Assembly (NCBI RefSeq): GCF_001983935.1
Contig: NZ_CP017641.1
Coordinates: 2,976,001-3,040,000 of the forward strand
DNA: 64,000 bases
Origin: Fuerstiella marisgermanici
GTDB lineage: Bacteria; Planctomycetota; Planctomycetia; Planctomycetales; Planctomycetaceae
Direction: 5' to 3'
In this document: piece by piece, positions 1 to 64,000 of the stretch
Numbering within the stretch: the stretch's first letter is position 1
Layout: the number at the start of each line of letters is the position of its first letter
Program-made: the position numbers and the translations under genes
Notes under the pieces: generated by a model
What the model saw: the letters and a program-made list of their open reading frames with translations, nothing else
Told to the model about the DNA's origin: nothing
Databases searched by the model: none

Positions 1-202
1 TCACTCGCGCTCCATCCTGGAAGTGAATGTCTCGAATCCTTTGCTACGTAGGTTTTATCGTCCGCGCATAGGATTCCACTTTCACTCCGGCACGTGTGTG
101 GGACGCCCTATTTGCGTTTAGATCCGCTGGCTTGCGGTTATGCGCGTTCCGCGCGTGATGCCGACAAGCCATGGGCAAAAGTACCCACGTGATTCGCCGG
201 CC

Positions 203-306
203 ACCGCGGATTTCGCTGACTTGTGGCCTCGGGACAAGCCGCTCGGACGATGAAGGCTGCTTCCAACAAGCCCTAATCGTCCCGCAACAAGAGAGAAACT
301 GCTCTA
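203..306 (-). repeat. Family D stop-anchored repeat, copy 1
   Basis: The minus strand from the TAG stop of the aldehyde dehydrogenase gene into the intergenic region matches the minus strand after the TAG stop of epmB (21530 down to about 21430). Over the 61 bases 215-275 against 21442-21502 I count 17 mismatches without gaps. The match continues to and includes the stop codon (TAGAGCAGTTT here, TAGAACAGTTT there). The rest of 1-202 shows no gene that I can support; the reading frames there have no recognisable protein. Confidence 0.65.
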
Positions 307-1794
307 GCCCAGGCCCCAGCCCATCGGGGCGTCGTCGTCGATGCCGATCACGATACTCTTGCGTTTCAAGTAAGCCAGCAGACCTTCCATGCCGAGTTCC
401 ACGCCAGTGCCGCTTAGCTTGTGTGGTGACAACGAGATCTGCGGATAGCCGGCGAGCATCGTGTTTGCCCACACAATCCCCGTATCCAGCGCCTTGGAAA
501 CTCGCAACGCCTTCGAACCGTCTCGCGTCCACACCGAACCAGACAGGCCGTAGTCGACGGAATTCGCAATGCGGACGGCTTCTGCCTCAGATTCGAATTG
601 CACAACGCTTAAGACCGGGCCGAAGATTTCTTCGTCGTGAACCTGCATGCCCGGCTTTACGCCGGACACGATCGTCGGCTGTAGCCAGAATCCGTTGGCG
701 CACGCGCCGTTAACTTCCGCTTTGCCACCGCCGCACAAAATCTGACGCCCCTCGCCACCGGATTCGGCCAGGTACTTCAAGGCGATTTCATATTGGCCGT
801 TGGTGATCATCGGACCAATCAGTGTGTCTTCGTTCTTAGGGTCGCCGAGCGTAATCTTCTTCGCTCGTTCCACCAGCATGGCTTCAAATTCTGACGCCAC
901 TGATTTTTCGATCAGCAGTCGCGAGCATGAAACACACAACTGACCGCTGTTGACGAATGCGCTTAACAACGCTGCCTCGGCCGCTCGTTCCAGGTCAGCA
1001 TCAGCGAAGACGACCATCGCATTTTTGCCGCCGCATTCCAGATTCACCATCTTCATCTGGGACGTAGCCGTGGACTGAATGTGCTGTCCAACGGACGTTG
1101 AACCCGTGAAGGAAATCTTCTTCACTGCGGGGTGTTCAATCAACGCCTGTCCCGTCTTCGATCCACTGCCCAGGACCACGTTTACGATGCCAGGTGGAAT
1201 GCCTGCTTCTGTACATAGTTTGGCAAACGCTACTGTGCCCAGCGGCGTTTCCTGAGCTGGCTTCAGCACGATTGCGTTACCAGCCGCGATCCCCGGAGCC
1301 ACCTTCAATGCAGCGTTGACGAAAGGATAATTCCACGGGAGGATTCCGGCCACTACGCCGTACGGTTCGTAAAGCTGCATCAGCACTTCGCTGGGCACGC
1401 CCGATTTGATCGAACCTTCTACCTTGTCGGCCGCTCCGGCATAAAACCGAATGATGGCCGCCGTCAGCGGGATTTCTCCCGCGCGAAGCTGACTAATTGG
1501 CTTACCGGTGTCCTGTAGTTCGATGTCGACCAATTCGTCCGACTTTTCTTCCACAAGATCCGCCAGCTTTAACAGCAAGCGACCTCGTTCAGCAGCGGCC
1601 ATTGTTTGCCACGACTTCTGCTCGAACGCTCGCTGACTGGACGTCACGATCCGATCCACAGCGGCAGCATCGCATTCGGTTTCTGATGCGATTGTCGATC
1701 CAGTTGCCGGATTCACGACGGGAAAGCTGGTCGGGCCTGCGTCGGTCACTTCGACGCCGTCGATGATCGGAAGTACAGAAGTTGGGTCTGTCAT
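304..1794 (-). CDS. NAD(P)+-dependent aldehyde dehydrogenase, betaine-aldehyde-dehydrogenase-like
   Basis: 496 residues, the usual length for the ALDH superfamily, which oxidises aldehydes to acids in the cytoplasm. Visible motifs are PWNYPF (153-158), the nucleotide-binding FTGSTSVG (229-236), the general base Glu253 in LECGGK and the catalytic Cys287 in GQLC. The open frame extends further upstream, but the ATG at 1794 is preferred because it overlaps the stop of the upstream sialidase-like gene as ATGA (1791-1794), which implies translational coupling, and because the protein then begins at the normal N-terminus. Substrate cannot be read from the sequence; the surrounding SDR, Gfo/Idh and sialidase-like genes suggest a sugar-derived aldehyde. 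Confidence 0.9.
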   Translation of the reverse strand: MTDPTSVLPIIDGVEVTDAGPTSFPVVNPATGSTIASETECDAAAVDRIVTSSQRAFEQKSWQTMAAAERGRLLLKLADLVEEKSDELVDIELQDTGKPISQLRAGEIPLTAAIIRFYAGAADKVEGSIKSGVPSEVLMQLYEPYGVVAGILPWNYPFVNAALKVAPGIAAGNAIVLKPAQETPLGTVAFAKLCTEAGIPPGIVNVVLGSGSKTGQALIEHPAVKKISFTGSTSVGQHIQSTATSQMKMVNLECGGKNAMVVFADADLERAAEAALLSAFVNSGQLCVSCSRLLIEKSVASEFEAMLVERAKKITLGDPKNEDTLIGPMITNGQYEIALKYLAESGGEGRQILCGGGKAEVNGACANGFWLQPTIVSGVKPGMQVHDEEIFGPVLSVVQFESEAEAVRIANSVDYGLSGSVWTRDGSKALRVSKALDTGIVWANTMLAGYPQISLSPHKLSGTGVELGMEGLLAYLKRKSIVIGIDDDAPMGWGLG

Positions 1795-3689
1795 TTTTGA
1801 TTTCCGTAAAGCCATATGACGGGCAGCGACCGAAATCGGCACGACCATGAGTGGTCGCCAATTTTGCTGTCCCAGTAACTCATTGCCATCCGCTCGCCAA
1901 CAAACATCAGGCTCGTGTAAGAATAGGTTCGGCTGGCGTCGTCTTCCAGGTTCCCGACAGTTTGCCATGTATCGCCATCGTCGTCAGACACGGCGGCGGT
2001 CAGCGGTGTGCGTTCGCCACCGTGATCGGCTTCCTCTTCGAACGTGTTATTCCAAATCAGCACCAGATTGCCGGTGGAGGGAATTCGTCGTAGCGTGGCG
2101 GGAGCTTCAGGCCCCTGCAGGCCAAGTGATTCCATTTCGCTCCACGTATCGCCACCGTCGGTGGAATAGCTTTTACCGACGAACCCCAGTTGGTTTCGGA
2201 TCAGCATCATGATGCGACCATCATTCAGCTCGACAACTTCAGGCTCCATCGCCCCTCGTTTGGGAGCGTCCAGCATGGTCTTGCCATTTCGCCAGGTCAG
2301 CCCGCCATCATCCGACATGTAGCAGTGGTTCTTGAAGTGTCCGCCACCCTTAACGTCCGGGCATGACGACGCGGGAACCAGTAATCGCCCAGTGCTAAGC
2401 TGAAGGACTCGATCGTTATTGACGACGTGATAGCCTTCGTCGGCCGTGATTAGAATGGAATCGCCGAATGTTTTGGTTTCGTCATCAGAAAAACGTACAA
2501 AGGCATCCAAATCGGTGTGGCTGTTCTTTTGAAGATAGTACATGGCGATCTGGCCGGAAGGCATCCGCCGCAGCGTGACGCTCATCACATTCATGCCGCC
2601 CGTGTTTTCTTGTAGCACTCGTTTGTTATGCCATGTTCGTCCCTGATCGGTGGACGTCATTGCCACGATGTGAGCAGCCGCAAAATCGCTTCCGCTGCCG
2701 CTAAATTCAGTCGCGGCAAACAGCAATGATCCATCATTAAGTGCAATGACACTGCCTTCCGTATATCGCGGATTCTGTTTAGTGCTCGGATACACGACGA
2801 CAGAAATATCTTCACTTCGATCATGAGGCGGTTCGCCTGCCAACACCAGCAGCGATTGAGCCGCTCGGATAGCCGCATCGGGATGAGGATCGTCCAGCAT
2901 CGCTTTCAGCGTGTCTGCCGTTTCTGTGGCCCATGAGTCTCCCGCAAAGGTAGCGGCATAAGTGCGAACGTCAGCCGCTTCGTCCTTCAGGTTTTCGGCC
3001 AGTGCAGATCGACCTTCGTCATTGCCGAGTGCCGCCAGTGAATGCTGCACATACGCCTGCAGCAGCCGATCTTCGATACGCGGCAGTTGTTTTTTTAGTC
3101 GAGGAATGTCGGACTTGTCGCCGATGCGTCCCAGAATCCACGCGGCAATCCGCAACGCATTTGGGTCTTCATGGTTGAGCGTCTTTCGCAGAAACTGCAT
3201 AGCGTCCGGATTTCCACATCGCCCCAAAGCGGCCGCAGCCATCAGCTTCAGCGGAATGCTCTCGTCCTGAGCAAACGCACGCCGCATGGCGACGCCGTCA
3301 CCGATCTCAACAACCTTGTACAGACTTTCAGCCGCATGCACGTGGCCGTGATCGTCTTTGCCGGCAAGGATATTCAGCATCACGCCCGCCTTCGAACGAT
3401 CGCCCGCTCGCACAAGTTCGCGAGCCAGGCCGCAGCGTTTCTGATCGTCTGTTTCGTGGGGCAGTTTCGGAGCCAGAAGTTCAATCACTTCTGCGCCATG
3501 TCCGCCAAGCGTCAGTCCTTCGGCCGCATGCATTGCTGGCCAGAAGTCTTCGCCCTGCGTGCCTTTGCGCAAGACGGACAGGCATTTTTCGCGAGTGGCA
3601 GCGTTAATTGAAATCGGCTTGCGGTCGGCGGCAAACGTTTGAGTGCAGGTCGCCAACAGGATGGCTGGAAGGAGTAGTTGTCTGATCAC
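1791..3689 (-). CDS. Secreted HEAT-repeat and BNR (sialidase-like) fusion protein
   Basis: 632 residues starting with GTG at 3689. An N-terminal signal peptide (hydrophobic MIRQLLLPAILLATCTQTFA) is followed by HEAT-like alpha repeats over roughly residues 40-275, for example around AAALGRCG and AAWILGRIGD. The C-terminal half is a six-bladed sialidase-type propeller with four Asp boxes of form SxDxGxxW near residues 344, 456, 506 and 566. This is known for exo-alpha-sialidases and related glycan-binding proteins. I do not see a clear FRIP motif, so activity on sialic acid is inference. It lies 32 bp after the SDR gene and overlaps the aldehyde dehydrogenase gene by four bases, so it is part of the same leftward operon. 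Confidence 0.8.
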   Translation of the reverse strand: MIRQLLLPAILLATCTQTFAADRKPISINAATREKCLSVLRKGTQGEDFWPAMHAAEGLTLGGHGAEVIELLAPKLPHETDDQKRCGLARELVRAGDRSKAGVMLNILAGKDDHGHVHAAESLYKVVEIGDGVAMRRAFAQDESIPLKLMAAAALGRCGNPDAMQFLRKTLNHEDPNALRIAAWILGRIGDKSDIPRLKKQLPRIEDRLLQAYVQHSLAALGNDEGRSALAENLKDEAADVRTYAATFAGDSWATETADTLKAMLDDPHPDAAIRAAQSLLVLAGEPPHDRSEDISVVVYPSTKQNPRYTEGSVIALNDGSLLFAATEFSGSGSDFAAAHIVAMTSTDQGRTWHNKRVLQENTGGMNVMSVTLRRMPSGQIAMYYLQKNSHTDLDAFVRFSDDETKTFGDSILITADEGYHVVNNDRVLQLSTGRLLVPASSCPDVKGGGHFKNHCYMSDDGGLTWRNGKTMLDAPKRGAMEPEVVELNDGRIMMLIRNQLGFVGKSYSTDGGDTWSEMESLGLQGPEAPATLRRIPSTGNLVLIWNNTFEEEADHGGERTPLTAAVSDDDGDTWQTVGNLEDDASRTYSYTSLMFVGERMAMSYWDSKIGDHSWSCRFRSLPVIWLYGNQK

Positions 3690-3721
3690 GTCGATTCTTT
3701 CAGGAAGTTTCCGTTAAGTTC

Positions 3722-4516
3722 TTACCACGCCGTCCAGCCGCCATCGACCAGTAGGTTCTGTCCCGTGATATAGCTGCCGGCGTCGCTGGCCAGCAGCAGC
3801 AGTGGGCCGCAAAGTTCTTCCGGCCGCCCCATGCGGTTCATTGGGCTTTTTGTCTTCAGGCGTTCGACCATTTCCGCCGGCGCTTTTTCTGAAGGAAACG
3901 GTCCGGGACTCAAACAGTTGACTCGCACATTTTCGTTCGCCCAGTACACCGCCAAGTGACGCGTCATGTGAATGATGCCGCCCTTCAACGCATGGTACTG
4001 AACCGGACTGGCCGCACAAATGCCTTCGTAAGCATCCGGGTACGAACCCACAACGCCGTACATCGAACCGATCATGACAATCGATCCACTCACCTGCCGA
4101 CCGACCACATGGTCGTGCAGGCGTCGAGCCAGCAGAAAGTAGCCGGTTGCGTTCTGAAGGTCTTTGGTAAACGCCTCACCAGTGACGTCGGTCAAATCAA
4201 GAGCGTGTCCCTGTTGGCCGTTGTTGATCAGCACATCCACCTGCCCGGCAACTTTCACGGCCGCGTCGAATCCGGCGTCCAGAGAATCTTCGTTCAGGTG
4301 ATCAAGCTGCACGCCAAAGTGCCGCGCTGCGCCGGCCGATGGAAGGCTGGCCGCCGCCGTTTCCGCTCGATCTTTGCTGCGACTGGCTACGACCACGGAC
4401 GCACCGGCTTCTGCCAGAGCTCGACACGCGGCACTGCCCAGAAAACCTGTGCCGCCGGTGACCAGGGCAACTTTCCCGTCCATGCTGAATTGGTCGAATA
4501 CGGTTGGCTGATTCAT
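3722..4516 (-). CDS. SDR family oxidoreductase
   Basis: 264 residues, typical for classical short-chain dehydrogenases. The Rossmann glycine motif GGTGFLG is at 21-27, a variant NNGQQG replaces the usual NNAG at 98-103, and the catalytic Ser151, Tyr174 and Lys178 (YHALK) are present. A C-terminal GQNLLVDGGWTAW matches the family. Two in-frame ATGs exist, 4528 and 4516; 4516 is chosen because it forms an ATGA overlap with the stop of the Gfo/Idh gene. Probably oxidises or reduces a sugar or polyol in the cytoplasm together with its neighbours; the substrate is not determinable from sequence. Confidence 0.9.
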   Translation of the reverse strand: MNQPTVFDQFSMDGKVALVTGGTGFLGSAACRALAEAGASVVVASRSKDRAETAAASLPSAGAARHFGVQLDHLNEDSLDAGFDAAVKVAGQVDVLINNGQQGHALDLTDVTGEAFTKDLQNATGYFLLARRLHDHVVGRQVSGSIVMIGSMYGVVGSYPDAYEGICAASPVQYHALKGGIIHMTRHLAVYWANENVRVNCLSPGPFPSEKAPAEMVERLKTKSPMNRMGRPEELCGPLLLLASDAGSYITGQNLLVDGGWTAW

Positions 4517-5499
4517 AGCGTCACCCATTCTGCGGCGCGAACCGATTGCAAAGTGGCGAGGTTAACCTTCAGCGTTTGCAGAGCCTCTGCAAGACTGCAG
4601 GTTGCTTCTGCGGTGCCATCCAGCACGTCTAAAAACGCATTGGCCTGATTGATAAACATGTCGTCGCGTTCCAGCGAAAATTCTTCTTCCACGTACCACG
4701 GAGCACCCGGTTCCACGCATGACAACCACCGATGGCGAGTGAAGTCGCCTCGAATTGTTCCGCGTTCGCAAATTACGGTGAGCTGATTTTCATTCGGCGG
4801 CTGATGCTGGTTCAAACTAAATGAGCCCGGGATATCACCATGCCGCGTGATCACGTTCACCGTGTCTTCCACGTCGACGCCGTCCAGCACGCAGTGTTCT
4901 GCGTCGGCCACCAGCTTGCTCACGGGACCAACCAGCCATTCAGATGCATTCATGATGTGAGTAATCGCGTCCTGAATCGCTCCGCCGCCGGTTTCGTGCT
5001 TCGCGTAATACGTGTCGCGATACGCGGGGCGGTAGAAGGGAAAGTGCTGCCCGCCAGCGTAAACGACCTGGACCTGTCGACCAAACTGATCGCTGTCCAG
5101 TGCGCGCTTAAGAGCCGCCATGGCGGGATGGTTCCGCATTACGTAGGCCACGCCCGCCGGAAGGTTTTGCTGCGTAATCACCGCCTGCAATTCTTCGATG
5201 CCATCCGTCGAAGTGCTGAGCGGTTTTTCGATCAGCAACCCGACTCCCTGCTTCGCCAGTTGCAGCGACATGGGGATGTGCAAATGTGCGGGCGTGCAAA
5301 TGACAGCAGCGTCGAAGGACTGCGCCATGGCTTCGTCAAGAGACCGGAACTGCGACGGCAAGGCGTAGTCTGTGACGACTCGTTCGCGCAGAGCGTCGTT
5401 GATTTCACAGACGGCAACGACCGCTCGGCCAGTTTTTTGGAAGCAGCGAATGTGCCGTTCACCAATAGAACCGGCACCGACGACGAGAATGTTTTTCAT
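4513..5499 (-). CDS. Gfo/Idh/MocA family oxidoreductase
   Basis: 328 residues from the ATG at 5499. A classical NAD(P)-binding GAGSIG motif lies at 8-13 and the family signature EKPLSTS at 91-97, followed by the C-terminal alpha/beta domain. Family members oxidise or reduce sugars, inositols and their acids. The frame opens 14 codons further upstream, but that would put a proline-rich tail before the Rossmann strand, so 5499 is preferred. First gene of a tightly packed leftward run with the SDR, HEAT-sialidase and aldehyde dehydrogenase genes, which argues for one catabolic pathway for a glycan-derived sugar. Confidence 0.9.
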   Translation of the reverse strand: MKNILVVGAGSIGERHIRCFQKTGRAVVAVCEINDALRERVVTDYALPSQFRSLDEAMAQSFDAAVICTPAHLHIPMSLQLAKQGVGLLIEKPLSTSTDGIEELQAVITQQNLPAGVAYVMRNHPAMAALKRALDSDQFGRQVQVVYAGGQHFPFYRPAYRDTYYAKHETGGGAIQDAITHIMNASEWLVGPVSKLVADAEHCVLDGVDVEDTVNVITRHGDIPGSFSLNQHQPPNENQLTVICERGTIRGDFTRHRWLSCVEPGAPWYVEEEFSLERDDMFINQANAFLDVLDGTAEATCSLAEALQTLKVNLATLQSVRAAEWVTL

Positions 5500-5574
5500 G
5501 GGGGGAGGCAGGAAGAGGCGGGGATGATCGGCAGAAGCCACATTCTGCGCGATCCGACTCTGCGTTTCCAGCCA

Positions 5575-6261
5575 TCACACGGCAAGGCACGGAGACTTTA
5601 TCGCTCCGCTGGCATCAGAATCCTCGCTCTTGGATTGCTGATCTTCGCCGGTCTTAACACCGGTCTCGTCTTTGACGTCATGGTCGCTGTCGCCATGTTC
5701 GCCTTCTGGTTCAGGCGAACCGGCGTCAGACGCCTGACCGTCTGTTGATTCGCGTTCGGGCGGCTTCTGCTTGGGATTGTGGCCAGACCACTTCAACAAC
5801 CAATAGCACGCTGGATATGCCAACAAGGCACCAAACGGAGCCGTCAGCAAAGCGCCAACGCACATGGGCAGACCCACATCAGCGCCGATGGCGCAAACTT
5901 TGTCGAACCATTGGCCGATCCCGTCGACCTGAAGCAGCGAACGCACCTGTTCCATCGATGCATTGCCAGGAACAAAGCGACTCCCCAGGCGGTACCAAAA
6001 ATAGTACATCGGAGCCATGGTGAAGGGATTCGAAATGTAGGTCGCGGCCATGGCCGCAGCGCCGTTGAAATAACAGATCCTGCGCGACAGAAATACAATC
6101 GCCAAAATCAGTATCGTCTGCACCCCGACGGTTGGCGTCAGGCCGAAAAAGATGCCGACAGCCACTCCCAAAGCAATTGCGTGAGGCGAATCATCCAGCG
6201 CCAACACACTTCGCAGAAGCAGGCGTGGATGAGCTGAAATTTTCAGTACCTTACGCAGCAT
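5575..6261 (-). CDS. DUF2062 domain membrane protein
   Basis: 228 residues from the ATG at 6261 (an in-frame start at 6285 also exists). The DUF2062 core is seen in the region GIFFGLTPTVGVQTILILA, with the characteristic YISNPFTMAPMY segment following. There are three to four membrane segments, the last around GALLAYPACYWLLKW, then a hydrophilic tail of about 60 residues rich in Glu, Asp, Ser and Gly. Function of the family is unknown; members are inner-membrane proteins. It lies 75 bp upstream of the Gfo/Idh gene on the same strand, so it may be cotranscribed, although a functional link is not evident. Confidence 0.8.
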   Translation of the reverse strand: MLRKVLKISAHPRLLLRSVLALDDSPHAIALGVAVGIFFGLTPTVGVQTILILAIVFLSRRICYFNGAAAMAATYISNPFTMAPMYYFWYRLGSRFVPGNASMEQVRSLLQVDGIGQWFDKVCAIGADVGLPMCVGALLTAPFGALLAYPACYWLLKWSGHNPKQKPPERESTDGQASDAGSPEPEGEHGDSDHDVKDETGVKTGEDQQSKSEDSDASGAIKSPCLAV

Positions 6262-6399
6262 GTGGCGATTTTTTAACCTTCTCACACGATCGAGAGAATC
6301 CCTACCGGCGAACTATAGTGCGCAAACGACACACCCGCAAAACGTTATTCTTCAGAAACCCGGATGCGTTACCCGCATTCCCGGTTCGGCGAACGGGAT

Positions 6400-7845
6400 C
6401 TACGCGATCAACGGATCAACCACCGTACCATGCACGTCTGTGAGCCGAAAATCACGGCCGGCGTAGTGATAAGTGAAGGATTCGTGATCAAAGCCCATTA
6501 ATTTAAGGATCGTCGCATGAAGGTCGTGAACGTGAACTTTGTCTTCAACAGCACGAAAACCAAACTCATCGGTCGCTCCGTGAACGTAGCCGCCGCGCAC
6601 GCCGCCACCCGCCATCCACATCGAAAACCCCCAGTGATTGTGGTCTCGCCCGTTGATTTTCCCCTGATTCGATCCCTTTTTGGGCATTTCGACAACGGGC
6701 GTTCGGCCAAATTCGCCGCCCCAAATCACCAGCGTATCTTCCAGCATGCCGCGCTGTTTCAGATCCTTTAGCAATGCTCCAATCGCCTGGTCGCACTGTT
6801 TGGCCAGTCGACGGTGATTAACTTCGATGTCATCGTGGTTGTCCCAGGGCTGACCGGCCCCGTGCCAGACCTGCACAAACCTGACACCGCGTTCGACCAG
6901 CCGACGAGCCATCAGAATCTGACGCGAATGCAATCCGTCCCCGTACATGTCGCGAATGTGCTTGGGTTCTCGCGAAATGTCGAAGGCCTCAGCCGCTTCC
7001 ATCTGCATGCGATACGCCAGTTCAAACGACTGAATACGAGATTCTAGCTGGGCATCACCCGTACGGCTTTCCAGGTGCCGAGCGTTTAATGTTCGCAACA
7101 GGTCCAGCTGCATGGCCTGCTGCCGCGGCATAATGCGATCGTTGCGAATGTTGGCGATCAGCTGTTCAATCTGAGTGTTCTTTGTGTCGACGTACGTGCC
7201 TTGAAAAACGCCCGGCAGAAATCCGGACTGCCAGTTCTGCGATTCCTGAATCGGATAGCCGCCGGGGCACATTGACACGAAGGCTGGCAAATTCTGGTTG
7301 TCGGTGCCCAGACCGTAAGTCAGCCACGATCCCATGCTGGGCCGCACCAGCCGCGATTCGCCGCAGTTCATTAACAGCAACGACGGTTCGTGATTGGGTA
7401 CGTCAGCATGCATCGATCGAATGACGGCAATGTCGTCGATACTTTGTGCCACGTTCGGAAACAGTTCGCTGACTTCGATCCCGCTTTCACCATACTTTCG
7501 AAACCGAAACGGAGACGGCAACGCTGATCCGGTTGGTCGTTCCGTCTTCAGGTTGCCACCCGGCACAGACTTTCCAACGTACTTTTCCAACGCCGGCTTC
7601 GGGTCGAACGTGTCCACCTGCGATGGTCCGCCGTTCATGAATAGATGGATGACTCGTTTCGCTTTGGCCGGAAACTGAGGACTCTTCGGCAGCATCGGGT
7701 TGTTGCTCGCCGGCGCAGCCTTCGCGGTTTCTGTCGCCAACAAACTTCCCAACGCAAGACCTCCCATTCCCATGCCGCAACGAGACAACATGTCGCGGCG
7801 GCTGGTCGCGATGTTGGGACAGGTAGGGAAATAGTTTGAAGACAT
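6400..7845 (-). CDS. DUF1501 family secreted protein
   Basis: 481 residues from the ATG at 7845. The N-terminus has a Tat-like SRRDML motif followed by a glycine-rich hydrophobic stretch, typical for this sulfatase/alkaline-phosphatase-like family. Family hallmarks include MNGGPSQVDTFDPKP, WGGEFGRTPV and GRDHNHWGFSMWMAGGG near the C-terminus. It follows the PSCyt1/DUF1549/DUF1553 gene by 16 bp on the same strand; this pairing is one of the most common gene pairs in planctomycetes and is generally thought to act in the periplasm on polysaccharides or sulfated compounds, though the biochemical role is not established. Confidence 0.92.
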   Translation of the reverse strand: MSSNYFPTCPNIATSRRDMLSRCGMGMGGLALGSLLATETAKAAPASNNPMLPKSPQFPAKAKRVIHLFMNGGPSQVDTFDPKPALEKYVGKSVPGGNLKTERPTGSALPSPFRFRKYGESGIEVSELFPNVAQSIDDIAVIRSMHADVPNHEPSLLLMNCGESRLVRPSMGSWLTYGLGTDNQNLPAFVSMCPGGYPIQESQNWQSGFLPGVFQGTYVDTKNTQIEQLIANIRNDRIMPRQQAMQLDLLRTLNARHLESRTGDAQLESRIQSFELAYRMQMEAAEAFDISREPKHIRDMYGDGLHSRQILMARRLVERGVRFVQVWHGAGQPWDNHDDIEVNHRRLAKQCDQAIGALLKDLKQRGMLEDTLVIWGGEFGRTPVVEMPKKGSNQGKINGRDHNHWGFSMWMAGGGVRGGYVHGATDEFGFRAVEDKVHVHDLHATILKLMGFDHESFTYHYAGRDFRLTDVHGTVVDPLIA

Positions 7846-7861
7846 GACTGTGTGCCTAAAG

Positions 7862-10486
7862 TTAATCCACAAACAAAAACTCGTTGGTCAGCAGCAACGT
7901 CTGAGCCAACTGGGCAGCCGGTGACAGTCGGTCACTGCTTCGTGCCCCTGAGAATTCTGACACAGAATCCCACGTCCGAACGATTGTGCCGTCGACCGAT
8001 TGCTTAATGACAATCTTCCAGTCGAAGCTGTCGAAACTTTCGTTGGCTCCGCAATGAATGACGAAATCGACAACGTCGCCTGCTTTCAAATCCACTTCGT
8101 CGACATTCAGGTTGACTGACTTGTTATGAGCGGACGCCGACTGAACGGGCTGCCCTGTACTGATCACATGACCTGACACGCCATCGCCTTTTTCGCTGGC
8201 GTGCTTCAGAGTGCTTTCGATGCGAATTTGACAATCGCGATCAGACACCCAGCGACGATCCGGACAGCGACCCAGATCACCACCCGCGTGACCACCTTTG
8301 CTCGACAGACTGCACCAGCCAAGTTTTGGATCCGGCAGCTTTGATCCGCCCGCCCAACGATTTTCGTGAAATACAGGAAACGGTTCGAACTTGAGAACGC
8401 GGTTCATCTCTGGAGTGATTTCGGCGTAACCGTAGTGCCAGCCGGAAGACGCGGTCCCCTTCGGAACGACTTCTGTCGCCGTTGTCAGAAACTGAGCTGC
8501 AGCTGCCACTTCCTGAGCTTCAGGCTGGCGCTTCAGGATCGCTTGATACAGGTTATTCACAGCGTCAGAGTCCGGTTGATCAGCGACCGCATCCGCCGAT
8601 CGCCGCGCCTGTTCCATGATGAACGGGCTGTTTAACTGGAACAACGCCTGCTGCGGGACGGTCGTTTCGAACCGCTTGGGTGCATGAGTGTCCGGGCTGG
8701 CGAAGTCGAACGTGCGGAAAACTCCGGGCAGGTTTTGACGGTCGATTTGCGCATACACCGTGCGGCGATTGGTGAAGGGTTCAGACGTGATGTCTGCCGA
8801 TTCGCCGCCGATCGTTGTATCCAGATTGCCCGCGACGCTTAAAACGGAGTCTCGGAAAGCTTCAAAGTCGAGTCGCCGTCGCGTCATCCTCGCCAGCAGT
8901 CGGTTTTCCGGATCTCGTTGAGCGACATCCTCGCGCGGCGCGCTGCTTTGCCGCCAGGTTCCGGACTGGAGAATGTAGCGGATCACCGCTTTTCGTGACC
9001 AGTTGTGGTTAATGAAGTACGTCGCCAGATGATCGAGCAATTCCGGGTGCGAAGGTGGCGACGTGCGGACACCGAAGTCGCTGGGTGAATCTACCAGCCC
9101 GTGACCAAACAGCCTCAACCAAACGCGATTCACGGCAACTCGCGCGGTCAGCGGATTTTGTGGGCTGGCAATTTCTTTTGCCAATTCCAAACGTCCACTA
9201 CCATCGGTGAACGGCGCCGGCTCGCCTTCTGACAGCGCCGTCAAAAAGTGTCTCGACACTTTCGGGCCGCGGTTGCCTGCACCGCCACGCACAAACACGT
9301 ACGGTTCATGCGGTTTTGGAAGATCGGCCAATTGCAGCGGCGACTTGCCCTCTTTGGGTTCATGCGACGATGCAAACACACCATACAACGAATAGTAATC
9401 AGCAGTCGGAATCGGATCGAATTTGTGGTCGTGGCAGCGAGCACAAGCGACCGTCATCGCCATGGTTCCTCGCGACAGCACGTCGATGCGGTCGTCAATG
9501 ATGTCGTGCTTGTTGTTTAGAAAGCGTCGGCCGAGCGTCAGAAAGCCCATCGCAGCCAGTTGAACGGGATCGTCTGAACCCGCCATTCGATCAGCGGCGA
9601 TTTGACGGGTTAAGAATTCGTCGTACGGCATGTCGTCGTTGAGCGATTTGATCACCCATTCGCGATACCGCCACGCGTCTTTGTAGTTGCGATCTTCCTG
9701 GAACACGTAGCCCTTGGTGTCCGCATAGCGAGCGATATCCAGCCAGTAGCGAGCCCAGCGTTCGCCAAACTGAGGCGTGGCCAGCAGGCGATCGGTGTAC
9801 TGAGTCAGCCAGTTTTGAAGCGCTGCGTCGTCGTCCAATCCGTCTACTGCATTCAAGTCATCAAGCGTCGGCGGCAATCCGATAATCGCGTACGACAACC
9901 GTCGCACTAACGTACGACCGTCCGCTGGCCTAGACGGACTGATGCCTTCCGCCATCAAACGTTGGCGAACAAATCGATCGATCGGGTGTTGAGCAGCGCC
10001 GGGGATCTCAGGTATTGGCGGATCAGCAATCGGCTGAAAAGCCCAATGCTGCTGCCACGCGTTAACGTCGACGGCATTCGCGGCACCGAAGTCGTGAGCT
10101 TCCGGCCAGACGGCTCCTTCACTGATCCAGTGCCGCACGAGGTCGATCTGGCGGTCGGAAAGTTTTGCCTTGGGCGGCATTTGAGTGTCGTCTTCGGAAT
10201 ACTGAATCACCTGCAGCAGGCGACTTTCGTCGGCGTGGCCCGGCTTCACCAATGCATCGACGTCGTTTGTGCCGACCAGCATCTGCTGTCGAGAATCCAG
10301 CCGCAGGTCACCTTCCTGCTTGTCCGGTCCGTGGCAGCTGACACAATTGTCGATCAACAGCGGACGAATCTGTTTTTCGAAGAATTGTTCTCGTTCGTCA
10401 GCCCGCGCTGGTTGAAGTGATGCTGCCAGACAACAGCAAACAACAAGCAATCGCGCCGAGACAGGGCGTGGCAAAACAGTAGGCAT
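7862..10486 (-). CDS. Planctomycete cytochrome-like PSCyt1/DUF1549/DUF1553 protein
   Basis: 874 residues. A signal peptide ends near Ala29, followed by the planctomycete c-type haem motif CVSCH (48-52) with the usual GPDKQEGDLRLDSR continuation. DUF1549 begins around RFVRQRLMAEGISPSRP, and DUF1553 around NPLTARVAVNRVWLRLFGHG. An additional C-terminal portion of about 150 residues contains a beta-rich WHYGYAEI segment, as in many longer family members. Expected to be periplasmic. It is translated immediately before the DUF1501 gene and the two probably act together. The facing region 10487-10742 separates it from the divergent ModABC-like operon and presumably carries both promoters; I cannot assign them. 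Confidence 0.92.
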   Translation of the reverse strand: MPTVLPRPVSARLLVVCCCLAASLQPARADEREQFFEKQIRPLLIDNCVSCHGPDKQEGDLRLDSRQQMLVGTNDVDALVKPGHADESRLLQVIQYSEDDTQMPPKAKLSDRQIDLVRHWISEGAVWPEAHDFGAANAVDVNAWQQHWAFQPIADPPIPEIPGAAQHPIDRFVRQRLMAEGISPSRPADGRTLVRRLSYAIIGLPPTLDDLNAVDGLDDDAALQNWLTQYTDRLLATPQFGERWARYWLDIARYADTKGYVFQEDRNYKDAWRYREWVIKSLNDDMPYDEFLTRQIAADRMAGSDDPVQLAAMGFLTLGRRFLNNKHDIIDDRIDVLSRGTMAMTVACARCHDHKFDPIPTADYYSLYGVFASSHEPKEGKSPLQLADLPKPHEPYVFVRGGAGNRGPKVSRHFLTALSEGEPAPFTDGSGRLELAKEIASPQNPLTARVAVNRVWLRLFGHGLVDSPSDFGVRTSPPSHPELLDHLATYFINHNWSRKAVIRYILQSGTWRQSSAPREDVAQRDPENRLLARMTRRRLDFEAFRDSVLSVAGNLDTTIGGESADITSEPFTNRRTVYAQIDRQNLPGVFRTFDFASPDTHAPKRFETTVPQQALFQLNSPFIMEQARRSADAVADQPDSDAVNNLYQAILKRQPEAQEVAAAAQFLTTATEVVPKGTASSGWHYGYAEITPEMNRVLKFEPFPVFHENRWAGGSKLPDPKLGWCSLSSKGGHAGGDLGRCPDRRWVSDRDCQIRIESTLKHASEKGDGVSGHVISTGQPVQSASAHNKSVNLNVDEVDLKAGDVVDFVIHCGANESFDSFDWKIVIKQSVDGTIVRTWDSVSEFSGARSSDRLSPAAQLAQTLLLTNEFLFVD

Positions 10487-10742
10487 ATTGGCGGGCGAGA
10501 AGGATGGAGGCGGGAACGCTCGGCGAAGTGCCGACAGCGTCGACGTTCAATTGTAGCCGCTAATTCGACCTTCGTCGACGAATTCCCGCAACCGATGCTC
10601 CGTTCGGGTGCCAGCAACAACGACGAATCGTTGGTTGAGATCCGTTCGCCTGAGAGATAGAGTGCTGTTTCACAATCTGGCTCGCCAAAATGCGCTCCCA
10701 CCCGCAACCGCCTTCCTGCTAATTTCTGCCCACAATTCCACC

Positions 10743-12404
10743 ATGCAACGACTTTTGCAATACCGACCGGAATGCGTCCGCCGCCCGGGTCGAATCAATC
10801 TGTTGTGGGCCATGCTGCTGGCCGGAGCGGCCCTGGTTGTGGTGCTGGTCGCCCTGCTGCGGCAGCGGCCCGCTGAAACGGACGACGGCACCACCAAACT
10901 TATCGTCCATTGTGCGGCAGGTTTGCGAGTGCCCGTGGAAGAAGTGGCTCAGGCGTACCAGCAGGAATATGGCATCGCCATTCAACTTCAGTTCGCCGGC
11001 TCAAACACTTTGCTGAATCAGTTGCAGGTCAATCGCTTTGCCGAAGGCGACCTGTATATCGCAGCCGACGATTTCTACACAGACCTCGCCGTCGAAGAAG
11101 GATTGGCGGCCGAAACGATTCCGATTGCTCATCAGCGGCCGGTCGTGGCGGTTCGCAAAGACAGCGAAAAGAAAATTTCATCACTCGCCGATTTGTTGGA
11201 GCCCGGCGTGGCGGTGGCGATGGGAAATCCGGATCAGGCCGCGGTTGGCAAAGCCATTCGCAAGCAGCTTGAAAAAATCGAAGTCGACGGCACGAACCGT
11301 TGGCAACAGTTGGAAGAACGTGTCACCACAGACGGTGTCTTCAAGCCCACGGTTAACGAAGTCGCCAACGACGTGAAACTCGGCGCCGTCGATGCCGCTT
11401 TGGTGTGGGACTCGACCGTCGCGATGCCAAAATATGCTGAAGACCTGAAGGCGGTCACGATACCCGAATTCGAAACAGACCCGAATTTAGTGAGCGTCGC
11501 AGTGCTGAAATCTTCGGTCGATCCGACGGCCGCCTTGCGGTTCGCGCGTTTTTTAACCAGCCGAGACCGCGGATTGAAAACGTTCGAAAAGTATGGAACT
11601 CGTCCCATTGATGGCGACGTCTGGAGCGAACGGCCGGAAATTTCGTTCTACTGCGGAGCGGTGAACCGGCGAGCCGTCGAAGCGATTGTTGATGACTTCC
11701 AAAAGCGCGAAGGCGTTTCTGTGACCACCGAATACAACGGCTGCGGCATTCTTACGACTCAAATGAAAGCCATCGAAAACCAATCGACCGAGCACGGTTT
11801 TCCCGATGTCTACCTGGCGTGCGACCGCTACTACCTGGAAAACGTGAGGGACTGGTTTCAGGACGATGTGGATATCTCTGATGTAGAACTGGTGATTGCC
11901 GTGCCCAGGGGCAGCAAAGAAGTGCAAAGCCTGGAAGATTTCGTGAAGCCCGGCATTCGAGTCGCTTTGGGTCAGCCGAAGCAGTGCACCATTGGAGCGT
12001 TAACGCGGCGGTTGTTTGAAGCCGAAGGCCTGTACGACCGCCTAAAGGAAAAGCAGAAAGCAGACGGCGAAGTCGTGGTGGAAAAAATGTCGTCCGCGTT
12101 GCTGGTTCCGGACGTGGTGGCCGGGCATGTCGACGCCGCCTTGGTTTACATCACAGACGCTCTGCCAAATACAGACGACGTCGACATCGTCCATCTCAAG
12201 TCGCAACAAAACCTCGCGGTTCAACCATTCAGCATCGCCAGGACCAGCGATCACAAGTATCTGGTTCGCCGACTTTTTCAACGCCTCGCGGATTCGGCCG
12301 ATTCGTTTGAAGCCGCTGGCTTCCATTTTCGCCTGCCGCAAAAAGGTAAGGCTGGCAGCACCGCGACTGAGAACGGCAGTGGCGATTCGGGCGCGGCTCA
12401 ATGA
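10743..12404 (+). CDS. Tandem molybdate-type substrate-binding protein (two ModA-like domains fused)
   Basis: 553 residues from the ATG at 10743; an upstream open extension from 10608 looks non-coding. A membrane anchor or uncleaved signal (residues 19-40, LLWAMLLAGAALVVVLVALL) is followed by two consecutive periplasmic binding modules: roughly 51-290 and 299-540. The second restarts with FYCGAVNRRAVEAIVDDFQ and repeats the pattern of the first (LIVHCAAGLRVPVEEVAQAY). Both show the type II binding-protein motifs seen in ModA/WtpA proteins, such as GDLYIAADDFY in module 1 and PDVYLACDRYY in module 2. Ligand is probably molybdate, tungstate or a related oxyanion. It overlaps the permease gene by ATGA at 12401-12404. 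Confidence 0.8.
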   Translation: MQRLLQYRPECVRRPGRINLLWAMLLAGAALVVVLVALLRQRPAETDDGTTKLIVHCAAGLRVPVEEVAQAYQQEYGIAIQLQFAGSNTLLNQLQVNRFAEGDLYIAADDFYTDLAVEEGLAAETIPIAHQRPVVAVRKDSEKKISSLADLLEPGVAVAMGNPDQAAVGKAIRKQLEKIEVDGTNRWQQLEERVTTDGVFKPTVNEVANDVKLGAVDAALVWDSTVAMPKYAEDLKAVTIPEFETDPNLVSVAVLKSSVDPTAALRFARFLTSRDRGLKTFEKYGTRPIDGDVWSERPEISFYCGAVNRRAVEAIVDDFQKREGVSVTTEYNGCGILTTQMKAIENQSTEHGFPDVYLACDRYYLENVRDWFQDDVDISDVELVIAVPRGSKEVQSLEDFVKPGIRVALGQPKQCTIGALTRRLFEAEGLYDRLKEKQKADGEVVVEKMSSALLVPDVVAGHVDAALVYITDALPNTDDVDIVHLKSQQNLAVQPFSIARTSDHKYLVRRLFQRLADSADSFEAAGFHFRLPQKGKAGSTATENGSGDSGAAQ

Positions 12405-13282
12405 CGTCAGGGCCGAAGATCGAATCGGCGGCTGTTCCGGACGTTGGAAACATCGCGATTTCGAACCGGATATTCTATGCCTGCATGGTGATTCTGAGCG
12501 GCACATACGTGTTTCTGATCGTCGCCATGCTGCTGGCTGACGTTTGGTATGTGGCCGAAAAGACAATCGATGCAGCGTCTGAAGCGGCCGATCCGTGGCA
12601 AGCCATGTGGTCGAACAATCCGATTTCAGTCGCTCTGGCTGATCCGAAGATTCAATATTCAATTCGCTTGAGTCTGATTTCCTGCACGTTGGCGGCGGTG
12701 CTGTCTGTACTGTTCGCCGTGCCGATTGGTTACCTGCTGTCACGTCACAATTTTCCCGGCAAGCGATTGCTGGATGCCGTGCTGGATGTGCCCATCGTGT
12801 TGCCGCCGCTGGTGGTCGGCCTTAGCCTTCTGATTCTGTTTCAGTTTCGACCGTTCGCCTTTGTCGCTCGCGATATCGTGTATCAGATTCCGGCTGTTGT
12901 GCTGGCTCAGTTTTCTGTGGCCTGTGCGTTTGCCGTGCGAACGATGAAGTCGACGTTCGACCATATTGATCCGCGCTGCGAACAAGTGGCGATTGCGCTG
13001 GGAAGCTCGAAAGCTCAGGCGTTCGGCCTTGTCGTCCTGCCAGAAGCAACTCAGGGAATCATGACGGCGTTCACGTTGGCGTGGGCACGATCACTGGGCG
13101 AATTCGGTCCGCTGCTGATTTTTGCGGGTGCGACTCGGATGAAAACCGAAGTGCTGTCGACGACCGTGTTTCTCGAGATGAACGTTGGCAACATCGAAGC
13201 CGCCGTTGCGGTGTCACTGATTATGGTGGCCGCTGCTGTCGCCGTGCTGATTTTGACTCGCGTATTTGGCGGCAGCAGGTGA
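12401..13282 (+). CDS. Molybdate-type ABC transporter permease (ModB-like)
   Basis: 293 residues with about six membrane spans. The binding-protein-dependent permease (EAA) loop is visible as EQVAIALGSSKAQAFGLVVLPEA in pieces at about residues 191-213, and the segment TLAWARSLGEFGPLLIFAG is typical for ModB/CysT-type permeases. It is longer than E. coli ModB because of an N-terminal span with a loop of about 60 residues before the transport core. Starts inside the stop of the binding-protein gene (ATGA), so synthesis is coupled. Works with the following ATPase; specificity would be set by the tandem binding protein. Confidence 0.85.
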   Translation: MTSGPKIESAAVPDVGNIAISNRIFYACMVILSGTYVFLIVAMLLADVWYVAEKTIDAASEAADPWQAMWSNNPISVALADPKIQYSIRLSLISCTLAAVLSVLFAVPIGYLLSRHNFPGKRLLDAVLDVPIVLPPLVVGLSLLILFQFRPFAFVARDIVYQIPAVVLAQFSVACAFAVRTMKSTFDHIDPRCEQVAIALGSSKAQAFGLVVLPEATQGIMTAFTLAWARSLGEFGPLLIFAGATRMKTEVLSTTVFLEMNVGNIEAAVAVSLIMVAAAVAVLILTRVFGGSR

Positions 13283-13333
13283 CGAGGGATTTGAGATGAT
13301 GTTTCCATTGACCATTTTTCAATTCACATCCTT

Positions 13334-13984
13334 ATGATCACAGTCGCCGACATTAGAATCTCCGCTGGCGCGTTTTCCCTTGACGGCGTTTCGTTTGTGA
13401 TCCCGGCTGGCGAATGCGGCGTGTTGATGGGGCGGACCGGATCGGGGAAGACGACGATTCTGGAATGCGTGATCGGCCTGCGCACAGTCGCGTCCGGGCG
13501 AGTTTTAATCGGTGATCAGGACGTAACGAACCTGAACCCAGCGGTTCGCGGAATCGGCTACGTGCCTCAGGACGGCGCTCTGTTTTCAAAGATGTCCGTG
13601 CGAGATCACCTGGCCTTCGCACTGGTAATTCGGAAGGCGAAGAAGGCTGCGATTGCTGATCGAGTCGAAGAGCTGGCCGATCTGTTGGGAATCAGTCATC
13701 TGCTGGACCGATCACCGGCCGGGCTTAGCGGCGGGGAAGGACAGCGAGTCGCTTTAGGCCGCGCCTTGTCGTTTCGACCGAAAGCGCTGTGCCTGGACGA
13801 ACCGCTGTCCGCGTTGGATGCTGAAACTCGCGAACAGATGTGCGACCTGCTGGAGACGGTTCGCCGACAAACTAACGTGACGATGCTGTACGTGACTCAC
13901 AACCCCGCCGAAGCAGAACGGCTGGCGGATCGTGTTTTCCGGCTTGAAGGCGGCAAGATGCTGACGCCGCAAGACGCGACCTGA
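13334..13984 (+). CDS. ABC transporter ATP-binding protein (ModC-like, short form)
   Basis: 216 residues. Walker A GRTGSGKTT lies at 33-41, the signature LSGGEGQR near 130-137, Walker B LCLDEP near 153-158 and an H-loop in YVTHNPAEAE. It contains only the nucleotide-binding domain; the C-terminal molybdate-sensing TOBE/MopI domain of classical ModC is missing, so regulation by bound oxyanion at this subunit is not expected. Separated from the permease gene by 51 bp. It ends 10 bp before the convergent zinc-ribbon gene; I see no strong terminator in that gap. Confidence 0.88.
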   Translation: MITVADIRISAGAFSLDGVSFVIPAGECGVLMGRTGSGKTTILECVIGLRTVASGRVLIGDQDVTNLNPAVRGIGYVPQDGALFSKMSVRDHLAFALVIRKAKKAAIADRVEELADLLGISHLLDRSPAGLSGGEGQRVALGRALSFRPKALCLDEPLSALDAETREQMCDLLETVRRQTNVTMLYVTHNPAEAERLADRVFRLEGGKMLTPQDAT

Positions 13985-13994
13985 TTCCGTTGTA

Positions 13995-14222
13995 TCAGCC
14001 GGGCAGGCGGCAGCAATGAGGACTGCAGGGACCAGCTTCCGGTGGCGGGCAGGCGGAAGCCATCGGAAGTGCCGATCCAGAGGCCACGCGACCACTGGCG
14101 GCACTCATCAGCTTCTCCAGCTTCGTCGATTCGCACTTCGGACAGCGCGGCTTTTCGGAGGGACCAACCAGCATCTCGAATTCACAGTAGCAGTCGTCGC
14201 AAACGTATTCGAACAGAGGCAT
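13995..14222 (-). CDS. FmdB-type zinc-ribbon protein
   Basis: 75 residues. The N-terminal half has the FmdB/CxxC_CXXC pattern: MPLFEYVCDDC, then CPKC about 20 residues later and KLEKLMSA. The C-terminal tail is Pro, Cys and His rich (ending PHCCRLPG), giving extra possible metal ligands. FmdB-like proteins are small putative regulatory or metal-binding proteins with no firmly known role here. Located 10 bp downstream of the beta-propeller gene, same strand, and probably cotranscribed. Confidence 0.8.
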   Translation of the reverse strand: MPLFEYVCDDCYCEFEMLVGPSEKPRCPKCESTKLEKLMSAASGRVASGSALPMASACPPPEAGPCSPHCCRLPG

Positions 14223-14232
14223 TCTTATTCTT

Positions 14233-15114
14233 TCACCACATCAACTGCATTAATCGCCCGGACTGAGTCGCCACAAACAGGCGATCGCCGAGCGGACTGA
14301 CCGCAAGGTGCAGGGGCGGGTCGGCGGACAAATCGCCTCCCCAGGAAACTTCACCATCGAAGTTTAACCAGTATAGCCGCTGTTCAATGGTCCGAGCCAC
14401 CAGGCGGCGACGATTTCGTGCCACGGCGACAAAATCGGGGATGCCGTCGATCGCAAACGAACCTTTTTGCTTGCCGGAACTATTCAGCACCTGCACACCG
14501 TGATTGAACGCGGACAACAGAATTCGTTTGCCGTCGCCCGTCACCGCCATGTTGCCGACGTTGTTCATGATCCGTTCTTCCCACTCTTCTTTACCATCAA
14601 GAGTGTGGCAGCACAGATGCCCGAATTCCGCCGCCCCCAAAACAGCGGCTCGTTCGTGCAGAAAGTGCAAAAACTGCAACGGCCGCACGGTTTCGAACTT
14701 CGCGACTTCCTTTTTGTCGGTCGTCACAATGTGAACGCGCGACGATTCAGTGCTGACAGCGATATGACTGCCAAACGGGGACAACGCCACGCCAATGACG
14801 TCGCCCGTCAAATCCACTTCCCACTTCGTCACCAGCTTTTCGTTGACGCAACGAAGGCGGCCGCCCTGCAACGCAACAACGCCAAAGTTACCGGCGTCGG
14901 ACCACGCCAGAGACTGGATGCCGTCAAAGCCTCGTTCCCGCGCCAGCTGCTGGCCTTTGCGGTCGAGCAGCACCAGAGTTCCCGTGTGAGTTCCCAGCAG
15001 CAGCGTCGATGCTTCGGCAGCCAGGTCGAGCGCCGCGATGCCTTCGGGATACACGTCGTCCTGCAGCAGTTGCGGCCGACTGCCAAAGCTGTTTTGAAGA
15101 AGCGGATGAGTCAT
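14233..15114 (-). CDS. WD40/PQQ-like beta-propeller protein
   Basis: 293 residues of repeated four-strand blade units with short motifs such as GTHTGTLVLLDRKG, HIAVSTESSRVHIV and DRLFVATQSGRLMQL. No signal peptide is seen, so a cytoplasmic location is likely. The repeats resemble WD40 or quinoprotein-type propellers that mediate protein contacts; no enzymatic residues are identifiable. It starts one base after the stop of the DapA-like gene (15116) and is followed by the zinc-ribbon gene, so the three form one leftward operon whose common purpose is unclear. Confidence 0.7.
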   Translation of the reverse strand: MTHPLLQNSFGSRPQLLQDDVYPEGIAALDLAAEASTLLLGTHTGTLVLLDRKGQQLARERGFDGIQSLAWSDAGNFGVVALQGGRLRCVNEKLVTKWEVDLTGDVIGVALSPFGSHIAVSTESSRVHIVTTDKKEVAKFETVRPLQFLHFLHERAAVLGAAEFGHLCCHTLDGKEEWEERIMNNVGNMAVTGDGKRILLSAFNHGVQVLNSSGKQKGSFAIDGIPDFVAVARNRRRLVARTIEQRLYWLNFDGEVSWGGDLSADPPLHLAVSPLGDRLFVATQSGRLMQLMW

Positions 15115-15115
15115 C

Positions 15116-16027
15116 CTATTGCAGCTGTTTTAGGTCCACTGCAGCCGTCTTTACAGCGGGTTGAGCGGAATCGGCGAGACCGGACAACAACGGCAGGTGA
15201 GGCCCCGTGGCCGCAATGCCGCTTAACGCCACGGCTTCGTGCAGGACACGGATTGGGTTGATTTCGTTGCGTAAATCTTCCAGCGGCAAAAACTGTTTTC
15301 GAATGGCTTCCGCCGTGTCGTAATCGCCTGCAACTATGGCCGCCAGCATTTTTTGTGACAGGGCCGGATTTACGCAGACGCAGCCCGAGGTGTAGCCGCT
15401 ACAGCGGAACTTCTTCATGTGAATCAGCGCGGGTTGTTCGCCGATGCCGCTGCAAATTCTGGACGGGTCGACGCGATCAACAAGCCGTTCCAGAAACGGA
15501 TCGTCCGCCGGGTCGTCTCTTACGATGGCGTATTTAATAAACGACACCAGCCCGTCTTCCATCAATTCTGCCGCGCCTTCCGGACTGATGTAGCCTTCTT
15601 CTTTAATGTACAGCACAGCCGGGCGGCCGATCGCTTCGACAAAGTGTCGGAAGCCTGTCATCAGGCCCGGTTCAGTCATCACAGCCTTAGTGGGCAGCAC
15701 CATGACAGTCGGAAACTTCGTGTCTTTCAGAACGTCGGCCTGATCCATCATCGTGCCATACGTCGGTCCGACGGCGGGAATCACCAGCGTGTCGTCCGCC
15801 GCAACGTCCTGCAAAACGTCCAGCAATTCGCCGTATTCGCTCGGCCGAATGTGGTACAGGTTCGCGTTGCCGCCGTACAGCAGCATCGAAACGCCGCCCG
15901 CCTCGATATGACGAACAATCTTCTCGTTGTTATCCCGGCAGATTTTCAAACGGTTGTCTCGCGCCAACGGCGGCACGGCGAGTACTGACTTGGAAAACTG
16001 GTCGCTGGTAACGGGCGTTGTCTGCAT
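15116..16027 (-). CDS. Dihydrodipicolinate synthase/N-acetylneuraminate lyase family protein
   Basis: 303 residues, the usual TIM-barrel length. The family loop GGVSMLLYGGNANLYHI corresponds to the GTTGE region of DapA, and PAVLYIKEEGYIS and FIKYAIVRDD contain candidate lysines for the Schiff base. The canonical GTTGE motif is replaced by GGNAN, as in planctomycete members whose substrate is unknown. Likely a pyruvate- or keto-acid-dependent aldolase in the cytoplasm. The ATG at 16027 faces the island boundary. Not near known lysine or sialate genes, so a biosynthetic DapA role is less likely. Confidence 0.75.
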   Translation of the reverse strand: MQTTPVTSDQFSKSVLAVPPLARDNRLKICRDNNEKIVRHIEAGGVSMLLYGGNANLYHIRPSEYGELLDVLQDVAADDTLVIPAVGPTYGTMMDQADVLKDTKFPTVMVLPTKAVMTEPGLMTGFRHFVEAIGRPAVLYIKEEGYISPEGAAELMEDGLVSFIKYAIVRDDPADDPFLERLVDRVDPSRICSGIGEQPALIHMKKFRCSGYTSGCVCVNPALSQKMLAAIVAGDYDTAEAIRKQFLPLEDLRNEINPIRVLHEAVALSGIAATGPHLPLLSGLADSAQPAVKTAAVDLKQLQ

Positions 16028-16236
16028 TGCGATTCCGGGAACAGGCGAACGAGAAACAGGGCGAAGTTGCCGAGCCGGAAGTATAGGTGAACCACCATAC
16101 GGCGATCAACGAAGCGATAACGCCTCGGTTTCTTTTGTGTTTTCGACTACTTTTTTCGCCCGAAGTTCTGTTCATCGATCTAAGCCATTTTGGCAATTGT
16201 ACTTCTGAAGTTTTGAATCCTTCAGGAGAATTCGTC

Positions 16237-16533
16237 ATGGATCGACGTTTTGAAGTGCGGGCACAGGAGATGCTGCCAGAGTGTGGAGTGGCTCCGGAGA
16301 TCATTGAGAAGCAAAACAACGGTTCCCGCCACCTTTTACGCCCCTTGCAACTGGCGTCCGACCACCGAATGCTGTGGCCGGACGGAATCAGCTACAACCA
16401 CGACGGATACATGTACATCTCAGCCACACAAGTCCACTTGGGCGCACTGCTCAACGGCGGCACCGACAAGACATCGAAACCGTTCTACATTTTTCGCTTC
16501 AAACCGAAGGCACCCGGAATCATCGGACGTTAA
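16237..16533 (+). pseudogene. Chimeric scar: possible transposase N-terminus joined to an MRJP/yellow-family C-terminus
   Basis: A 98-codon frame begins at ATG 16237 with a good Shine-Dalgarno AGGAG seven to eight bases upstream in an AT-rich leader. The first 24 residues (MDRRFEVRAQEML and on) resemble starts of DDE transposases, a weak impression. The last 55 residues read RMLWPDGISYNHDGYMYI and end in FRFKPKAPGIIGR, which strongly resemble the C-terminus of L-dopachrome-tautomerase-related (major royal jelly/yellow) proteins found in planctomycetes; the rest of that propeller is absent. I therefore regard it as a deletion fusion, not a functional gene. The flanks 16028-16236 and 16534-16725 hold no other recognisable gene. 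Confidence 0.55.
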
Positions 16534-16725
16534 AATTTCCGGACGCGAGCTTGTAGTGGACGAGGCTACGAGTCCTCTTGAACCGCTGTGAGCGTGGACT
16601 CGTTTCTGGTTAAGCCTCGCCCGCCGTTCGCAGTCCTTGATTGCGCAAAAGCCGCCACTGACAATGAAGCTAAGTTTCGGACCTCATTCTTCAATCAGCA
16701 ATCTCAAACTTTTTGTTTGTATCCC

Positions 16726-19368
16726 ATGGCAAAAAAGAAAAAACTCAAAAAGACGACAAGTAAGTCTGCGAAGGAAAAAGCGACGCCTCCCCAGAAAGCA
16801 ACCAAGGTTAGCCGTCCTGATTCAGCGTCCGTTGCGTCAGCTTCCAGAACGGCAATTCTTAATGCGGGTTCCCTTGCCAGAAAAATTGAAGTCCCACTTA
16901 GTTACAAAATTGTCAGCCTGTTTTCAGAAGGTCTTTACCAGAGTGCGAACAAGGCTTTCGAAGAGCTTGTAACGAATTCGTTTGACGCGGGGGCAACCGA
17001 AGTCAAAATTCTTTTGCCAGTTGACCCAACAGATGACAGCGCGTTGATCGCAATCGCGGACAATGGAACAGGTATGGACGTCGATGGCTTGCAAGATCTT
17101 TGGAAGATTGGCACCAGTGGCAAGCGGGACTTGGCGAGCACACCGAAAGACCGGATTCAAATTGGAAAATTTGGAATCGGCAAATTGTCGACATACGTTC
17201 TCGCGAATGAAGTTTCATATATCTGCAAACGAAGAGTAAAACGCGCCACGAAGTACTTTGTCGTGACGATGGACTACACCATTCTCGATACGATGGCAGA
17301 CGACATCGTCCCAAAAGAACCAATGAAATTGAACGTTCGCGAGTTGTCGGCGGTTGAAGCTAAGGATGCATTGTCATGGTGTCTCTCTGACAAGATGTTT
17401 ACAAGTGGAAATTTCCGACTGTTCGGAGAAAAGTCCTCCCCGTCTTGGACCGTGTCAGTGCTTTCGCGCCTGAAAGAGAAAGCTAACGAAATTCAAGAAA
17501 AAAGACTGCGATGGATCTTGTCGACGGCTTTGCCTCTGCGCGATGACTTCGCAATTTGGTTAGGTGGTCAACAAGTCAAATCTAGTCGTGAGACACGTGG
17601 TCGAATTGGCAAATGGGTTCTTGGCAAAGACATAAAGACACTATCGCGACCAGCTCCAGATGGAATAAAAGTAAGGAAAGACAACTCGGCAAAAGCAGAC
17701 AAGGCATTCGGGTTGTACCATTCTACTTTCGGGCGAGTCACTGGCTATACCGAAGCTTTCCACGATGTTTTGACTGGTGGAAAGGCGGAAGAAACTGGTC
17801 GGAGCAATGGATTTTTTGTTTACGTTCGAGGTCGATTGGTAAACATTGAAGATGAATACTTTGGACTCGACAGCAACAAGCTCGCACATGGAACGTTTTC
17901 TCGATTTCGCGTTGTCGTCCATGTTGACAGTTTAGACGAGGAGCTTCAATCCGCGAGAGAGGGCGTGCGGGACGGGCCGAAAAGGCGCGCCGTTCAAAAG
18001 TTGTTGCAGGGCATATTCAATTTCACCCGCAAGAAAGTAGCTGAGCGGGACGTGAGTGAGACTCCGGGATCGCAAATCTCTGAAAAGCTTGCTGGAAGCC
18101 CGTCTAGCCTTACCCGGCGACCGTTAGTGGCGGTGGCAAACGCGGTTTTCGAAGGAAAGTTCGAGCCTGCATACACCAGATTCCCATCAAACATCTCAAA
18201 TAAGGCGCAAAAAGAATTCATCTCCCAATTGGAAGACCGAGAGAGTGCGGACGACTTAATCTCGTCAGTAGACTACTCGATGTCACTGTCGCCAAGCGAT
18301 GGGATTGCTCTTTACGATATCGAATCCTGTGAACTTTGGATTAACGGACTCCATCCGTTCGTCGGGGCGAGCGCAGATAATTTTCAGTCATCCAAGAATA
18401 ATCGGCCACTGCAGTTGCTGGCGATGGCAGAAGTATTGCTTGAGGCTCAACTCTTTTATTCGGGCGTCAAGCCCAACGCTGTTAAAGAAACAATGAAGCA
18501 GCGTGACGAGCTACTTCGATACCTCGGTCGCAGCTCAGGGAGAAGAACGTCCATCGTCATAGCTCAAGACCTCAAGGACGCTAGAAACGACCAAGACGAT
18601 CTAGAGGACCAATTAGTTGCCTGTTTCGAATCGTTAGGATTTGAAGCAAGCAAAATTGGCGGAAGTGGGAATCCAGACGGACTTGCACATGCACACCTTA
18701 GCGCTGACGAAGACGGAAACCCAAGGAGCTACTCGGTTAGTTTGGAAGCGAAGAGTAAGAAGACAAGCAGCAAAACTAAAACCGTCTCAGCAAAAACGGT
18801 CGGAGTTTCGACATTAGCTCGGCACAGAGACATGTTGAGTTGCGAACATTCCGTTGTCGTCGGACCAGAGTTTCCAACTACGCAAGGTGAAAATTCGGCA
18901 CTCGCAAAGGAGATCACTGCTGACCATGAAAACACGGGCAAGACGATTACTTTGATTAGAGTAAATGACTTTGCCAAACTTGTTAGCCTCGCGCCTGTAA
19001 AACAGCTGTCGCCCTCACAGCTCAAAGATCTATTTGATACATGCCAGTTGCCAGATGAATCTGCTGATTGGATTGAAAAACTCACGCACCGTCAGATCAA
19101 AAAACCGCCTTACAAGAAAATCCTTGACGTAATCTGGTCTGAACAAATCAACGATAAATCTGCACTTGTAAAGTACTCTTCAGTTCGCATCCTATTGCGG
19201 CCAATTAGGAAAACTGATGAAGAGATCAAAGAAATATGCAAGTCTATAATGGGTATGGCCCCGGGCTTTTTGGTTGCGAGAGACGAGTCTGTGGAGCTTG
19301 AATACCCACCATCAAGAGTTCTCGAAGCGATCAAGACGTTTACGGATGAACAAGAAGGCATTGACTGA
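16726..19368 (+). CDS. GHKL ATPase with C-terminal PD-(D/E)XK-like nuclease domain
   Basis: 880 residues from ATG 16726; the frame is open from 16588 but the extra 46 residues look non-coding. Residues 1-45 are Lys/Ser/Pro-rich and probably disordered. A GHKL (Hsp90/MutL/histidine-kinase-like) ATPase follows: N-box EELVTNSFDAGA (79-90), G1 box DNGTGM (112-117) and G2 box GKFGIGK (147-153). The middle, to about 500, resembles a transducer region (LQSAREGVRDGPKRRA). Near 622-676 a restriction-endonuclease-like block appears: LEDQLVACFESLGFEA, then Asp651 in GNPDG and Glu674-x-Lys676 in SLEAKSKK, the D...ExK arrangement. A 200-residue C-terminal part is unassigned. Lower GC and different codon use than the neighbours suggest transfer. 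Likely a DNA-targeting effector partnered with the methyltransferase 66 bp downstream. Confidence 0.75.
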   Translation: MAKKKKLKKTTSKSAKEKATPPQKATKVSRPDSASVASASRTAILNAGSLARKIEVPLSYKIVSLFSEGLYQSANKAFEELVTNSFDAGATEVKILLPVDPTDDSALIAIADNGTGMDVDGLQDLWKIGTSGKRDLASTPKDRIQIGKFGIGKLSTYVLANEVSYICKRRVKRATKYFVVTMDYTILDTMADDIVPKEPMKLNVRELSAVEAKDALSWCLSDKMFTSGNFRLFGEKSSPSWTVSVLSRLKEKANEIQEKRLRWILSTALPLRDDFAIWLGGQQVKSSRETRGRIGKWVLGKDIKTLSRPAPDGIKVRKDNSAKADKAFGLYHSTFGRVTGYTEAFHDVLTGGKAEETGRSNGFFVYVRGRLVNIEDEYFGLDSNKLAHGTFSRFRVVVHVDSLDEELQSAREGVRDGPKRRAVQKLLQGIFNFTRKKVAERDVSETPGSQISEKLAGSPSSLTRRPLVAVANAVFEGKFEPAYTRFPSNISNKAQKEFISQLEDRESADDLISSVDYSMSLSPSDGIALYDIESCELWINGLHPFVGASADNFQSSKNNRPLQLLAMAEVLLEAQLFYSGVKPNAVKETMKQRDELLRYLGRSSGRRTSIVIAQDLKDARNDQDDLEDQLVACFESLGFEASKIGGSGNPDGLAHAHLSADEDGNPRSYSVSLEAKSKKTSSKTKTVSAKTVGVSTLARHRDMLSCEHSVVVGPEFPTTQGENSALAKEITADHENTGKTITLIRVNDFAKLVSLAPVKQLSPSQLKDLFDTCQLPDESADWIEKLTHRQIKKPPYKKILDVIWSEQINDKSALVKYSSVRILLRPIRKTDEEIKEICKSIMGMAPGFLVARDESVELEYPPSRVLEAIKTFTDEQEGID

Positions 19369-19434
19369 TTTCTCTAAAACAGATAATCAGTCCAAATTGT
19401 TGACCGTCCACTGGTGTGCGAGCCGTTCATAACA

Positions 19435-20655
19435 ATGAAATCTATTCGCGAGATTCTCGGAAGGCAAACCATACATCCGTTCCCCGCTAGAATGGCTCCA
19501 GATCTTGCGCTCAATGCGATCGGCGACACTGACAGTTGTTTAAACATATTAGATCCGATGTCGGGCTCTGGAACCGTTCTTGCTGTCGCCCGTGCGAACG
19601 GCCACCGTGCGATCGGGATTGATTGCGATCCGTTGTCCGTCCTGCTCGCGAAGACTTGGACTACTTCGATTGACCCTGAAACGGTAGCAACAAAGGCGTC
19701 AATCGTGCTTGATCGAGCTAGAAAGCTCTTTCGTGAGTGCAAATCAGGCCAAGCATATCCCACAGTCGATGACGAGACCCGCAAATTCTTGAGGTTCTGG
19801 TTCGACGACTATGCGAGGAAGCAGCTTCACTGTTTGGCAAAATGTATTGGCCGCGTCCAAAATCAAGATGTCCGTGATGTGCTTTGGGCGGGCTTTTCTA
19901 GGTTGATTATTGTCAAGAAGAACGGAGCATCGCGCGCAATGGACATGTCGCATAGCCGGCCGCATCGCGCTTTTGAAGTCGCCCCATTAAAGCCGTTCAC
20001 AGGTTTTTTAGGCGCGGTGAATCGAGTTGCGGAAAACTGCCCAACACAGCATTCGAAAGGTTCTGGGCCGCGCGCAGATCTTCGGCTCGGTGACGCCAAG
20101 AACATTCCATTAAAAAAAGAAACTATTGATCTAGTAGTCACTTCGCCCCCTTATTTGAACATGATTGATTATATGCGTTGCAGCAAATTTTCGTTGGTGT
20201 GGATGGGCTACACGATTTCGTCTTTACGCGATATTCGATCAGACAGCATTGGTACTGACCGGATCTCTAAATCAGAGCCTCCGTGCGAAATGGTTGAGCG
20301 GGCCATGAGCGAAATGTGTAATCTCAAGAATGTTTCAGATCGGAACAAATTGATGCTGACTCGATACGTAACGGACATGAAATCAGCAATACTTGAGGTC
20401 GCTAGAGTTCTTAAGCCGATGGGTCGGGCTGTCTACGTGATTGGCAACAGCAACCTGAAAGGCGAGTTTGTAGAGAATTCGACAGCTGCTCGTTCGCTCG
20501 CTGAAAACACGAAATTGCGTTTGATAACTGAACAAATACGCGAACTTCCGCCTAATCGCCGTTACCTTCCTCCTCCATCTTCTACGAAGTCAGGTGAGAA
20601 CCTCCAAGGGCGAATGAGAACAGAAGTGGTCCTCTCGTTTCAAAAAGCTGGTTAG
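19435..20655 (+). CDS. DNA methyltransferase, N4-cytosine or N6-adenine type
   Basis: 406 residues from ATG 19435 (a GTG seven codons upstream is also possible). The N-terminal IHPFPARM (13-20) corresponds to the HPYPAK motif of N4-cytosine enzymes. AdoMet-binding motif I is DPMSGSGT (40-47), with the acidic GIDCDP following; catalytic motif IV is SPPY at 237-240 in TSPPYLNMIDYMR. Motif I precedes IV by about 190 residues, leaving room for target recognition between them. The SPPY form is known in amino-methyltransferases. It is 66 bp downstream of the ATPase-nuclease gene with the same low-GC signature, which supports a modification partner protecting host DNA. No separate specificity gene is visible. 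Confidence 0.85.
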   Translation: MKSIREILGRQTIHPFPARMAPDLALNAIGDTDSCLNILDPMSGSGTVLAVARANGHRAIGIDCDPLSVLLAKTWTTSIDPETVATKASIVLDRARKLFRECKSGQAYPTVDDETRKFLRFWFDDYARKQLHCLAKCIGRVQNQDVRDVLWAGFSRLIIVKKNGASRAMDMSHSRPHRAFEVAPLKPFTGFLGAVNRVAENCPTQHSKGSGPRADLRLGDAKNIPLKKETIDLVVTSPPYLNMIDYMRCSKFSLVWMGYTISSLRDIRSDSIGTDRISKSEPPCEMVERAMSEMCNLKNVSDRNKLMLTRYVTDMKSAILEVARVLKPMGRAVYVIGNSNLKGEFVENSTAARSLAENTKLRLITEQIRELPPNRRYLPPPSSTKSGENLQGRMRTEVVLSFQKAG

Positions 20656-21008
20656 CTAAACTCTTGGCGTTCAAGGTGTTTGGTACCAGCCCATCGACCG
20701 TGGGGCGAAGAAGGTGTCCGAAACAGTCTATTTGACATTCAACGATTCACTGGCGAACTGGATTGCCTCGGTCAGTTCATCCCGAATGTCAGCATTGCTA
20801 TTTTCGCCCTGCGCCGACTAACAAGTGGGTGGCACCATTTATCCTGAGCCCAACCGATCCAACACATGCTGCAGCGTCGCTCCTGACTTCTGGGCCGCGC
20901 TCCCCTGAGCCCTACAGCGACAAAGAATGCGGCACGTAGTCTTAATTGCAGTAACGACTGCCTCATTTCTGAACACATGGCCCTGGCTTTCCTGAGAAAT
21001 CCCGCTAA
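20656..21008. other. Gene-free stretch after the methyltransferase
   Basis: The composition returns to host-like GC here. All frames are interrupted or lack protein-like composition; the long minus-strand frame across 20772-21389 reads as arginine/serine-rich noise. No terminator hairpin with a U-tract and no tRNA were recognised. It is probably the right junction of the island, consisting of degraded sequence. Confidence 0.4.
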
Positions 21009-21158
21009 CAGGCATTCTACTTTCCGGACGCAAACAAAGATGAATGGGGTGGCGAGGGGCCAGTGTGGTCGAAGTATAAGGGAACGGCTGATTGGCGAAC
21101 AATGAAGGCCGTGAACGTCTTGGACCGCCACGAATTCACGCGCATTCCATGCAAGCCT
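21009..21158 (+). pseudogene. Gene remnant, C-terminal fragment of an unidentified protein
   Basis: After a TAA at 21006 the plus frame reads QAFYFPDANKDEWGGEGP and then SKYKGTADWRTMKAV and DRHEFTRIPCKP. The composition (balanced charges, Trp, Tyr, Gly turns) looks like real globular protein, unlike neighbouring frames, but there is no start codon with upstream protein and the frame runs on into the antisense of yacG. I do not recognise the family. Best explanation is the tail of a gene deleted when the island was inserted. Confidence 0.4.
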
Positions 21159-21172
21159 CGAGCTACATTGCT

Positions 21173-21415
21173 CTACGGTTCTGAATCTTGTCCGCCTTCG
21201 ATGCCTTCGCCCTGCACGGTGATGTTGGGATCGTCTCGGAGGAATTCGGCGACCATTGGGTCGATGTCTTCGACAACGGCGTAGCGGCCCTCCGACCAGC
21301 GAAACAGGTCCACCTGACGGCAGCGTTGGCTGCAGAATGGAAAGTGTGACTTGCCAGCTTCGTCTGACGTGTTGAACGTCTTTTCGCAAACGGGGCAGTT
21401 GTGAGGTTTGATCAT
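21173..21415 (-). CDS. yacG: YacG-like zinc-binding protein (DNA gyrase inhibitor family)
   Basis: 80 residues from ATG 21415. Four zinc-ligand cysteines sit as CxxC (7, 10) and CxxxC (28, 32) with the family context FPFCSQRCRQVDLFRWSEGRYAV. YacG in E. coli binds GyrB and inhibits DNA gyrase; that is family knowledge. The C-terminal tail is acidic (ends GQDSEP), as in homologues. The open frame continues upstream to 21511 through the family D repeat, which is not coding. It follows epmB by 112 bp on the same strand. Confidence 0.82.
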   Translation of the reverse strand: MIKPHNCPVCEKTFNTSDEAGKSHFPFCSQRCRQVDLFRWSEGRYAVVEDIDPMVAEFLRDDPNITVQGEGIEGGQDSEP

Positions 21416-21429
21416 GATAGAGTTGCTAC

Positions 21430-21530
21430 AGCGAAGATGGCTGATTTGTGGCCGTGGGACATGCACTTCAAACCATGGAGGCGGTTTCCCACGAGCCTGA
21501 ACCGTCCACAATAATTGGTAAACTGTTCTA
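21430..21530 (-). repeat. Family D stop-anchored repeat, copy 2
   Basis: On the minus strand the sequence from the TAG stop of epmB (21530-21528) onward matches the sequence after the aldehyde dehydrogenase stop at 306-304: TAGARCAGTTT, then TTRTTGYGG, GGCTYGTKGGAARC and finally GGCCACAARTCAGC. Both copies are in the same orientation relative to the gene that ends in them, although the two genes are unrelated. The copy lies between epmB and yacG. Confidence 0.65.
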
Positions 21531-22598
21531 TAGTGTGATCAGCGGCGTCTTGCCCGTTTCGCCCGCGATTTCCTGCACGAACTTCGGCACGGCGTATCCG
21601 GGAAGTCTGCGGCCCAGTTCGTCAATTAAGCCGAGACCGACCGCAACGGGAACTTCAAAATGAGCCGCCCCGATGACTTTGTCGAGCTGATGCAGATAGT
21701 ACGGCATGACCCCGATGTTGATCAATCGCCGGCAAAGATCTTCCAGCACATCGGCCGAATCATTGATGCCCTTCAGCAGGACGGCCTGGTTCAACGTTGG
21801 AATCCCGCTGCTGACAAGTTGCCGCAAAGCATCGCGACAGTCGTCCGCGATTTCGTGGCCGTGATTGGCATGCACGACAAACACGGGCTGACTGCGAAGC
21901 CCGTTTAGCAGTTTTAGTAACTCAGGCGTGACGCGGGCCGGCAACACAATTGGCAGCCGGGTGTGAATGCGAATGCGTTCGACGTGCGGAATTGCGTCGA
22001 TGTGACCAAACAGCTCGGCCAGGCGACCGTCGTTTAGTATGAGTGGGTCGCCACCGCTGAGAATTACCTCCGTGACCGAATTGTCATCCGCAATCGCGTT
22101 TAAGGCGGGCTGCCAGTCGGACATGCGGCGAGGTTCGTCGTGGTACGGATATTCGCGGCGAAAGCAGTATCGGCAATGAACAGCGCACGCTCCGGTCGTC
22201 ACCAGAAGGGCTCGCCCGTGGTACTTCTGCAGCAGCCCCGGAGCCACCTTTGCGGCCGAATCGCCGACCGGATCCGCCACGAAGTCTGGAACTGCCTCCT
22301 GTTCCTCAGCGAGGGGCAAAACCTGCTTCAGCAGCGGGTCGTTGCGGTTTCCCGGCTGCATGCGATTGACGAAGCTGAGCGGTACCAGCAGCGGGAATGC
22401 GGGCTGACCACCTTCGACGGGAACCAACGGAGTGCTGACCGTGTCAGCCGGTAAGTCCAGCGTTTTCAGCAGTACGGCGGGGTCGCGAATGGCGGCTGCC
22501 AGTTGCCGCTGCCACGATTCCGGTTCGCCGGCAGCCTCGCCGGATTGGGCCCGGGACAGGCCGGATATCACGGGATTTGCGGCCGGAACGGTGGACAT
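21528..22598 (-). CDS. epmB: EF-P beta-lysylation protein EpmB (lysine 2,3-aminomutase-like radical SAM enzyme)
   Basis: 356 residues, close to E. coli EpmB. The radical SAM cluster motif CAVHCRYCFRR lies around residues 137-147, followed by ILSGGDPL typical of the KamA family. EpmB converts (S)-alpha-lysine to (R)-beta-lysine, which EpmA attaches to a conserved lysine on elongation factor P. This assignment is supported by divergent efp 125 bp away and by an epmA gene at 40471-41493. The extended C-terminal PLP-associated helical region of classical catabolic KamA is short, consistent with the EpmB branch. Its stop is embedded in repeat family D. Confidence 0.92.
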   Translation of the reverse strand: MSTVPAANPVISGLSRAQSGEAAGEPESWQRQLAAAIRDPAVLLKTLDLPADTVSTPLVPVEGGQPAFPLLVPLSFVNRMQPGNRNDPLLKQVLPLAEEQEAVPDFVADPVGDSAAKVAPGLLQKYHGRALLVTTGACAVHCRYCFRREYPYHDEPRRMSDWQPALNAIADDNSVTEVILSGGDPLILNDGRLAELFGHIDAIPHVERIRIHTRLPIVLPARVTPELLKLLNGLRSQPVFVVHANHGHEIADDCRDALRQLVSSGIPTLNQAVLLKGINDSADVLEDLCRRLINIGVMPYYLHQLDKVIGAAHFEVPVAVGLGLIDELGRRLPGYAVPKFVQEIAGETGKTPLITL

Positions 22599-22603
22599 CA
22601 GGA

Positions 22604-22632
22604 TTCACTCAGGTGTTGTCTTGTGCTAGCAT
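22604..22632 (+). promoter_or_regulatory. Possible sigma70-type promoter for efp
   Basis: A candidate -35 TTCACT (22604-22609) and -10 TAGCAT (22627-22632) are 17 bp apart, about 90 bp upstream of the efp ATG and just outside the epmB start. Each hexamer matches the consensus at four of six positions. The assignment rests only on this pattern. Confidence 0.3.
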
Positions 22633-22723
22633 CCCGCACGAAAACACAGCGGGCGGAACTGCCGCAACCATGGCGGATGCCGTCTCGCGATTAAAACAGT
22701 ATCACAAACAGAGAACCACACCA

Positions 22724-23290
22724 ATGGGCACACCGGTCGAGAAAATAAAGAAGGGCGGCAAAGTTCTGATCAATGACGATCCGTATGAGATTGTTGAGAT
22801 CAACTTCGTCAAGCCGGGAAAAGGCCAGGCTCTGTACAAAACGCGGCTTCGCAACTTGCTGAAAGGCGGAATGCTGGACCGCACCTTCCGTAGCGGCGAC
22901 AGCCTGGACGAAGCCGACGTGCATCGCAGCGATGGCGCGTACTCGTACCGCGATGGCGACAACTTCTATTTTCTGGACAACGACACGTTCGAACAATACG
23001 GCCTTCCCGCCGCTGTGTGCGGTGATCAGATGACCTTCCTGATGGAAGGTTCGCCCGTTCAGTTGCTGTTCTTCAACGGACAACTGATCAGCATGTCGCC
23101 GCCGCAGTATGTGATTCAGGAAGTCACTTACACAGAACCCGCCGCCAAGGGCGACACGGCCACCAACGTCACCAAAGCGGCCACTCTGGAATGTGGCGCA
23201 GAAGCTCAGGTGCCCGCCTTCATTCGCGAAGGTGACAAGGTCAAAATCGATGTCGAAGGTGGCGCATACGTAGAACGAGTGTCGTCGTAA
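22724..23290 (+). CDS. efp: Translation elongation factor P
   Basis: 188 residues from ATG 22724, exactly the usual EF-P length; an open extension back to 22577 is not protein-like. The KOW-like domain I carries NFVKPGKGQALYKTRLRN, with Lys33 in PGKG corresponding to E. coli Lys34, the beta-lysylation site. Two OB domains follow (FEQYGLPAAVCGDQMTFL, then GDTATNVTKAATLECG). EF-P rescues ribosomes stalled at polyproline. Lysine at the tip plus epmB next door and epmA in the window argue for beta-lysine modification rather than rhamnosylation. Followed by a small membrane peptide frame and miaB. Confidence 0.96.
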   Translation: MGTPVEKIKKGGKVLINDDPYEIVEINFVKPGKGQALYKTRLRNLLKGGMLDRTFRSGDSLDEADVHRSDGAYSYRDGDNFYFLDNDTFEQYGLPAAVCGDQMTFLMEGSPVQLLFFNGQLISMSPPQYVIQEVTYTEPAAKGDTATNVTKAATLECGAEAQVPAFIREGDKVKIDVEGGAYVERVSS

Positions 23291-23360
23291 GATATGTACG
23301 ACGGCCGATCGAGACTGGTCGGGGCTGTCGTACATGACAACTGTCAATGGAGTGACAAAA

Positions 23361-23447
23361 ATGATCGCACTTGAATTGCTTCTGACCGTCGCTGGACTCG
23401 CACTGGTGATTTGGTCAGCGAATTCTCTGTTGAGTCAGTTTCAATAG
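23361..23447 (+). CDS. Putative 28-residue single-span membrane peptide
   Basis: ATG 23361 is preceded by a strong Shine-Dalgarno GGAG (23349-23352) at eight-base spacing, which is uncommon in this window. The peptide reads MIALELLLTVAGLALVIWSA followed by eight polar or neutral residues (NSLLSQFQ) and a TAG. The hydrophobic stretch of about 20 residues would span a membrane once. It lies between efp and miaB, 70 bp after efp and 23 bp before the chosen miaB start, so it could be a real small protein or a leader peptide controlling miaB. I know no family for it. Confidence 0.45.
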   Translation: MIALELLLTVAGLALVIWSANSLLSQFQ

Positions 23448-23470
23448 AAACCGACCGGTTTACTACATTT

Positions 23471-24970
23471 ATGTCTTCCACTTCCACCACTGAAACCGCC
23501 GCTTCACACAACGGCAAGCTGTACATCGAAACCGTGGGCTGCCAGATGAATATGCTGGACAGCGAACTGGTCGTGGCCGCGTTGCGCAAAGACGGCTACG
23601 AATTAACCGACGACCCCAAAGCCGCCGACACACTTTTGTTCAACACGTGCAGCGTTCGAGAGCACGCGGAACATAAAATCTACAGCTCGCTGGGACGCCT
23701 GAAATACGCCAAACGCACGGCGCCGCAAAAAGTGATCGGCGTGTTGGGCTGCATGGCTCAAAAGGATCAGGAACTGATCTTTAAGAAGGCTCCGCACGTC
23801 GACATCGTCGTCGGCACCGGCCAGTTGGCGGAGATTCCCGGTCTGATCCGGGAGACTCGCGATTCGCCAAAGCGCCAACAGCAGAAAGCCGTTAGCCTGG
23901 GCCGTCGAGATGGTTCGGTGGCCGAGATTTCTAGCAGCTTTCAAAGCTACGATCCGCTGCGAGATCCAGAAATGCGGCCCACGCCGTTTCAGGCGTTCGT
24001 TCGCATCATGATCGGTTGCGACAAGTTTTGCACCTATTGCGTTGTGCCGACAACTCGTGGCCCGGAACAAAGCCGGCCGCCGTCGCAGATTCTTAGCGAA
24101 GTCAAAGTGCTGGCAGAACAGGGCGTCAAAGAAGTCTGCATGCTGGGGCAGACCGTAAACAGCTACAAGCACACAGAAGACGGCCGTCTGCACCGGTTGT
24201 CTGACCTGATCTACGCCATCAACAACGTGCCTGGTATCGAACGCATCCGCTTCGTAACCAGCTATCCCAAAGACATGACCGACGACCTGCTGCAGGCCGT
24301 CCGCGATCTGCCGAAGGCTGTCAAATACCTGCACGTACCGTTGCAACACGGCTGCGATGAACAGCTAAAGCTGATGAAACGCGGCTACACGGTTGAGGAC
24401 TATCGTGAGATGATGCACCGCATCAACGAGACGATTCCTGGCTGCAGTGTGTCGAGCGACTTTATTGTCGGCTTCAGCGATGAAACCGAGGAAGCTCATC
24501 AGCGAAGCCTGGACGCGATTCGCGAATACCGCTTCAAGAACAGTTTCATTTTCAAATACAGCGAACGCCCCGGTACTCGAGCGGCCGACAACCTGCCGGA
24601 TAACATTCCGGAAGAGGTCAAAAAGCGTCGCAACAACGAAATGCTGGACGTGCAGAACGCCATCAGCGAAGAAGACAACGCTGAATTCATCGGACGGCGA
24701 GTCAACGTGCTGGTCGAAGGTGTCAGCAAGACGGCCGAAAAGAAGGCCGCTCGCGGCGAAGACGTTTCCGTGCCCGGCGATCCCTTGGCGGTTCAGCTTA
24801 TGGGCCGCTCCGAATGCGACCGCATCGTCGCTTTCGACGGCAACCCTCGCCTGGCCGGTACCAATGCCGAGATCGAAGTTCATGACTGCACCGGCACGAC
24901 TCTGATCGGTTCGATCGTCACGCGAGAAGTGCAGCACGGCTCGTCCTCATTGCTGCCAGTGATTGGTTAA
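23471..24970 (+). CDS. miaB: tRNA-2-methylthio-N6-dimethylallyladenosine synthase MiaB
   Basis: 499 residues from ATG 23471. The N-terminal UPF0004 domain has cysteines in ETVGCQMN, FNTCSVRE and GVLGCMAQ, the second cluster ligands. The radical SAM core has GCDKFCTYCVVPTTRG (CxxxCxxC) and the family stretch KYLHVPLQHGCDEQLKLM. A C-terminal TRAM domain follows. MiaB adds a methylthio group to i6A37 of tRNAs, and the overall organisation matches MiaB better than RimO or MtaB. TTG at 23411 would extend the frame through the small-peptide gene and is rejected. Confidence 0.93.
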   Translation: MSSTSTTETAASHNGKLYIETVGCQMNMLDSELVVAALRKDGYELTDDPKAADTLLFNTCSVREHAEHKIYSSLGRLKYAKRTAPQKVIGVLGCMAQKDQELIFKKAPHVDIVVGTGQLAEIPGLIRETRDSPKRQQQKAVSLGRRDGSVAEISSSFQSYDPLRDPEMRPTPFQAFVRIMIGCDKFCTYCVVPTTRGPEQSRPPSQILSEVKVLAEQGVKEVCMLGQTVNSYKHTEDGRLHRLSDLIYAINNVPGIERIRFVTSYPKDMTDDLLQAVRDLPKAVKYLHVPLQHGCDEQLKLMKRGYTVEDYREMMHRINETIPGCSVSSDFIVGFSDETEEAHQRSLDAIREYRFKNSFIFKYSERPGTRAADNLPDNIPEEVKKRRNNEMLDVQNAISEEDNAEFIGRRVNVLVEGVSKTAEKKAARGEDVSVPGDPLAVQLMGRSECDRIVAFDGNPRLAGTNAEIEVHDCTGTTLIGSIVTREVQHGSSSLLPVIG

Positions 24971-25048
24971 GAACGCTAACCAAACAGCCGTGAATGCGTG
25001 GAACGCGCGGTTCACGAGGCGCTGGTTTAGGGGTTGTGTGGCGAACCA

Positions 25049-25070
25049 CTTTCACGCTCCCGCGTGAAAG
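25049..25070 (+). terminator. Perfect 9-bp hairpin downstream of miaB
   Basis: CTTTCACGC (25049-25057), loop TCCC, and GCGTGAAAG (25062-25070) form a perfect stem 78 bases after the miaB stop. No U-tract follows, so intrinsic termination is uncertain; it may be a processing site or another repeat element. The remaining part of 24971-25158 and 25304-25389 contains no supported gene. Confidence 0.35.
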
Positions 25071-25158
25071 ACCGTGCGGCTTTGGAAAACGGCAGTCCGT
25101 GGTAAAAAATGGAGCAGATTCAACCACAACGAGAACAAGTCGTGGTCACGGTCGCTTC

Positions 25159-25303
25159 ACCCCCTCCCACAATTTATTGTGGGAGGGGTCGATCGAGCGA
25201 AGCAAGATCGGGGGAGGGACGGACGCGGAACGTGATTGGCCCCCTCCCGGACGTTGTTTCACTCCGTCCGAACTCCCCCAAACGGCTTCGCCGGGGAGAG
25301 GTA
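25159..25303. repeat. Family A structured repeat, copy 1
   Basis: A 145-bp element of consecutive hairpins. First hairpin: CCCCTCCCACAA (25161-25172), loop TTTA, TTGTGGGAGGGG (25177-25188), a perfect 12-bp stem. Second: CGATC (25190-25194) with GATCG (25207-25211), followed by GGGGGAGGG. The right half has CCCCCTCCCGGACG and ends CTCCCC...GGGGAGAGGT. The right half is roughly an inverted copy of the left. A second copy lies at 45510-45681. Located between the convergent miaB and PPC-protein genes. Confidence 0.75.
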
Positions 25304-25389
25304 CAACTGAGCGGCCCAAATTCGAAAGCCGCACGATCTCTGAAACGGGCGAGTGAAACACACAAGTTGTAAATCGCACGCAGGTTTGA

Positions 25390-27093
25390 CTACGGGGTCT
25401 TAGACTCTTCAGCCGCGGGCTCAGCTTCTGCAGGTTCAGGTTCTTTGGGCTCAGGCCCTTTCGGCACGGTTAGCCAAAGGTGTTCTGCTTCCGCCGTCAA
25501 TTTTGCGACCGGTGCCACGACGCTTGTTTCGATCTTTGAGTCCTTCGACCGGCCGACAATCCGAAACGTCCCGCTGAATGCCTTGGCTTCGCTGGCACGA
25601 ACCAGCTTTAGAGTCACCTTCTTGGCTGCATCACCGTCTTTCGTGGAAACGGCGGGCTCCGCAGTGACTCCGTCTGGCAACCCTTCGGCCGTGAATTCGA
25701 TTTCCTCAGACAAGCCGTTTTGGCGAGCAACATCAATCGGAATTTCTACGGGCTTGTCGTCTGCAAAAGTAAATGCGGTCGCTTTCGCCTTTGCGGTGAA
25801 CCCTGGCTTCGTTTCAGCACATGTGAGCACATAGAAAAATCGCGAGCCGCCGTGGCTGAACCGATCGGTGACGGTAATCGTGTGCGTGCCGTCCGTTTTT
25901 AAAGTCACCGACGCTTCTGCATCAAGGTCTTCCCGACTGCGATCGTCAACCTGTTTTAGTTCGCTGCCCTTGGCGTCTTTAATCGACAACACGGGATCGA
26001 GTGGCGAATGCAGAGCACGGCTGGCAACTGCAATCGTCAGCTTCTGTCCCTTCTTGCCTTCAAACGAATACTGATCTGTTTGGCCGGGTTCCGAAATGAT
26101 GCCGGTCACAGCAACAGGCAGTTTCAATGGCTCTTTTTGTGCTGCCTCCTCAACAATCGACGGACTGCCACTGGCAGACAGTTGCACGACATTCGCAAAG
26201 TCCCCGGTTAACGTGACTGCCCGTGTCTGGAATATTGGCACGACCAGCGGCGGCGAATTATTCGGAAGGTTCCAACCGTGCAACGCGACTTCGCTGGTGG
26301 CTGACGCATCGACCATCGCTGGCACCGTGTAGTCCACGAACGCTTCAGTTGTCAGTGTCAGGCGATAGACGTAAGTCGCCCCGCCGGCCAATCGAATGGT
26401 GCTGTTCGGCGTCGCAGGAAAAGCAAACGTGCGAACAAAGTAGGTTCCGTCGGCCGGTACTTCAAACGCGAGTTGCGGGTCGAAGCCATGGTCGTCGTCA
26501 TTGTGAGCAACCACAGCACCGTTTGGTCCGAGGATTCGAAGCACGCCATCCATCGGCGAACCGAGATCGCGGTTGGCCTGCATCGATGCCACCAAAGTTG
26601 TCCCGGCTTTTAAATTAAGGCTGTACGTATCGACGTCGCCAGACTTCGCCAGCACTCCGTTCACGACCGCCGTTGCCTGTTCAATTGCTTGAGCAGCCCC
26701 GACCTCGTTATTGGGCTCGACTTCGGCCACTTCAGACGCCACGCCCACAAAGAATGGCCGCAACTCCGACGCGCCTGTTTCGTTGTAAAACCTCAACCAG
26801 TGAATCCCAGGCGTGGCATCGTCCGGAACCGTCACTTTGGCGGAATCCTTCTTCTCAGAGAACTCAAACGTCAACTGCCCGGCGTCCGACCAAACTTTCA
26901 ATTCACCGTCGCCTGGCTTGCCGGTCAGCTTCACATCAACCGACGTCCCTCGCTGTGCCCCCGGCGGAAAAAAACGATCAATCGTCGGTTGTTCCGCCGC
27001 ACTGCTGGGTGACGCGAGCGTCAACGAAGCAATCACTAAAAGGCTGCCGGAGTGAATCCATCGGAAGGCGGGAAAAGGGCTGAAAAGGTGCAT
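25390..27093 (-). CDS. Secreted PPC-domain (pre-peptidase C-terminal) protein
   Basis: 567 residues. The N-terminus has a hydrophobic signal (SLLVIASLTLASPSSAAE). Beta-rich domains follow; the PPC signature is visible at VAEVEPNNEVGAAQAIEQA with GDVDTYSLNLKAG, and a second at ISEPGQTDQYSFEGKKGQK. The C-terminus is a Pro/Glu/Ala-rich tail (PKEPEPAEAEPAAEESKTP). Planctomycetes carry many such extracytoplasmic proteins; PPC domains are thought to act as secretion or binding modules. No protease domain is present. Divergent from the 27310 gene with 216 bp between them. Confidence 0.85.
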   Translation of the reverse strand: MHLFSPFPAFRWIHSGSLLVIASLTLASPSSAAEQPTIDRFFPPGAQRGTSVDVKLTGKPGDGELKVWSDAGQLTFEFSEKKDSAKVTVPDDATPGIHWLRFYNETGASELRPFFVGVASEVAEVEPNNEVGAAQAIEQATAVVNGVLAKSGDVDTYSLNLKAGTTLVASMQANRDLGSPMDGVLRILGPNGAVVAHNDDDHGFDPQLAFEVPADGTYFVRTFAFPATPNSTIRLAGGATYVYRLTLTTEAFVDYTVPAMVDASATSEVALHGWNLPNNSPPLVVPIFQTRAVTLTGDFANVVQLSASGSPSIVEEAAQKEPLKLPVAVTGIISEPGQTDQYSFEGKKGQKLTIAVASRALHSPLDPVLSIKDAKGSELKQVDDRSREDLDAEASVTLKTDGTHTITVTDRFSHGGSRFFYVLTCAETKPGFTAKAKATAFTFADDKPVEIPIDVARQNGLSEEIEFTAEGLPDGVTAEPAVSTKDGDAAKKVTLKLVRASEAKAFSGTFRIVGRSKDSKIETSVVAPVAKLTAEAEHLWLTVPKGPEPKEPEPAEAEPAAEESKTP

Positions 27094-27309
27094 GGTTGGC
27101 TATTTGCAGGGAGGAAGGAGTATCGAGGGGACCAGCTCGGCGGTTTTTCCAATGCGCAGATCAAATGGCGGGAGCCAGATGGTACTCTGCCGAATAACCC
27201 ATGTCATCCGAGTTCTTTGCGTTGCCGCGCAACCGAGAATGCTCGACCGGGGCTGGTGGCGTTCCTATTATAGCGGGCAACTTTTTTTAAACGCTGGCCA
27301 TATTCTTCC

Positions 27310-29178
27310 ATGCTCCAAAACCTTCGCTCCCTTTACGCCTCAGCCAGGACTTCGCCTTTGCCCGTTCTGTGTCGAGGGCTCGCATTTGCGGCTATTGTCG
27401 GTGTGATGACCGCGTTAACGGCGGTACCGCAGGCACAGGCGGCTCATCCGTTGTCGCTGATGGAGGCGCAGGTGTACGTCACCCGCAGCAGTGCTCGCCT
27501 TCGCGTCAAATTGTTTGCGGAAGACCTGTTTCTGTTTCACGATCTTGAACCCGATCAGCAGGACGTGCTGTCGCCCGAACAACTTCGCGAAGGCTTGAAA
27601 CTGCATCGTCAGTTTTTGCTGGACAAAATCACATTGCGCGACGCCAAAGGTGAACTTTACAAAGGCAGCGTCACAGACATGCAACCGTTTGAAATGCCGG
27701 CGGAAGGCATTTCGGTCGAAGAACTGATGCTGCACACGGCGACGTATGAACTGGAATATCCGTTTACCGAACCACCGGAATTTCTCACCATCCAGCAGGA
27801 TGTCAGCGACGAAGCGTTCATCTTTCCGTCCGAAATGAAACTCACGCTGCACCAGGCGGGTACTGACCTGGTGTTTACAGAATCACTCAAGCCCGGCGCG
27901 GCGGAAACGATTCGTTTTGACTGGAGTGGCGATGTGCTGTCGGACGAAGCCAGCGACGCCGAATGGCAGGCGTGGTTCGAAAAACAGCGAGAAGCGACGT
28001 TGGGCATCACCAGCTACAGCAGCGTGTATTCGTTCATCTATATCGAGCCGGCCGAAGTGCGGCATGAGGTCCTGATTCCTTTAGCCAACCTGCGAACCGT
28101 GCTGCCAATGGAACACGAAGATCCCGCGTTCGTGGACGTCGACGAACAGGACGGCGTGCGCGAGTTAATTCGCAACTGGTTGAAGGATGAGAACCCGACC
28201 AGCATTAACGGCACGTCTATCGCACCGGAATTCACTCGCATCGATTTCTACGGACTGGACCTGAAAGACTTTGCGCGGCAGGCCGAAGAGCGTCGCGTGA
28301 GTCTCGCGAATGGCCGCATCGGAATCATCATGACGTATCGGTCAGAAAACGAAGCGGTGCGCGATGTAAAACTTTCGTGGGACTCATTCAATTCGGCGAT
28401 CCGGAAAATCCAATCCGTGGTGGTTGCGTATCCCGATCAGATGCAGCGGTTCGAATTTTCACGCTTCAACAAATCGGAAGACAATGTCTTCGCATGGTCG
28501 GCTGATCCCGCCAACCTGCCTCAACCAACATCGACGGTGCCGGCCGTCGTTCCACCGATGCCGACGATGGATGTGCCGGTGGCCAGTTTGATGCTGGTGG
28601 CACTGGCGATCGCCTGCCTGCTGTTCGCAAGACGGCATAAAGGACGGATTGCGGTGGCGTTGCTGGTACTGGCAGCGGTCATGTTTCCGTTTGCCAATGT
28701 GGCGATGGAACATCCCTTCAAAGAACGGCCCAAAGTCGCAGACGACAAAGCGTACGACGTTTTCGAAACGCTGCATGCGGGGGCGTATCGAGCTCTGGAT
28801 TTCGGCACCGAAGACCGCATCTACGAAGTACTGGGCAACAGCGTCGACGGCGATCTGCTGGAAAAAACTTACCTGCAGTTGCGTGAGGGGCTGCAAATGC
28901 GAGAACAGGGTGGCGCGGTGGCGCGCGTTCAATCGGTGGAGTACGACGATGGTGAACGCATTGACCAGGACGAGGCGACGCCGTGGCCGGGGTTCGCTGT
29001 GCGCAGCCGCTGGACGGTCAGCGGGACGGTCGAACACTGGGGTCACATTCACGAACGCCAAAACCAGTTCAGCGCGGTATTCAACGTCGAACCACGCGAC
29101 GGCTTGTGGAAAATTACCGACATGCAGATCGAAGATCAGCAAAGTCTGGCCACGAATACTCGCCTGCGAAAGTTCTAG
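27310..29178 (+). CDS. Membrane-anchored protein of unknown function
   Basis: 622 residues. Residues 10-43 form a long hydrophobic signal region ending AVPQAQAAHPLS. A beta-rich periplasmic portion follows (MEAQVYVTRSSARLRVKLF), then two adjacent membrane spans near residues 418-465 (VASLMLVALAIACLLFARR and GRIAVALLVLAAVMFPFA) separated by a short basic loop. The C-terminal 150 residues (GNSVDGDLLEKTYLQLREGL, ending WKITDMQIEDQQSLATNTRL and three more residues) look like an NTF2-like or cystatin-like fold, an impression only. I do not recognise the family. First gene of a rightward run with the next two genes. Confidence 0.75.
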   Translation: MLQNLRSLYASARTSPLPVLCRGLAFAAIVGVMTALTAVPQAQAAHPLSLMEAQVYVTRSSARLRVKLFAEDLFLFHDLEPDQQDVLSPEQLREGLKLHRQFLLDKITLRDAKGELYKGSVTDMQPFEMPAEGISVEELMLHTATYELEYPFTEPPEFLTIQQDVSDEAFIFPSEMKLTLHQAGTDLVFTESLKPGAAETIRFDWSGDVLSDEASDAEWQAWFEKQREATLGITSYSSVYSFIYIEPAEVRHEVLIPLANLRTVLPMEHEDPAFVDVDEQDGVRELIRNWLKDENPTSINGTSIAPEFTRIDFYGLDLKDFARQAEERRVSLANGRIGIIMTYRSENEAVRDVKLSWDSFNSAIRKIQSVVVAYPDQMQRFEFSRFNKSEDNVFAWSADPANLPQPTSTVPAVVPPMPTMDVPVASLMLVALAIACLLFARRHKGRIAVALLVLAAVMFPFANVAMEHPFKERPKVADDKAYDVFETLHAGAYRALDFGTEDRIYEVLGNSVDGDLLEKTYLQLREGLQMREQGGAVARVQSVEYDDGERIDQDEATPWPGFAVRSRWTVSGTVEHWGHIHERQNQFSAVFNVEPRDGLWKITDMQIEDQQSLATNTRLRKF

Positions 29179-29277
29179 GCCGCCTCGCGCTATGGGCCGG
29201 ACCTTTGCATTCCTTTATCAGGAACATTACTTTCCCGGCTGATCAACACCTTCTCAACTCCGTTCTGGAAACTTCCC

Positions 29278-30987
29278 ATGCGTCACCAACTCTCGCTGCT
29301 GCACGTTTGCCTGCTGATGCTGACGGCGGTTCCTGCTGTGGCTCAGCAGCCGAACGCCTTCGACCTGATTCCTGACACGGCAACATTCGTCGTGCGTCTG
29401 CAGACTCCGGATCAAACGGTCAAAGATGTGACCAACTTTGTCGACCAGGTTCAGCCCGGCTTCGGCCCGGTCGTGGAAGGCCAGGCAGCAGCACTGGGAC
29501 AAGCAATCCAGAATCCTACTTTAGCTGGCGTCGATCGCACCAAAGACTGGTACTTGCTCGCCTTTCCGTCGCCCGGTCCAAACCCGTCCGATTCGCCACC
29601 GGAAGCCGTTTACCTGATCCCTGTCACAGACGCAGATGCTGCCAGGGCGGCTCTTGGCGATCGGTTTGGCTTTGCTGAAAAAAATGGCTACCTCGCGTGG
29701 TCTGAGGAAGCCATTCTGGCTGAGCAAATGAAATCGTGCTTCGACGGCAAAACAGCTGCGATCTCAAAGAAAATGGATGAAGCCTCCGCGAAGAGAATGA
29801 TGGCCAGCCATCTGACCGTCTTCATTAACGCCGAAGCACTGAAGACCACTTATGCCGACCAACTGGCTCAGGCTGACGAAACGCTGGAAGAAGCTCTTGC
29901 GGCGCTGGCGGATCAGATGAAAGTCGCCAGCCCGGGACTCGACCCGGAAATGGCGTTAGGAGTTTACCGCACGATGGGAGCGTACCTGATTCAGGCGGCG
30001 CGAGATTCCGAATCGGCAGTGGCCAGCATCAATATTGCCGATGGGGTATTGCGGATCGAAGAATTACTCACCGTGGCAAAGGGCAGCCAGGCGGACGAAT
30101 TCCTGGCCGCTCAACCTGTTAGCAATATGGCTCGATTGACAAACGTTCCGGCTGGGCTGGATGGCTACTTCGGAGTGAGCGGCGATCCGACGCGGCTTAT
30201 CGCGTGGGCGGGCGAATTCATCGATTCGCAAGTGACGGACGAAGCGGCCAAGGCAAAGTTCCAGAAATCGTTGAAAGCGATGGAAGGCGTTAAGTTTGGA
30301 GCCTACGTCGGTGGCGGGGGACTTAACATGGAGCAAGAAGGCGTGATGCAGCTTTTCGGAATCGCAGAGGTGGCTCCATCCGCCAAAATGCGTGCCGCGC
30401 TGATGCTGTTTCAGGACGAAATGAAATACGAAATTGGCGGCATCACACAAACACAGTCGTTCAAGCCGAACGCCGAAACAATCGCCGGGCAGACGGTTGA
30501 TTTGTATCGGTTCAAACAAACGTTCCCACCAGAAATGGACCCGACGGGCATGCAGGCGGCGATCCACGACCGAATGTACGGTGATGGAACGATGCAGCAG
30601 CGGCTGGTCTTTAACAATGACCTCATTACAACAACGGTCGGCGGCGGCACCGAAGCGATGAAGCAGTTGCTGAACAGTTCAAAGTCGACCGACAGCAACA
30701 TGTTAAAAGCACGAGCTGCCCTGCACAAAGAATCTAATCTGCTACTGCTGACGGACGTGCCGAACCTGGTGCTGGACTTTGCGAAACTGATTCTGGAAAC
30801 CGGCGCCATTCCAGTTCCCGTGCAGGCAGAACAGCTTGAACCGCTGAAGATCGCTCCCAGCTACGCCGGGTTTTCGATGGCGGTCGCACCGCAGCAACTG
30901 CACTTCCGAACCAACGTACCTGTAGAAACCTTCCAGGGCTTCGCTCAGATCGGAATGTTTGTGCAGGGCCTGATGATGGCGAACTAA
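29278..30987 (+). CDS. Secreted protein of unknown function
   Basis: 569 residues with a clear signal peptide ending AVAQQPNAFDLIP. The pattern DLIPDTATFVVRLQTPDQTV resembles planctomycete proteins of the DUF3352-like type, in which a substrate is not known. Alternating helices and strands occur throughout, including a Glu/Ala-rich helix at about 190-225 (ADQLAQADETLEEALAALA). No catalytic motif is identifiable. It starts 99 bp after the 27310 gene and ends four bases before the Hsp70-like gene, so it is probably translated with it. The pairing of a secreted protein with a cytosolic chaperone-like protein is unexplained. Confidence 0.75.
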   Translation: MRHQLSLLHVCLLMLTAVPAVAQQPNAFDLIPDTATFVVRLQTPDQTVKDVTNFVDQVQPGFGPVVEGQAAALGQAIQNPTLAGVDRTKDWYLLAFPSPGPNPSDSPPEAVYLIPVTDADAARAALGDRFGFAEKNGYLAWSEEAILAEQMKSCFDGKTAAISKKMDEASAKRMMASHLTVFINAEALKTTYADQLAQADETLEEALAALADQMKVASPGLDPEMALGVYRTMGAYLIQAARDSESAVASINIADGVLRIEELLTVAKGSQADEFLAAQPVSNMARLTNVPAGLDGYFGVSGDPTRLIAWAGEFIDSQVTDEAAKAKFQKSLKAMEGVKFGAYVGGGGLNMEQEGVMQLFGIAEVAPSAKMRAALMLFQDEMKYEIGGITQTQSFKPNAETIAGQTVDLYRFKQTFPPEMDPTGMQAAIHDRMYGDGTMQQRLVFNNDLITTTVGGGTEAMKQLLNSSKSTDSNMLKARAALHKESNLLLLTDVPNLVLDFAKLILETGAIPVPVQAEQLEPLKIAPSYAGFSMAVAPQQLHFRTNVPVETFQGFAQIGMFVQGLMMAN

Positions 30988-30991
30988 AAAG

Positions 30992-33856
30992 ATGAATGTC
31001 GAAGACGCTGCTGCGTCGAAGAAATCCGAACCTCGGTTTGTTGTTGGAATTGATCTCGGCACAACAAACTCGGCCGTCTGCTACGTTGATACCAGCGCCA
31101 CAGAGACCAGTGATAACCACGACACATGGGACGTACGAACGCTCAAGGTGCCGCAATTGGTCGCACCTGGTCAGGTCGAACATCGAGACACGCTGCCATC
31201 GTTTCACTACCAACCGGCGGCGGGCGAATTCTCTGACGGCGAACTACAGCTTCCCTGGTCTAACGCATTCGCCGGACACTTTGTTGGGACCTTAGCTCGA
31301 GACCACGGGATTCACGTTCCGGGGCGAATGATCTCTTCGGCAAAGTCGTGGCTGTGTCATCCGGGCGTCGATCGCACAGCCGGAATTCTGCCATGGCAGG
31401 GCGGCGACGATGTCGACCGACTTTCGCCCGTGGAAGTCAGCAGCCGATTGCTGGCTCATGTGGTCGACGTATGGAATCATCAGTTCCCTGACGAACCGCT
31501 TGCTGATCAGACAGTCGTCCTGACGATCCCAGCGTCGTTTGACGAAGTCGCTCGCAACCTCACCATTCAGGCGTCGCAAAAGGCGGGGCTGCCGCGAGTC
31601 TTGCTGATTGAGGAACCTCAGGCCGCCTTCTACGCGTGGATCGATCGGCACCGAGGCGACTGGGAAGATCGAGTTCAACCCGGCCAGAAGATTTTGGTCT
31701 GCGATGTCGGCGGCGGCACGACGGACTTCACACTGATCCGAGTTAAATCCGGCGCGGACAACAAGGTGCTGTTTCACCGAGTTGCCGTGGGCGAACATCT
31801 GATTCTGGGCGGCGACAACCTCGACCTTGCCCTCGCCTACTTCATAGAAGGCCGTTTCCGCGAAGAAGGCGTTTCGCAACTCACACCGCGTCAGTGGAGT
31901 GTGCTTGTGCGAGTCGCCCGGCAGGTCAAGGAAGCATTGTTGTCGCCCGATGCCCCGAACCAGTTCACAGTCAGTCTGCCCGGATCGGGATCCAAACTGA
32001 TCGGCGGTGCGTTGCAGACTCAGGTCACGAAGCAACAGGTGACCGATGTTCTGCTGGAAGGCTTTTTGCCTCAAACGACCTTCACCGATGTGCCGCAGAG
32101 TAACCAAAGTGGTTTCCGCGAATTCGGTTTGCCATACGCCGCCGATTCGGCCATCACCCGGTACCTGGCCGAATTCCTGCGGACTCATGCTGAGACTGCT
32201 GCTGAGAACGAAATGCTGCGTGACGACGACCACGCAGCGCGGCCGGACATAGTTCTGTTCAACGGGGGGCTGTTCGAATCAGCGTTGCTGAAGCAGCGAA
32301 TGACCGAAGTGCTTTCGTCATGGTTTAGCGAGGGCGACCGTGAATGGGAGCCGCTGATTCTCAACTGCGAACGCCTGGATTTGGCGGTGGCTCAGGGAGC
32401 TGCCTGCTACGGCATGGTGTCGCGTGGAATCGGCGTACGGATTTCGGCCGGCTTGCCTCGAACGTATTACCTCGGCGTCGAAACCGAAGCCGGCATGAAC
32501 GCCGTCTGCCTTGTCCCGGCCGGCACAGAACCGGGCACCGACCTGGATCCGCCAGAACAGACCTTTCAACTGCAAACCGGCCGACCGGTTGAGTTCCCAG
32601 TGCTCTATTCGGGGACTCGCCTGACCGACGCGACGGGCACGGTTGTCGAATCCGAAAAGGAACAGCTCACCGCCCTGCCGCCGATCCGCACTGTGATCCG
32701 CAGCAGCGACAACAACGCAGGCGACACGGTGACGGTGCAGGTCAACGCACGGCTGACAGAAATCGGAACGCTTGACCTTTGGTGCGCGAGCACAACAACA
32801 GGCGAGCGCTGGAAGCTGCAGTTCGACGTGCGTTCCGCCGTTCGCACCGACGTCGCCGCTCACGAAGCCAGCGCCGCAGACGCGGAAGGCATCGTCGCCG
32901 CGGACACACTCACGCAGGTCGAAGCCATATTGCATTCGGTCTTCGGTAAAGACGGAACGGACAAGCCGGGCGGACTGGCCAAACGCATCGGGCGTGAGAT
33001 CAGCATGAGTCGTTCCGATTGGCCGACGTCGCTGCTGCGTGAAATGTGGCGGGTATTGATTGAACTGGCCGATGGTCGCCGCCGCAGTGCAGCTCACGAA
33101 TCCGCCTGGCTCAATCTACTCGGCTTCGCACTGCGGCCGGGCTTCGGCTACGCCATGGATGACTGGCGAATTGACACCACGTGGGACATTCTTCGAGGCA
33201 AGCTGATTCATGCCACACCCGAAGTCCGCAGCCAATGGTGGATCATGTGGCGACGCATCGCCGGAGGACTTTCCGGCGGCCAGCAAAACGCTACGGCATC
33301 GCAGCTTCTCAGTTCCATCCGCCAGACGGCTCAACAAATGAGTTCCGGTAAAGGCAAAGGTGGCCCGATCGCGTTGCACGAAAAAGACGCTGCCGAAATC
33401 TGGCGAGTCCTTGGCGCATTCGAACAGCTACCGCCGTCTGTCCGCCATGAACTGGGTGACATCGTGCTTCAGTTACTGCCTCGCCCTAAAATGCAGCCGA
33501 TGCGAGAAGCCTTAGTGTGGACGCTGGGCCGACTGGGTTCGCGAGTGCCATTCAACGGCAACGCTCAATCAACGGTCAACGCCGACACGGCGGCTCGTTG
33601 GTTACAGCAATTACTAAGCATGCAACTGGAGGACGTCCAGACGCTGCCACTGGCGATCATGCAACTGGCTCGCCGCACCGACGACCGCTTCACAGACATC
33701 CCGGACGACGTTCGCGAAGAAGCAGCTCGCTACCTGAAAGAAATGGGCGGCTACCACTCACTGATCAAGCTAATCCGCGAAGCTGGCACAACAGACGCAG
33801 AAACAAAGGGAGCCCTCTTCGGAGAAGCACTTCCCCTCGGCTTAACCATGACATAA
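30992..33856 (+). CDS. Hsp70-family (DnaK-like) protein with long C-terminal extension
   Basis: 954 residues, much longer than DnaK (about 640). The actin-like ATPase domain has phosphate-1 motif GIDLGTTNSAV (19-29) and phosphate-2 motif CDVGGGTTDFTLI (about 237-249); connecting sequence RVLLIEEPQAAFYAW matches the EPQAA motif. After a shortened substrate-binding-like beta region (about 500-630), the last 300 residues are mainly helical with Trp-rich segments (QWWIMWRRIAGG) resembling the DUF3731-type extension of HscC/YegD-related proteins. Its exact clients are unknown. Four bases separate it from the secreted protein gene upstream. The stop codon is followed after two bases by repeat family B. 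Confidence 0.85.
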   Translation: MNVEDAAASKKSEPRFVVGIDLGTTNSAVCYVDTSATETSDNHDTWDVRTLKVPQLVAPGQVEHRDTLPSFHYQPAAGEFSDGELQLPWSNAFAGHFVGTLARDHGIHVPGRMISSAKSWLCHPGVDRTAGILPWQGGDDVDRLSPVEVSSRLLAHVVDVWNHQFPDEPLADQTVVLTIPASFDEVARNLTIQASQKAGLPRVLLIEEPQAAFYAWIDRHRGDWEDRVQPGQKILVCDVGGGTTDFTLIRVKSGADNKVLFHRVAVGEHLILGGDNLDLALAYFIEGRFREEGVSQLTPRQWSVLVRVARQVKEALLSPDAPNQFTVSLPGSGSKLIGGALQTQVTKQQVTDVLLEGFLPQTTFTDVPQSNQSGFREFGLPYAADSAITRYLAEFLRTHAETAAENEMLRDDDHAARPDIVLFNGGLFESALLKQRMTEVLSSWFSEGDREWEPLILNCERLDLAVAQGAACYGMVSRGIGVRISAGLPRTYYLGVETEAGMNAVCLVPAGTEPGTDLDPPEQTFQLQTGRPVEFPVLYSGTRLTDATGTVVESEKEQLTALPPIRTVIRSSDNNAGDTVTVQVNARLTEIGTLDLWCASTTTGERWKLQFDVRSAVRTDVAAHEASAADAEGIVAADTLTQVEAILHSVFGKDGTDKPGGLAKRIGREISMSRSDWPTSLLREMWRVLIELADGRRRSAAHESAWLNLLGFALRPGFGYAMDDWRIDTTWDILRGKLIHATPEVRSQWWIMWRRIAGGLSGGQQNATASQLLSSIRQTAQQMSSGKGKGGPIALHEKDAAEIWRVLGAFEQLPPSVRHELGDIVLQLLPRPKMQPMREALVWTLGRLGSRVPFNGNAQSTVNADTAARWLQQLLSMQLEDVQTLPLAIMQLARRTDDRFTDIPDDVREEAARYLKEMGGYHSLIKLIREAGTTDAETKGALFGEALPLGLTMT

Positions 33857-33945
33857 TTGCCGGGCAGCCCCGGCGGGCGGTTGGCGTGGTGGGCGGTTGA
33901 GCTGGACGAAGGCTGAAGCGCCGGCGTTGCTCCCGATGGTCGCTG
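33857..33945 (+). repeat. Family B 3'-end repeat, copy 1
   Basis: Starts directly after the Hsp70-like stop TAA (33854-33856): two bases, then hairpin GCCGGG-CAGC-CCCGGC (33859-33874), then GGGCGGTTGGCGTGG, GGGCGGTTGAG, and the end GCCGGCGTTGCTCCCGAT and GGTCGCTG. The same order is found at 34237-34152 (minus) and 50070-50326 (plus). The stem here uses G-C where the other copies have T-A, keeping the pairing. Confidence 0.8.
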
Positions 33946-34151
33946 GGAGATGATCGGGCTTTCACGAGTCGACCAGGTATGGCAGATGAACGGAGGCCGA
34001 CAAACGCCCACGGAATTTGTTTTCTGCTAAGAAGTCTTTGGGTGAAGGAAATTCCTGCGGCCCTCTGCAGTTCAACTTCTTACGCTCGAATAGTCCGATC
34101 CAATTCCTCAACAGGAAACACTCAAACCACGAAATCGAGCCTCCCCGCCTC
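33946..34151. other. Gene-free spacer between two inverted family B copies
   Basis: About 206 bp lie between the plus-oriented copy at 33857-33945 and the minus-oriented copy at 34152-34237, between two convergent genes. Frames that cross it read only repeat-derived arginine/proline-rich peptides. No terminator, RNA gene or promoter was recognised. Confidence 0.5.
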
Positions 34152-34237
34152 CAGCGACCACCGGGAGCAACGCCGGCGCACCAGCCCTCCCACCATCACA
34201 AAGCCACCACGCCAACCGCCCGCCGGTGCATACCGGC
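34152..34237 (-). repeat. Family B 3'-end repeat, copy 2
   Basis: Minus-strand copy beginning with the last base of the TAG stop (34239-34237) of the ArsM-like gene: hairpin GCCGGT-ATGC-ACCGGC (34237-34222), then GGGCGGTTGGCGTGG and, at the end, GCCGGCGTTGCTCCCG and GTGGTCGCTGG. It is inverted relative to copy 1 but has the same orientation relative to the gene it follows. Confidence 0.8.
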
Positions 34238-35412
34238 TAACAGCAGTCAGTAGTGCCGCAGCAGTCTGTTCCGGGGAGGAGGTCCAGCTTTGGTTTGCCC
34301 TGTTTTGTGAATTTGGGGTCTCGGCGTTCGCTGCGGCGGCAATCAAAGTTCGCAGCCTGTTCAATTGGGATATCGTCGACCGGGACGATTGGTGTCATCT
34401 GGTCTGCGTAGGGGGCGGACGTGTAGAGTTTGAACGTCTTGTCGCAGACTGCCATACGTTCGCCACGAAACAGTTTGTGGCCATCGTCGTCTGTCACGGT
34501 CTTCCACGGTCCGTTATAAATGACGGCCTGGTGACGATCGAGACACGGGCCTTCTTTGCCCTTCCAGGCTCGCACGGTCAGGCTGCGAAATTCGATACCG
34601 TCGACCACGGCCCACGCTTCCTCCTGGCGATTGACAATTTCCAGACCGTAAAATCCGGCGGCTTCAAAGGCTTCCAGAAATCGGTCCTCGCGGAATGCAC
34701 CGCTGATGCAGCCGCTCCACAGTTCTGCGTTGTTTTGCAAATTGGTCGGCACATCTTCATCGCTGACAATGTCGCTGATGATCGCACGGCCGCCACGTTT
34801 GAGGACTCGGAACACTTCCGCAAACAGCTGGTATCGGTCTTCGTTGCGGACAAGGTTCAGCACGCAATTGGACACAACGGCGTCCATGCTGTCGCTGGCA
34901 ACCAACGGTGACTTTTCACGCAGTTCAGCGGCGGCTTCGTCGGCGGCCAGCCAGTCTGCCGCGGAACTGACAGGATGCTGCTGCAGATGCTGTTCGAACA
35001 ATTCCATGTTCAACTGCAGATCCTGAATGCGTCCCTTGCGAAAATCGGTATTGCGAAATCCGATTCTGGAAGCGACCTCATCCTGATACTGTCGAGCCAG
35101 CTTCAGCATTTGGTCGTTGATGTCCACGCCAACGACGTAACCATCGGGGCCTACCACTTGCGAAGCGATGTAACAAATCTTGCCGCCGCCGGAGCCCAGG
35201 TCCAGCACATGGTCGCCTGGTTTCAGGTACTGAGATGGATCGCCGCAACCGTAGTCGCGTTCGATAATTTCGTCCGGAATGACCTTCAGGTACTTCGCAT
35301 CGTAAGACACGGGACAGCACAAAGCGGGTTCCGCCGCTTCGGCCGCCGCGCCATAGCGATCTCGTACAGCGGCGTCGACGTTTAAAGAATCAGTCGGCTG
35401 AGTGGCTGACAT
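34237..35412 (-). CDS. ArsM-like SAM-dependent methyltransferase
   Basis: 391 residues. AdoMet-binding motif I VLDLGSGGGK follows the ArsM-type lead ERDYGCGDPSQYLKPGD. Motif III is VVSNCVLNLV, as in arsenite methyltransferases. An N-terminal AALCC-like pair (PALCCPVSYD) and a terminal cysteine-rich tail (DCCGTTDCC) add thiols that could bind As(III) or another soft metal; these are seen, the binding is inference. The family methylates arsenite to volatile or less toxic species in the cytoplasm. No arsR or ars transporter lies nearby. Its stop codon is the first base of a family B repeat. Confidence 0.75.
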   Translation of the reverse strand: MSATQPTDSLNVDAAVRDRYGAAAEAAEPALCCPVSYDAKYLKVIPDEIIERDYGCGDPSQYLKPGDHVLDLGSGGGKICYIASQVVGPDGYVVGVDINDQMLKLARQYQDEVASRIGFRNTDFRKGRIQDLQLNMELFEQHLQQHPVSSAADWLAADEAAAELREKSPLVASDSMDAVVSNCVLNLVRNEDRYQLFAEVFRVLKRGGRAIISDIVSDEDVPTNLQNNAELWSGCISGAFREDRFLEAFEAAGFYGLEIVNRQEEAWAVVDGIEFRSLTVRAWKGKEGPCLDRHQAVIYNGPWKTVTDDDGHKLFRGERMAVCDKTFKLYTSAPYADQMTPIVPVDDIPIEQAANFDCRRSERRDPKFTKQGKPKLDLLPGTDCCGTTDCC

Positions 35413-35625
35413 GTGATGTTCGCTTTCTCAGGAAGACAAATATCGCACAAAAAGTGAGCCCCAGGCCGCCGCGCATCGTGGTCGCGCAGAGTTTCTGGTC
35501 GGTGCACTTACTGGCGAATTATAGCGGAATGAAGCGAAGCGTTCGACTGGCGCAGCAAAGGGTTGGATGAACATCGTACCGCTTCTGCAGCGGTCAGCGG
35601 TTTCAACGTCGCTGCAGTTGAGCCG

Positions 35626-36531
35626 CTAAATGCCCTTCAGAGTTGCAGCACCGTCTGTGGCCGTGTTGGGCGGTGCTCCGGCGGGTGCCGCTACGGTGAT
35701 GTTTTCGCCGATGCCGATCTTTTCTGGTGCTGCCTGATACAGACTCATCGCTTCCGGCAAGAGGTCTCGCAGTGCGGCCGAACGGCGGGCGTCAGACGGG
35801 TGAGTGGACATAAATTCCATAGGTGCGGCACCGTCTTTTTCGCCAGCAAAACGTTCCCAGAACTTCGGACCTTCAGACGGATCGTAGCCCGCTTTGGCCA
35901 TCAGCATGATGCCAATGTGATCGGCTTCCAGTTCGTGCTTGCGGCTGTACGGCAGAATGGCACCGTATTGAGCTCCCGCGCCATAGGCGGTGAGAACGAT
36001 TTGTTGAGTGTTGTCGCTTTGTTCACGCATGATGTACTGCAGCGCTTCTTTCGCTTTGTTTTCCGCCGTCTGCAGCGACATGCGTTCGCCACCGTGCCGT
36101 GCGATGGCGTGACCGATTTCGTGCGACATCACGACGGCCAGTCCGGCTTCGGTCTGGCAGATTGGCAAAATACCGGTGTAGACAGCCACCTTGCCGCCGG
36201 GCAGACAGAAGGCATTTTGCGTCGGCGATTCGATCACGTTGAATTCCCATTCGAAATCCGGTCGATCAGCGACGGCCGCGATTCGTTGCCCCACGCGCTG
36301 CACCATTTCGATGAGGGCTTTGTCGCTGGTGACGGGCTCTTCTTTCAGGACTTCCTGATAGGCCGTCAGCCCCATCGCGTTTTCTTTTTCTTCCGACATG
36401 ACCAGCAATTGACGCCGTCCGGTGACAGGAGCCGTCTGGCATCCCATCGCCAGCAGCATGCCTGCAACAATCGTGGTCAGCCAGCAGCACAACAGGATGT
36501 TTACCAGAGGCTGGTGCAGAGTAATTTTCAT
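35626..36531 (-). CDS. M48-family metallopeptidase lipoprotein (LoiP/BepA-like)
   Basis: 301 residues. A lipobox LLAMGC places Cys31 as the lipidated residue, so it is probably attached to a membrane facing the periplasm. The zinc motif HEIGH occurs near residue 137 (VVMSHEIGHAIARHGGERM) with a downstream Glu in HELEADHIG as third ligand. Family members perform quality control of outer-membrane proteins. The opening QTAPVTGRRQLLVMS matches M48 lipoproteins of the Oma1/LoiP type. Single-gene unit by spacing; nothing regulatory is evident upstream. Confidence 0.9.
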   Translation of the reverse strand: MKITLHQPLVNILLCCWLTTIVAGMLLAMGCQTAPVTGRRQLLVMSEEKENAMGLTAYQEVLKEEPVTSDKALIEMVQRVGQRIAAVADRPDFEWEFNVIESPTQNAFCLPGGKVAVYTGILPICQTEAGLAVVMSHEIGHAIARHGGERMSLQTAENKAKEALQYIMREQSDNTQQIVLTAYGAGAQYGAILPYSRKHELEADHIGIMLMAKAGYDPSEGPKFWERFAGEKDGAAPMEFMSTHPSDARRSAALRDLLPEAMSLYQAAPEKIGIGENITVAAPAGAPPNTATDGAATLKGI

Positions 36532-36864
36532 GACATCCGCTCAACATTGACCGAAAAACAGGGCGCAGCCGGTGCGCACCGGGACCATTCGATCCACAGG
36601 CTAGACGAAACCCAATATTTGCCTCAACACCGTTTTCGTCACGTACCGCGGCCGCTGCAATTGCCGTCGGCAGGCTTGTTGACGAACCAGCGAACATTGC
36701 CGATCGGAATAATCGGAAGATGCGGCACGACAATTCCGGGGGAAAATGCTCACCCTCGGGAAGCAATGGCACCAGTGCGTAAATGCTGACCTATCTTTTG
36801 GTTGAATTGCATAGGGTTGCCCGTCGGCAAAACCCACGTGCTGTCATTCCGTAGAGGTCCTGCC
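36532..36864. other. Divergent intergenic region of 333 bp
   Basis: Separates the leftward M48 gene and the rightward PilZ-like gene. It contains the palindrome CCGGTGCGCACCGG (36569-36582), about 40 bases upstream of the M48 start, similar to the family B hairpin but without the remainder of that repeat. No RNA gene or supported ORF is seen. Confidence 0.4.
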
Positions 36865-37377
36865 ATGCTCAATCGCATTTGTAACGTCTTCACAGGTCGA
36901 GACTCGCGCCGCCAGGCTCGTTTAGCGATGGCGCGCATCATGACGCGCTTCGATCTGGTGCGCCTCAGCTTTAACGAAGGCATCCGCGAAGAACGGCGCC
37001 AGCGGGATGAGCATCATGTGGCCTTGGGCGTTTGGCTGTTTCCTTGTGAAGCCAGGCAGCCGACAGTCGATGTGGATATGTCCAGCGGCATGCCAGCCGT
37101 CACCAGCGACCTTCGCGCCGAAGGGTTTGGTGTAATGGTTCCGACTCGACTGACTCACGGAGCCTACCTTGTGGCCGCACCGGAAGAAGAAGGCCATTGG
37201 CGATACTTCCGCTGCACCGTTTGCCACAACACAGCTCAGCCCGGCGGTTGGTACCAACTGGGAATGCACGTCAACAACATGGCTGAACTGACAACTGGCC
37301 AGCGCACTGCCTTCCGTGAATACCTGGAAAGCGTCACCGGCGTGGTCCACGCCAAAGAGCCTGTTGAAGCTAACTGA
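36865..37377 (+). CDS. PilZ-like domain protein, tentative
   Basis: 170 residues from ATG 36865, preceded by AGAGG about eight bases upstream. An Arg-rich helix (IREERRQRDEHHVALGVWL) precedes a beta-barrel-like region with SDLRAEGFGVMVP and a C-terminal WYQLGMHV. The spacing recalls PilZ (RxxxR then D/NxSxxG), but the Ser is replaced by Arg, so cyclic-di-GMP binding is uncertain. Two Cys in FRCTVCHN could bind a metal. No membrane segment. It faces the divergent M48 gene and converges on the FMN-dependent enzyme gene. Confidence 0.5.
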   Translation: MLNRICNVFTGRDSRRQARLAMARIMTRFDLVRLSFNEGIREERRQRDEHHVALGVWLFPCEARQPTVDVDMSSGMPAVTSDLRAEGFGVMVPTRLTHGAYLVAAPEEEGHWRYFRCTVCHNTAQPGGWYQLGMHVNNMAELTTGQRTAFREYLESVTGVVHAKEPVEAN

Positions 37378-37405
37378 CGCGTGATGAAGAACCGCTGAAG
37401 CGCGA

Positions 37406-38956
37406 TCACGCCGTCGTGGTTTCGGCTGCTTCCGTAATCTTCATCAGTGTGGCTGTTTGAGCCATCTGACTTTCCGATGGCAATCCCCAGGCCGCGTTGT
37501 CGCCGATCCTGAAGACATCGCGCGCCACCTGAGTGTTGAAGCGGTCGTCCAGAATTTCGCACTGATCCGGCGTCAGGAATCCCGGGTGAGCATGGCCGCA
37601 GACGTGAGCCAGTTGAAGCAACTCTTTGCGCAACGTCGCGACATAGTTGGCAAGGCGAGCCCCCTTGTCGGTTGGGTCCAGCCCTCGCATCAGCCAGCGG
37701 TTTTGAGTGGCGACTCCGGTGGGACAGTGACCGGTGTGGCAGCGTTGAGCCTGGATGCAGCCGATGGCCAGCATGGCTTCGCGAGCCACATGAATCATGT
37801 CGCAGCCCAGCGAAAACGCGAGCGCCGCTTCTTCCGGAAACCCCAACCGCCCCGCTCCGACAAACAACACGCCGTGATGCAGGTCTCGCTGAATGAACTC
37901 CCGGTAGACTCGAACAAACGCCAGCTTAAACGGCATTGCGACGTGGTCTGAAAAAACCAGCGGTGCAGCGCCGGTGCCGCCTTCGCCGCCGTCAACCGCG
38001 ATATAATCCACGCCGCGATTTGTGGACTGCATCTGCTCTGCCAGTTCTGACCAGAAACCCTGATCACCAATCGCCGACTTGATCCCAATGGGAACGCCGG
38101 TTTCGTCGGCAAGCATTTCTACGAAATCCAGCATCGAATCCACGTCTCGAAACGCCGAATGACTGGACGGACTGATACAGTCTCGCCCCATCGGGATGCC
38201 TCGAATCGCCGCGATTTCCGGCGTGATTTTGGCAGCCGGAAGCAATCCTCCCATCCCAGGCTTGGCTCCCTGAGACAGTTTGATTTCCACCGCCTTCACG
38301 CGATTCCGGCTGACGTTGTCTTTGAACTTCTGCAGATCAAAGCGGCCGAAGTCGTCGCGACAACCAAAGTAGCCGGTGCCGATCTGCCAGATTAATTCGC
38401 CGTCATGATTGTGGTGCTTCGCAATCGCGCCCTCGCCCGTGTTGTGCAGGCAGCGAGCCAAAGCACAGCCGCGATTGATGGCTTCCACCGCTGCGCCGCT
38501 TAATGAACCGTAGCTCATGCCGGAAACGTTGATGACGGAATCCGGCCGAAACGCGTGCTTCCTCCCTCGAGCCGCTCCCAACACTTTTGCGCAGGGGACG
38601 GTGTGGTTTTCGTCGTAGCCGGGTTGGCCTTTGCGAATTTCGGGCAGAGGAAACGTCGACTGTTTAATGATCAAATAGTTCGGCGATGATTCCAGGTCGT
38701 TGTCGGTGCCGAAGCCAAAATAGTTGTTCTGCTTTTTGGCGGATGCGTACACCCACGTCCGTTGATCGCGAGTGAATGGGCGTTCTTCGTCGTTGTTAGT
38801 GACGATGTACTGCCGCAGCTCAGGCCCCACCATTTCCAGTAGGTAACGAAAGTGCCCGATCACCGGGAAGTTGCGCAGGATCGCATGCTTCGTCTGAATC
38901 ACGTCATACAACGTGATCAACAACAATAAGCCAACCACAACCCAGACAATAGGCAT
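37406..38956 (-). CDS. FMN-binding glutamate-synthase-family protein
   Basis: 516 residues from ATG 38956, with an N-terminal membrane anchor MPIVWVVVGLLLLITLYDVI. The glutamate-synthase FMN barrel follows: GMSYGSLSGAAVEAINRG, KLSQGAKPGMGGLLP, VDGGEGGTGAAP and an iron-sulfur-type CHTGHCPTGVATQ. The amidotransferase domain of GltB is absent, as in the stand-alone membrane-associated branch, so the physiological reaction is unknown; electron transfer to an unknown oxidoreduction is likely. It follows the SGNH gene with the family C repeat between them. Confidence 0.85.
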   Translation of the reverse strand: MPIVWVVVGLLLLITLYDVIQTKHAILRNFPVIGHFRYLLEMVGPELRQYIVTNNDEERPFTRDQRTWVYASAKKQNNYFGFGTDNDLESSPNYLIIKQSTFPLPEIRKGQPGYDENHTVPCAKVLGAARGRKHAFRPDSVINVSGMSYGSLSGAAVEAINRGCALARCLHNTGEGAIAKHHNHDGELIWQIGTGYFGCRDDFGRFDLQKFKDNVSRNRVKAVEIKLSQGAKPGMGGLLPAAKITPEIAAIRGIPMGRDCISPSSHSAFRDVDSMLDFVEMLADETGVPIGIKSAIGDQGFWSELAEQMQSTNRGVDYIAVDGGEGGTGAAPLVFSDHVAMPFKLAFVRVYREFIQRDLHHGVLFVGAGRLGFPEEAALAFSLGCDMIHVAREAMLAIGCIQAQRCHTGHCPTGVATQNRWLMRGLDPTDKGARLANYVATLRKELLQLAHVCGHAHPGFLTPDQCEILDDRFNTQVARDVFRIGDNAAWGLPSESQMAQTATLMKITEAAETTTA

Positions 38957-38990
38957 GCTGTTATTCCAAAGTTTTGCGGACCTCGAAGGC

Positions 38991-39138
38991 GAACCACGGA
39001 TGAACACAGATTCACACGGATGAATGCACTACGTCATGGACTCCAAACTGATTCACGTACGAATGGGGCCAATGTGACGAAACGAATTCTGTGGAACACT
39101 CCCAAATCCGTGCGCATTCGTGTCCATGTGTGGTTCAA
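38991..39138. repeat. Family C inverted repeat
   Basis: Left arm GAACCACGGATGAACACAGA... (38991-39029) and right arm AATCCGTGCGCATTCGTGTC...GGTTCAA (39105-39138) are imperfect inverted copies of a motif GAACCACNNATGNACAC. They enclose about 75 bp. The right arm ends six bases before the stop codon position (39145) of the SGNH gene, that is, it lies just after that gene on the minus strand. Confidence 0.55.
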
Positions 39139-39144
39139 TTTTTG

Positions 39145-40251
39145 TCACGACGCAATCGCCTTCTTTAACACAGGTTCCAGCACCTGTGCGTGGTTGTAGA
39201 AACCGAGGTCTGACGGGTGCGAACCATCTGTTGTGTCATCACGATCCTGGTTCAGCAGCAAATCGCCGTCGACGTACGACAAATTACCAACGCCTGCATC
39301 CAACAGCTTTTGGTATTCCGCTTTAAAGGCCGCTCGGCTTGTGTCGTTGCGCTTTTGACTGGATGGCTTGATCCATGAATACGAATAGGTCCGATCCTCC
39401 ACCAGCACGATCGGCACGTCTGGATGAGCGGCTCGTAGCTGCTTCACGATCGGCACGGTGCGAGCCGTAACTTCCTTCGCGACCATGTTCGGCAGGCAGT
39501 CCAGCACGTATACGGCCGGATCGATTTCGACCAGAAACTGCCCCACTTCCTTTTCCAATTTGCCGTTACCGGAGAAGCCGAGGTTAATGGTTGGTCGATC
39601 CAGCCGTCGCCCCAAAATTGCAGGGTGAGGCATGCCTGGCCGAGAAGCGCAGGCTCCATGAGTGATCGACGTGCCGTAAAACACAATCGGTTTCTCTTTG
39701 CGCGGCGCGATCGGTTCGAACTTGTGATCAGTCGGGACGCCGATCTTCAGAAATTCCGTGCCGTTGTACAACGGTAAGTAAACGGCGTAGTCTCGCAAGC
39801 CGGGTCGCAGTCCGTTCACCAGAGACACGTTCATTTCCTGAGCATTCGGGCGCACGACGGCCACCCACTTCCAGGTTCCATCGTCGTCGCGAGCGTACAA
39901 GTCGAGACCACTGACGCCGGTTGCCGGCATGTGAGCCATCGCCAGGTTGCGGAATGTCACTTTGTAGTGAGCGTGGATTTCCGTCGCGTCTGTACGAAAC
40001 TGGACCATCATTCCAGACGAATGACGACTCAGCCCCCACACGGCGTCGCGAACGACGCCCTTCGCTCGACCAGGCAAGCGGTCGAAGTACTTCTCGGTGT
40101 CGTTGAAAGCTCGCCCTTCCACCCCCCATTCCTGAACGTCGTGCCACTTGATTTCCGGCTTTTCCTGAAAAGCGAACGCGGGCAAGCCTGTTGCAGCCAA
40201 ACCGGCAGCAGAAGTTCCAAGGAAGGTTCGTCGGGAAAGTGAGGTGGGCAT
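39145..40251 (-). CDS. Secreted SGNH/GDSL-type hydrolase
   Basis: 368 residues. The N-terminus carries a twin-arginine signal SRRTFLGTSAAGLAATG, so export in folded form is likely. An N-terminal beta-sandwich (about 40-170) is followed by the SGNH domain: nucleophile in FYGTSITHG near residue 190, block II around NLGFSGNG, and the catalytic Asp-His in DGSHPSDLGF near residue 347. Members are esterases acting on acylated polysaccharides. The arrangement with an N-terminal jelly-roll domain is common in planctomycetes. Confidence 0.85.
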   Translation of the reverse strand: MPTSLSRRTFLGTSAAGLAATGLPAFAFQEKPEIKWHDVQEWGVEGRAFNDTEKYFDRLPGRAKGVVRDAVWGLSRHSSGMMVQFRTDATEIHAHYKVTFRNLAMAHMPATGVSGLDLYARDDDGTWKWVAVVRPNAQEMNVSLVNGLRPGLRDYAVYLPLYNGTEFLKIGVPTDHKFEPIAPRKEKPIVFYGTSITHGACASRPGMPHPAILGRRLDRPTINLGFSGNGKLEKEVGQFLVEIDPAVYVLDCLPNMVAKEVTARTVPIVKQLRAAHPDVPIVLVEDRTYSYSWIKPSSQKRNDTSRAAFKAEYQKLLDAGVGNLSYVDGDLLLNQDRDDTTDGSHPSDLGFYNHAQVLEPVLKKAIAS

Positions 40252-40470
40252 TAACGTGGCTCCGTTGTAGGTGTGAAGAAGCGTTTGAGGTGGGCGACTG
40301 TGTTCAGAAACAATAGCAGAGACACTGGCAAAGTGAAAAGCGAACGCGTCTGCAAGTGCGGCGCGTCTCGGTGATTTGGAGGTACTCGATTTCGCCAGAA
40401 ATCCTAAGCCGCGATCGAATCGCAGGAACTTCGGTGAGTCTCACCACAAGGCGCCGCTGAATGAAATGAG

Positions 40471-41493
40471 TCACGCGCGATCAAATGGGAAGGGAATCAC
40501 GTCGGCGATGCTGTCGGCACCGGTGAGACACATCAGCAAGCGGTCGAAACCGAGCGCAACGCCGGAACATTTCGGCAGGCCGGATTGCATAGCAGCTTTC
40601 ATCCTCGCCGCGCCGGGCAATGCAGCAGTGGCGTGAGCCTGCCTTGCGGTATTCTGAGCCGCCTCACGGCGCTGTAGTTCGTCTGGATCGACTAGTTCCT
40701 GGTAGCCGTTGCACAGTTCGATGCCGTTACTGTACAGCTCAAAGCGACACGCCGTGCGCGCGTCGTGTGGATTCTGTTCGGCCAGAGCGGCCTGTGAAAT
40801 CGGATAGTCGTACAGGAATTCCGGTTGCTCAACGCCAAGCTTCGGTTCGACGCATTCAGCAAGTAGCAGATTCAACAGATCATCGCGATCGTTGGACAAT
40901 GGACTGTTGTGAAGCCCGTCCAGTTGATCTGCAACAAGTCTCTGCAGATCGCCAAGTGATGCGTCCAACACGCTTTCACCAATTGCAGTATGAAACGCCT
41001 GGTCGTAGGTCGTCTGTTTGAAGCGTTGGGACATTGCCGTGCTGTTGGGCAATCGTAGCGAGGTCAAACTTTCCAGCAGCCAATGCACAAGTGCTTCTGT
41101 CAGTTCCATCTGATCCCGATACGTTGTGCCGACGCCGTACCATTCCACAATCGTAAATTCGGGATTGTGACGCTGTCCGACTTCGCCAAGTCGAAACGAA
41201 CGAGTGATCTGGAAGATGGATCCGCTACCTGCGGCCAGCAAGCGTTTCATGCCGGCTTCCGGACTGGTCTGCAGGTACATGGGTTCTGCGTCGTCGTCCG
41301 CGTTGACGGTGAATGGTTCCAGGTGAGCGTCCACGACCACGTCGTGTGACAGCAGCGGCGTTTCGACTTCGGTGTAGCCATAATGTGCGAAAAACCGCCG
41401 CACCTCGCTTAGCATGCGAGCTCGCAGTTTCAGCATGTCCACAGAACACGTGGGCCGCCACGGTTGCGATTCGTGAGGAAACTCGCCAGTCAT
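40471..41493 (-). CDS. epmA: EF-P lysine aminoacylase EpmA (GenX/PoxA)
   Basis: 340 residues, the class II lysyl-tRNA-synthetase catalytic core without the anticodon-binding domain, as in E. coli EpmA (about 325). Motif 2 appears as FQITRSFRLGEVGQRHNPEF, motif 3 near GVALGFDRLLMCLTG. The enzyme ligates (R)-beta-lysine to EF-P. It is not next to efp or epmB (about 18 kb away), but all three are in this window. Its ATG (41493-41491) overlaps the aminotransferase stop as ATGA, so it is translated as the second gene of that pair. The leader before LKLRARMLSEVRRFFAHYGY is short. Confidence 0.93.
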   Translation of the reverse strand: MTGEFPHESQPWRPTCSVDMLKLRARMLSEVRRFFAHYGYTEVETPLLSHDVVVDAHLEPFTVNADDDAEPMYLQTSPEAGMKRLLAAGSGSIFQITRSFRLGEVGQRHNPEFTIVEWYGVGTTYRDQMELTEALVHWLLESLTSLRLPNSTAMSQRFKQTTYDQAFHTAIGESVLDASLGDLQRLVADQLDGLHNSPLSNDRDDLLNLLLAECVEPKLGVEQPEFLYDYPISQAALAEQNPHDARTACRFELYSNGIELCNGYQELVDPDELQRREAAQNTARQAHATAALPGAARMKAAMQSGLPKCSGVALGFDRLLMCLTGADSIADVIPFPFDRA

Positions 41494-42797
41494 TTTGAAT
41501 CGATGACTGCCCTCACGGCAGAAGCCAAACGCCGCATCCCTTCACGAATGCCGGCGGCGGCGAGAACTCCGTAGCTAAGTCGCATTTGGTGGCGAGGACG
41601 GTCTTCCCATCCGGACGGATAGCACAGTTCGCCCGGGACATACATGACCTTATCGACCTCTGTCGCGCGAGCGAACAACGGGCTGTCGAAGCCGGTGGGA
41701 ATGTGTTCTGGCAGCGACATCCAAACGTATAAACCGCCAGCGGGCGTTCGCCATGTGACGCCGTCGATGCCTGAAAAGAATTCTTCCGCCGCCGCGACCA
41801 TTGCGTCTCGCTTGGCACGGTAGCTGGTTCGCAGCCCGGCCAGATGGTCCCAGTACTCGCCCGTGCGAAGCACTTCGGCCACGATATTTTGACTCAAGTG
41901 TCCGCTGCCGAAGTCCTGATTTCCCTTCAGGTCAGAAATTGGTTTCACCAGTTCGGGCGGCAAGACGCTTAGACCGACTCGCAGACCCGGCGAAAAACTT
42001 TTTGAGAACGTTTGAGACAGCACGACGTGTTGCTGGTCGCCGGAATCATATCCCGTGTCGAATGACCAGATGCTGGGAAGTTCTTCCCCGTCGTAATGGA
42101 GTTCTCGATAGGCCGCGTCTTCCAGCAAATAGATCGGGTGATCCTGTGACCAGCGTTTGGTGACCTCCAACAACTTCGGCCGGCGATCGTTGCTCACAGA
42201 GATGCCAGCCGGGTTGTCGTGATAACTGACCACGTAAACCAGCTTCACTTTGTGCAACTGGCCCAGTTCGTCGATACGACGCAGCTCGGCATCCAAAGCG
42301 TCCGGACACATACCGTTGTCGTCGGTCTTGACCGGAATGACCTGAGCACCAACACCGTCCAGCACGCCGAGATACACAAAGTAAGTCGGCGCGGCAACGA
42401 GGCAGATATCACCTTCATTGAAGATCGCTTCTGTCAGCAGCGCCAGCAACTGCTGCGAGCCCGTTGTGAGCATGATCTGATCGAGCGGCACGTTGTGGAC
42501 TCGATCTTCATCGCCTTCCAGCCGCGCGAGGTAATCACGGAAGACCGCGCGCACGCGATCGGATCCGCCCGTGGTGCCGTATTGCAGAGCAAGTTTTCCG
42601 GTTTCGGAATCGGACAGCAGGCGGCTGGCAGTCTTGTCCACCAGTGCCGTTGGCAGAGTTTCGGGATCGACGAATCCGGCCGCCAACGATAGACAATCGG
42701 CGTTTTCGATGCCCTGTTGCATCAGATAGCCGATTGCCTGCCCGTCGGCTCGTTGCGCGCTGACAGAAGGAGTGAACGCTGAGGCTGTTGTGGACAT
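41490..42797 (-). CDS. PLP-dependent aminotransferase, fold type I (2-aminoadipate/LysN-like)
   Basis: 435 residues from ATG 42797 (a GTG at 42803 overlaps the DUF1080 stop). The PLP lysine is in SQTFSKSFSPGLRVG, the phosphate-binding Arg follows, and DEN-like aspartate is in YLLEDAAYRELHYDG. N-terminal ISLAAGFVDPETLP-type sequence (CLSLAAGFVDPETLP) matches stand-alone aminotransferases related to MocR and LysN. No DNA-binding domain is attached. Substrate could be a branched, aromatic or 2-aminoadipate amino acid. Overlap with epmA suggests lysine-related metabolism, which is inference. Confidence 0.82.
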   Translation of the reverse strand: MSTTASAFTPSVSAQRADGQAIGYLMQQGIENADCLSLAAGFVDPETLPTALVDKTASRLLSDSETGKLALQYGTTGGSDRVRAVFRDYLARLEGDEDRVHNVPLDQIMLTTGSQQLLALLTEAIFNEGDICLVAAPTYFVYLGVLDGVGAQVIPVKTDDNGMCPDALDAELRRIDELGQLHKVKLVYVVSYHDNPAGISVSNDRRPKLLEVTKRWSQDHPIYLLEDAAYRELHYDGEELPSIWSFDTGYDSGDQQHVVLSQTFSKSFSPGLRVGLSVLPPELVKPISDLKGNQDFGSGHLSQNIVAEVLRTGEYWDHLAGLRTSYRAKRDAMVAAAEEFFSGIDGVTWRTPAGGLYVWMSLPEHIPTGFDSPLFARATEVDKVMYVPGELCYPSGWEDRPRHQMRLSYGVLAAAGIREGMRRLASAVRAVIDSK

Positions 42798-42802
42798 GTT
42801 CA

Positions 42803-43786
42803 CTACTTCTTAACGATCCAAATATTGCGATAAACAACCGGATTGCCGTGGCCCTGCAGGTAAATCGGACCAGGACCTTCTGCTTCCGGATACTTGCCGG
42901 GCGTGGCGTGAGGCAATTCCAGATCGTCATGAATCAAAATGTCATTGTGCCGAATGGTGACTCGCGCGTTGGCGACTTTCTTGCCGTCTTCCCAGCGAGC
43001 AGCCGTGAAGTCGATGTCGTAGCTTTGCCATGACAGTGGCGGAAAGCAGGCGTTGACGTTCGGTTCGGCAATCTGGTAGATGCCGCCGCATTCGTTGTCT
43101 TTGCCTTCCAGACCGAATGAATCCAGTACCTGACATTCGTAGCGGCCCTGCAGATACACGCCACTGTTGCCTCGAGCCTGCCCGCGAGCGTGCGGCTTAA
43201 ACGGCGTGCGAAATTCCAGGTGCAGCGAATAGTCGTCGAACTTTTCTTTGGTTTCGCAGTCGGCCGCCAGATGCTTGCCGTCGACAACTTTGCCATTTTT
43301 GAAGTGGTCAGCCGTCGAACCGTCGAACAAAACCAAGGCTCCTGCAGGTGGCTTCTTCCCAAGCGTCGCGCTTTTGCGATTGGCTTTCTTCAGAGTTCCT
43401 ACAACCTTGCCTTCGATATCCTGAATCTCAGCCTTGCCGTCCTTGATCACAGCGAAGCCTTCGTCGGATGTCAGTTTAGTGACTCCGTCTTTCGTGCTGC
43501 CAGAGGCCTTTGCGTGGGCGTTCACATCGCCAACCGCGCCTGCGCCCGGCAGGCCGCCGACGTATGCCACGCCGTCGAACTTGTGATCGCCCAAAGCAAT
43601 CACCTGCAGTGCGAACGGCAGCTTCTCGCCGTCGATTTCAAGGTTCCCGCTGTACTCACCCTGGATCTTAAAATCTTCGCCCGCCTTGGCCGGGTCCGTG
43701 TAGATTTTCTCATCGGCCACGCAGGCGGCACTGGAAAGCAAAGCGAAGACAGAACACGCTGTAAGACAGTGGGCAATTGTTTTCAT
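42803..43786 (-). CDS. Secreted DUF1080 (3-keto-disaccharide hydrolase-like) protein
   Basis: 327 residues from ATG 43786 with signal MKTIAHCLTACSVFALLSSA and cleavage near AACVADEK. An N-terminal domain of about 150 residues precedes the concanavalin-like DUF1080 fold: LFDGSTADHFKNGKV, LHLEFRTPFKPHARGQARGN, SGVYLQGRYECQVLDSFG and the end NPVVYRNIWIVKK. DUF1080 proteins are periplasmic and some hydrolyse 3-keto-glycosides. Five bases precede the aminotransferase start, so cotranscription is possible although the functions look unrelated. Confidence 0.9.
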   Translation of the reverse strand: MKTIAHCLTACSVFALLSSAACVADEKIYTDPAKAGEDFKIQGEYSGNLEIDGEKLPFALQVIALGDHKFDGVAYVGGLPGAGAVGDVNAHAKASGSTKDGVTKLTSDEGFAVIKDGKAEIQDIEGKVVGTLKKANRKSATLGKKPPAGALVLFDGSTADHFKNGKVVDGKHLAADCETKEKFDDYSLHLEFRTPFKPHARGQARGNSGVYLQGRYECQVLDSFGLEGKDNECGGIYQIAEPNVNACFPPLSWQSYDIDFTAARWEDGKKVANARVTIRHNDILIHDDLELPHATPGKYPEAEGPGPIYLQGHGNPVVYRNIWIVKK

Positions 43787-43913
43787 TGTGAATTCGGCGT
43801 GAAAAACAGGAAAGGGAATTGGCAATCGGTGCGCGTTTGGTCGGCGAGTCCATTACGATGCCGACTTCGCGAACTAGATGCATCTTTGCGGGCACGACTG
43901 GAAACTTCAAACC

Positions 43914-45245
43914 ATGCCGGACGACAATCCCGCCAGATCTCACCTTGATCCTCCGGCGTCATCCACAATTCGCCCGAATGGCGGCAACTCGGCAACTACA
44001 ACTCTGATCGCGGCAGTCGCCGCTTTCAGCGTCTATTTTTGCATGTACGCGTTCCGCAAGCCGTTCACCGCGGGCACGTACGAAGGGCAGGAATTATACG
44101 GTCTGGGCCTGAAAAGCCTGCTGGTGCTGTCTCAACTTTGCGGTTACATGCTGTCGAAATTCATCGGCGTCAAGGTCGTGTCTGAGATGCCTCGATCCCG
44201 CCGAGCCGCCGCGATGGTGGGCTTGATGCTGTGGGCCGAACTGGCGTTGGTCGGATTTGCGTTTCTACCGATGCCCGGCAAAGTGCTGATGATGTTCCTG
44301 AACGGCCTGCCGCTGGGCATGATTTTCGGACTGGTGCTGGCTTATCTCGAAGGCCGCCGACACACAGAAGCGCTGGCCGCCGGCTTGTGCGCCAGCTTTA
44401 TCGTTTCATCAGGTGTCGTTAAGTCGGTTGGCCGCTGGCTGGTGGTCAACAAGGGCTATTCGGAATTCGAAATGCCGTACATCACGGGCCTAATGTTCTT
44501 GGGGCCGATGCTCTTCTTTGTGTGGCTTCTTCAGCGTACTCCAGACCCCAGCGACGTCGATCGTCAACTGCGGTCAGAACGCACCATCATGAGTCGCACG
44601 CAGCGCAAAGAATTCTTCGCGGCGTATCTTCCAGGACTGTGTGCGTTGTTGTTTGTGTACATCGTGCTCACGGTCATTCGCACCATGAGAGACGACTTCG
44701 GCGTCGAAATCTGGCGTGCTCTGGGTGTAACAGAAAAGCCGGAAATCTTCGCTCAATCAGAAACCGTGGTGGCCATCGTCGCGACGGTGTTGAATGCATT
44801 TGCCATCTGCATCGTTGGCAACCTGTCGGCATTAACAGCAGCGACTATGCTAATGAGCGGCGGGTTCTTGATCGTCGTCGCAGCGGCACTCGGCCAATGG
44901 TTCGGCCTGCTGGCTCCGTTTCCGTTTATGGTGGCGTGCGGCGTCGGCCTGTACATTCCGTACGTCGCGTTTCATACCACGATTTTCGAACGCATCATTG
45001 CGGCGTCGAAGCGAATGGGGAATCTTGGCTTTCTGATGTACCTGGCCGATTCGATCGGGTACCTCGGCTATTCGGCCGTGATGGTGTGGAAGACAGCTTC
45101 GCCCGATCATTCCGGCATCTTCCCTTTTTTCCGCCTGATGATGCTGCTAACGTCCCTGGTCTGCGTGGGCGTGCTGCTCTACGCCCTCGCGTTTTTCCGG
45201 CGAGTCCTCACCGCCGAACGGGCGGAGGAAACCGTTGTCAGCTAG
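43914..45245 (+). CDS. DUF5690-family membrane transporter-like protein (MFS fold)
   Basis: 443 residues from ATG 43914. About 12 membrane segments are visible; the first reads LIAAVAAFSVYFCMYAFRKP followed by FTAGTYEG, the hallmark of the DUF5690 family. It resembles MFS sugar-phosphate permeases but lacks their signature. The cytoplasmic loop QRTPDPSDVDRQLRSERTIM lies near the middle. Substrate unknown. Its own promoter is presumably in 43787-43913, shared with the divergent DUF1080 gene. Confidence 0.85.
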   Translation: MPDDNPARSHLDPPASSTIRPNGGNSATTTLIAAVAAFSVYFCMYAFRKPFTAGTYEGQELYGLGLKSLLVLSQLCGYMLSKFIGVKVVSEMPRSRRAAAMVGLMLWAELALVGFAFLPMPGKVLMMFLNGLPLGMIFGLVLAYLEGRRHTEALAAGLCASFIVSSGVVKSVGRWLVVNKGYSEFEMPYITGLMFLGPMLFFVWLLQRTPDPSDVDRQLRSERTIMSRTQRKEFFAAYLPGLCALLFVYIVLTVIRTMRDDFGVEIWRALGVTEKPEIFAQSETVVAIVATVLNAFAICIVGNLSALTAATMLMSGGFLIVVAAALGQWFGLLAPFPFMVACGVGLYIPYVAFHTTIFERIIAASKRMGNLGFLMYLADSIGYLGYSAVMVWKTASPDHSGIFPFFRLMMLLTSLVCVGVLLYALAFFRRVLTAERAEETVVS

Positions 45246-45509
45246 CTTTGTTGTGAACGGTTCGGGCTCGTAGGAAAAAGCCTTTGTAGTCCGAAACGCT
45301 TGTTTCGCGGACACAAGTCAGCGAGATTCGCAGTCGCTCACGCGGCACGATTTTTTCATTATTGAGCCGGTTGAATTCCTCCTGACACAAAGAATAGTGC
45401 GGTTATTAAGTTTGCAGATGTCCGCGGTTTACAGAACCAAATCCGATAGTCGCAAGATTTCCTCCGGTCGTGGAAAATCGCGTGGCCATCGATCGGCGGT
45501 CCGCTGCAT

Positions 45510-45681
45510 CCCTCCCCTCCCAGCCGAAGGCAAGGGAGGGGGCGAACGAGCGCAGCGATGTTCGGGGGAGGGCCGTCTGCGCATCCCGCGCTGTGCGACT
45601 GCAGCGAGACGACATGCATTCCCCCCTCCCGAACGTTGCTTCGTTCCGTCCGACCTCCCCCGACGCTGCGCTGGGAGAGGT
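45510..45681. repeat. Family A structured repeat, copy 2
   Basis: Same architecture as 25159-25303: first hairpin CCCCTCCC (45514-45521) with GGGAGGGG (45534-45541) and an inner GCC-GAA-GGC; second stem CGAAC (45543-45547) with GTTCG (45560-45564); then GGGGGAGGG; right half CCCCCCTCCCGAACG...CTCCCCC and GGGAGAGGT. Relative to copy 1 the second stem changes CGATC/GATCG to CGAAC/GTTCG, a compensatory swap. The surrounding 45246-45509 and 45682-45716 contain no supported gene. Confidence 0.75.
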
Positions 45682-45716
45682 ATTGCCGCGCCGCCAACGA
45701 GGAAACTCAAAGTCGC

Positions 45717-46811
45717 ATGAACTCCACACCAACCATGACCACACCCACAACCAGTCTCGCCGCCGTCTTCACGCAACCCAACCATCCGCTTGAGCTCCGC
45801 AATCTTTCTTTGCCACCACTGGCGGCCGGGGAAGCGTTGGTTCGGATCACTTGCTGCACCATTTGCGGCAGCGATCTGCACACGTTTACCGGAGCTCGAT
45901 CGTCCCCCGCTCCGTCAGTCCTGGGCCATGAAATTCTGGGTATCGTCGAATCCGTTTCCGACAACGTCACGGATGTCGCTGGGAAGGCTATCAAAACGGG
46001 CGACCGGATTACGTGGTCAGTGGCCGCATCCTGTGGAACCTGCGAACGCTGCGATCGACGCATGCCTCAAAAGTGTGAGTCGCTGTTTAAGTATGGCCAC
46101 GAACTCTGCGGAGACGGCGCGGAACTGAATGGTGGGCTTGCTGAACACTGCGTGCTGAAGCCTGGCACTGCGATCGTGCGACTGCCGGATCAACTGCCGG
46201 ATACTGTGGCGTGCCCCGTCAACTGCGCGACTGCTACCGTCGCTGCCGCTTTTGCAGCCGCAGTTCGACAAGACGAGAGTCTTCGCGATCGCCGTGTGCT
46301 GATCTACGGAGCGGGCATGCTGGGTCTGACGTCCGTCGCTTTTGCAAAAGTCGCCGGCGCGGCGAATGTCACTGTTTGTGACGTCAGCGAAACTCGACGC
46401 GAACTGGCCACGAAGTTTGGAGCGACAAATTCCTGTGCAGAAGTCACCGCCGACGACTTTGACTGCGTGTTCGAAATGTCGGGGCATCCAGCAGCCGTGC
46501 ATTCCGCCATCAACGCGGCCGGTATCGGAGGACGAATCGTTTTGGTTGGCAGCGTGAGTCCTTCACCACCCGTGAACGTTGATCCGGAACGGATCGTGCG
46601 ACGTCTGTTATCGATCCACGGCGTTCACAACTACGCCCCCAAAGACCTGCAGACGGCAGTCAACTTTCTGACAGAACATCACGCCGACTTCCCATTCGCA
46701 ACGCTGGTTGAGGCGTCCTATTCGTTGAACGACGTGAACGACGCGTTCCAGTACGCCGTGCAACAACGGCCGATTCGAGTGGCGGTCCGGCAGGCTGGCG
46801 AAAGCTGCTAA
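45717..46811 (+). CDS. Zinc-dependent alcohol dehydrogenase, putative phosphonate-catabolism-associated type
   Basis: 364 residues from ATG 45717; an internal ATG at 45735 gives 358. The open frame upstream runs into the family A repeat and is not coding. Catalytic zinc ligands are in CTICGSDLH (Cys50) and GHE, and structural-zinc cysteines in CGTCERCDRRMPQKC. The Rossmann motif is GAGMLG. The combination GDRITWSVAASCG, FKYGHE and NCATATVAAAF matches the family named for phosphonate-catabolism-associated alcohol dehydrogenase, but no phosphonate gene is present here, so the substrate is open. Confidence 0.85.
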   Translation: MNSTPTMTTPTTSLAAVFTQPNHPLELRNLSLPPLAAGEALVRITCCTICGSDLHTFTGARSSPAPSVLGHEILGIVESVSDNVTDVAGKAIKTGDRITWSVAASCGTCERCDRRMPQKCESLFKYGHELCGDGAELNGGLAEHCVLKPGTAIVRLPDQLPDTVACPVNCATATVAAAFAAAVRQDESLRDRRVLIYGAGMLGLTSVAFAKVAGAANVTVCDVSETRRELATKFGATNSCAEVTADDFDCVFEMSGHPAAVHSAINAAGIGGRIVLVGSVSPSPPVNVDPERIVRRLLSIHGVHNYAPKDLQTAVNFLTEHHADFPFATLVEASYSLNDVNDAFQYAVQQRPIRVAVRQAGESC

Positions 46812-46818
46812 CGAAAAG

Positions 46819-46848
46819 AAGCCCGACTTTTTTGAAAGCCGGGCTTCG
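46819..46848. terminator. Convergent terminator hairpin
   Basis: GAAGCCCG (46819-46826) and CGGGCTTC (46841-46848) form a perfect 8-bp stem with a loop that can itself pair CTTT with AAAG. It lies between the alcohol dehydrogenase stop (46811) and the end of the leftward glycine-rich gene (46878). On the minus strand it is followed by TTTTCGTT, so it suits the leftward gene best; it may act in both directions. Confidence 0.7.
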
Positions 46849-46877
46849 TCTTAGCGTTCGAAGTTCGTTTGCTGAGC

Positions 46878-47786
46878 CTAACGAATGCTCGCGCGAACTG
46901 GTGTAGGCTCCGCCACTGGGTTTTCGCCTCGTTCTTTGACGCGGCCAATCGCTGTGGCCAGAATCATTTGGGCACCCGCCAGATCCTGTTGAGCGAAGTA
47001 AGGCACCTTGACGCCGATCTGGTTGTACTTGTACTTTTGAGCCAATTGTTGCCAGCTCATATTGTCCGTCTGGGTCCACATCGCGGCCTGTGCTGCCTGA
47101 GGAGCCAGTCGACCAGTGGCGACCATCGTAATCAGCTCAGTGAGAACTGGATCGGTCGTTCGTTCTTCAACAGGAATCAGCGTGTATTTTGCTGATGGTG
47201 TTGGGTCCGCTTTTCCGTGATCAAGACAGACAGTGACAAAAGGCACTTTCACGCCTTTTTCCGGCGGGATTGAGAAGAATCCCTGACCGCCGCCACCACC
47301 ACCGCCGCCCAAGCCGCCACCACCGCCAAGGCCGCCGCCCTGGCCGCCGCCGCCGAAGCCGCCGCCACCCTGCTGCTGGCCACCGCCCTGGCCGCCTTGG
47401 CCGCCGCCAAGTCCACCGCCGCCGAGGCCACCGCCGCCCAAGCCGCCACCGCCGCCACCAAACTGCTTCAGCACGGGCGTGGCAATAAAGGTTTTCGGCA
47501 GTTCAACCGTGACCGGTTTGTCGGTCTTGTTCCCGATGATCACATATCCGCCCATCGGACCGTGCATCACAACCTGAGTGTGCAGGGTGTCGTCTTTCAT
47601 GCCGTCAAACAGGGCCACGCGTTCAGCCGTTTTGTCGAACCGAGGCACCACGACCGGGTAGGTTTTGTGCTTCCGAGACGTCCGCTCGCGCCGAGACGAG
47701 GCGGGCTCCGCACCGTCGGCCGTTTGTAGGAAAAGACCGACCATAGCAGCCGCCAAAAGGGCGAACGTGTGTTTCTGCAGACGCAT
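46878..47786 (-). CDS. Secreted glycine-rich protein of unknown function
   Basis: 302 residues from ATG 47786 with Shine-Dalgarno AGGAG eight bases upstream; longer in-frame starts are not protein-like. Signal MRLQKHTFALLAAAMVGLFL, then TADGAEP. Residues about 109-172 are a low-complexity block of GGGLGGG and GQGGQGGGQQ repeats, flanked by an N-terminal beta domain (VALFDGMKDDTLHTQVVMHG) and a C-terminal helical part (AAMWTQTDNMSWQQLAQKYK). The flexible block may act as a linker or cell-envelope interaction module; no family is recognised. Confidence 0.75.
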   Translation of the reverse strand: MRLQKHTFALLAAAMVGLFLQTADGAEPASSRRERTSRKHKTYPVVVPRFDKTAERVALFDGMKDDTLHTQVVMHGPMGGYVIIGNKTDKPVTVELPKTFIATPVLKQFGGGGGGLGGGGLGGGGLGGGQGGQGGGQQQGGGGFGGGGQGGGLGGGGGLGGGGGGGGQGFFSIPPEKGVKVPFVTVCLDHGKADPTPSAKYTLIPVEERTTDPVLTELITMVATGRLAPQAAQAAMWTQTDNMSWQQLAQKYKYNQIGVKVPYFAQQDLAGAQMILATAIGRVKERGENPVAEPTPVRASIR

Positions 47787-47827
47787 TACCTGAACTCCTG
47801 TATACTTAGGCCGGAACAACTTGGCAC

Positions 47828-48046
47828 TCAAACACGACGATTTGGTACCCGCCGCCTCAAAAACGGGGCGTGCTTGTGGGTGCAAAACGATTTTCGGAAG
47901 ACGTGTTCCATCAGTTTATCGCCGATTTTCAGACATTCGCAACAAAATTCCCTGCAGATGATGGCATCCCGAGGGCAGTTGCCTTCGCACAACCGGATCA
48001 CGGAAGCGGCGTCGGAGCGGCAGAGTTTGCCGATCGATGGCATCGT
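47828..48046 (-). pseudogene. Possible remnant of a cysteine-rich four-helix-type protein
   Basis: The minus frame from ATG 48046 reads MPSIGKLCRSDAASVIRLCE, then GNCPRDAIICREFCCECLK. The cysteine spacing (C...C..C.......C...CC.C) recalls small copper-binding four-helix proteins (DUF326/Csp type), but the C-terminal end turns into arginine-rich sequence without further cysteines. It occupies the 392-bp gap between the glycine-rich gene and the ABC-F gene; no good start context. It may be decayed or not coding at all. Confidence 0.3.
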
Positions 48047-48178
48047 GACGGCGAGAGCGGCCTTCAGAATCGCAACTTCGTGGGCGTCTGACGCCGTTTC
48101 GCGGTGCCGCAGACAGATCCGTGAGAAAACCGAGCTTCGGCGTCGCATCGGCAGGTCCGGGCTTCTACATTCCGCCGC

Positions 48179-50068
48179 ATGGCACAACTTAGCATCAACA
48201 ACGTTACTTTCGCGTTCTCTCAGCCCGCATTGCTGAAGGACGCGACGCTGCACATCGAACCCGGCGAACGGGTGGGCCTGGTGGGCCGCAACGGAGCGGG
48301 CAAGTCGACTCTACTGAAGATCATTAACCGCGAATTGCAGCCGGACGACGGCAGTCTGGACATTTCCGCCGACATCGTCGTGGCCAAGCTGGCTCAGGAA
48401 GTCCCCGAAGTCGACGGCCAGACCGCCTTCGACGTCGCCGCCGGCGGATTTGCTGAACTGGCCGAAGCCGTCAGCATCTATCGCAGCCTGAATGAAGCCA
48501 TGCAGGCTGGCCGGGAACTCACCGCCGCCGAACAGACGTCCTACGACAACGCCAGCCACGCTCTGGCAGACGCGGAATTGTGGGACGCGGGCGATCGTCT
48601 GGAAGGACTTCTGGCAGAAATGCAACTGCCCTGCGACGTGCAGTTCAACGACCTTTCGGCCGGAATGAAACGACGCGTCCTTCTGGCTCAGGCCATGATC
48701 CGTCGCCCGGACATTCTGTTGCTGGACGAACCGACCAACCATCTGGACATCGAATCCATCGTCTGGCTGCAGTCGTACCTGAAACGCTTCACAGGGACGC
48801 TGGTCTTTATTACTCACGATCGAGTCTTCCTGCAGGACATCGCCAACCGCATTGTCGAAATTGACCGCGGCCGGCTGTTCGACTGGACCTGTGACTACGC
48901 CACATTCCTCAAACGCCGCGACGACATGCTCGCCGCCGAAGAGGTCGCTCAGGCACACTTCGATCGTAAGCTGGCAGAAGAAGAAAAATGGATTCGTCAG
49001 GGCATCAAAGCGCGAAGAACTCGTAACGAAGGCCGTGTCCGAGCCCTCAAAAAGATGCGTCAGGAACGCAGCGAACGACGCAGCAAGACGGGCACCGCCA
49101 AGCTACATCTGCAGGAAGCCGACCGATCGGGACGACTGGTCGCCGCCGTCAAAAACGTCACTCATGGCTTCGACGGCCCGCCGCTGATCACAGACTTCAC
49201 AGCTACCGTTTACCGAGGCGATCGGATCGGCTTGATCGGTCCCAACGGAATCGGCAAGTCAACGCTGCTGAAGATCCTTCTGGGTGAACTCACGCCAAAC
49301 TCCGGCACCGTACGACTCGGCACCAATCTTTCTGTCGCTTACTTCGACCAGTTGCGGGGCCAGTTAGATCCGTCCAAGTCCGCTCGCGAAAACGTCAGCG
49401 AAGGCACCGACGAACTTTTGATTCATGGCAAGAAGCGACATGTGATGGGCTATCTGCAGGACTTCCTGTTCGCGCCGGATCGAGCTCACACGCGAGTCGA
49501 ATACTTAAGTGGCGGTGAACGAAACCGTTTGCTGCTGGCCAAGCTGCTGGCCAAACCCGCCAATGTCCTCGTCCTGGACGAACCCACCAACGACCTCGAC
49601 GCAGAAACACTGGAACTACTGGAAGAAACACTGCCTCAGTTTGAAGGCACGATCCTATTGGTCAGCCACGACCGAGCGTTCCTGAATAACGTCGTCACCA
49701 GCACGATCGCCTTCGAAGGTGACGGAGTCGTCCGCGAATACGACGGCGGCTACGACGATTGGTTCCGTCAAAAAGAAGAAGGAGCTGCGGCGGCATCAAA
49801 TCTGTTCACTGCACCCACAAAGACAGCACCATCGCCCGCTCCCGCTGCCAAAGCTAAAAAACTTAGCTACAAAGATCAGCGCGAGTTGGACGAGCTACCG
49901 AATCGCATTGACGAGTTAGAAACCTTGCAGGCCGAGTTACAGAATCAAATGGCGCAACCAGACTTCTTCAAACAGGACGGCGCCGAGATCGCTCAAGCCC
50001 AGGCCGACCTGCAAAAAATGGCCGACGAACTCGCCCACTGCTACCAACGCTGGGAAGAACTCGCCTAA
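48179..50068 (+). CDS. ABC-F family ATPase, Uup-like
   Basis: 629 residues, two nucleotide-binding domains and no membrane part. NBD1: Walker A GRNGAGKST (36-44), signature LSAGMKRRVLLAQAM, Walker B ILLLDEPTNHLD. NBD2: Walker A GPNGIGKST (about 354-362), signature LSGGERNRLLLAKLL, Walker B LVLDEPTNDLD. The linker carries Arg/Lys-rich helices (EKWIRQGIKARRTRNEGRVR). A C-terminal coiled coil (about 560-629, LDELPNRIDELETLQAEL) is typical of Uup. ABC-F proteins act on the ribosome. The stop is followed after one base by three family B repeats. Confidence 0.92.
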   Translation: MAQLSINNVTFAFSQPALLKDATLHIEPGERVGLVGRNGAGKSTLLKIINRELQPDDGSLDISADIVVAKLAQEVPEVDGQTAFDVAAGGFAELAEAVSIYRSLNEAMQAGRELTAAEQTSYDNASHALADAELWDAGDRLEGLLAEMQLPCDVQFNDLSAGMKRRVLLAQAMIRRPDILLLDEPTNHLDIESIVWLQSYLKRFTGTLVFITHDRVFLQDIANRIVEIDRGRLFDWTCDYATFLKRRDDMLAAEEVAQAHFDRKLAEEEKWIRQGIKARRTRNEGRVRALKKMRQERSERRSKTGTAKLHLQEADRSGRLVAAVKNVTHGFDGPPLITDFTATVYRGDRIGLIGPNGIGKSTLLKILLGELTPNSGTVRLGTNLSVAYFDQLRGQLDPSKSARENVSEGTDELLIHGKKRHVMGYLQDFLFAPDRAHTRVEYLSGGERNRLLLAKLLAKPANVLVLDEPTNDLDAETLELLEETLPQFEGTILLVSHDRAFLNNVVTSTIAFEGDGVVREYDGGYDDWFRQKEEGAAAASNLFTAPTKTAPSPAPAAKAKKLSYKDQRELDELPNRIDELETLQAELQNQMAQPDFFKQDGAEIAQAQADLQKMADELAHCYQRWEELA

Positions 50069-50326
50069 TGCCGGTACGCACCGGCGGGCGGTTGGCGTGG
50101 CGGGCGGTTGAGCAGGATGAACACGCAATCGCCGGCGTTGCTCCCGATGGTCGCCTTCGGGCCGGTGTGCATTGGCGTGGCGAACGCGTGAGCAGGATGA
50201 TGGCGGAAGCGCCGGCATGGCTCCCGATCGTCGCATTCGGGCCGGTACGCACCGGCGGGCGGTTGGCGTGGTAAGCGTGTGAGCAGGATAAACACGCAAT
50301 CGCCGGCGTTGCTCCCGATGGTCGCT
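50069..50326 (+). repeat. Family B 3'-end repeat, three tandem units
   Basis: Unit 1 starts one base after the ABC-F stop: hairpin GCCGGT-ACGC-ACCGGC (50070-50085). Unit 2 (50161-50240) has GCCGGT-GTGC-ATTGGC, still pairable through G-U pairs, and lacks an internal GGGCGGTTG segment. Unit 3 (50241-50326) repeats unit 1 (GCCGGTACGCACCGGC) and ends GCTCCCGATGGTCGCTG. Units are about 80-90 bp apart with no unique spacers. 50327-50570 beyond it shows no gene or structure I can support. Confidence 0.8.
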
Positions 50327-50570
50327 GAGGTGGGTGTGACAGTCATCGCCGCTGCTATGGGACAATGCGAACCGGCGCTCGTTGCTATGCACGCCATGAG
50401 CTGGGGCGATTCTTAATCGGCGCAGTCCGCGCGCACTGCTTGCGACGCGAGAGGTGCGTTTTCAAGTCCTACTTTACTTCGGGTCGGTTCGCATTATGCT
50501 GAACAGGTCACCCTGCCCCTGCGGGTCGTGATTAAACACACACTATAGACCTTGAGATTGAGCGTGACGT

Positions 50571-53500
50571 ATGGCGGACGCGAACACAAACGGGGACTCA
50601 GTCAAGGAGGGAACGGCGGATGACGAACTGCAGGTTCGTTTCGATAAGGTGCTTCGGAAAGAACGCGAAGCGATTCGGCGGCGGCGTGAATCGTTTCTGC
50701 CGCCGGAAGACGGGCTGCCACAAAACCTGACGGGACTCGTGTTTTCCGGCGGTGGCATTCGTAGCGCAACGTTCAATCTGGGAATTCTGCAAGCGCTGGC
50801 CGCATTCGATTCGCAACATGAGGCACCAGACAAGGATGCGGACGATGCATCAAACGCCGTTGATCGTCCGGCGACGACCGCGCCTGATTCCAACGACGAT
50901 AAACAGCCCGGTCACCGCGAGACCGGTATTCTGCAGGCGTTCGACTACCTGTCGACTGTTTCCGGCGGTGGCTACATTGGAAGCTGGTTGTCGTCGTGGA
51001 TCTACCACGAATCCGTCTGTACGGAACAGAAGTCCGACAAGAACAAGCCGGGTTCAACTAAGCCGCCATGTCTGTCGGCGTTGGTGAGTGTTCAACGCAA
51101 GCTCGCTCGTTCTGTGACTCGCAACCGTCGAGCGGATTCGGGCAATCAGATTGAACCGCAACAGGTGGCTCACCTGCGACAGTTCAGCAACTACCTGTCG
51201 CCTCAAGTGGGTCTGTTTTCATGCGATACATGGACACTGCTGTCGATCTATCTCCGCAATTTTCTGCTGAACCTGTTGCCGCTGGTGTTGCTCGCGTTTT
51301 CAGGACTCATCGGCGTACTGCTGATGGTCAAGATATTCGGCGCTTCCTTTAGCGAAAAAGTCGACTTTTGGGCGACGCCCTCACTTTTTCCGGGCATGAC
51401 GCTGGCCCGTGTGTACGCGGTGCTTCTGACAATGCTGGGCTGGCTGACTTTCGCGCGCTGCCTTGCTGCCGTGAAACGAGCTCCCCGATCGTGGAGTACA
51501 TTTTCGCCTGCGTTCTGGAAACTACTCTGGGTAATTCGTAACCCTGTTCGGGCAGCGAAAGGTGAAGAGCCGTCGGACGAACCGAAATTGGGCGACACGG
51601 CTTACACAATTCGAAGCATGACAGCGACAGTTGTCTGTTGTTCACTAACAGCCGTCTGCGCCGTTCCGTTCCTGGCGATGCACGATCGGCTGGAAAGGTT
51701 TGGAAGATGGATCTGCAGCGTATCTGGCCTGCAGACCTGGGCGGACGGGGGTACTGATGGGATTCTGAAATCTGTGGGAGAATTCGCCACCAGGGAACCG
51801 GCACTGATCGCATTGATGTCGTACGCGGCAATGCTGCATGCGGGGCCGGCTCTGTTTACCTTTTTTCACAAGGGACCAGACCCGAAGAAATCGTGGAGCC
51901 TCGGCCAGCGAATATGGAGTACCGGGGCGTCAGTCGCGTTCGGCACGATTTCCGGAGCTGTGGGTGGGCTTGTACTGTGGTTGTGCGTTGTCAGCCCCGA
52001 CTGGAACGCGGCGGAAGAACCGGATCTCTACGTTGTCCTTGGCCCTCCGATCGTTTTGATGACGTTCTTTCTGGGCGTTGTTTGTGAGGTTGGATTTTCT
52101 TCGCGCAGTTCGTCCGTGCACGAACGTGAATGGTGGGCTCGCTTTGGCAGTTGGATGCTGATCATTGGATGCACCTGGCTGTTCGTTACGAGCGTCGCCG
52201 CGTATTCCGGCGCCGTGATCGACTGGCTGACTCCCAAGCTGCACGCAGCGGTGGCAACAGGAGCCATCAGTCTTTCGGCGGTGGGAGCGTGGCTGGGACA
52301 GCGATCCAACACCAGGAACAGTGGCACAGGACCGGTTAGCAATTTGGTTGTCCGGCTTGCTCCGGGGCTGTTTGTGGTCGGGCTGGTGATGTGCCTGTCA
52401 TGGGTCGTCCGAACGAATGTATTGCAGGTCGCCAGTGAAAAGGAAGTACCGCTGCAGTACACGGAGCCGGTTCCCAAGTATGCACCGCGCAGCACAAAGA
52501 CGACTCTCAGCATAGCGAAAGACGGTTCTGCGTCGTCTGTCCGAAGCGCTGAAACAACGGAAGCAACCAGTCGTTATCCGCGCGTCTATCGGTTGGGCGT
52601 AGAACGGATTCGTCACGCGATTCAACACGCTTACTCCAGCACGTTGTGGCTGTGCTTGATCGTGCCGGCGGCCGTGGCGTTGGTGCTCTCCACGCGATTC
52701 GACATTAATCAACATTCCCTCAATCGCGGCTACGCGAATCGACTGATCCGCTGCTATCTGGGGGCGACCAACCCCAACCGACGCCCTCAGGCAACCACGG
52801 GCTTCGATCCGGAAGACGACTTTCCGGTGGCGTCACTGTCCCCACTTCCGCCGGGAGTCCGAATTGAACCTGAAGAACCTGACCTGCTGGAACGTCTTTA
52901 CCGAGGGCTCGTGATCGGCCTGCCGCTTGCCTACAACGTCGCGACAGAAAACATCACACAGAAGCCAACGGAACAGGACTCAGCAGACGACAAGCCGCCT
53001 CGTTTCTACGACGGGCCTTTGCATCTGATTAACACCGCACTGAATGTGTTTTCCAGCCACGACTTAAGTCGTCAGGAACGGCGTGCAGAATCGTTTGTGA
53101 TTTCTCCATTGTACACCGGCTACGTACTGGCTGGGGAAACACAACAAACGCCGTCGGCTCCACAAAAGAGCGACACTCTTCCCGAGCAGACGGCCGAAAC
53201 ATTTGAAGAACCGCCGTTGGAATATTTCGTTCCGACGGCGGGTTACGCAGACGATATCAAACTTGGTTCGGCGTTCGCCATTTCAGGAGCGGCCGCCAGT
53301 CCAAACATGGGATATCACACCATGCCATCGCTGGCGGCGCTGATGACCTTGTTCAACGTTCGAACAGGTTGGTGGCTGCCGAACACCAATCAAACAGACC
53401 GAGTTGCTTTGCACAGTTCCGGTCCGTGGTACGGATTACGATACGTGGCACGCGAACTCTTCAGCCGTACCACGCGACGTTCCAAATACATCTACACCAG

Positions 53501-54179
53501 CGATGGCGGACACTTCGAAAACCTTGGCGCGTACGAACTGATTCGGCGGCGCTGTCGGTTTATCATCGTGACAGACGCGACCGCCGACCCATTGTATCAG
53601 GGCTACGACTTTGCAGGTCTGGTTCGCAAGTGCCGGATTGACTTCGGTGTTGAAATTGAAATTTCGACGCACGGCATCGAACCGGACGGCATCGCTACGA
53701 TGCGGGCCGGGAAGCAGCGAGTCACACTTGATGATCGCATCTCCGGCTGCAACTATGCTCTGGGCATCATTCGCTATCCGCCATCGGAAGTGACAGACGA
53801 AGAGGCGGCGGAACCATCGTTGAATTCGGACGGGCTATTGATTTACATCAAATCATCGATGGCCGAAGCTGACGCAAAAGACCAACCCGATTTGCGCGAG
53901 TACGCTCTTCTGAATCCTTCGTTTCCGCATGAACCGACGCTGGATCAGTTTTTCAGCGAATCTCAGTTCGAAAGTTATCGCCTGCTGGGCGATCGAGTGA
54001 TGACTCGCGTACTAAAGGACTTGTTCCAGCCGCCAGACGACGACGATGCGGATGACGCCCCACGAGCTAATCAACCGGAGGCCGAATCTGCACGCGACGC
54101 GGATGTGGCGACGGGCGAGCGTCAAATCGACACTGGACAGCCCCAGACCAAAGGCGAACCACTGGCGCTCGCGCTCTAG
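50571..54179 (+). CDS. Patatin-like phospholipase interrupted by a multi-span membrane domain
   Basis: 1202 residues. N-terminal patatin elements: oxyanion loop FSGGGIRSATFNLG (about 58-71) and a nucleophile Ser near 131 in STVSGGGYIG. About eight to ten hydrophobic spans follow between roughly 220 and 710 (for example NLLPLVLLAFSGLIGVLLMV). The second half of the fold returns near 960-1060 with the catalytic Asp in TSDGGHFENLGAYELIRR (about 977-980). Thus the Ser and Asp of the dyad are separated by some 850 residues. Patatins hydrolyse membrane lipids; here the domain would sit at the membrane itself. The last 40 residues are acidic and glutamine-rich. Confidence 0.78.
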   Translation: MADANTNGDSVKEGTADDELQVRFDKVLRKEREAIRRRRESFLPPEDGLPQNLTGLVFSGGGIRSATFNLGILQALAAFDSQHEAPDKDADDASNAVDRPATTAPDSNDDKQPGHRETGILQAFDYLSTVSGGGYIGSWLSSWIYHESVCTEQKSDKNKPGSTKPPCLSALVSVQRKLARSVTRNRRADSGNQIEPQQVAHLRQFSNYLSPQVGLFSCDTWTLLSIYLRNFLLNLLPLVLLAFSGLIGVLLMVKIFGASFSEKVDFWATPSLFPGMTLARVYAVLLTMLGWLTFARCLAAVKRAPRSWSTFSPAFWKLLWVIRNPVRAAKGEEPSDEPKLGDTAYTIRSMTATVVCCSLTAVCAVPFLAMHDRLERFGRWICSVSGLQTWADGGTDGILKSVGEFATREPALIALMSYAAMLHAGPALFTFFHKGPDPKKSWSLGQRIWSTGASVAFGTISGAVGGLVLWLCVVSPDWNAAEEPDLYVVLGPPIVLMTFFLGVVCEVGFSSRSSSVHEREWWARFGSWMLIIGCTWLFVTSVAAYSGAVIDWLTPKLHAAVATGAISLSAVGAWLGQRSNTRNSGTGPVSNLVVRLAPGLFVVGLVMCLSWVVRTNVLQVASEKEVPLQYTEPVPKYAPRSTKTTLSIAKDGSASSVRSAETTEATSRYPRVYRLGVERIRHAIQHAYSSTLWLCLIVPAAVALVLSTRFDINQHSLNRGYANRLIRCYLGATNPNRRPQATTGFDPEDDFPVASLSPLPPGVRIEPEEPDLLERLYRGLVIGLPLAYNVATENITQKPTEQDSADDKPPRFYDGPLHLINTALNVFSSHDLSRQERRAESFVISPLYTGYVLAGETQQTPSAPQKSDTLPEQTAETFEEPPLEYFVPTAGYADDIKLGSAFAISGAAASPNMGYHTMPSLAALMTLFNVRTGWWLPNTNQTDRVALHSSGPWYGLRYVARELFSRTTRRSKYIYTSDGGHFENLGAYELIRRRCRFIIVTDATADPLYQGYDFAGLVRKCRIDFGVEIEISTHGIEPDGIATMRAGKQRVTLDDRISGCNYALGIIRYPPSEVTDEEAAEPSLNSDGLLIYIKSSMAEADAKDQPDLREYALLNPSFPHEPTLDQFFSESQFESYRLLGDRVMTRVLKDLFQPPDDDDADDAPRANQPEAESARDADVATGERQIDTGQPQTKGEPLALAL

Positions 54180-54191
54180 AATCTTGTCGAC

Positions 54192-54419
54192 ATGAAACGC
54201 AGCTACAGTGCTCAGGACATGTCGTCGGTCACATCGCTGCCATCCGGCTGGATTGACGCCCGTCCCGGCGGCGGGCCACCGGAACCAACGGTGCATTCTG
54301 TCAGCAATGTGGAATCCGTACGACGAGACGTTAAGTTAAAGAAGATCGAGCAGCGGCGCGAAGAACTGCAGATACTAGTTGACAAGTTCACCGCCCACTG
54401 CCGTCGCTACACGCGGTGA
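54192..54419 (+). CDS. Small hypothetical protein
   Basis: 75 residues starting 12 bases after the patatin gene, same strand, ending three bases from the convergent 1104-residue gene. N-terminal Ser/Pro/Gly-rich portion (SLPSGWIDARPGGGPPEP), then an amphipathic basic helix (VKLKKIEQRREELQILVDKF). No family recognised; the helix might bind a partner or membrane. The tight spacing supports expression with the patatin gene. Confidence 0.5.
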   Translation: MKRSYSAQDMSSVTSLPSGWIDARPGGGPPEPTVHSVSNVESVRRDVKLKKIEQRREELQILVDKFTAHCRRYTR

Positions 54420-54421
54420 TC

Positions 54422-57400
54422 TTATGGCTTCTGCACTTCCAACCTGATGTTCAGGTAAAGGTCATTGGCCACGGGTACCGACGCCAGGTTGCCCATCTTC
54501 AACTCTGCCCGAATGCGGACCTCATAGTCACGCGATACTTTTGCGTTACCGGCGTCTTCCGCGTTGATCCACCCGATAGATTCTTTCATCAAATCCTTTT
54601 GCAGTTTCACAAACCCGACTTCGGAAAGCTCATACGCTCTGGCCGCTTCGTTCCAGGTTAGCGTCAGGCCTTCCACATTGGAGCCTGTTGGCTCCTGTAC
54701 CTTTGTCGTGAGGCCCAGATCTTGGGACGTCAGGACAAGTGTCAATGTGGCGCTGGCGGGCTGAGGGAACTCACCATCGGGCACGGCCACGCCGATCGTG
54801 AATGGTCGTGGCATGAAGGCCGTTGCTTGGGCCGGATCCAGTTCCGTGTCGTTACTGCCGGATTTCAAACCGACACGATACCCAACTTGTAAGTTCTCCC
54901 GCGTCCACAGAAATGCAGAAGAACTTGCGCTGTCCGTGACAACGGGAATTTCCAGCGGTTGCGATACGCCATACGGAGTCGCCACATGCACGTTCACCAC
55001 GTGTTCGGGCTGCTCGCAGCGTTCTTTCCGGTTGCATTGAAAGCTATCAACCACCGCGACGCCGGCCGGGATCGTCACCTGCATCACCTGTCGGCTGATG
55101 AGTGAAAAATGGAGTTGCCGGTTGCCAGCGAGAACTCGCGTATCGTGGACACTAAAATTATTGCCCACCAGATACAGGATGGTTTCCCGTGCCGGGTCGA
55201 CGCCCGGCATGCCATAAAAGTCCAGCAGTTCTGGCGCAAGATCAGTGATGCCGGAGGAGAACATTTCAAACCCGCCCAACGTGTTCTCATTGGGAACTCG
55301 CGCATGAACCGTTTGCAGCGGCAGCTTCTTCGCCAGCTGATCGGCGCGACGCATCAGGCGCTGGACTTCGCCGTCTCGGTAGCATGCTGCTTCCGCTGCG
55401 ATACTACATGTCGCATTCTCCATCAGACGAATTTTGTGACTCAGGTACATATTGTCCTGAATACTGGTCCGCGTGTCAGACGGATCTCGCAACGCATGCT
55501 TGCCCAGCGGAAAGTAAGATCCGCGCGCGTCGAAGGTGACGTGAGTGATAAACGACGGCATCAGCACCATCGCAGTGCATTCACGCATGCCGGGTTCGAT
55601 TTCCCACGATCGCCGCAGGTCGTCTTTGTCCGGACCGCCCCGCAGAAGTTCTCGAAAAATGGTTGTGCTGGTGCTGGAAAACGGAGGTGTCTGAACTCGC
55701 GGATAAAATCGCCAACCGAAAACGTCTTTGCCATGACCGAAAGCCGCCGCTGTACGGTTTAAGGCGATGGTTTCCATATCCATTTCGATACGACGAACGT
55801 AGCGAGTCATATTTTGAGCGCTCATGCGTCCCTGAGCGAACGCCAGCGCCATGGCCAGTTGCATCTCACGACGCATGCTGAACGAATCGGCAACGTTCTG
55901 ATCCTGAGCGATCGGGTCAAGCGCGAAGACATGGATCGGCCAGCGGCACCGCACGTAATCGGCGAACACCTGACGTGCTTGTGGATCGGGATTCGGAGCA
56001 CAGAACAGCATCTCGCCGGAATTCACGCACTGACAGTTTGGGTCGGAACTGACGTGCCGAATGTCTTCGTTGAGGCGTTCATTCAGCAAAGCCGCTTCCA
56101 CCACCACGGCCCAGGCCAGCGATGTGGTCACTGACGGCACATACATTTCGACTGACGCGTCTGGCGACGTGTGAACTTTCAAAACGCGAGCGAACTCGTT
56201 GGTGATTCGGACGCGATCATCAAACAGCGACCGAATGTTCTCATGAGTCATATTGCGAATTCGAGCGGGCAGACTTTGACCGGAATATTCATCCGCCAGC
56301 ATCATCCCTGGATCCGACATCATCAATGCAGCAGACGAGCCCGGCGTGACCGCCAGATCAAATGCTGCCTGTAGTTCTTCCTGAAGATAGCTGCGTACAT
56401 CGGCCAGGTGAATGATCTGTCCCGGCGCGCTGCGTTGCCTCAGGTCGTAGGCGAGACTCACCAGTTCGTGAACCCCAAAGGTAAACGGAATCTGTGACGA
56501 CGACAGAGGTTCGCGCGCTCGCCGCGTGACTGAACCGACTCCGGTTTGCAGCAACTGCGGCGCGACCGAATAGATTTCTCGCCCCAGCGTACTGATCGCC
56601 TGCTGCAGCCGTGCCGGGTTGCTCTGAACGCTGCTCAACGCCTGCGATTCGACTGCCCGGATGTTGGGCGGCGTGAAAGGCAGGCCTGCCGCCATTTCGC
56701 GAGCGTCCTGAGCGCGAGTGAGCTCTTCCTGTTGACCTCGGTTCACTGCGTATCCGTTGGCGATACCATGTTCGCCATAGTACAGCCGCACCAACGCTCC
56801 GTCTTCGCCTTCCAGAAATCTGCTGAGTACCACATTCGACTGTCCCTGAGACGTCAGCGGTATTTCCAATTGCGGCAGTTCTTCGGCCATTTTGCGGACC
56901 ACTGGGCTAAGCAGATCCAGCAGATCGTTGATCACCAGTTGCCGAAACGTGACCGGCAGCAGTTCTTCTGTCACATGCGGCGTGGCTGTGATGGTGACTT
57001 CGGCACCGTGATTGCGCCGTGTCTTCGATCCCGGCATGATCGACACCGGGATGCGCACAAGATTCATCGAATAGCCAGGCGAATCCGACGTGTCATCGCC
57101 CTCATTCATGCGGCGAATTTCGTGCAGATGATTTAGGTAGCGGGCCTTCTGGTCGAGAAGGATTTCAGGTTCGATACTGATGCCCTTAGCTTTGACCTTG
57201 AAGTCGCCATCCAATAGGCCGTGCGTTGGCGTCACGTAAAGCACCTGGTTTGTTGGCTTTGTAATTTCACCGCCTGGCCTCGTTTGTTGCGGCAGACCGT
57301 CGACAAGATTACTGGCCTGATTCACGTTGAGATTCGGCACGTTGGTCGGGTTGCCGTCGCTGAGATCAACTCCCGAACCGACGGCGCTAATAGCCAGGGC

Positions 57401-57736
57401 ATTCGCGAGAAATGCCTGGTCAGTTCGGCTGATGGCGGCGTTGATGCGAAATTCGAACTGATCGAGTTCCTTCGCCATTTCGCGTTCGAATTCTTCGCGG
57501 TGGCGAGTCAGCCGTGCTTCGCCCCAGATGTCGGGAGCTTTCACTGCGACTGTGCCGTCCGCATTTAGCTTCTTTTCGATATCATCCAGCGTTTTTGCGA
57601 GCTGAATGACGGCCGAGTCTGTTGCTGGCCTGCGGCGGAAAAATCGCGAGAAATCGAAGGCATCAGCCGCGAAACTGACAGCGGGAGAAATGATAAGCGT
57701 GAGACTAAGCGCGACGCAGCAAATAGATCTGAACAT
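54422..57736 (-). CDS. Large secreted protein of unknown function
   Basis: 1104 residues. Signal peptide SICCVALSLTLIISPAVSFA with cleavage near AADAF. The central part is helical (HREEFEREMAKELDQFEFRI, QAISTLGREIYSVAPQLLQ) with ASP-rich loops, and the C-terminal 250 residues look like two immunoglobulin-like beta domains (TIGVAVPDGEFPQPASATLT and VSRDYEVRIRAELKMGNLAS). No catalytic or repeat signature is visible. Convergent with the 75-residue gene and divergent from 57977 with a 240-bp gap. Confidence 0.7.
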   Translation of the reverse strand: MFRSICCVALSLTLIISPAVSFAADAFDFSRFFRRRPATDSAVIQLAKTLDDIEKKLNADGTVAVKAPDIWGEARLTRHREEFEREMAKELDQFEFRINAAISRTDQAFLANALAISAVGSGVDLSDGNPTNVPNLNVNQASNLVDGLPQQTRPGGEITKPTNQVLYVTPTHGLLDGDFKVKAKGISIEPEILLDQKARYLNHLHEIRRMNEGDDTSDSPGYSMNLVRIPVSIMPGSKTRRNHGAEVTITATPHVTEELLPVTFRQLVINDLLDLLSPVVRKMAEELPQLEIPLTSQGQSNVVLSRFLEGEDGALVRLYYGEHGIANGYAVNRGQQEELTRAQDAREMAAGLPFTPPNIRAVESQALSSVQSNPARLQQAISTLGREIYSVAPQLLQTGVGSVTRRAREPLSSSQIPFTFGVHELVSLAYDLRQRSAPGQIIHLADVRSYLQEELQAAFDLAVTPGSSAALMMSDPGMMLADEYSGQSLPARIRNMTHENIRSLFDDRVRITNEFARVLKVHTSPDASVEMYVPSVTTSLAWAVVVEAALLNERLNEDIRHVSSDPNCQCVNSGEMLFCAPNPDPQARQVFADYVRCRWPIHVFALDPIAQDQNVADSFSMRREMQLAMALAFAQGRMSAQNMTRYVRRIEMDMETIALNRTAAAFGHGKDVFGWRFYPRVQTPPFSSTSTTIFRELLRGGPDKDDLRRSWEIEPGMRECTAMVLMPSFITHVTFDARGSYFPLGKHALRDPSDTRTSIQDNMYLSHKIRLMENATCSIAAEAACYRDGEVQRLMRRADQLAKKLPLQTVHARVPNENTLGGFEMFSSGITDLAPELLDFYGMPGVDPARETILYLVGNNFSVHDTRVLAGNRQLHFSLISRQVMQVTIPAGVAVVDSFQCNRKERCEQPEHVVNVHVATPYGVSQPLEIPVVTDSASSSAFLWTRENLQVGYRVGLKSGSNDTELDPAQATAFMPRPFTIGVAVPDGEFPQPASATLTLVLTSQDLGLTTKVQEPTGSNVEGLTLTWNEAARAYELSEVGFVKLQKDLMKESIGWINAEDAGNAKVSRDYEVRIRAELKMGNLASVPVANDLYLNIRLEVQKP

Positions 57737-57976
57737 CCGTGGCCCCTGTATTTCCTTTGATCGTTTTCGCCGTTCCTCAACAGATTTGACTGCCGTTTCC
57801 CGTAGCCTGGTTGTAGTCTGTCCTCATCACTATCGGCGTTTAAAAGGTCGCCTGAGGGGGTAATCACCACCGTTACATCGGGATTGTTCGACATAACCGG
57901 TGCTGACCGTCGAAGTCCCATCCGGTTTGCGTAACGCCATCAACCCGCAAAGTTTGACACTCATTAAGCGTGCCGC

Positions 57977-58768
57977 ATGCTTCATGTCCCCAAAATTCAG
58001 CAGTGCCTGGTTGCCACAATCGTGCTTGTTTCCAGTGCCATCGTTCCCCAAAACGCGTTCGCCAGAGTCGATCAGCCAGCCTCGGCATCAGAAGATGACC
58101 ACGACACCGACGACAATGATTCCGCAAGCAGTCATGGGGCAGCAGCGGCTCAGAACGCGAACACCGGTTCCAGCGTAGATGCTGAAGCCAAGGTCGAAAA
58201 ACTATCGTGCGATCCGATCGATCTGCACATTAAAAATGCATCGACTGCGTTAGAAACGCTGCCGGTGTTGATCGACGCGGTGCGGACGCAGATCGCGGTA
58301 TGCCCCGGACAAGTCGGCGGCGAGTGTTGTGACAATGCCGTTCGACGGGCGGTTCTTGAGGCTCGTCTGAGGAGCATGGAACGGTTACAGAGTCGTCTGT
58401 GCCAGATCGGGCAGCGTGCGGGGCGAGTGGAATTGCAAATTAGAAATGCGTTGCGGGCTGTGCCGCTGGATGCGTATGTCACGACGAGTGAGCAACAGCG
58501 TTTGGATGCCACGCTACGCAAACTCAGACGCCTTCGCGATCAATTGCATGCTGCTACCGTCGCAGAAATTGTTGCGTACCATCGCCGGTTAGTCCGCGCT
58601 GAGGAATCGGCGATGCCGTCGGCTGCAATCTCCGACGCCGCTGAGCTGCAGTCGGAAACAGTCCTCACTCCGATGCCGATCGACAAACCAACTACGACGG
58701 AAAATGCTGAAGCTCCGTCCAGGGCAGAAGCTGCGAAGGAACACGACCTGACGATCCCAAAACCATAG
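57977..58768 (+). CDS. Secreted helical protein of unknown function
   Basis: 263 residues. Signal-like CLVATIVLVSSAIVPQNAFA, then an acidic Asp/Ser linker (SEDDHDTDDNDSASSHG). The core from about 75 to 200 is helical with cysteines in LSCDPIDLH, AVCPGQVGGECCDNAV and SRLCQIGQ that could form disulfides. A Pro/Ala/Glu-rich tail ends in DLTIPKP. No recognised family. It diverges from the 1104-residue gene and converges on the NMT1-like gene. Confidence 0.6.
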   Translation: MLHVPKIQQCLVATIVLVSSAIVPQNAFARVDQPASASEDDHDTDDNDSASSHGAAAAQNANTGSSVDAEAKVEKLSCDPIDLHIKNASTALETLPVLIDAVRTQIAVCPGQVGGECCDNAVRRAVLEARLRSMERLQSRLCQIGQRAGRVELQIRNALRAVPLDAYVTTSEQQRLDATLRKLRRLRDQLHAATVAEIVAYHRRLVRAEESAMPSAAISDAAELQSETVLTPMPIDKPTTTENAEAPSRAEAAKEHDLTIPKP

Positions 58769-58783
58769 CTGACATCGCTCAGG

Positions 58784-59794
58784 CTATGGTGTGTCCATCT
58801 CTGGCGGCGGCAGAAAGCCGGTGTTGAAGCAGGCGGCCGGGTCGACGCTGTCGGCGTCGATTTCTTCCAGTTCTTCGATTTGTTGCACAAGAGTCGTCCA
58901 GCGTTCGAGCGTCATGTTGCACAGCGGTGCGCCTTCCGCTGGCTGGCACAATGGCTGCATCGATTCCGCTCCGAAAGCCAGTGCGGCGAGACTCATGTCT
59001 TCATTGGCTTTGTTGATGGCCGCATTGATTGGTTCAGGGTCCGTGAGATACGACTGCCATCCGCGTACTGAAGCCGACACGACGGTACTCACAAGCGTCG
59101 GCTTCTGCTTGATCACGTCTTCCGTCGTGACCAGCAGACTCGAATACGGATTGAAGCCAATGTCCGACAGCATCAACACCTGAGGATCGCCGCCGTTGTC
59201 TTTGGCCAGAAACGGTTCGCTAAAAACGTAGCCCTGTTGAGCGAAGTCCTTCTTTTGCAGGAATTCGCCCACCTGACCACTGTACGGCACCATTGTGACG
59301 TTGGTCAGCGGCAGCTTCTTCTTCATCCACAGTGCAAACGGGCGACTGTCGCTGATGGCGAGTTCAACGTCTTTGATGTCTTGCAGAGTTTCAAAGCCGG
59401 CCGATTCGTGGACCATGATGCAGCGTGGCGACTGTTGCAGCGGAGCCGCCACGGCCACGACGGGTACGCCTTTGGCTCGCGCGAGAACCACCAGATCTGC
59501 ATTCGAGATCGCAAATTCAATTCGCCCGGCAGCGAGTTCCTGAATGACAAGGTTGGGAGCTCCCGGACCGCCCTGCCGAATATTGACGTTCAGCCCGGCT
59601 TCCTTGAAGTAGCCCAACTGGTCGGCGGCCACGTACCCGGCGTGCTCCGCTTCCGCGTACCAGTTCAAAGCGAGATCCACTTTGGTGAGGCCCGCCTCGC
59701 CAGCAGACTGATCGGACGAACCGCCTTCCCCTGCACAGCCAGCGATTAGCAAAGCTGCCATGGTTAGCATGAGTGAACTTTGAATTCGTATCAT
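58784..59794 (-). CDS. NMT1/THI5-like ABC substrate-binding lipoprotein
   Basis: 336 residues from ATG 59794 with AGGAG upstream; the longer frame is not protein-like. Lipobox LIAGC gives lipidation at about Cys19. The NMT1-like core begins KVDLALNWYAEAEHAGYVAA, then GLNVNIRQGGPGAPNL and RIEFAISNADLVVLARAKGV. Family members bind pyrimidine precursors, thiamine intermediates, taurine or sulfonates. No permease or ATPase of that type lies next to it; the upstream Opp genes belong to a different class, so it is an orphan here. Confidence 0.82.
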   Translation of the reverse strand: MIRIQSSLMLTMAALLIAGCAGEGGSSDQSAGEAGLTKVDLALNWYAEAEHAGYVAADQLGYFKEAGLNVNIRQGGPGAPNLVIQELAAGRIEFAISNADLVVLARAKGVPVVAVAAPLQQSPRCIMVHESAGFETLQDIKDVELAISDSRPFALWMKKKLPLTNVTMVPYSGQVGEFLQKKDFAQQGYVFSEPFLAKDNGGDPQVLMLSDIGFNPYSSLLVTTEDVIKQKPTLVSTVVSASVRGWQSYLTDPEPINAAINKANEDMSLAALAFGAESMQPLCQPAEGAPLCNMTLERWTTLVQQIEELEEIDADSVDPAACFNTGFLPPPEMDTP

Positions 59795-59811
59795 GGACGA
59801 TTCTCTCCTAA

Positions 59812-59828
59812 CAAGGGCCCGGCCCTTG
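59812..59828. promoter_or_regulatory. Near-perfect palindrome before the binding-protein gene
   Basis: CAAGGGCCCGGCCCTTG is an eight-base inverted repeat with one central base, placed directly upstream of the Shine-Dalgarno (AGGAG, about 59804-59808) of the NMT1-like gene on the minus strand. It could be an operator or an RNA hairpin affecting ribosome access; neither can be shown from sequence. Confidence 0.4.
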
Positions 59829-59975
59829 ACCCGTTTGGCGTGGGAAGCTGTTTGACATGGGAGATCGTACCGCCGAAACGCTCCCGTAAAGAAGCGCGCA
59901 GCGCGCGGATCTGACAGAGTTAGACTCTCATGCACAGGCAACAAAAAGAGATTTCAAATTGTAAAAATGCGATTG

Positions 59976-60019
59976 GCCCGGTAGGGCCGAAGCACGTAGC
60001 CGTTGGTGTCCGCCAACGG
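59976..60019 (-). terminator. Two hairpins after oppF, possible terminator
   Basis: On the minus strand after the OppF stop, CCGTTGG-CGGACA-CCAACGG (60019-60000) and then GGCCC-TACC-GGGCC (59989-59976) occur, followed by CGCATTTTTAC. The second hairpin plus the T-run resembles a weak intrinsic terminator separating oppF from the NMT1-like gene. Confidence 0.4.
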
Positions 60020-60075
60020 AACGGGAAGCGGGAGCTTCGGAACGAGGAAAAACTTCTCACGCCAGATCTCAAACA

Positions 60076-61059
60076 TCAACTTGCCGCAGGCTGCGGGTCT
60101 GTCACCGGCCAGCAGGCCACCAGATGCCCGTCGCCGACGTCCTTTAACGGCGGGCGATCAGTGTGGCAGCGGTCTTCGACGTATTCGCATCGCGTCACAA
60201 ACGGACAACCTGGCGGTGGATCTCGTGGGCTGGGGACTTCGCCTTCCAGAATATGCAGTTCGGTGCGATCGTCCGGATCGTTAATCGGATTCGACTTCAG
60301 CAGGGCCTGAGTGTACGGGTGCTTTGCGTCGCGGTACACATCGTCGCACACGATCCGTTCCACCACCGTGCCCAGATACATCACGATCATCCGGTCACAG
60401 AAGTGTTCGACGACTTTTAGATCGTGGCTGATGAACATCATCGTCAGCCCAAACTGTTCGCGAAGATCCATCAACAGGTTCAGAATCTGAGCCTGCACCG
60501 AAACGTCCAGCGCCGAGACGGGTTCGTCTGCGATGATGAATTCCGGCTTGACCGCAAGAGCTCGAGCAATATTCAAGCGCTGTCGCTGGCCGCCGGAAAA
60601 TTCGTGCGGGTAGCGACTCTTGGCGTCTTTGCGAAGCTGAACGGTATCCAGAAGTTCCTCAACATACTTTTCCGTGTCTGCCTTCGGCACGATGTTGTGA
60701 AAGCGGATCACTTCGCTAAGCATTTGACCGGCGGTCATGCGTGGGTTCAGCGACGAATAGGGATCCTGAAAGATGAATTGCATTCTGCGGCGCAGCGGCA
60801 TCAACCCGGAATGCGGCAACGTGGTGACGTCGACACCATCAAAGAAAACGTCGCCGGCCGTTGGTTCCAGCAGACGGATCATGGTCTTGCCAAGAGTCGA
60901 TTTGCCGCAACCGGATTCTCCGATCACGCCCAGCGTTTCGCCTTTTTCAATCTTCAGACTCACATCGCTGACCGCCTGCACGGCCGCGATTTTCTGGTTG
61001 AACAGACCACCGTGAATGGGGAAGTGCTTCGTTAAATTTTGGACGTTGATGAATGACAT
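60076..61059 (-). CDS. Oligopeptide ABC transporter ATP-binding protein (OppF/DppF-like)
   Basis: 327 residues. Walker [10 protein letters not shown] near 48-56, signature FSGGQRQRLNIARAL, Walker B FIIADEPVSALD and the C-terminal oligopeptide-transporter motif CPFVTRCEYVEDRC with cysteine ligands. Energises uptake of peptides or similar solutes with OppD and the two permeases. It starts three bases after oppD and is the last gene of the operon before the hairpins. Confidence 0.9.
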   Translation of the reverse strand: MSFINVQNLTKHFPIHGGLFNQKIAAVQAVSDVSLKIEKGETLGVIGESGCGKSTLGKTMIRLLEPTAGDVFFDGVDVTTLPHSGLMPLRRRMQFIFQDPYSSLNPRMTAGQMLSEVIRFHNIVPKADTEKYVEELLDTVQLRKDAKSRYPHEFSGGQRQRLNIARALAVKPEFIIADEPVSALDVSVQAQILNLLMDLREQFGLTMMFISHDLKVVEHFCDRMIVMYLGTVVERIVCDDVYRDAKHPYTQALLKSNPINDPDDRTELHILEGEVPSPRDPPPGCPFVTRCEYVEDRCHTDRPPLKDVGDGHLVACWPVTDPQPAAS

Positions 61060-61062
61060 GGG

Positions 61063-62097
61063 TTACGCTCCTTCATTCACCGGAAAGTGACAACGCACGC
61101 AGCGGTCTTTTGTAAACCAATCGACCTCCGGCATGATTTGAACGCATTTGTCCTGCCTACCGGCACAACGTTCGGCAAAGCGACACGCTTCGGGCATCTC
61201 AAACAGCCCCGGCACCAGACCGCTGATCGTGGGCAGTCGCTTTCCCTTCTGCTTGCTTCCCGATCGCGGAATCGATTCCAATAGCGCTTTTGTGTACGGG
61301 TGAGCGGGGTCGTGAAACAGATCGTGAACCGGAGCGGTTTCGACCACCTGACCGGCGTACATCACGACGACTCGATCGCACGTTTGAGCCACCACGCCGA
61401 GATCGTGCGTGATCAGCAGAATCGCCGTGCCCGTACGTTCTCGCAGGTCGCTCATCAGCTTCAAAATTTGAGCCTGAATAGTCACGTCCAGCGCCGTTGT
61501 GGGTTCGTCGGCAATCAGAACTTCCGGTTCGCAAGCCAGAGCGATCGCGATTAAAACTCGCTGCCGCATACCGCCGGAAAGCTGGTGAGGGTATTCGTCG
61601 TAACGGCGTTCTGCGTTGGGCATGTCGACCATCTTTAGCATCTCAATGCCACGAACCCGCCGCTGCCTGCGATCCAGCTTTGTGTGCAGCTTCAGCGCCT
61701 CGTCGATCTGCCAGCCGATGGTGAAGACGGGATTCAACGCCGTCATCGGTTCCTGAAAAATCATGCCAATCCGATCGCCTCGCACATCGTGCATGTCGCT
61801 GCGACTGTACTTCAGCAGGTTTTCGGACCCCAGCATCACTTCGCTGTTTTCGCCGTAGCTGGTGATGTGTTCCGGCAGCAGTCTCATGATGGACTTCGCG
61901 GTGACGGACTTGCCGCAGCCGCTCTCGCCGACAATGCCCAGTGCTTCGCCTTTAAACAGGTCGAAGCTGACGTTGCTGACCGCCGTCGCCAGTCCGTTGT
62001 CCGTACGAAACGTCGTCGAAAGATTGCGCACAGACAACGCGATTTCCGCGGTTGGCCTGGCGGGAGGTGGTGTTTCCGTGGTGGTGGATGTTTTCAT
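61063..62097 (-). CDS. Oligopeptide ABC transporter ATP-binding protein (OppD/DppD-like)
   Basis: 344 residues. Walker [16 protein letters not shown], signature [16 protein letters not shown], Walker [14 protein letters not shown]-terminal [14 protein letters not shown] matches the HPY motif of peptide importers. First of the two ATPases, three bases after oppC. The order oppB-oppC-oppD-oppF is standard for this importer class; no dedicated peptide-binding protein (OppA) is in the window, but it could lie beyond the right edge. Confidence 0.9.
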
Positions 62098-62100
62098 AGT

Positions 62101-63357
62101 TCACACATGTTTCGGGTCCAGAATATCCTGCATAGCGTCGGACAGAATGTTGAACGCCAGCACCAGCACAAACATAAACGCGGTCGCCACGCCGATCTGC
62201 CAGAAGTTACCGTTGACAACTTCGTCCTTCGCCGCGCTGATCATTAGTCCCCAGCTGGTGCCTTCCTGAACGCCAAGGCCCAGGAAGCTGAGAATCACTT
62301 CGGATTTGATCGCTCCGATGAACAGCAACGAGAAATTGATAAGCATTAAATGAGTCACGTTGGGCAGCAGATGACGGAACAGAATCCTTGTGCGACTGTA
62401 GCCCAGCACCTGAGCCGCCTGAACATATTCCTGTTCTCGCAGCTTCAGCGTTTCGCCGCGGATGATACGGCACGGCCCAATCCAGAACGTGGCACAGAAC
62501 GCAACGTAGACAGGAATCAACGTTGCATCCAGCCGCGAACCGCCCAGAAGCTTTTCCAGCAGGTTGCCAGTGTTGTCGTTAATCATCTGGTCGATCGTGC
62601 CTTCTCGGAAAACATAGACCAGCAGAATCAACAACACGATGTTGGGGATCGAAGCGAAGGTGGAATACAGCCAGGTGATTACAACGTCGACCCAGCCGCC
62701 GAAGTAGCCAGCCAACAGCCCCATGATCGCACCAATCAGCACCGACACGAAACCGGTCACCAGCCCCACCAAAATTGCGACGCGAACCGAATAGATGGCT
62801 CGCAAAAAGTTCGAACGTCCCAGCCGGTCGGTGCCCAGCGACAGATGCAGCCAGCGTCGCACAGGGCCGACGGTAAGATGCGTCATGCTATCGACTGTTT
62901 CTTCCAGTTCTTCGATCTTCTGCGCGGCTGCGACGCCAACGGTTGATGAAGAATTCACTTCCGCATCAAGATCGGGCACTTCCTTCAGTTCTGCCAAAAG
63001 AGCATCGCCCTTCGCCAAAGCGGCGCGAAGTTCATCCGTGGATGCGTCGGCCGCCTGTAAGTCGGCGATGGGAAATTCTTTCAACGATTCCTGAGGGTCG
63101 CTGCTGCTGAGGGGGATTCTGAGTTTGTTGAGAAACCATTCCGCATTGTCGACTCGTTTTTCAGGCGAACTCACGACGCCAAATCCAGGCTTCGATGGTG
63201 CGCCGTATTCATTCGCCGTGTCTTCGATCGTCACCAGCCCCAGCAGCACGCCGACACCGATCAGGACGTAGATTCCAATGATCACCAAAGCGATCAGCGC
63301 GGGCTTGTGCTTGACAAATTTCACCCACACGCGGGATTGAGGTGCAGCGCCGCTCAT
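62101..63357 (-). CDS. Oligopeptide ABC transporter permease (OppC/DppC-like) with periplasmic insertion
   Basis: 418 residues against about 300 for typical OppC. After the first span (ALIALVIIGIYVLIGVGVLL) an extra portion of about 110 residues is inserted (helical, Glu/Leu-rich, KGDALLAELKEVPDLDAEV and IEELEETVDSMTHL) before the usual LGTDRLGRSNFLRAIYSVRV near residue 180. The permease core with the EAA loop (YVQAAQVLGYSRTRILFRHL) follows. It overlaps oppB by ATGA at 63354-63357. Confidence 0.88.
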   Translation of the reverse strand: MSGAAPQSRVWVKFVKHKPALIALVIIGIYVLIGVGVLLGLVTIEDTANEYGAPSKPGFGVVSSPEKRVDNAEWFLNKLRIPLSSSDPQESLKEFPIADLQAADASTDELRAALAKGDALLAELKEVPDLDAEVNSSSTVGVAAAQKIEELEETVDSMTHLTVGPVRRWLHLSLGTDRLGRSNFLRAIYSVRVAILVGLVTGFVSVLIGAIMGLLAGYFGGWVDVVITWLYSTFASIPNIVLLILLVYVFREGTIDQMINDNTGNLLEKLLGGSRLDATLIPVYVAFCATFWIGPCRIIRGETLKLREQEYVQAAQVLGYSRTRILFRHLLPNVTHLMLINFSLLFIGAIKSEVILSFLGLGVQEGTSWGLMISAAKDEVVNGNFWQIGVATAFMFVLVLAFNILSDAMQDILDPKHV

Positions 63358-64000
63358 GTCAACCTCACTCGTGGATCAACCATCGCGTACAGCACGTCGG
63401 TCAGAAGGTTGGTGACAAGATATGCAGCAGCGAACACGGCCCCGATCGTCTGAACAACCGGAAAATCAGCCTGGTTTACCGCCGTGATTAACGCTCGACC
63501 AACACCCGGAATGCGAAAGTACATCTCCAGCAGGAACGAGCCGGTAATCAAAAACGGAATGCTGATGCTAACTCGCGTGATCACCGGAATCATGGCGTTC
63601 TTTAATAGGTGCACAAACATGATGCGACGTTCATCGGCCCCTTTGGCTCGTGCCGTCGTGATGTAGTCTCGCTGCGATTCTTCAACCATCACGGCTCGGT
63701 AAAATCGAGTGTCATACCCCATCGAAACAATCACGCTGATCATGACCGGCAGCAGGCAATAGTAGGGCCACTTCGAAGTAAGGTACGGCCACAAACCCGC
63801 TTGCTGAATAGTTTCGTATCCACTGATGGCGAACGGAGCGAAATCACCGGATCGAATGGCGAAGCCCAGCCAGTACTGGCCGACGATGATGTACACCAGA
63901 AAGCTGATACTCATCCCCAGCACGGCTAAAAACACGAGCGACCGGTCCACCATTCGGCCTCGAAACCAAGCTGCTATCAGCGAAATGGATACGGAGATCA
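63354..64000 (-). CDS. Oligopeptide ABC transporter permease (OppB/DppB-like), partial
   Basis: The frame is open to the right edge, so the N-terminal part is missing. Beyond the internal ATG at 63953 the codons still read protein-like sequence (SISLIAAWFRGR then MVDRSLVFLAVLGMSISFLV), which matches the middle of OppB permeases. The EAA loop reads YITTARAKGADERRIMFVHL and the end PVVQTIGAVFAAAYLVTNLL then VDPRVRLT. First gene of the leftward opp operon; stop overlaps the oppC start. Confidence 0.88.
   Translation of the reverse strand, partial: ISVSISLIAAWFRGRMVDRSLVFLAVLGMSISFLVYIIVGQYWLGFAIRSGDFAPFAISGYETIQQAGLWPYLTSKWPYYCLLPVMISVIVSMGYDTRFYRAVMVEESQRDYITTARAKGADERRIMFVHLLKNAMIPVITRVSISIPFLITGSFLLEMYFRIPGVGRALITAVNQADFPVVQTIGAVFAAAYLVTNLLTDVLYAMVDPRVRLT

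Follow-up and report, generated by a model that had tools for sequence, protein, structure and literature searches.

In Fuerstiella marisgermanici, a short repeat with a hairpin at one end often lies directly against the stop codon of an intact gene. Counting only copies that are first of their run (head-most copies, 104 of the 150 listed), 45 place their head at 0 to +9 nucleotides of a same-strand stop, against 1.7 expected under a uniform intergenic null (p about 7 × 10−52; roughly 27-fold). The stop-adjacent hairpin repeat is confirmed, and is stronger than the original prediction stated; the interpretation offered with that prediction is partly supported. Judged on sequence, the family is probably a REP-like non-autonomous mobile element that inserts head first with an exact preference for stop codons.

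The window (64,000 nucleotides, bases 2,976,001–3,040,000 of a single-contig genome of 8,920,478 bases, labelled G000) contains five element copies of about 90 nt each. These, and the genes concerned, are as follows.

30992–33856, plus strand: Hsp70-like / DNA-K related gene (PF12531, PF00012)
33859–33943, plus strand: element copy 1; head hairpin 33859–33874, GCCGGG/CCCGGC; starts +2 nt past the Hsp70-like stop
34154–34237, minus strand: element copy 2; head hairpin 34237–34222; starts on the final base of the ArsM-like TAG stop (−1 register)
34237–35412, minus strand: ArsM-like methyltransferase gene (Pfam methyltransferase domain; 'ArsM' is the label of the original prediction); stop codon 34239–34237
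48179–50068, plus strand: ABC-F type ATPase gene (two ABC domains in Pfam; 'ABC-F' is likewise the earlier label)
50070–50154, plus strand: element copy 3; head 50070–50085; starts +1 nt past the ABC-F stop; scores highest of all model matches in the genome
50161–50234, plus strand: element copy 4, a degenerate tandem unit; head GCCGGT/ATTGGC, with two G-T pairs
50241–50325, plus strand: element copy 5, a tandem unit in the orientation of its neighbours, copies 3 and 4

All three junctions first described at 0–2 bases after a stop are real, with the range corrected to −1 to +2 by the ArsM-like copy at −1. The hairpin census likewise needs one amendment: GCCGGG/CCCGGC does occur in one copy and GCCGGT/ATTGGC, with its two G-T pairs, in the degenerate unit, but GCCGGT/ACCGGC is found in three copies where two had been counted.

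A covariance model built from 27 copies and run on the whole genome gave at least 154 matches at E ≤ 10 and at least 152 at E ≤ 0.01, totals that are lower bounds because 150 of 6749 first-look candidates were scored. The 150 matches listed form 99 clusters (at least 99 genome-wide). All 150 were taken with their flanks, together with six control stretches, and genes were called with our own hexamer-based caller, gene ends being checked on a sample. A 6-bp hairpin (the head) gives the element its sharp 5′ end, and the tail is conserved. Where neighbours lie less than 300 bases apart, 46 pairs among the matches listed are same-strand and 4 are inverted, all plus-minus. One locus (L140, G000:C1:7921943-7922559) has seven tandem copies behind a single gene, with a period of 89 bases. 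A dense group at about 2.60–2.64 Mb of G000:C1 (L068–L070) puts 7 of the 99 clusters into 40 kb, where the first 2 Mb hold 6, and sits among core genes, for example that for glutamine synthetase.

A same-strand gene lies upstream of 79 of the 104 head-most copies, and in 58 the head falls at −1 to +9 nt of a same-strand stop (40 at −1 to +2), where chance would give about 2. The individual distances are −1 (13 copies), 0 (19), +1 (6), +2 (2), +4 (8), +5 (4), +6 (3) and +7 to +9 (3). Eleven of the 18 spacers at +4 to +9 contain CCG, as a partial head would give, so the true register of these copies may often be 0 or −1. An abundance of copies away from stops had been named as grounds for refuting the prediction, and this is partly the case: 46 of 104 lie outside −1 to +9 of a called stop (10 at −42, 36 elsewhere), but the 0 to +9 class stands about 27-fold above expectation. 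The −42 register is itself exact and places the head inside the last codons of a gene, which then reads in frame into the element and ends at the element TGA (positions 40–42). For L091, the one such gene examined, four full-length orthologues extend about 7 to 13 codons further, and the insertion thus lies within a variable tail of the protein. Other gene edges yield nothing comparable: none of the 104 has its tail at an opposite-strand stop or a same-strand start, or its head at an opposite-strand start. Downstream, distances to opposite-strand stops are broad (12 to 1674 nt), and one copy lies inside a called gene. The share of copies near stops is independent of model score. Readthrough into the element was rejected, as the frame differs among copies (−1, 0, +1, +2), which leaves no conserved extension.

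Supply of the stop by the element is ruled out for the genes tested, whose orthologues end at the same residue. We compared 19 orthologues of the three window genes, all from genomes of the genus (mostly 70–82% protein identity, with four Hsp70-like sequences at 53–55%). The seven Hsp70-like and six ABC-F orthologues all end within a residue or two, the six ArsM-like ones all end with the same CC-stop, and none has a copy at that stop. At such distances an 'empty site' means that the element is absent at the stop, not that a pre-insertion allele is proven; by eye, the orthologous 3′ flanks are too diverged for alignment or for the reading of a target-site duplication. Two weak model matches in the orthologue loci both belong to one relative (G004) and both lie away from the stop concerned, one about 1.3 kb past the ABC-F stop and the other about 360 nt past the ArsM stop, on the other strand. 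An NCBIfam scan of 20 near-stop genes matched 15 at the thresholds used and left 5 without a match; for 13 of the 15, the match runs to within 8 positions of the protein end and 7 of the model end, and the genes with native ends include dapA, dapB, glnA, pyrH, eno and xylA. The two exceptions are an LptF-like gene, matched over its first half only, and a phosphofructokinase-like gene that ends 37 model positions early. Presence at native stops, with absence from the same stops of orthologues, favours the 'targeted element' among the roles originally suggested, and the pattern is repeated in a sister species (G003) with a diverged family.

The choice of stop codon is skewed. At the 58 near-stop copies the stop is TAG in 38, TAA in 17 and TGA in 3, compared with 30, 35 and 41 in 106 control genes (p about 7 × 10−7; about 1 × 10−4 without the −1 class). 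TAG and TAA are the stops read by release factor 1. The motif alone was rejected as the target: in the control stretch TAG/TAA occurs 65 times at stops and 696 times elsewhere in intergenic sequence, making non-stop sites about 11-fold commoner, yet it forms the junction of 55 near-stop copies and of 6 others, some of which may be stops of genes missed by the caller. Since those 6 are the only ones among the 46 copies away from stops with TAA or TAG at the junction, no single simple target rule fits all copies. A tentative reading, for which we see a rather small chance, is that insertion is coupled to translation termination or to a sequence state at gene ends; it would take in the TAG/TAA stops, the sense orientation, the position behind a C-rich, G-poor stretch, a hairpin with a loop–flank pseudoknot and a search that identified no transposase (all treated below). 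Bolder still would be the form in which the element also imposes the surrounding strand asymmetry.

A DNA-similarity search matched 3 of 39 genomes including its own, that is, 2 of 38 relatives, both of the genus. Model matches at E ≤ 0.01 in the other seven genus genomes number 45, 9, 5, 5, 4, 2 and 0, of which the small numbers may include chance. The G003 family has a similar head, another tail and similar placement: from 55 of its 65 matches at E ≤ 0.1 (the rest lie outside the stretches taken) we obtained 32 head-most copies, 24 with a same-strand gene upstream and 16 of those 24 at −1 to +9. Its near-stop stops, recounted with a head finder, are TAG 15, TAA 2 and TGA 1, versus 18, 13 and 16 in other genes of those stretches. 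The 20 loci taken from G001, G004 and G005 have 13 strict heads, of which 3 are at TA-GCCGG stops (two from G001 and one from G004). When named genomes were scanned for the pattern, 11 of the 83 matches listed had a paired head; 7 are in G003 or G004 and element-like, and the remaining 4 are in other phyla and chance-like.

Two variants of the design were also seen. A sibling family has a like head and another middle, the head being followed by GGAGCTGACGCTCC or similar and then by TTCCCGTTGGTCAC or similar; its sites are L070 (~2620698), L068 (~2605197), L059 (~56456, own genome) and L102, three of them at or shortly past stop codons. In G004, a head variant AAGGGC...GCCCTT is followed by GACC plus ATGGCGTGG or GTGGCGTGG and by a recognisable tail (L154:99-178 and L361:1060-1139), one copy lying one base past a TAA and the other overlapping the end of a called gene.

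No candidate gene for a mobilising enzyme was found. A RAYT-like transposase had been proposed as partner, and the genome holds nine Y1 transposase genes, but none of the nine loci carries a significant copy within about 1.5 kb (best E 0.1). One of 21 Y1 loci in relatives has a copy, about 1.4 kb away, and G003, which has the second-richest set of copies and is a draft metagenome assembly that may lack mobile genes, gave no Y1 match. RAYT was rejected as mover on these two grounds, Y1 genes not flanked by copies and G003 without a Y1 match. Reverse transcriptases, for which RVT_1 matches occur in all eight genus genomes, were also rejected: the 8 of 11 own loci searched show no copy, one G003 locus gave a marginal match (E 0.09), and the retron-like enzyme was not found in copy-bearing G004. 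This small retron-like reverse transcriptase is present in 6 of 8 genus genomes (L417, G000:C1:5012500-5017500, with homologues in G001, G002, G003, G005 and G007); its frame spans about 330–410 codons, with an N-terminus that looks hydrophobic in most and is perhaps a membrane anchor. Separately, two different reverse transcriptase genes stand convergently at three places, with match starts 1,621 bases apart and identical match scores (G000:C1 1861419/1863040, 2043529/2045150 and 4901994/4903615), and at three other places the second type stands without its partner.

These searches bear on whether the family is a true REP system, a GTAG-type REP moved by RAYT in which the apparent stop TAG is the REP tag. 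We regard this as unlikely, even for a hairpin-headed, high-copy and mostly intergenic family whose genome encodes nine Y1 transposases. The part of PMC3733652 drawn on here reports that GTAG REP termini often give a TAG stop to flanking ORFs, in hosts that include Planctomycetes, and the corresponding part of PMC6006769 describes a TnpA-REP-like class 3, mainly from Planctomycetes, Acidobacteria and Proteobacteria, with atypical flanking structures. In the present family, however, orthologues show the stops to be native, TAA serves at 17 of 58, and the 46 non-stop copies have no conserved upstream base that could be the tag (an unpaired tetranucleotide at the hairpin foot). The single Y1 locus with a copy among those of relatives is set against none of nine in the genome itself and the lack of any Y1 match in the G003 draft. 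Neighbouring copies, 46 same-strand to 4 inverted, also contrast with REPINs, for which the cited part of PMC3116915 gives 93% inverted doublets in one Pseudomonas.

Ahead of the head lies a C-rich, G-poor stretch of about 100 nt, in coding and non-coding sequence (in the window at about 33700–33856 and 49980–50068). Over the last 15 codons of the 58 near-stop genes, wobble positions are C at 0.57–0.62 and G at 0.11–0.13, versus 0.24–0.34 and 0.30–0.36 in two control sets; the bias fades by about 60–80 codons (C 0.38 and G 0.27 versus 0.33 and 0.31, still slightly off). GC skew around 76 isolated copies is −0.20 over the 63 bases that lead up to the head, +0.12 past the tail and near zero further out; the tail-side value could partly reflect decayed element sequence. 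In G003, the last ten wobble positions of 18 near genes have C 0.75, G 0.06 and T 0.01 against 0.39, 0.30 and 0.18, a difference that is partly gene-wide. Over the last 30 codons, wobble G is lower in the G000 version of all three window genes than in any of their orthologues (small numbers); this does not hold for L091, a −42 gene in which the element itself makes up the final 14 codons. C-rich ends also exist without a copy, 19 of 305 controls reaching ≥0.4 on a scale where 43 of 58 near genes do so.

Rut sites are C-rich and G-poor, and a hairpin right behind a stop codon could halt exonucleases. Stretch and hairpin could together form a selected 3′ element, acting in Rho-type termination or 3′-end protection, and the wobble composition of the near-stop genes fits such a site; the cited part of PMC12306157 adds that, per work cited there, REPs in 3′ regions of E. 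coli prolong half-life and near stops may stall ribosomes. We think this improbable as the explanation of the family, because the same flank is found away from gene ends (mean skew −0.20 over 25 copies whose upstream gene is on the opposite strand, negative in 22 of them), orthologues do without the element, the head has as many G-U as A-C mispairs, and the avoidance of TGA is left unexplained. No terminator-like site was detected in 33700–34400 or 49950–50600, and TTTT within 25 nt past the head occurs in none of 84 copies. From sequence, the terminator or mRNA-stabiliser role suggested originally is a possible one.

The flank has three possible accounts. The one towards which we lean, short of proof, is that insertion selects C-rich targets free of structure; the others are a rut-like site that works together with the hairpin and strand-biased change brought about by the element. 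Bearing on element-driven mutation as sole cause are a tail-side bias that is weak, none at gene starts and no growth with divergence. Convergent genes facing the tail are weakly biased within 60 nt (n = 11, p = 0.03), at 60–120 nt (n = 11, p = 0.2) and at 120–200 nt (n = 9, p = 0.03), without a distance trend, and gene starts show none (n = 9 and 10). Among near genes the flank bias does not follow copy divergence (rho 0.14, p 0.29); in the full head-most set, a better score goes with a slightly stronger bias (rho −0.20, p 0.04).

Pairing in the head is conserved. In 104 distinct aligned copies, 98.6% of stem cells are paired and 5 of 6 pairs show double changes, which upholds the compensatory change first noticed at a single pair. 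When every pair of alignment columns is compared, the four that rank highest are three pairs of the head stem and the combination of loop position 10 with flank position 19. Pair 10–19 is CG in 83 copies, GC in 15, TA in 2, GT in 1 and unpaired in 3; its neighbour 9–20 is nearly invariant (GC in 102 of 104). The two pairs would form a small pseudoknot at the head, although a tertiary or intermolecular contact is possible instead, given that spanning a 6-bp stem with a linker of 2 nt may be a tight fit. Selection on structure, as originally argued, is backed by the stem covariation and by this independent loop-to-flank pair. In 81 distinct heads from loci of G001, G003, G004 and G005, pair 10–19 is CG in 71, TA in 5 and unpaired as CA in 4 and AC in 1, and pair 5–12, nearly invariant in G000, is CG in 13, GC in 63, AT in 3 and otherwise in 2; as the head finder accepted only heads with a C at position 20 and five of the six stem positions paired, only 10–19 of these pairs is free of selection bias.

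Head mispairs comprise 10 G-U and 10 A-C, an equality that gives no sign of selection on sense RNA in particular. Single-sequence folding energy was no better than that of shuffles (six copies folded), and a long-range second stem proposed by RNAalifold in the tail (alignment columns 17–21/73–77 and 23–28/64–69) hardly varies and has no compensatory change. Rfam covariance models gave no match at gathering over the whole window and none at E ≤ 1 in 33800–34300. An HDV-like ribozyme or hammerhead was set aside by eye. The arm pairing could also be functionless and kept by template switching between the arms during replication, in line with perfect arms, several arm sequences within one genome and symmetrical mispair types; we find this doubtful, as pair 10–19 covaries too, both here and in the 81 heads of relatives, and seems too short for switching.

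Random intergenic insertion, with stop adjacency as what selection leaves because in-gene insertions are harmful and the stop edge is the first safe place, is highly improbable, being contradicted by the distance distribution (about 1.7 of 104 predicted at 0 to +9, 45 observed), the broad downstream distances to opposite-strand stops, a tail side without such an edge and equal model scores in near and other copies.

In the reading we prefer, a REP-like mobile element with a stop-codon preference, the copies would be insertions. The mobilising enzyme would recognise the structured head, probably as single-stranded DNA or RNA, and insertion would join the head to the bases of the stop codon. Such insertions would be tolerated because the protein is unchanged; one arriving a few codons early would see the protein ended by the in-frame TGA at element positions 40–42. 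To our knowledge, most bacterial mobile elements recognise DNA sequence, and how a stop codon is read by an element would be a new, testable question. A family that lands on core-gene stops and leaves the protein unaltered would follow an elegant safe-harbour strategy. Many genes (pyrH, eno, dapA, dapB and glnA among those sampled) are thereby given a similar structured 3′ end, which could jointly affect mRNA fate.

REP repeats are the nearest known kind, but the element is not classed among them, since tag, flanked transposase and inverted pairing all fail. With GTAG REPs it shares a palindromic hairpin head, small size, high copy number and a location mostly downstream of genes; it differs in lacking a tag outside stops, in its ~90 nt, long conserved tail and loop–flank pair, in having tandem neighbours, in that no flanked transposase gene was found and in using native TAA as well. 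REPINs, too, are dispersed repeats of roughly 100 nt and presumably mobile, whereas the element occurs singly or head-to-tail, with inversion in 4 of 50 adjacent pairs. MITEs are likewise short, non-autonomous and dispersed; the element has a hairpin at one end only and no terminal inverted repeats (in 84 copies, the mean best terminal 12-mer match is 5.98 of 12 versus 6.29 when shuffled, and none reaches 10). A general closeness of REPs to stops is not new, on the findings in the cited parts of PMC3733652 and PMC12306157. The matches listed from the open-access literature include, beyond the cited REP papers, none on this element family or on equally exact stop-codon targeting. Neither those matches nor the cited parts of the two papers contain a register this exact, placement in one orientation only, native stops, TGA avoidance, the loop–flank pair or the C-rich flank. 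In E. coli, where the hairpin is likewise close to the stop codon, 446 of 4072 REPs lie ≤15 nt from stops (an older count cited there is 260 of 496; PMC12306157, in part); the present element instead has 58 of 104 head-most copies within −1 to +9, in a single orientation.
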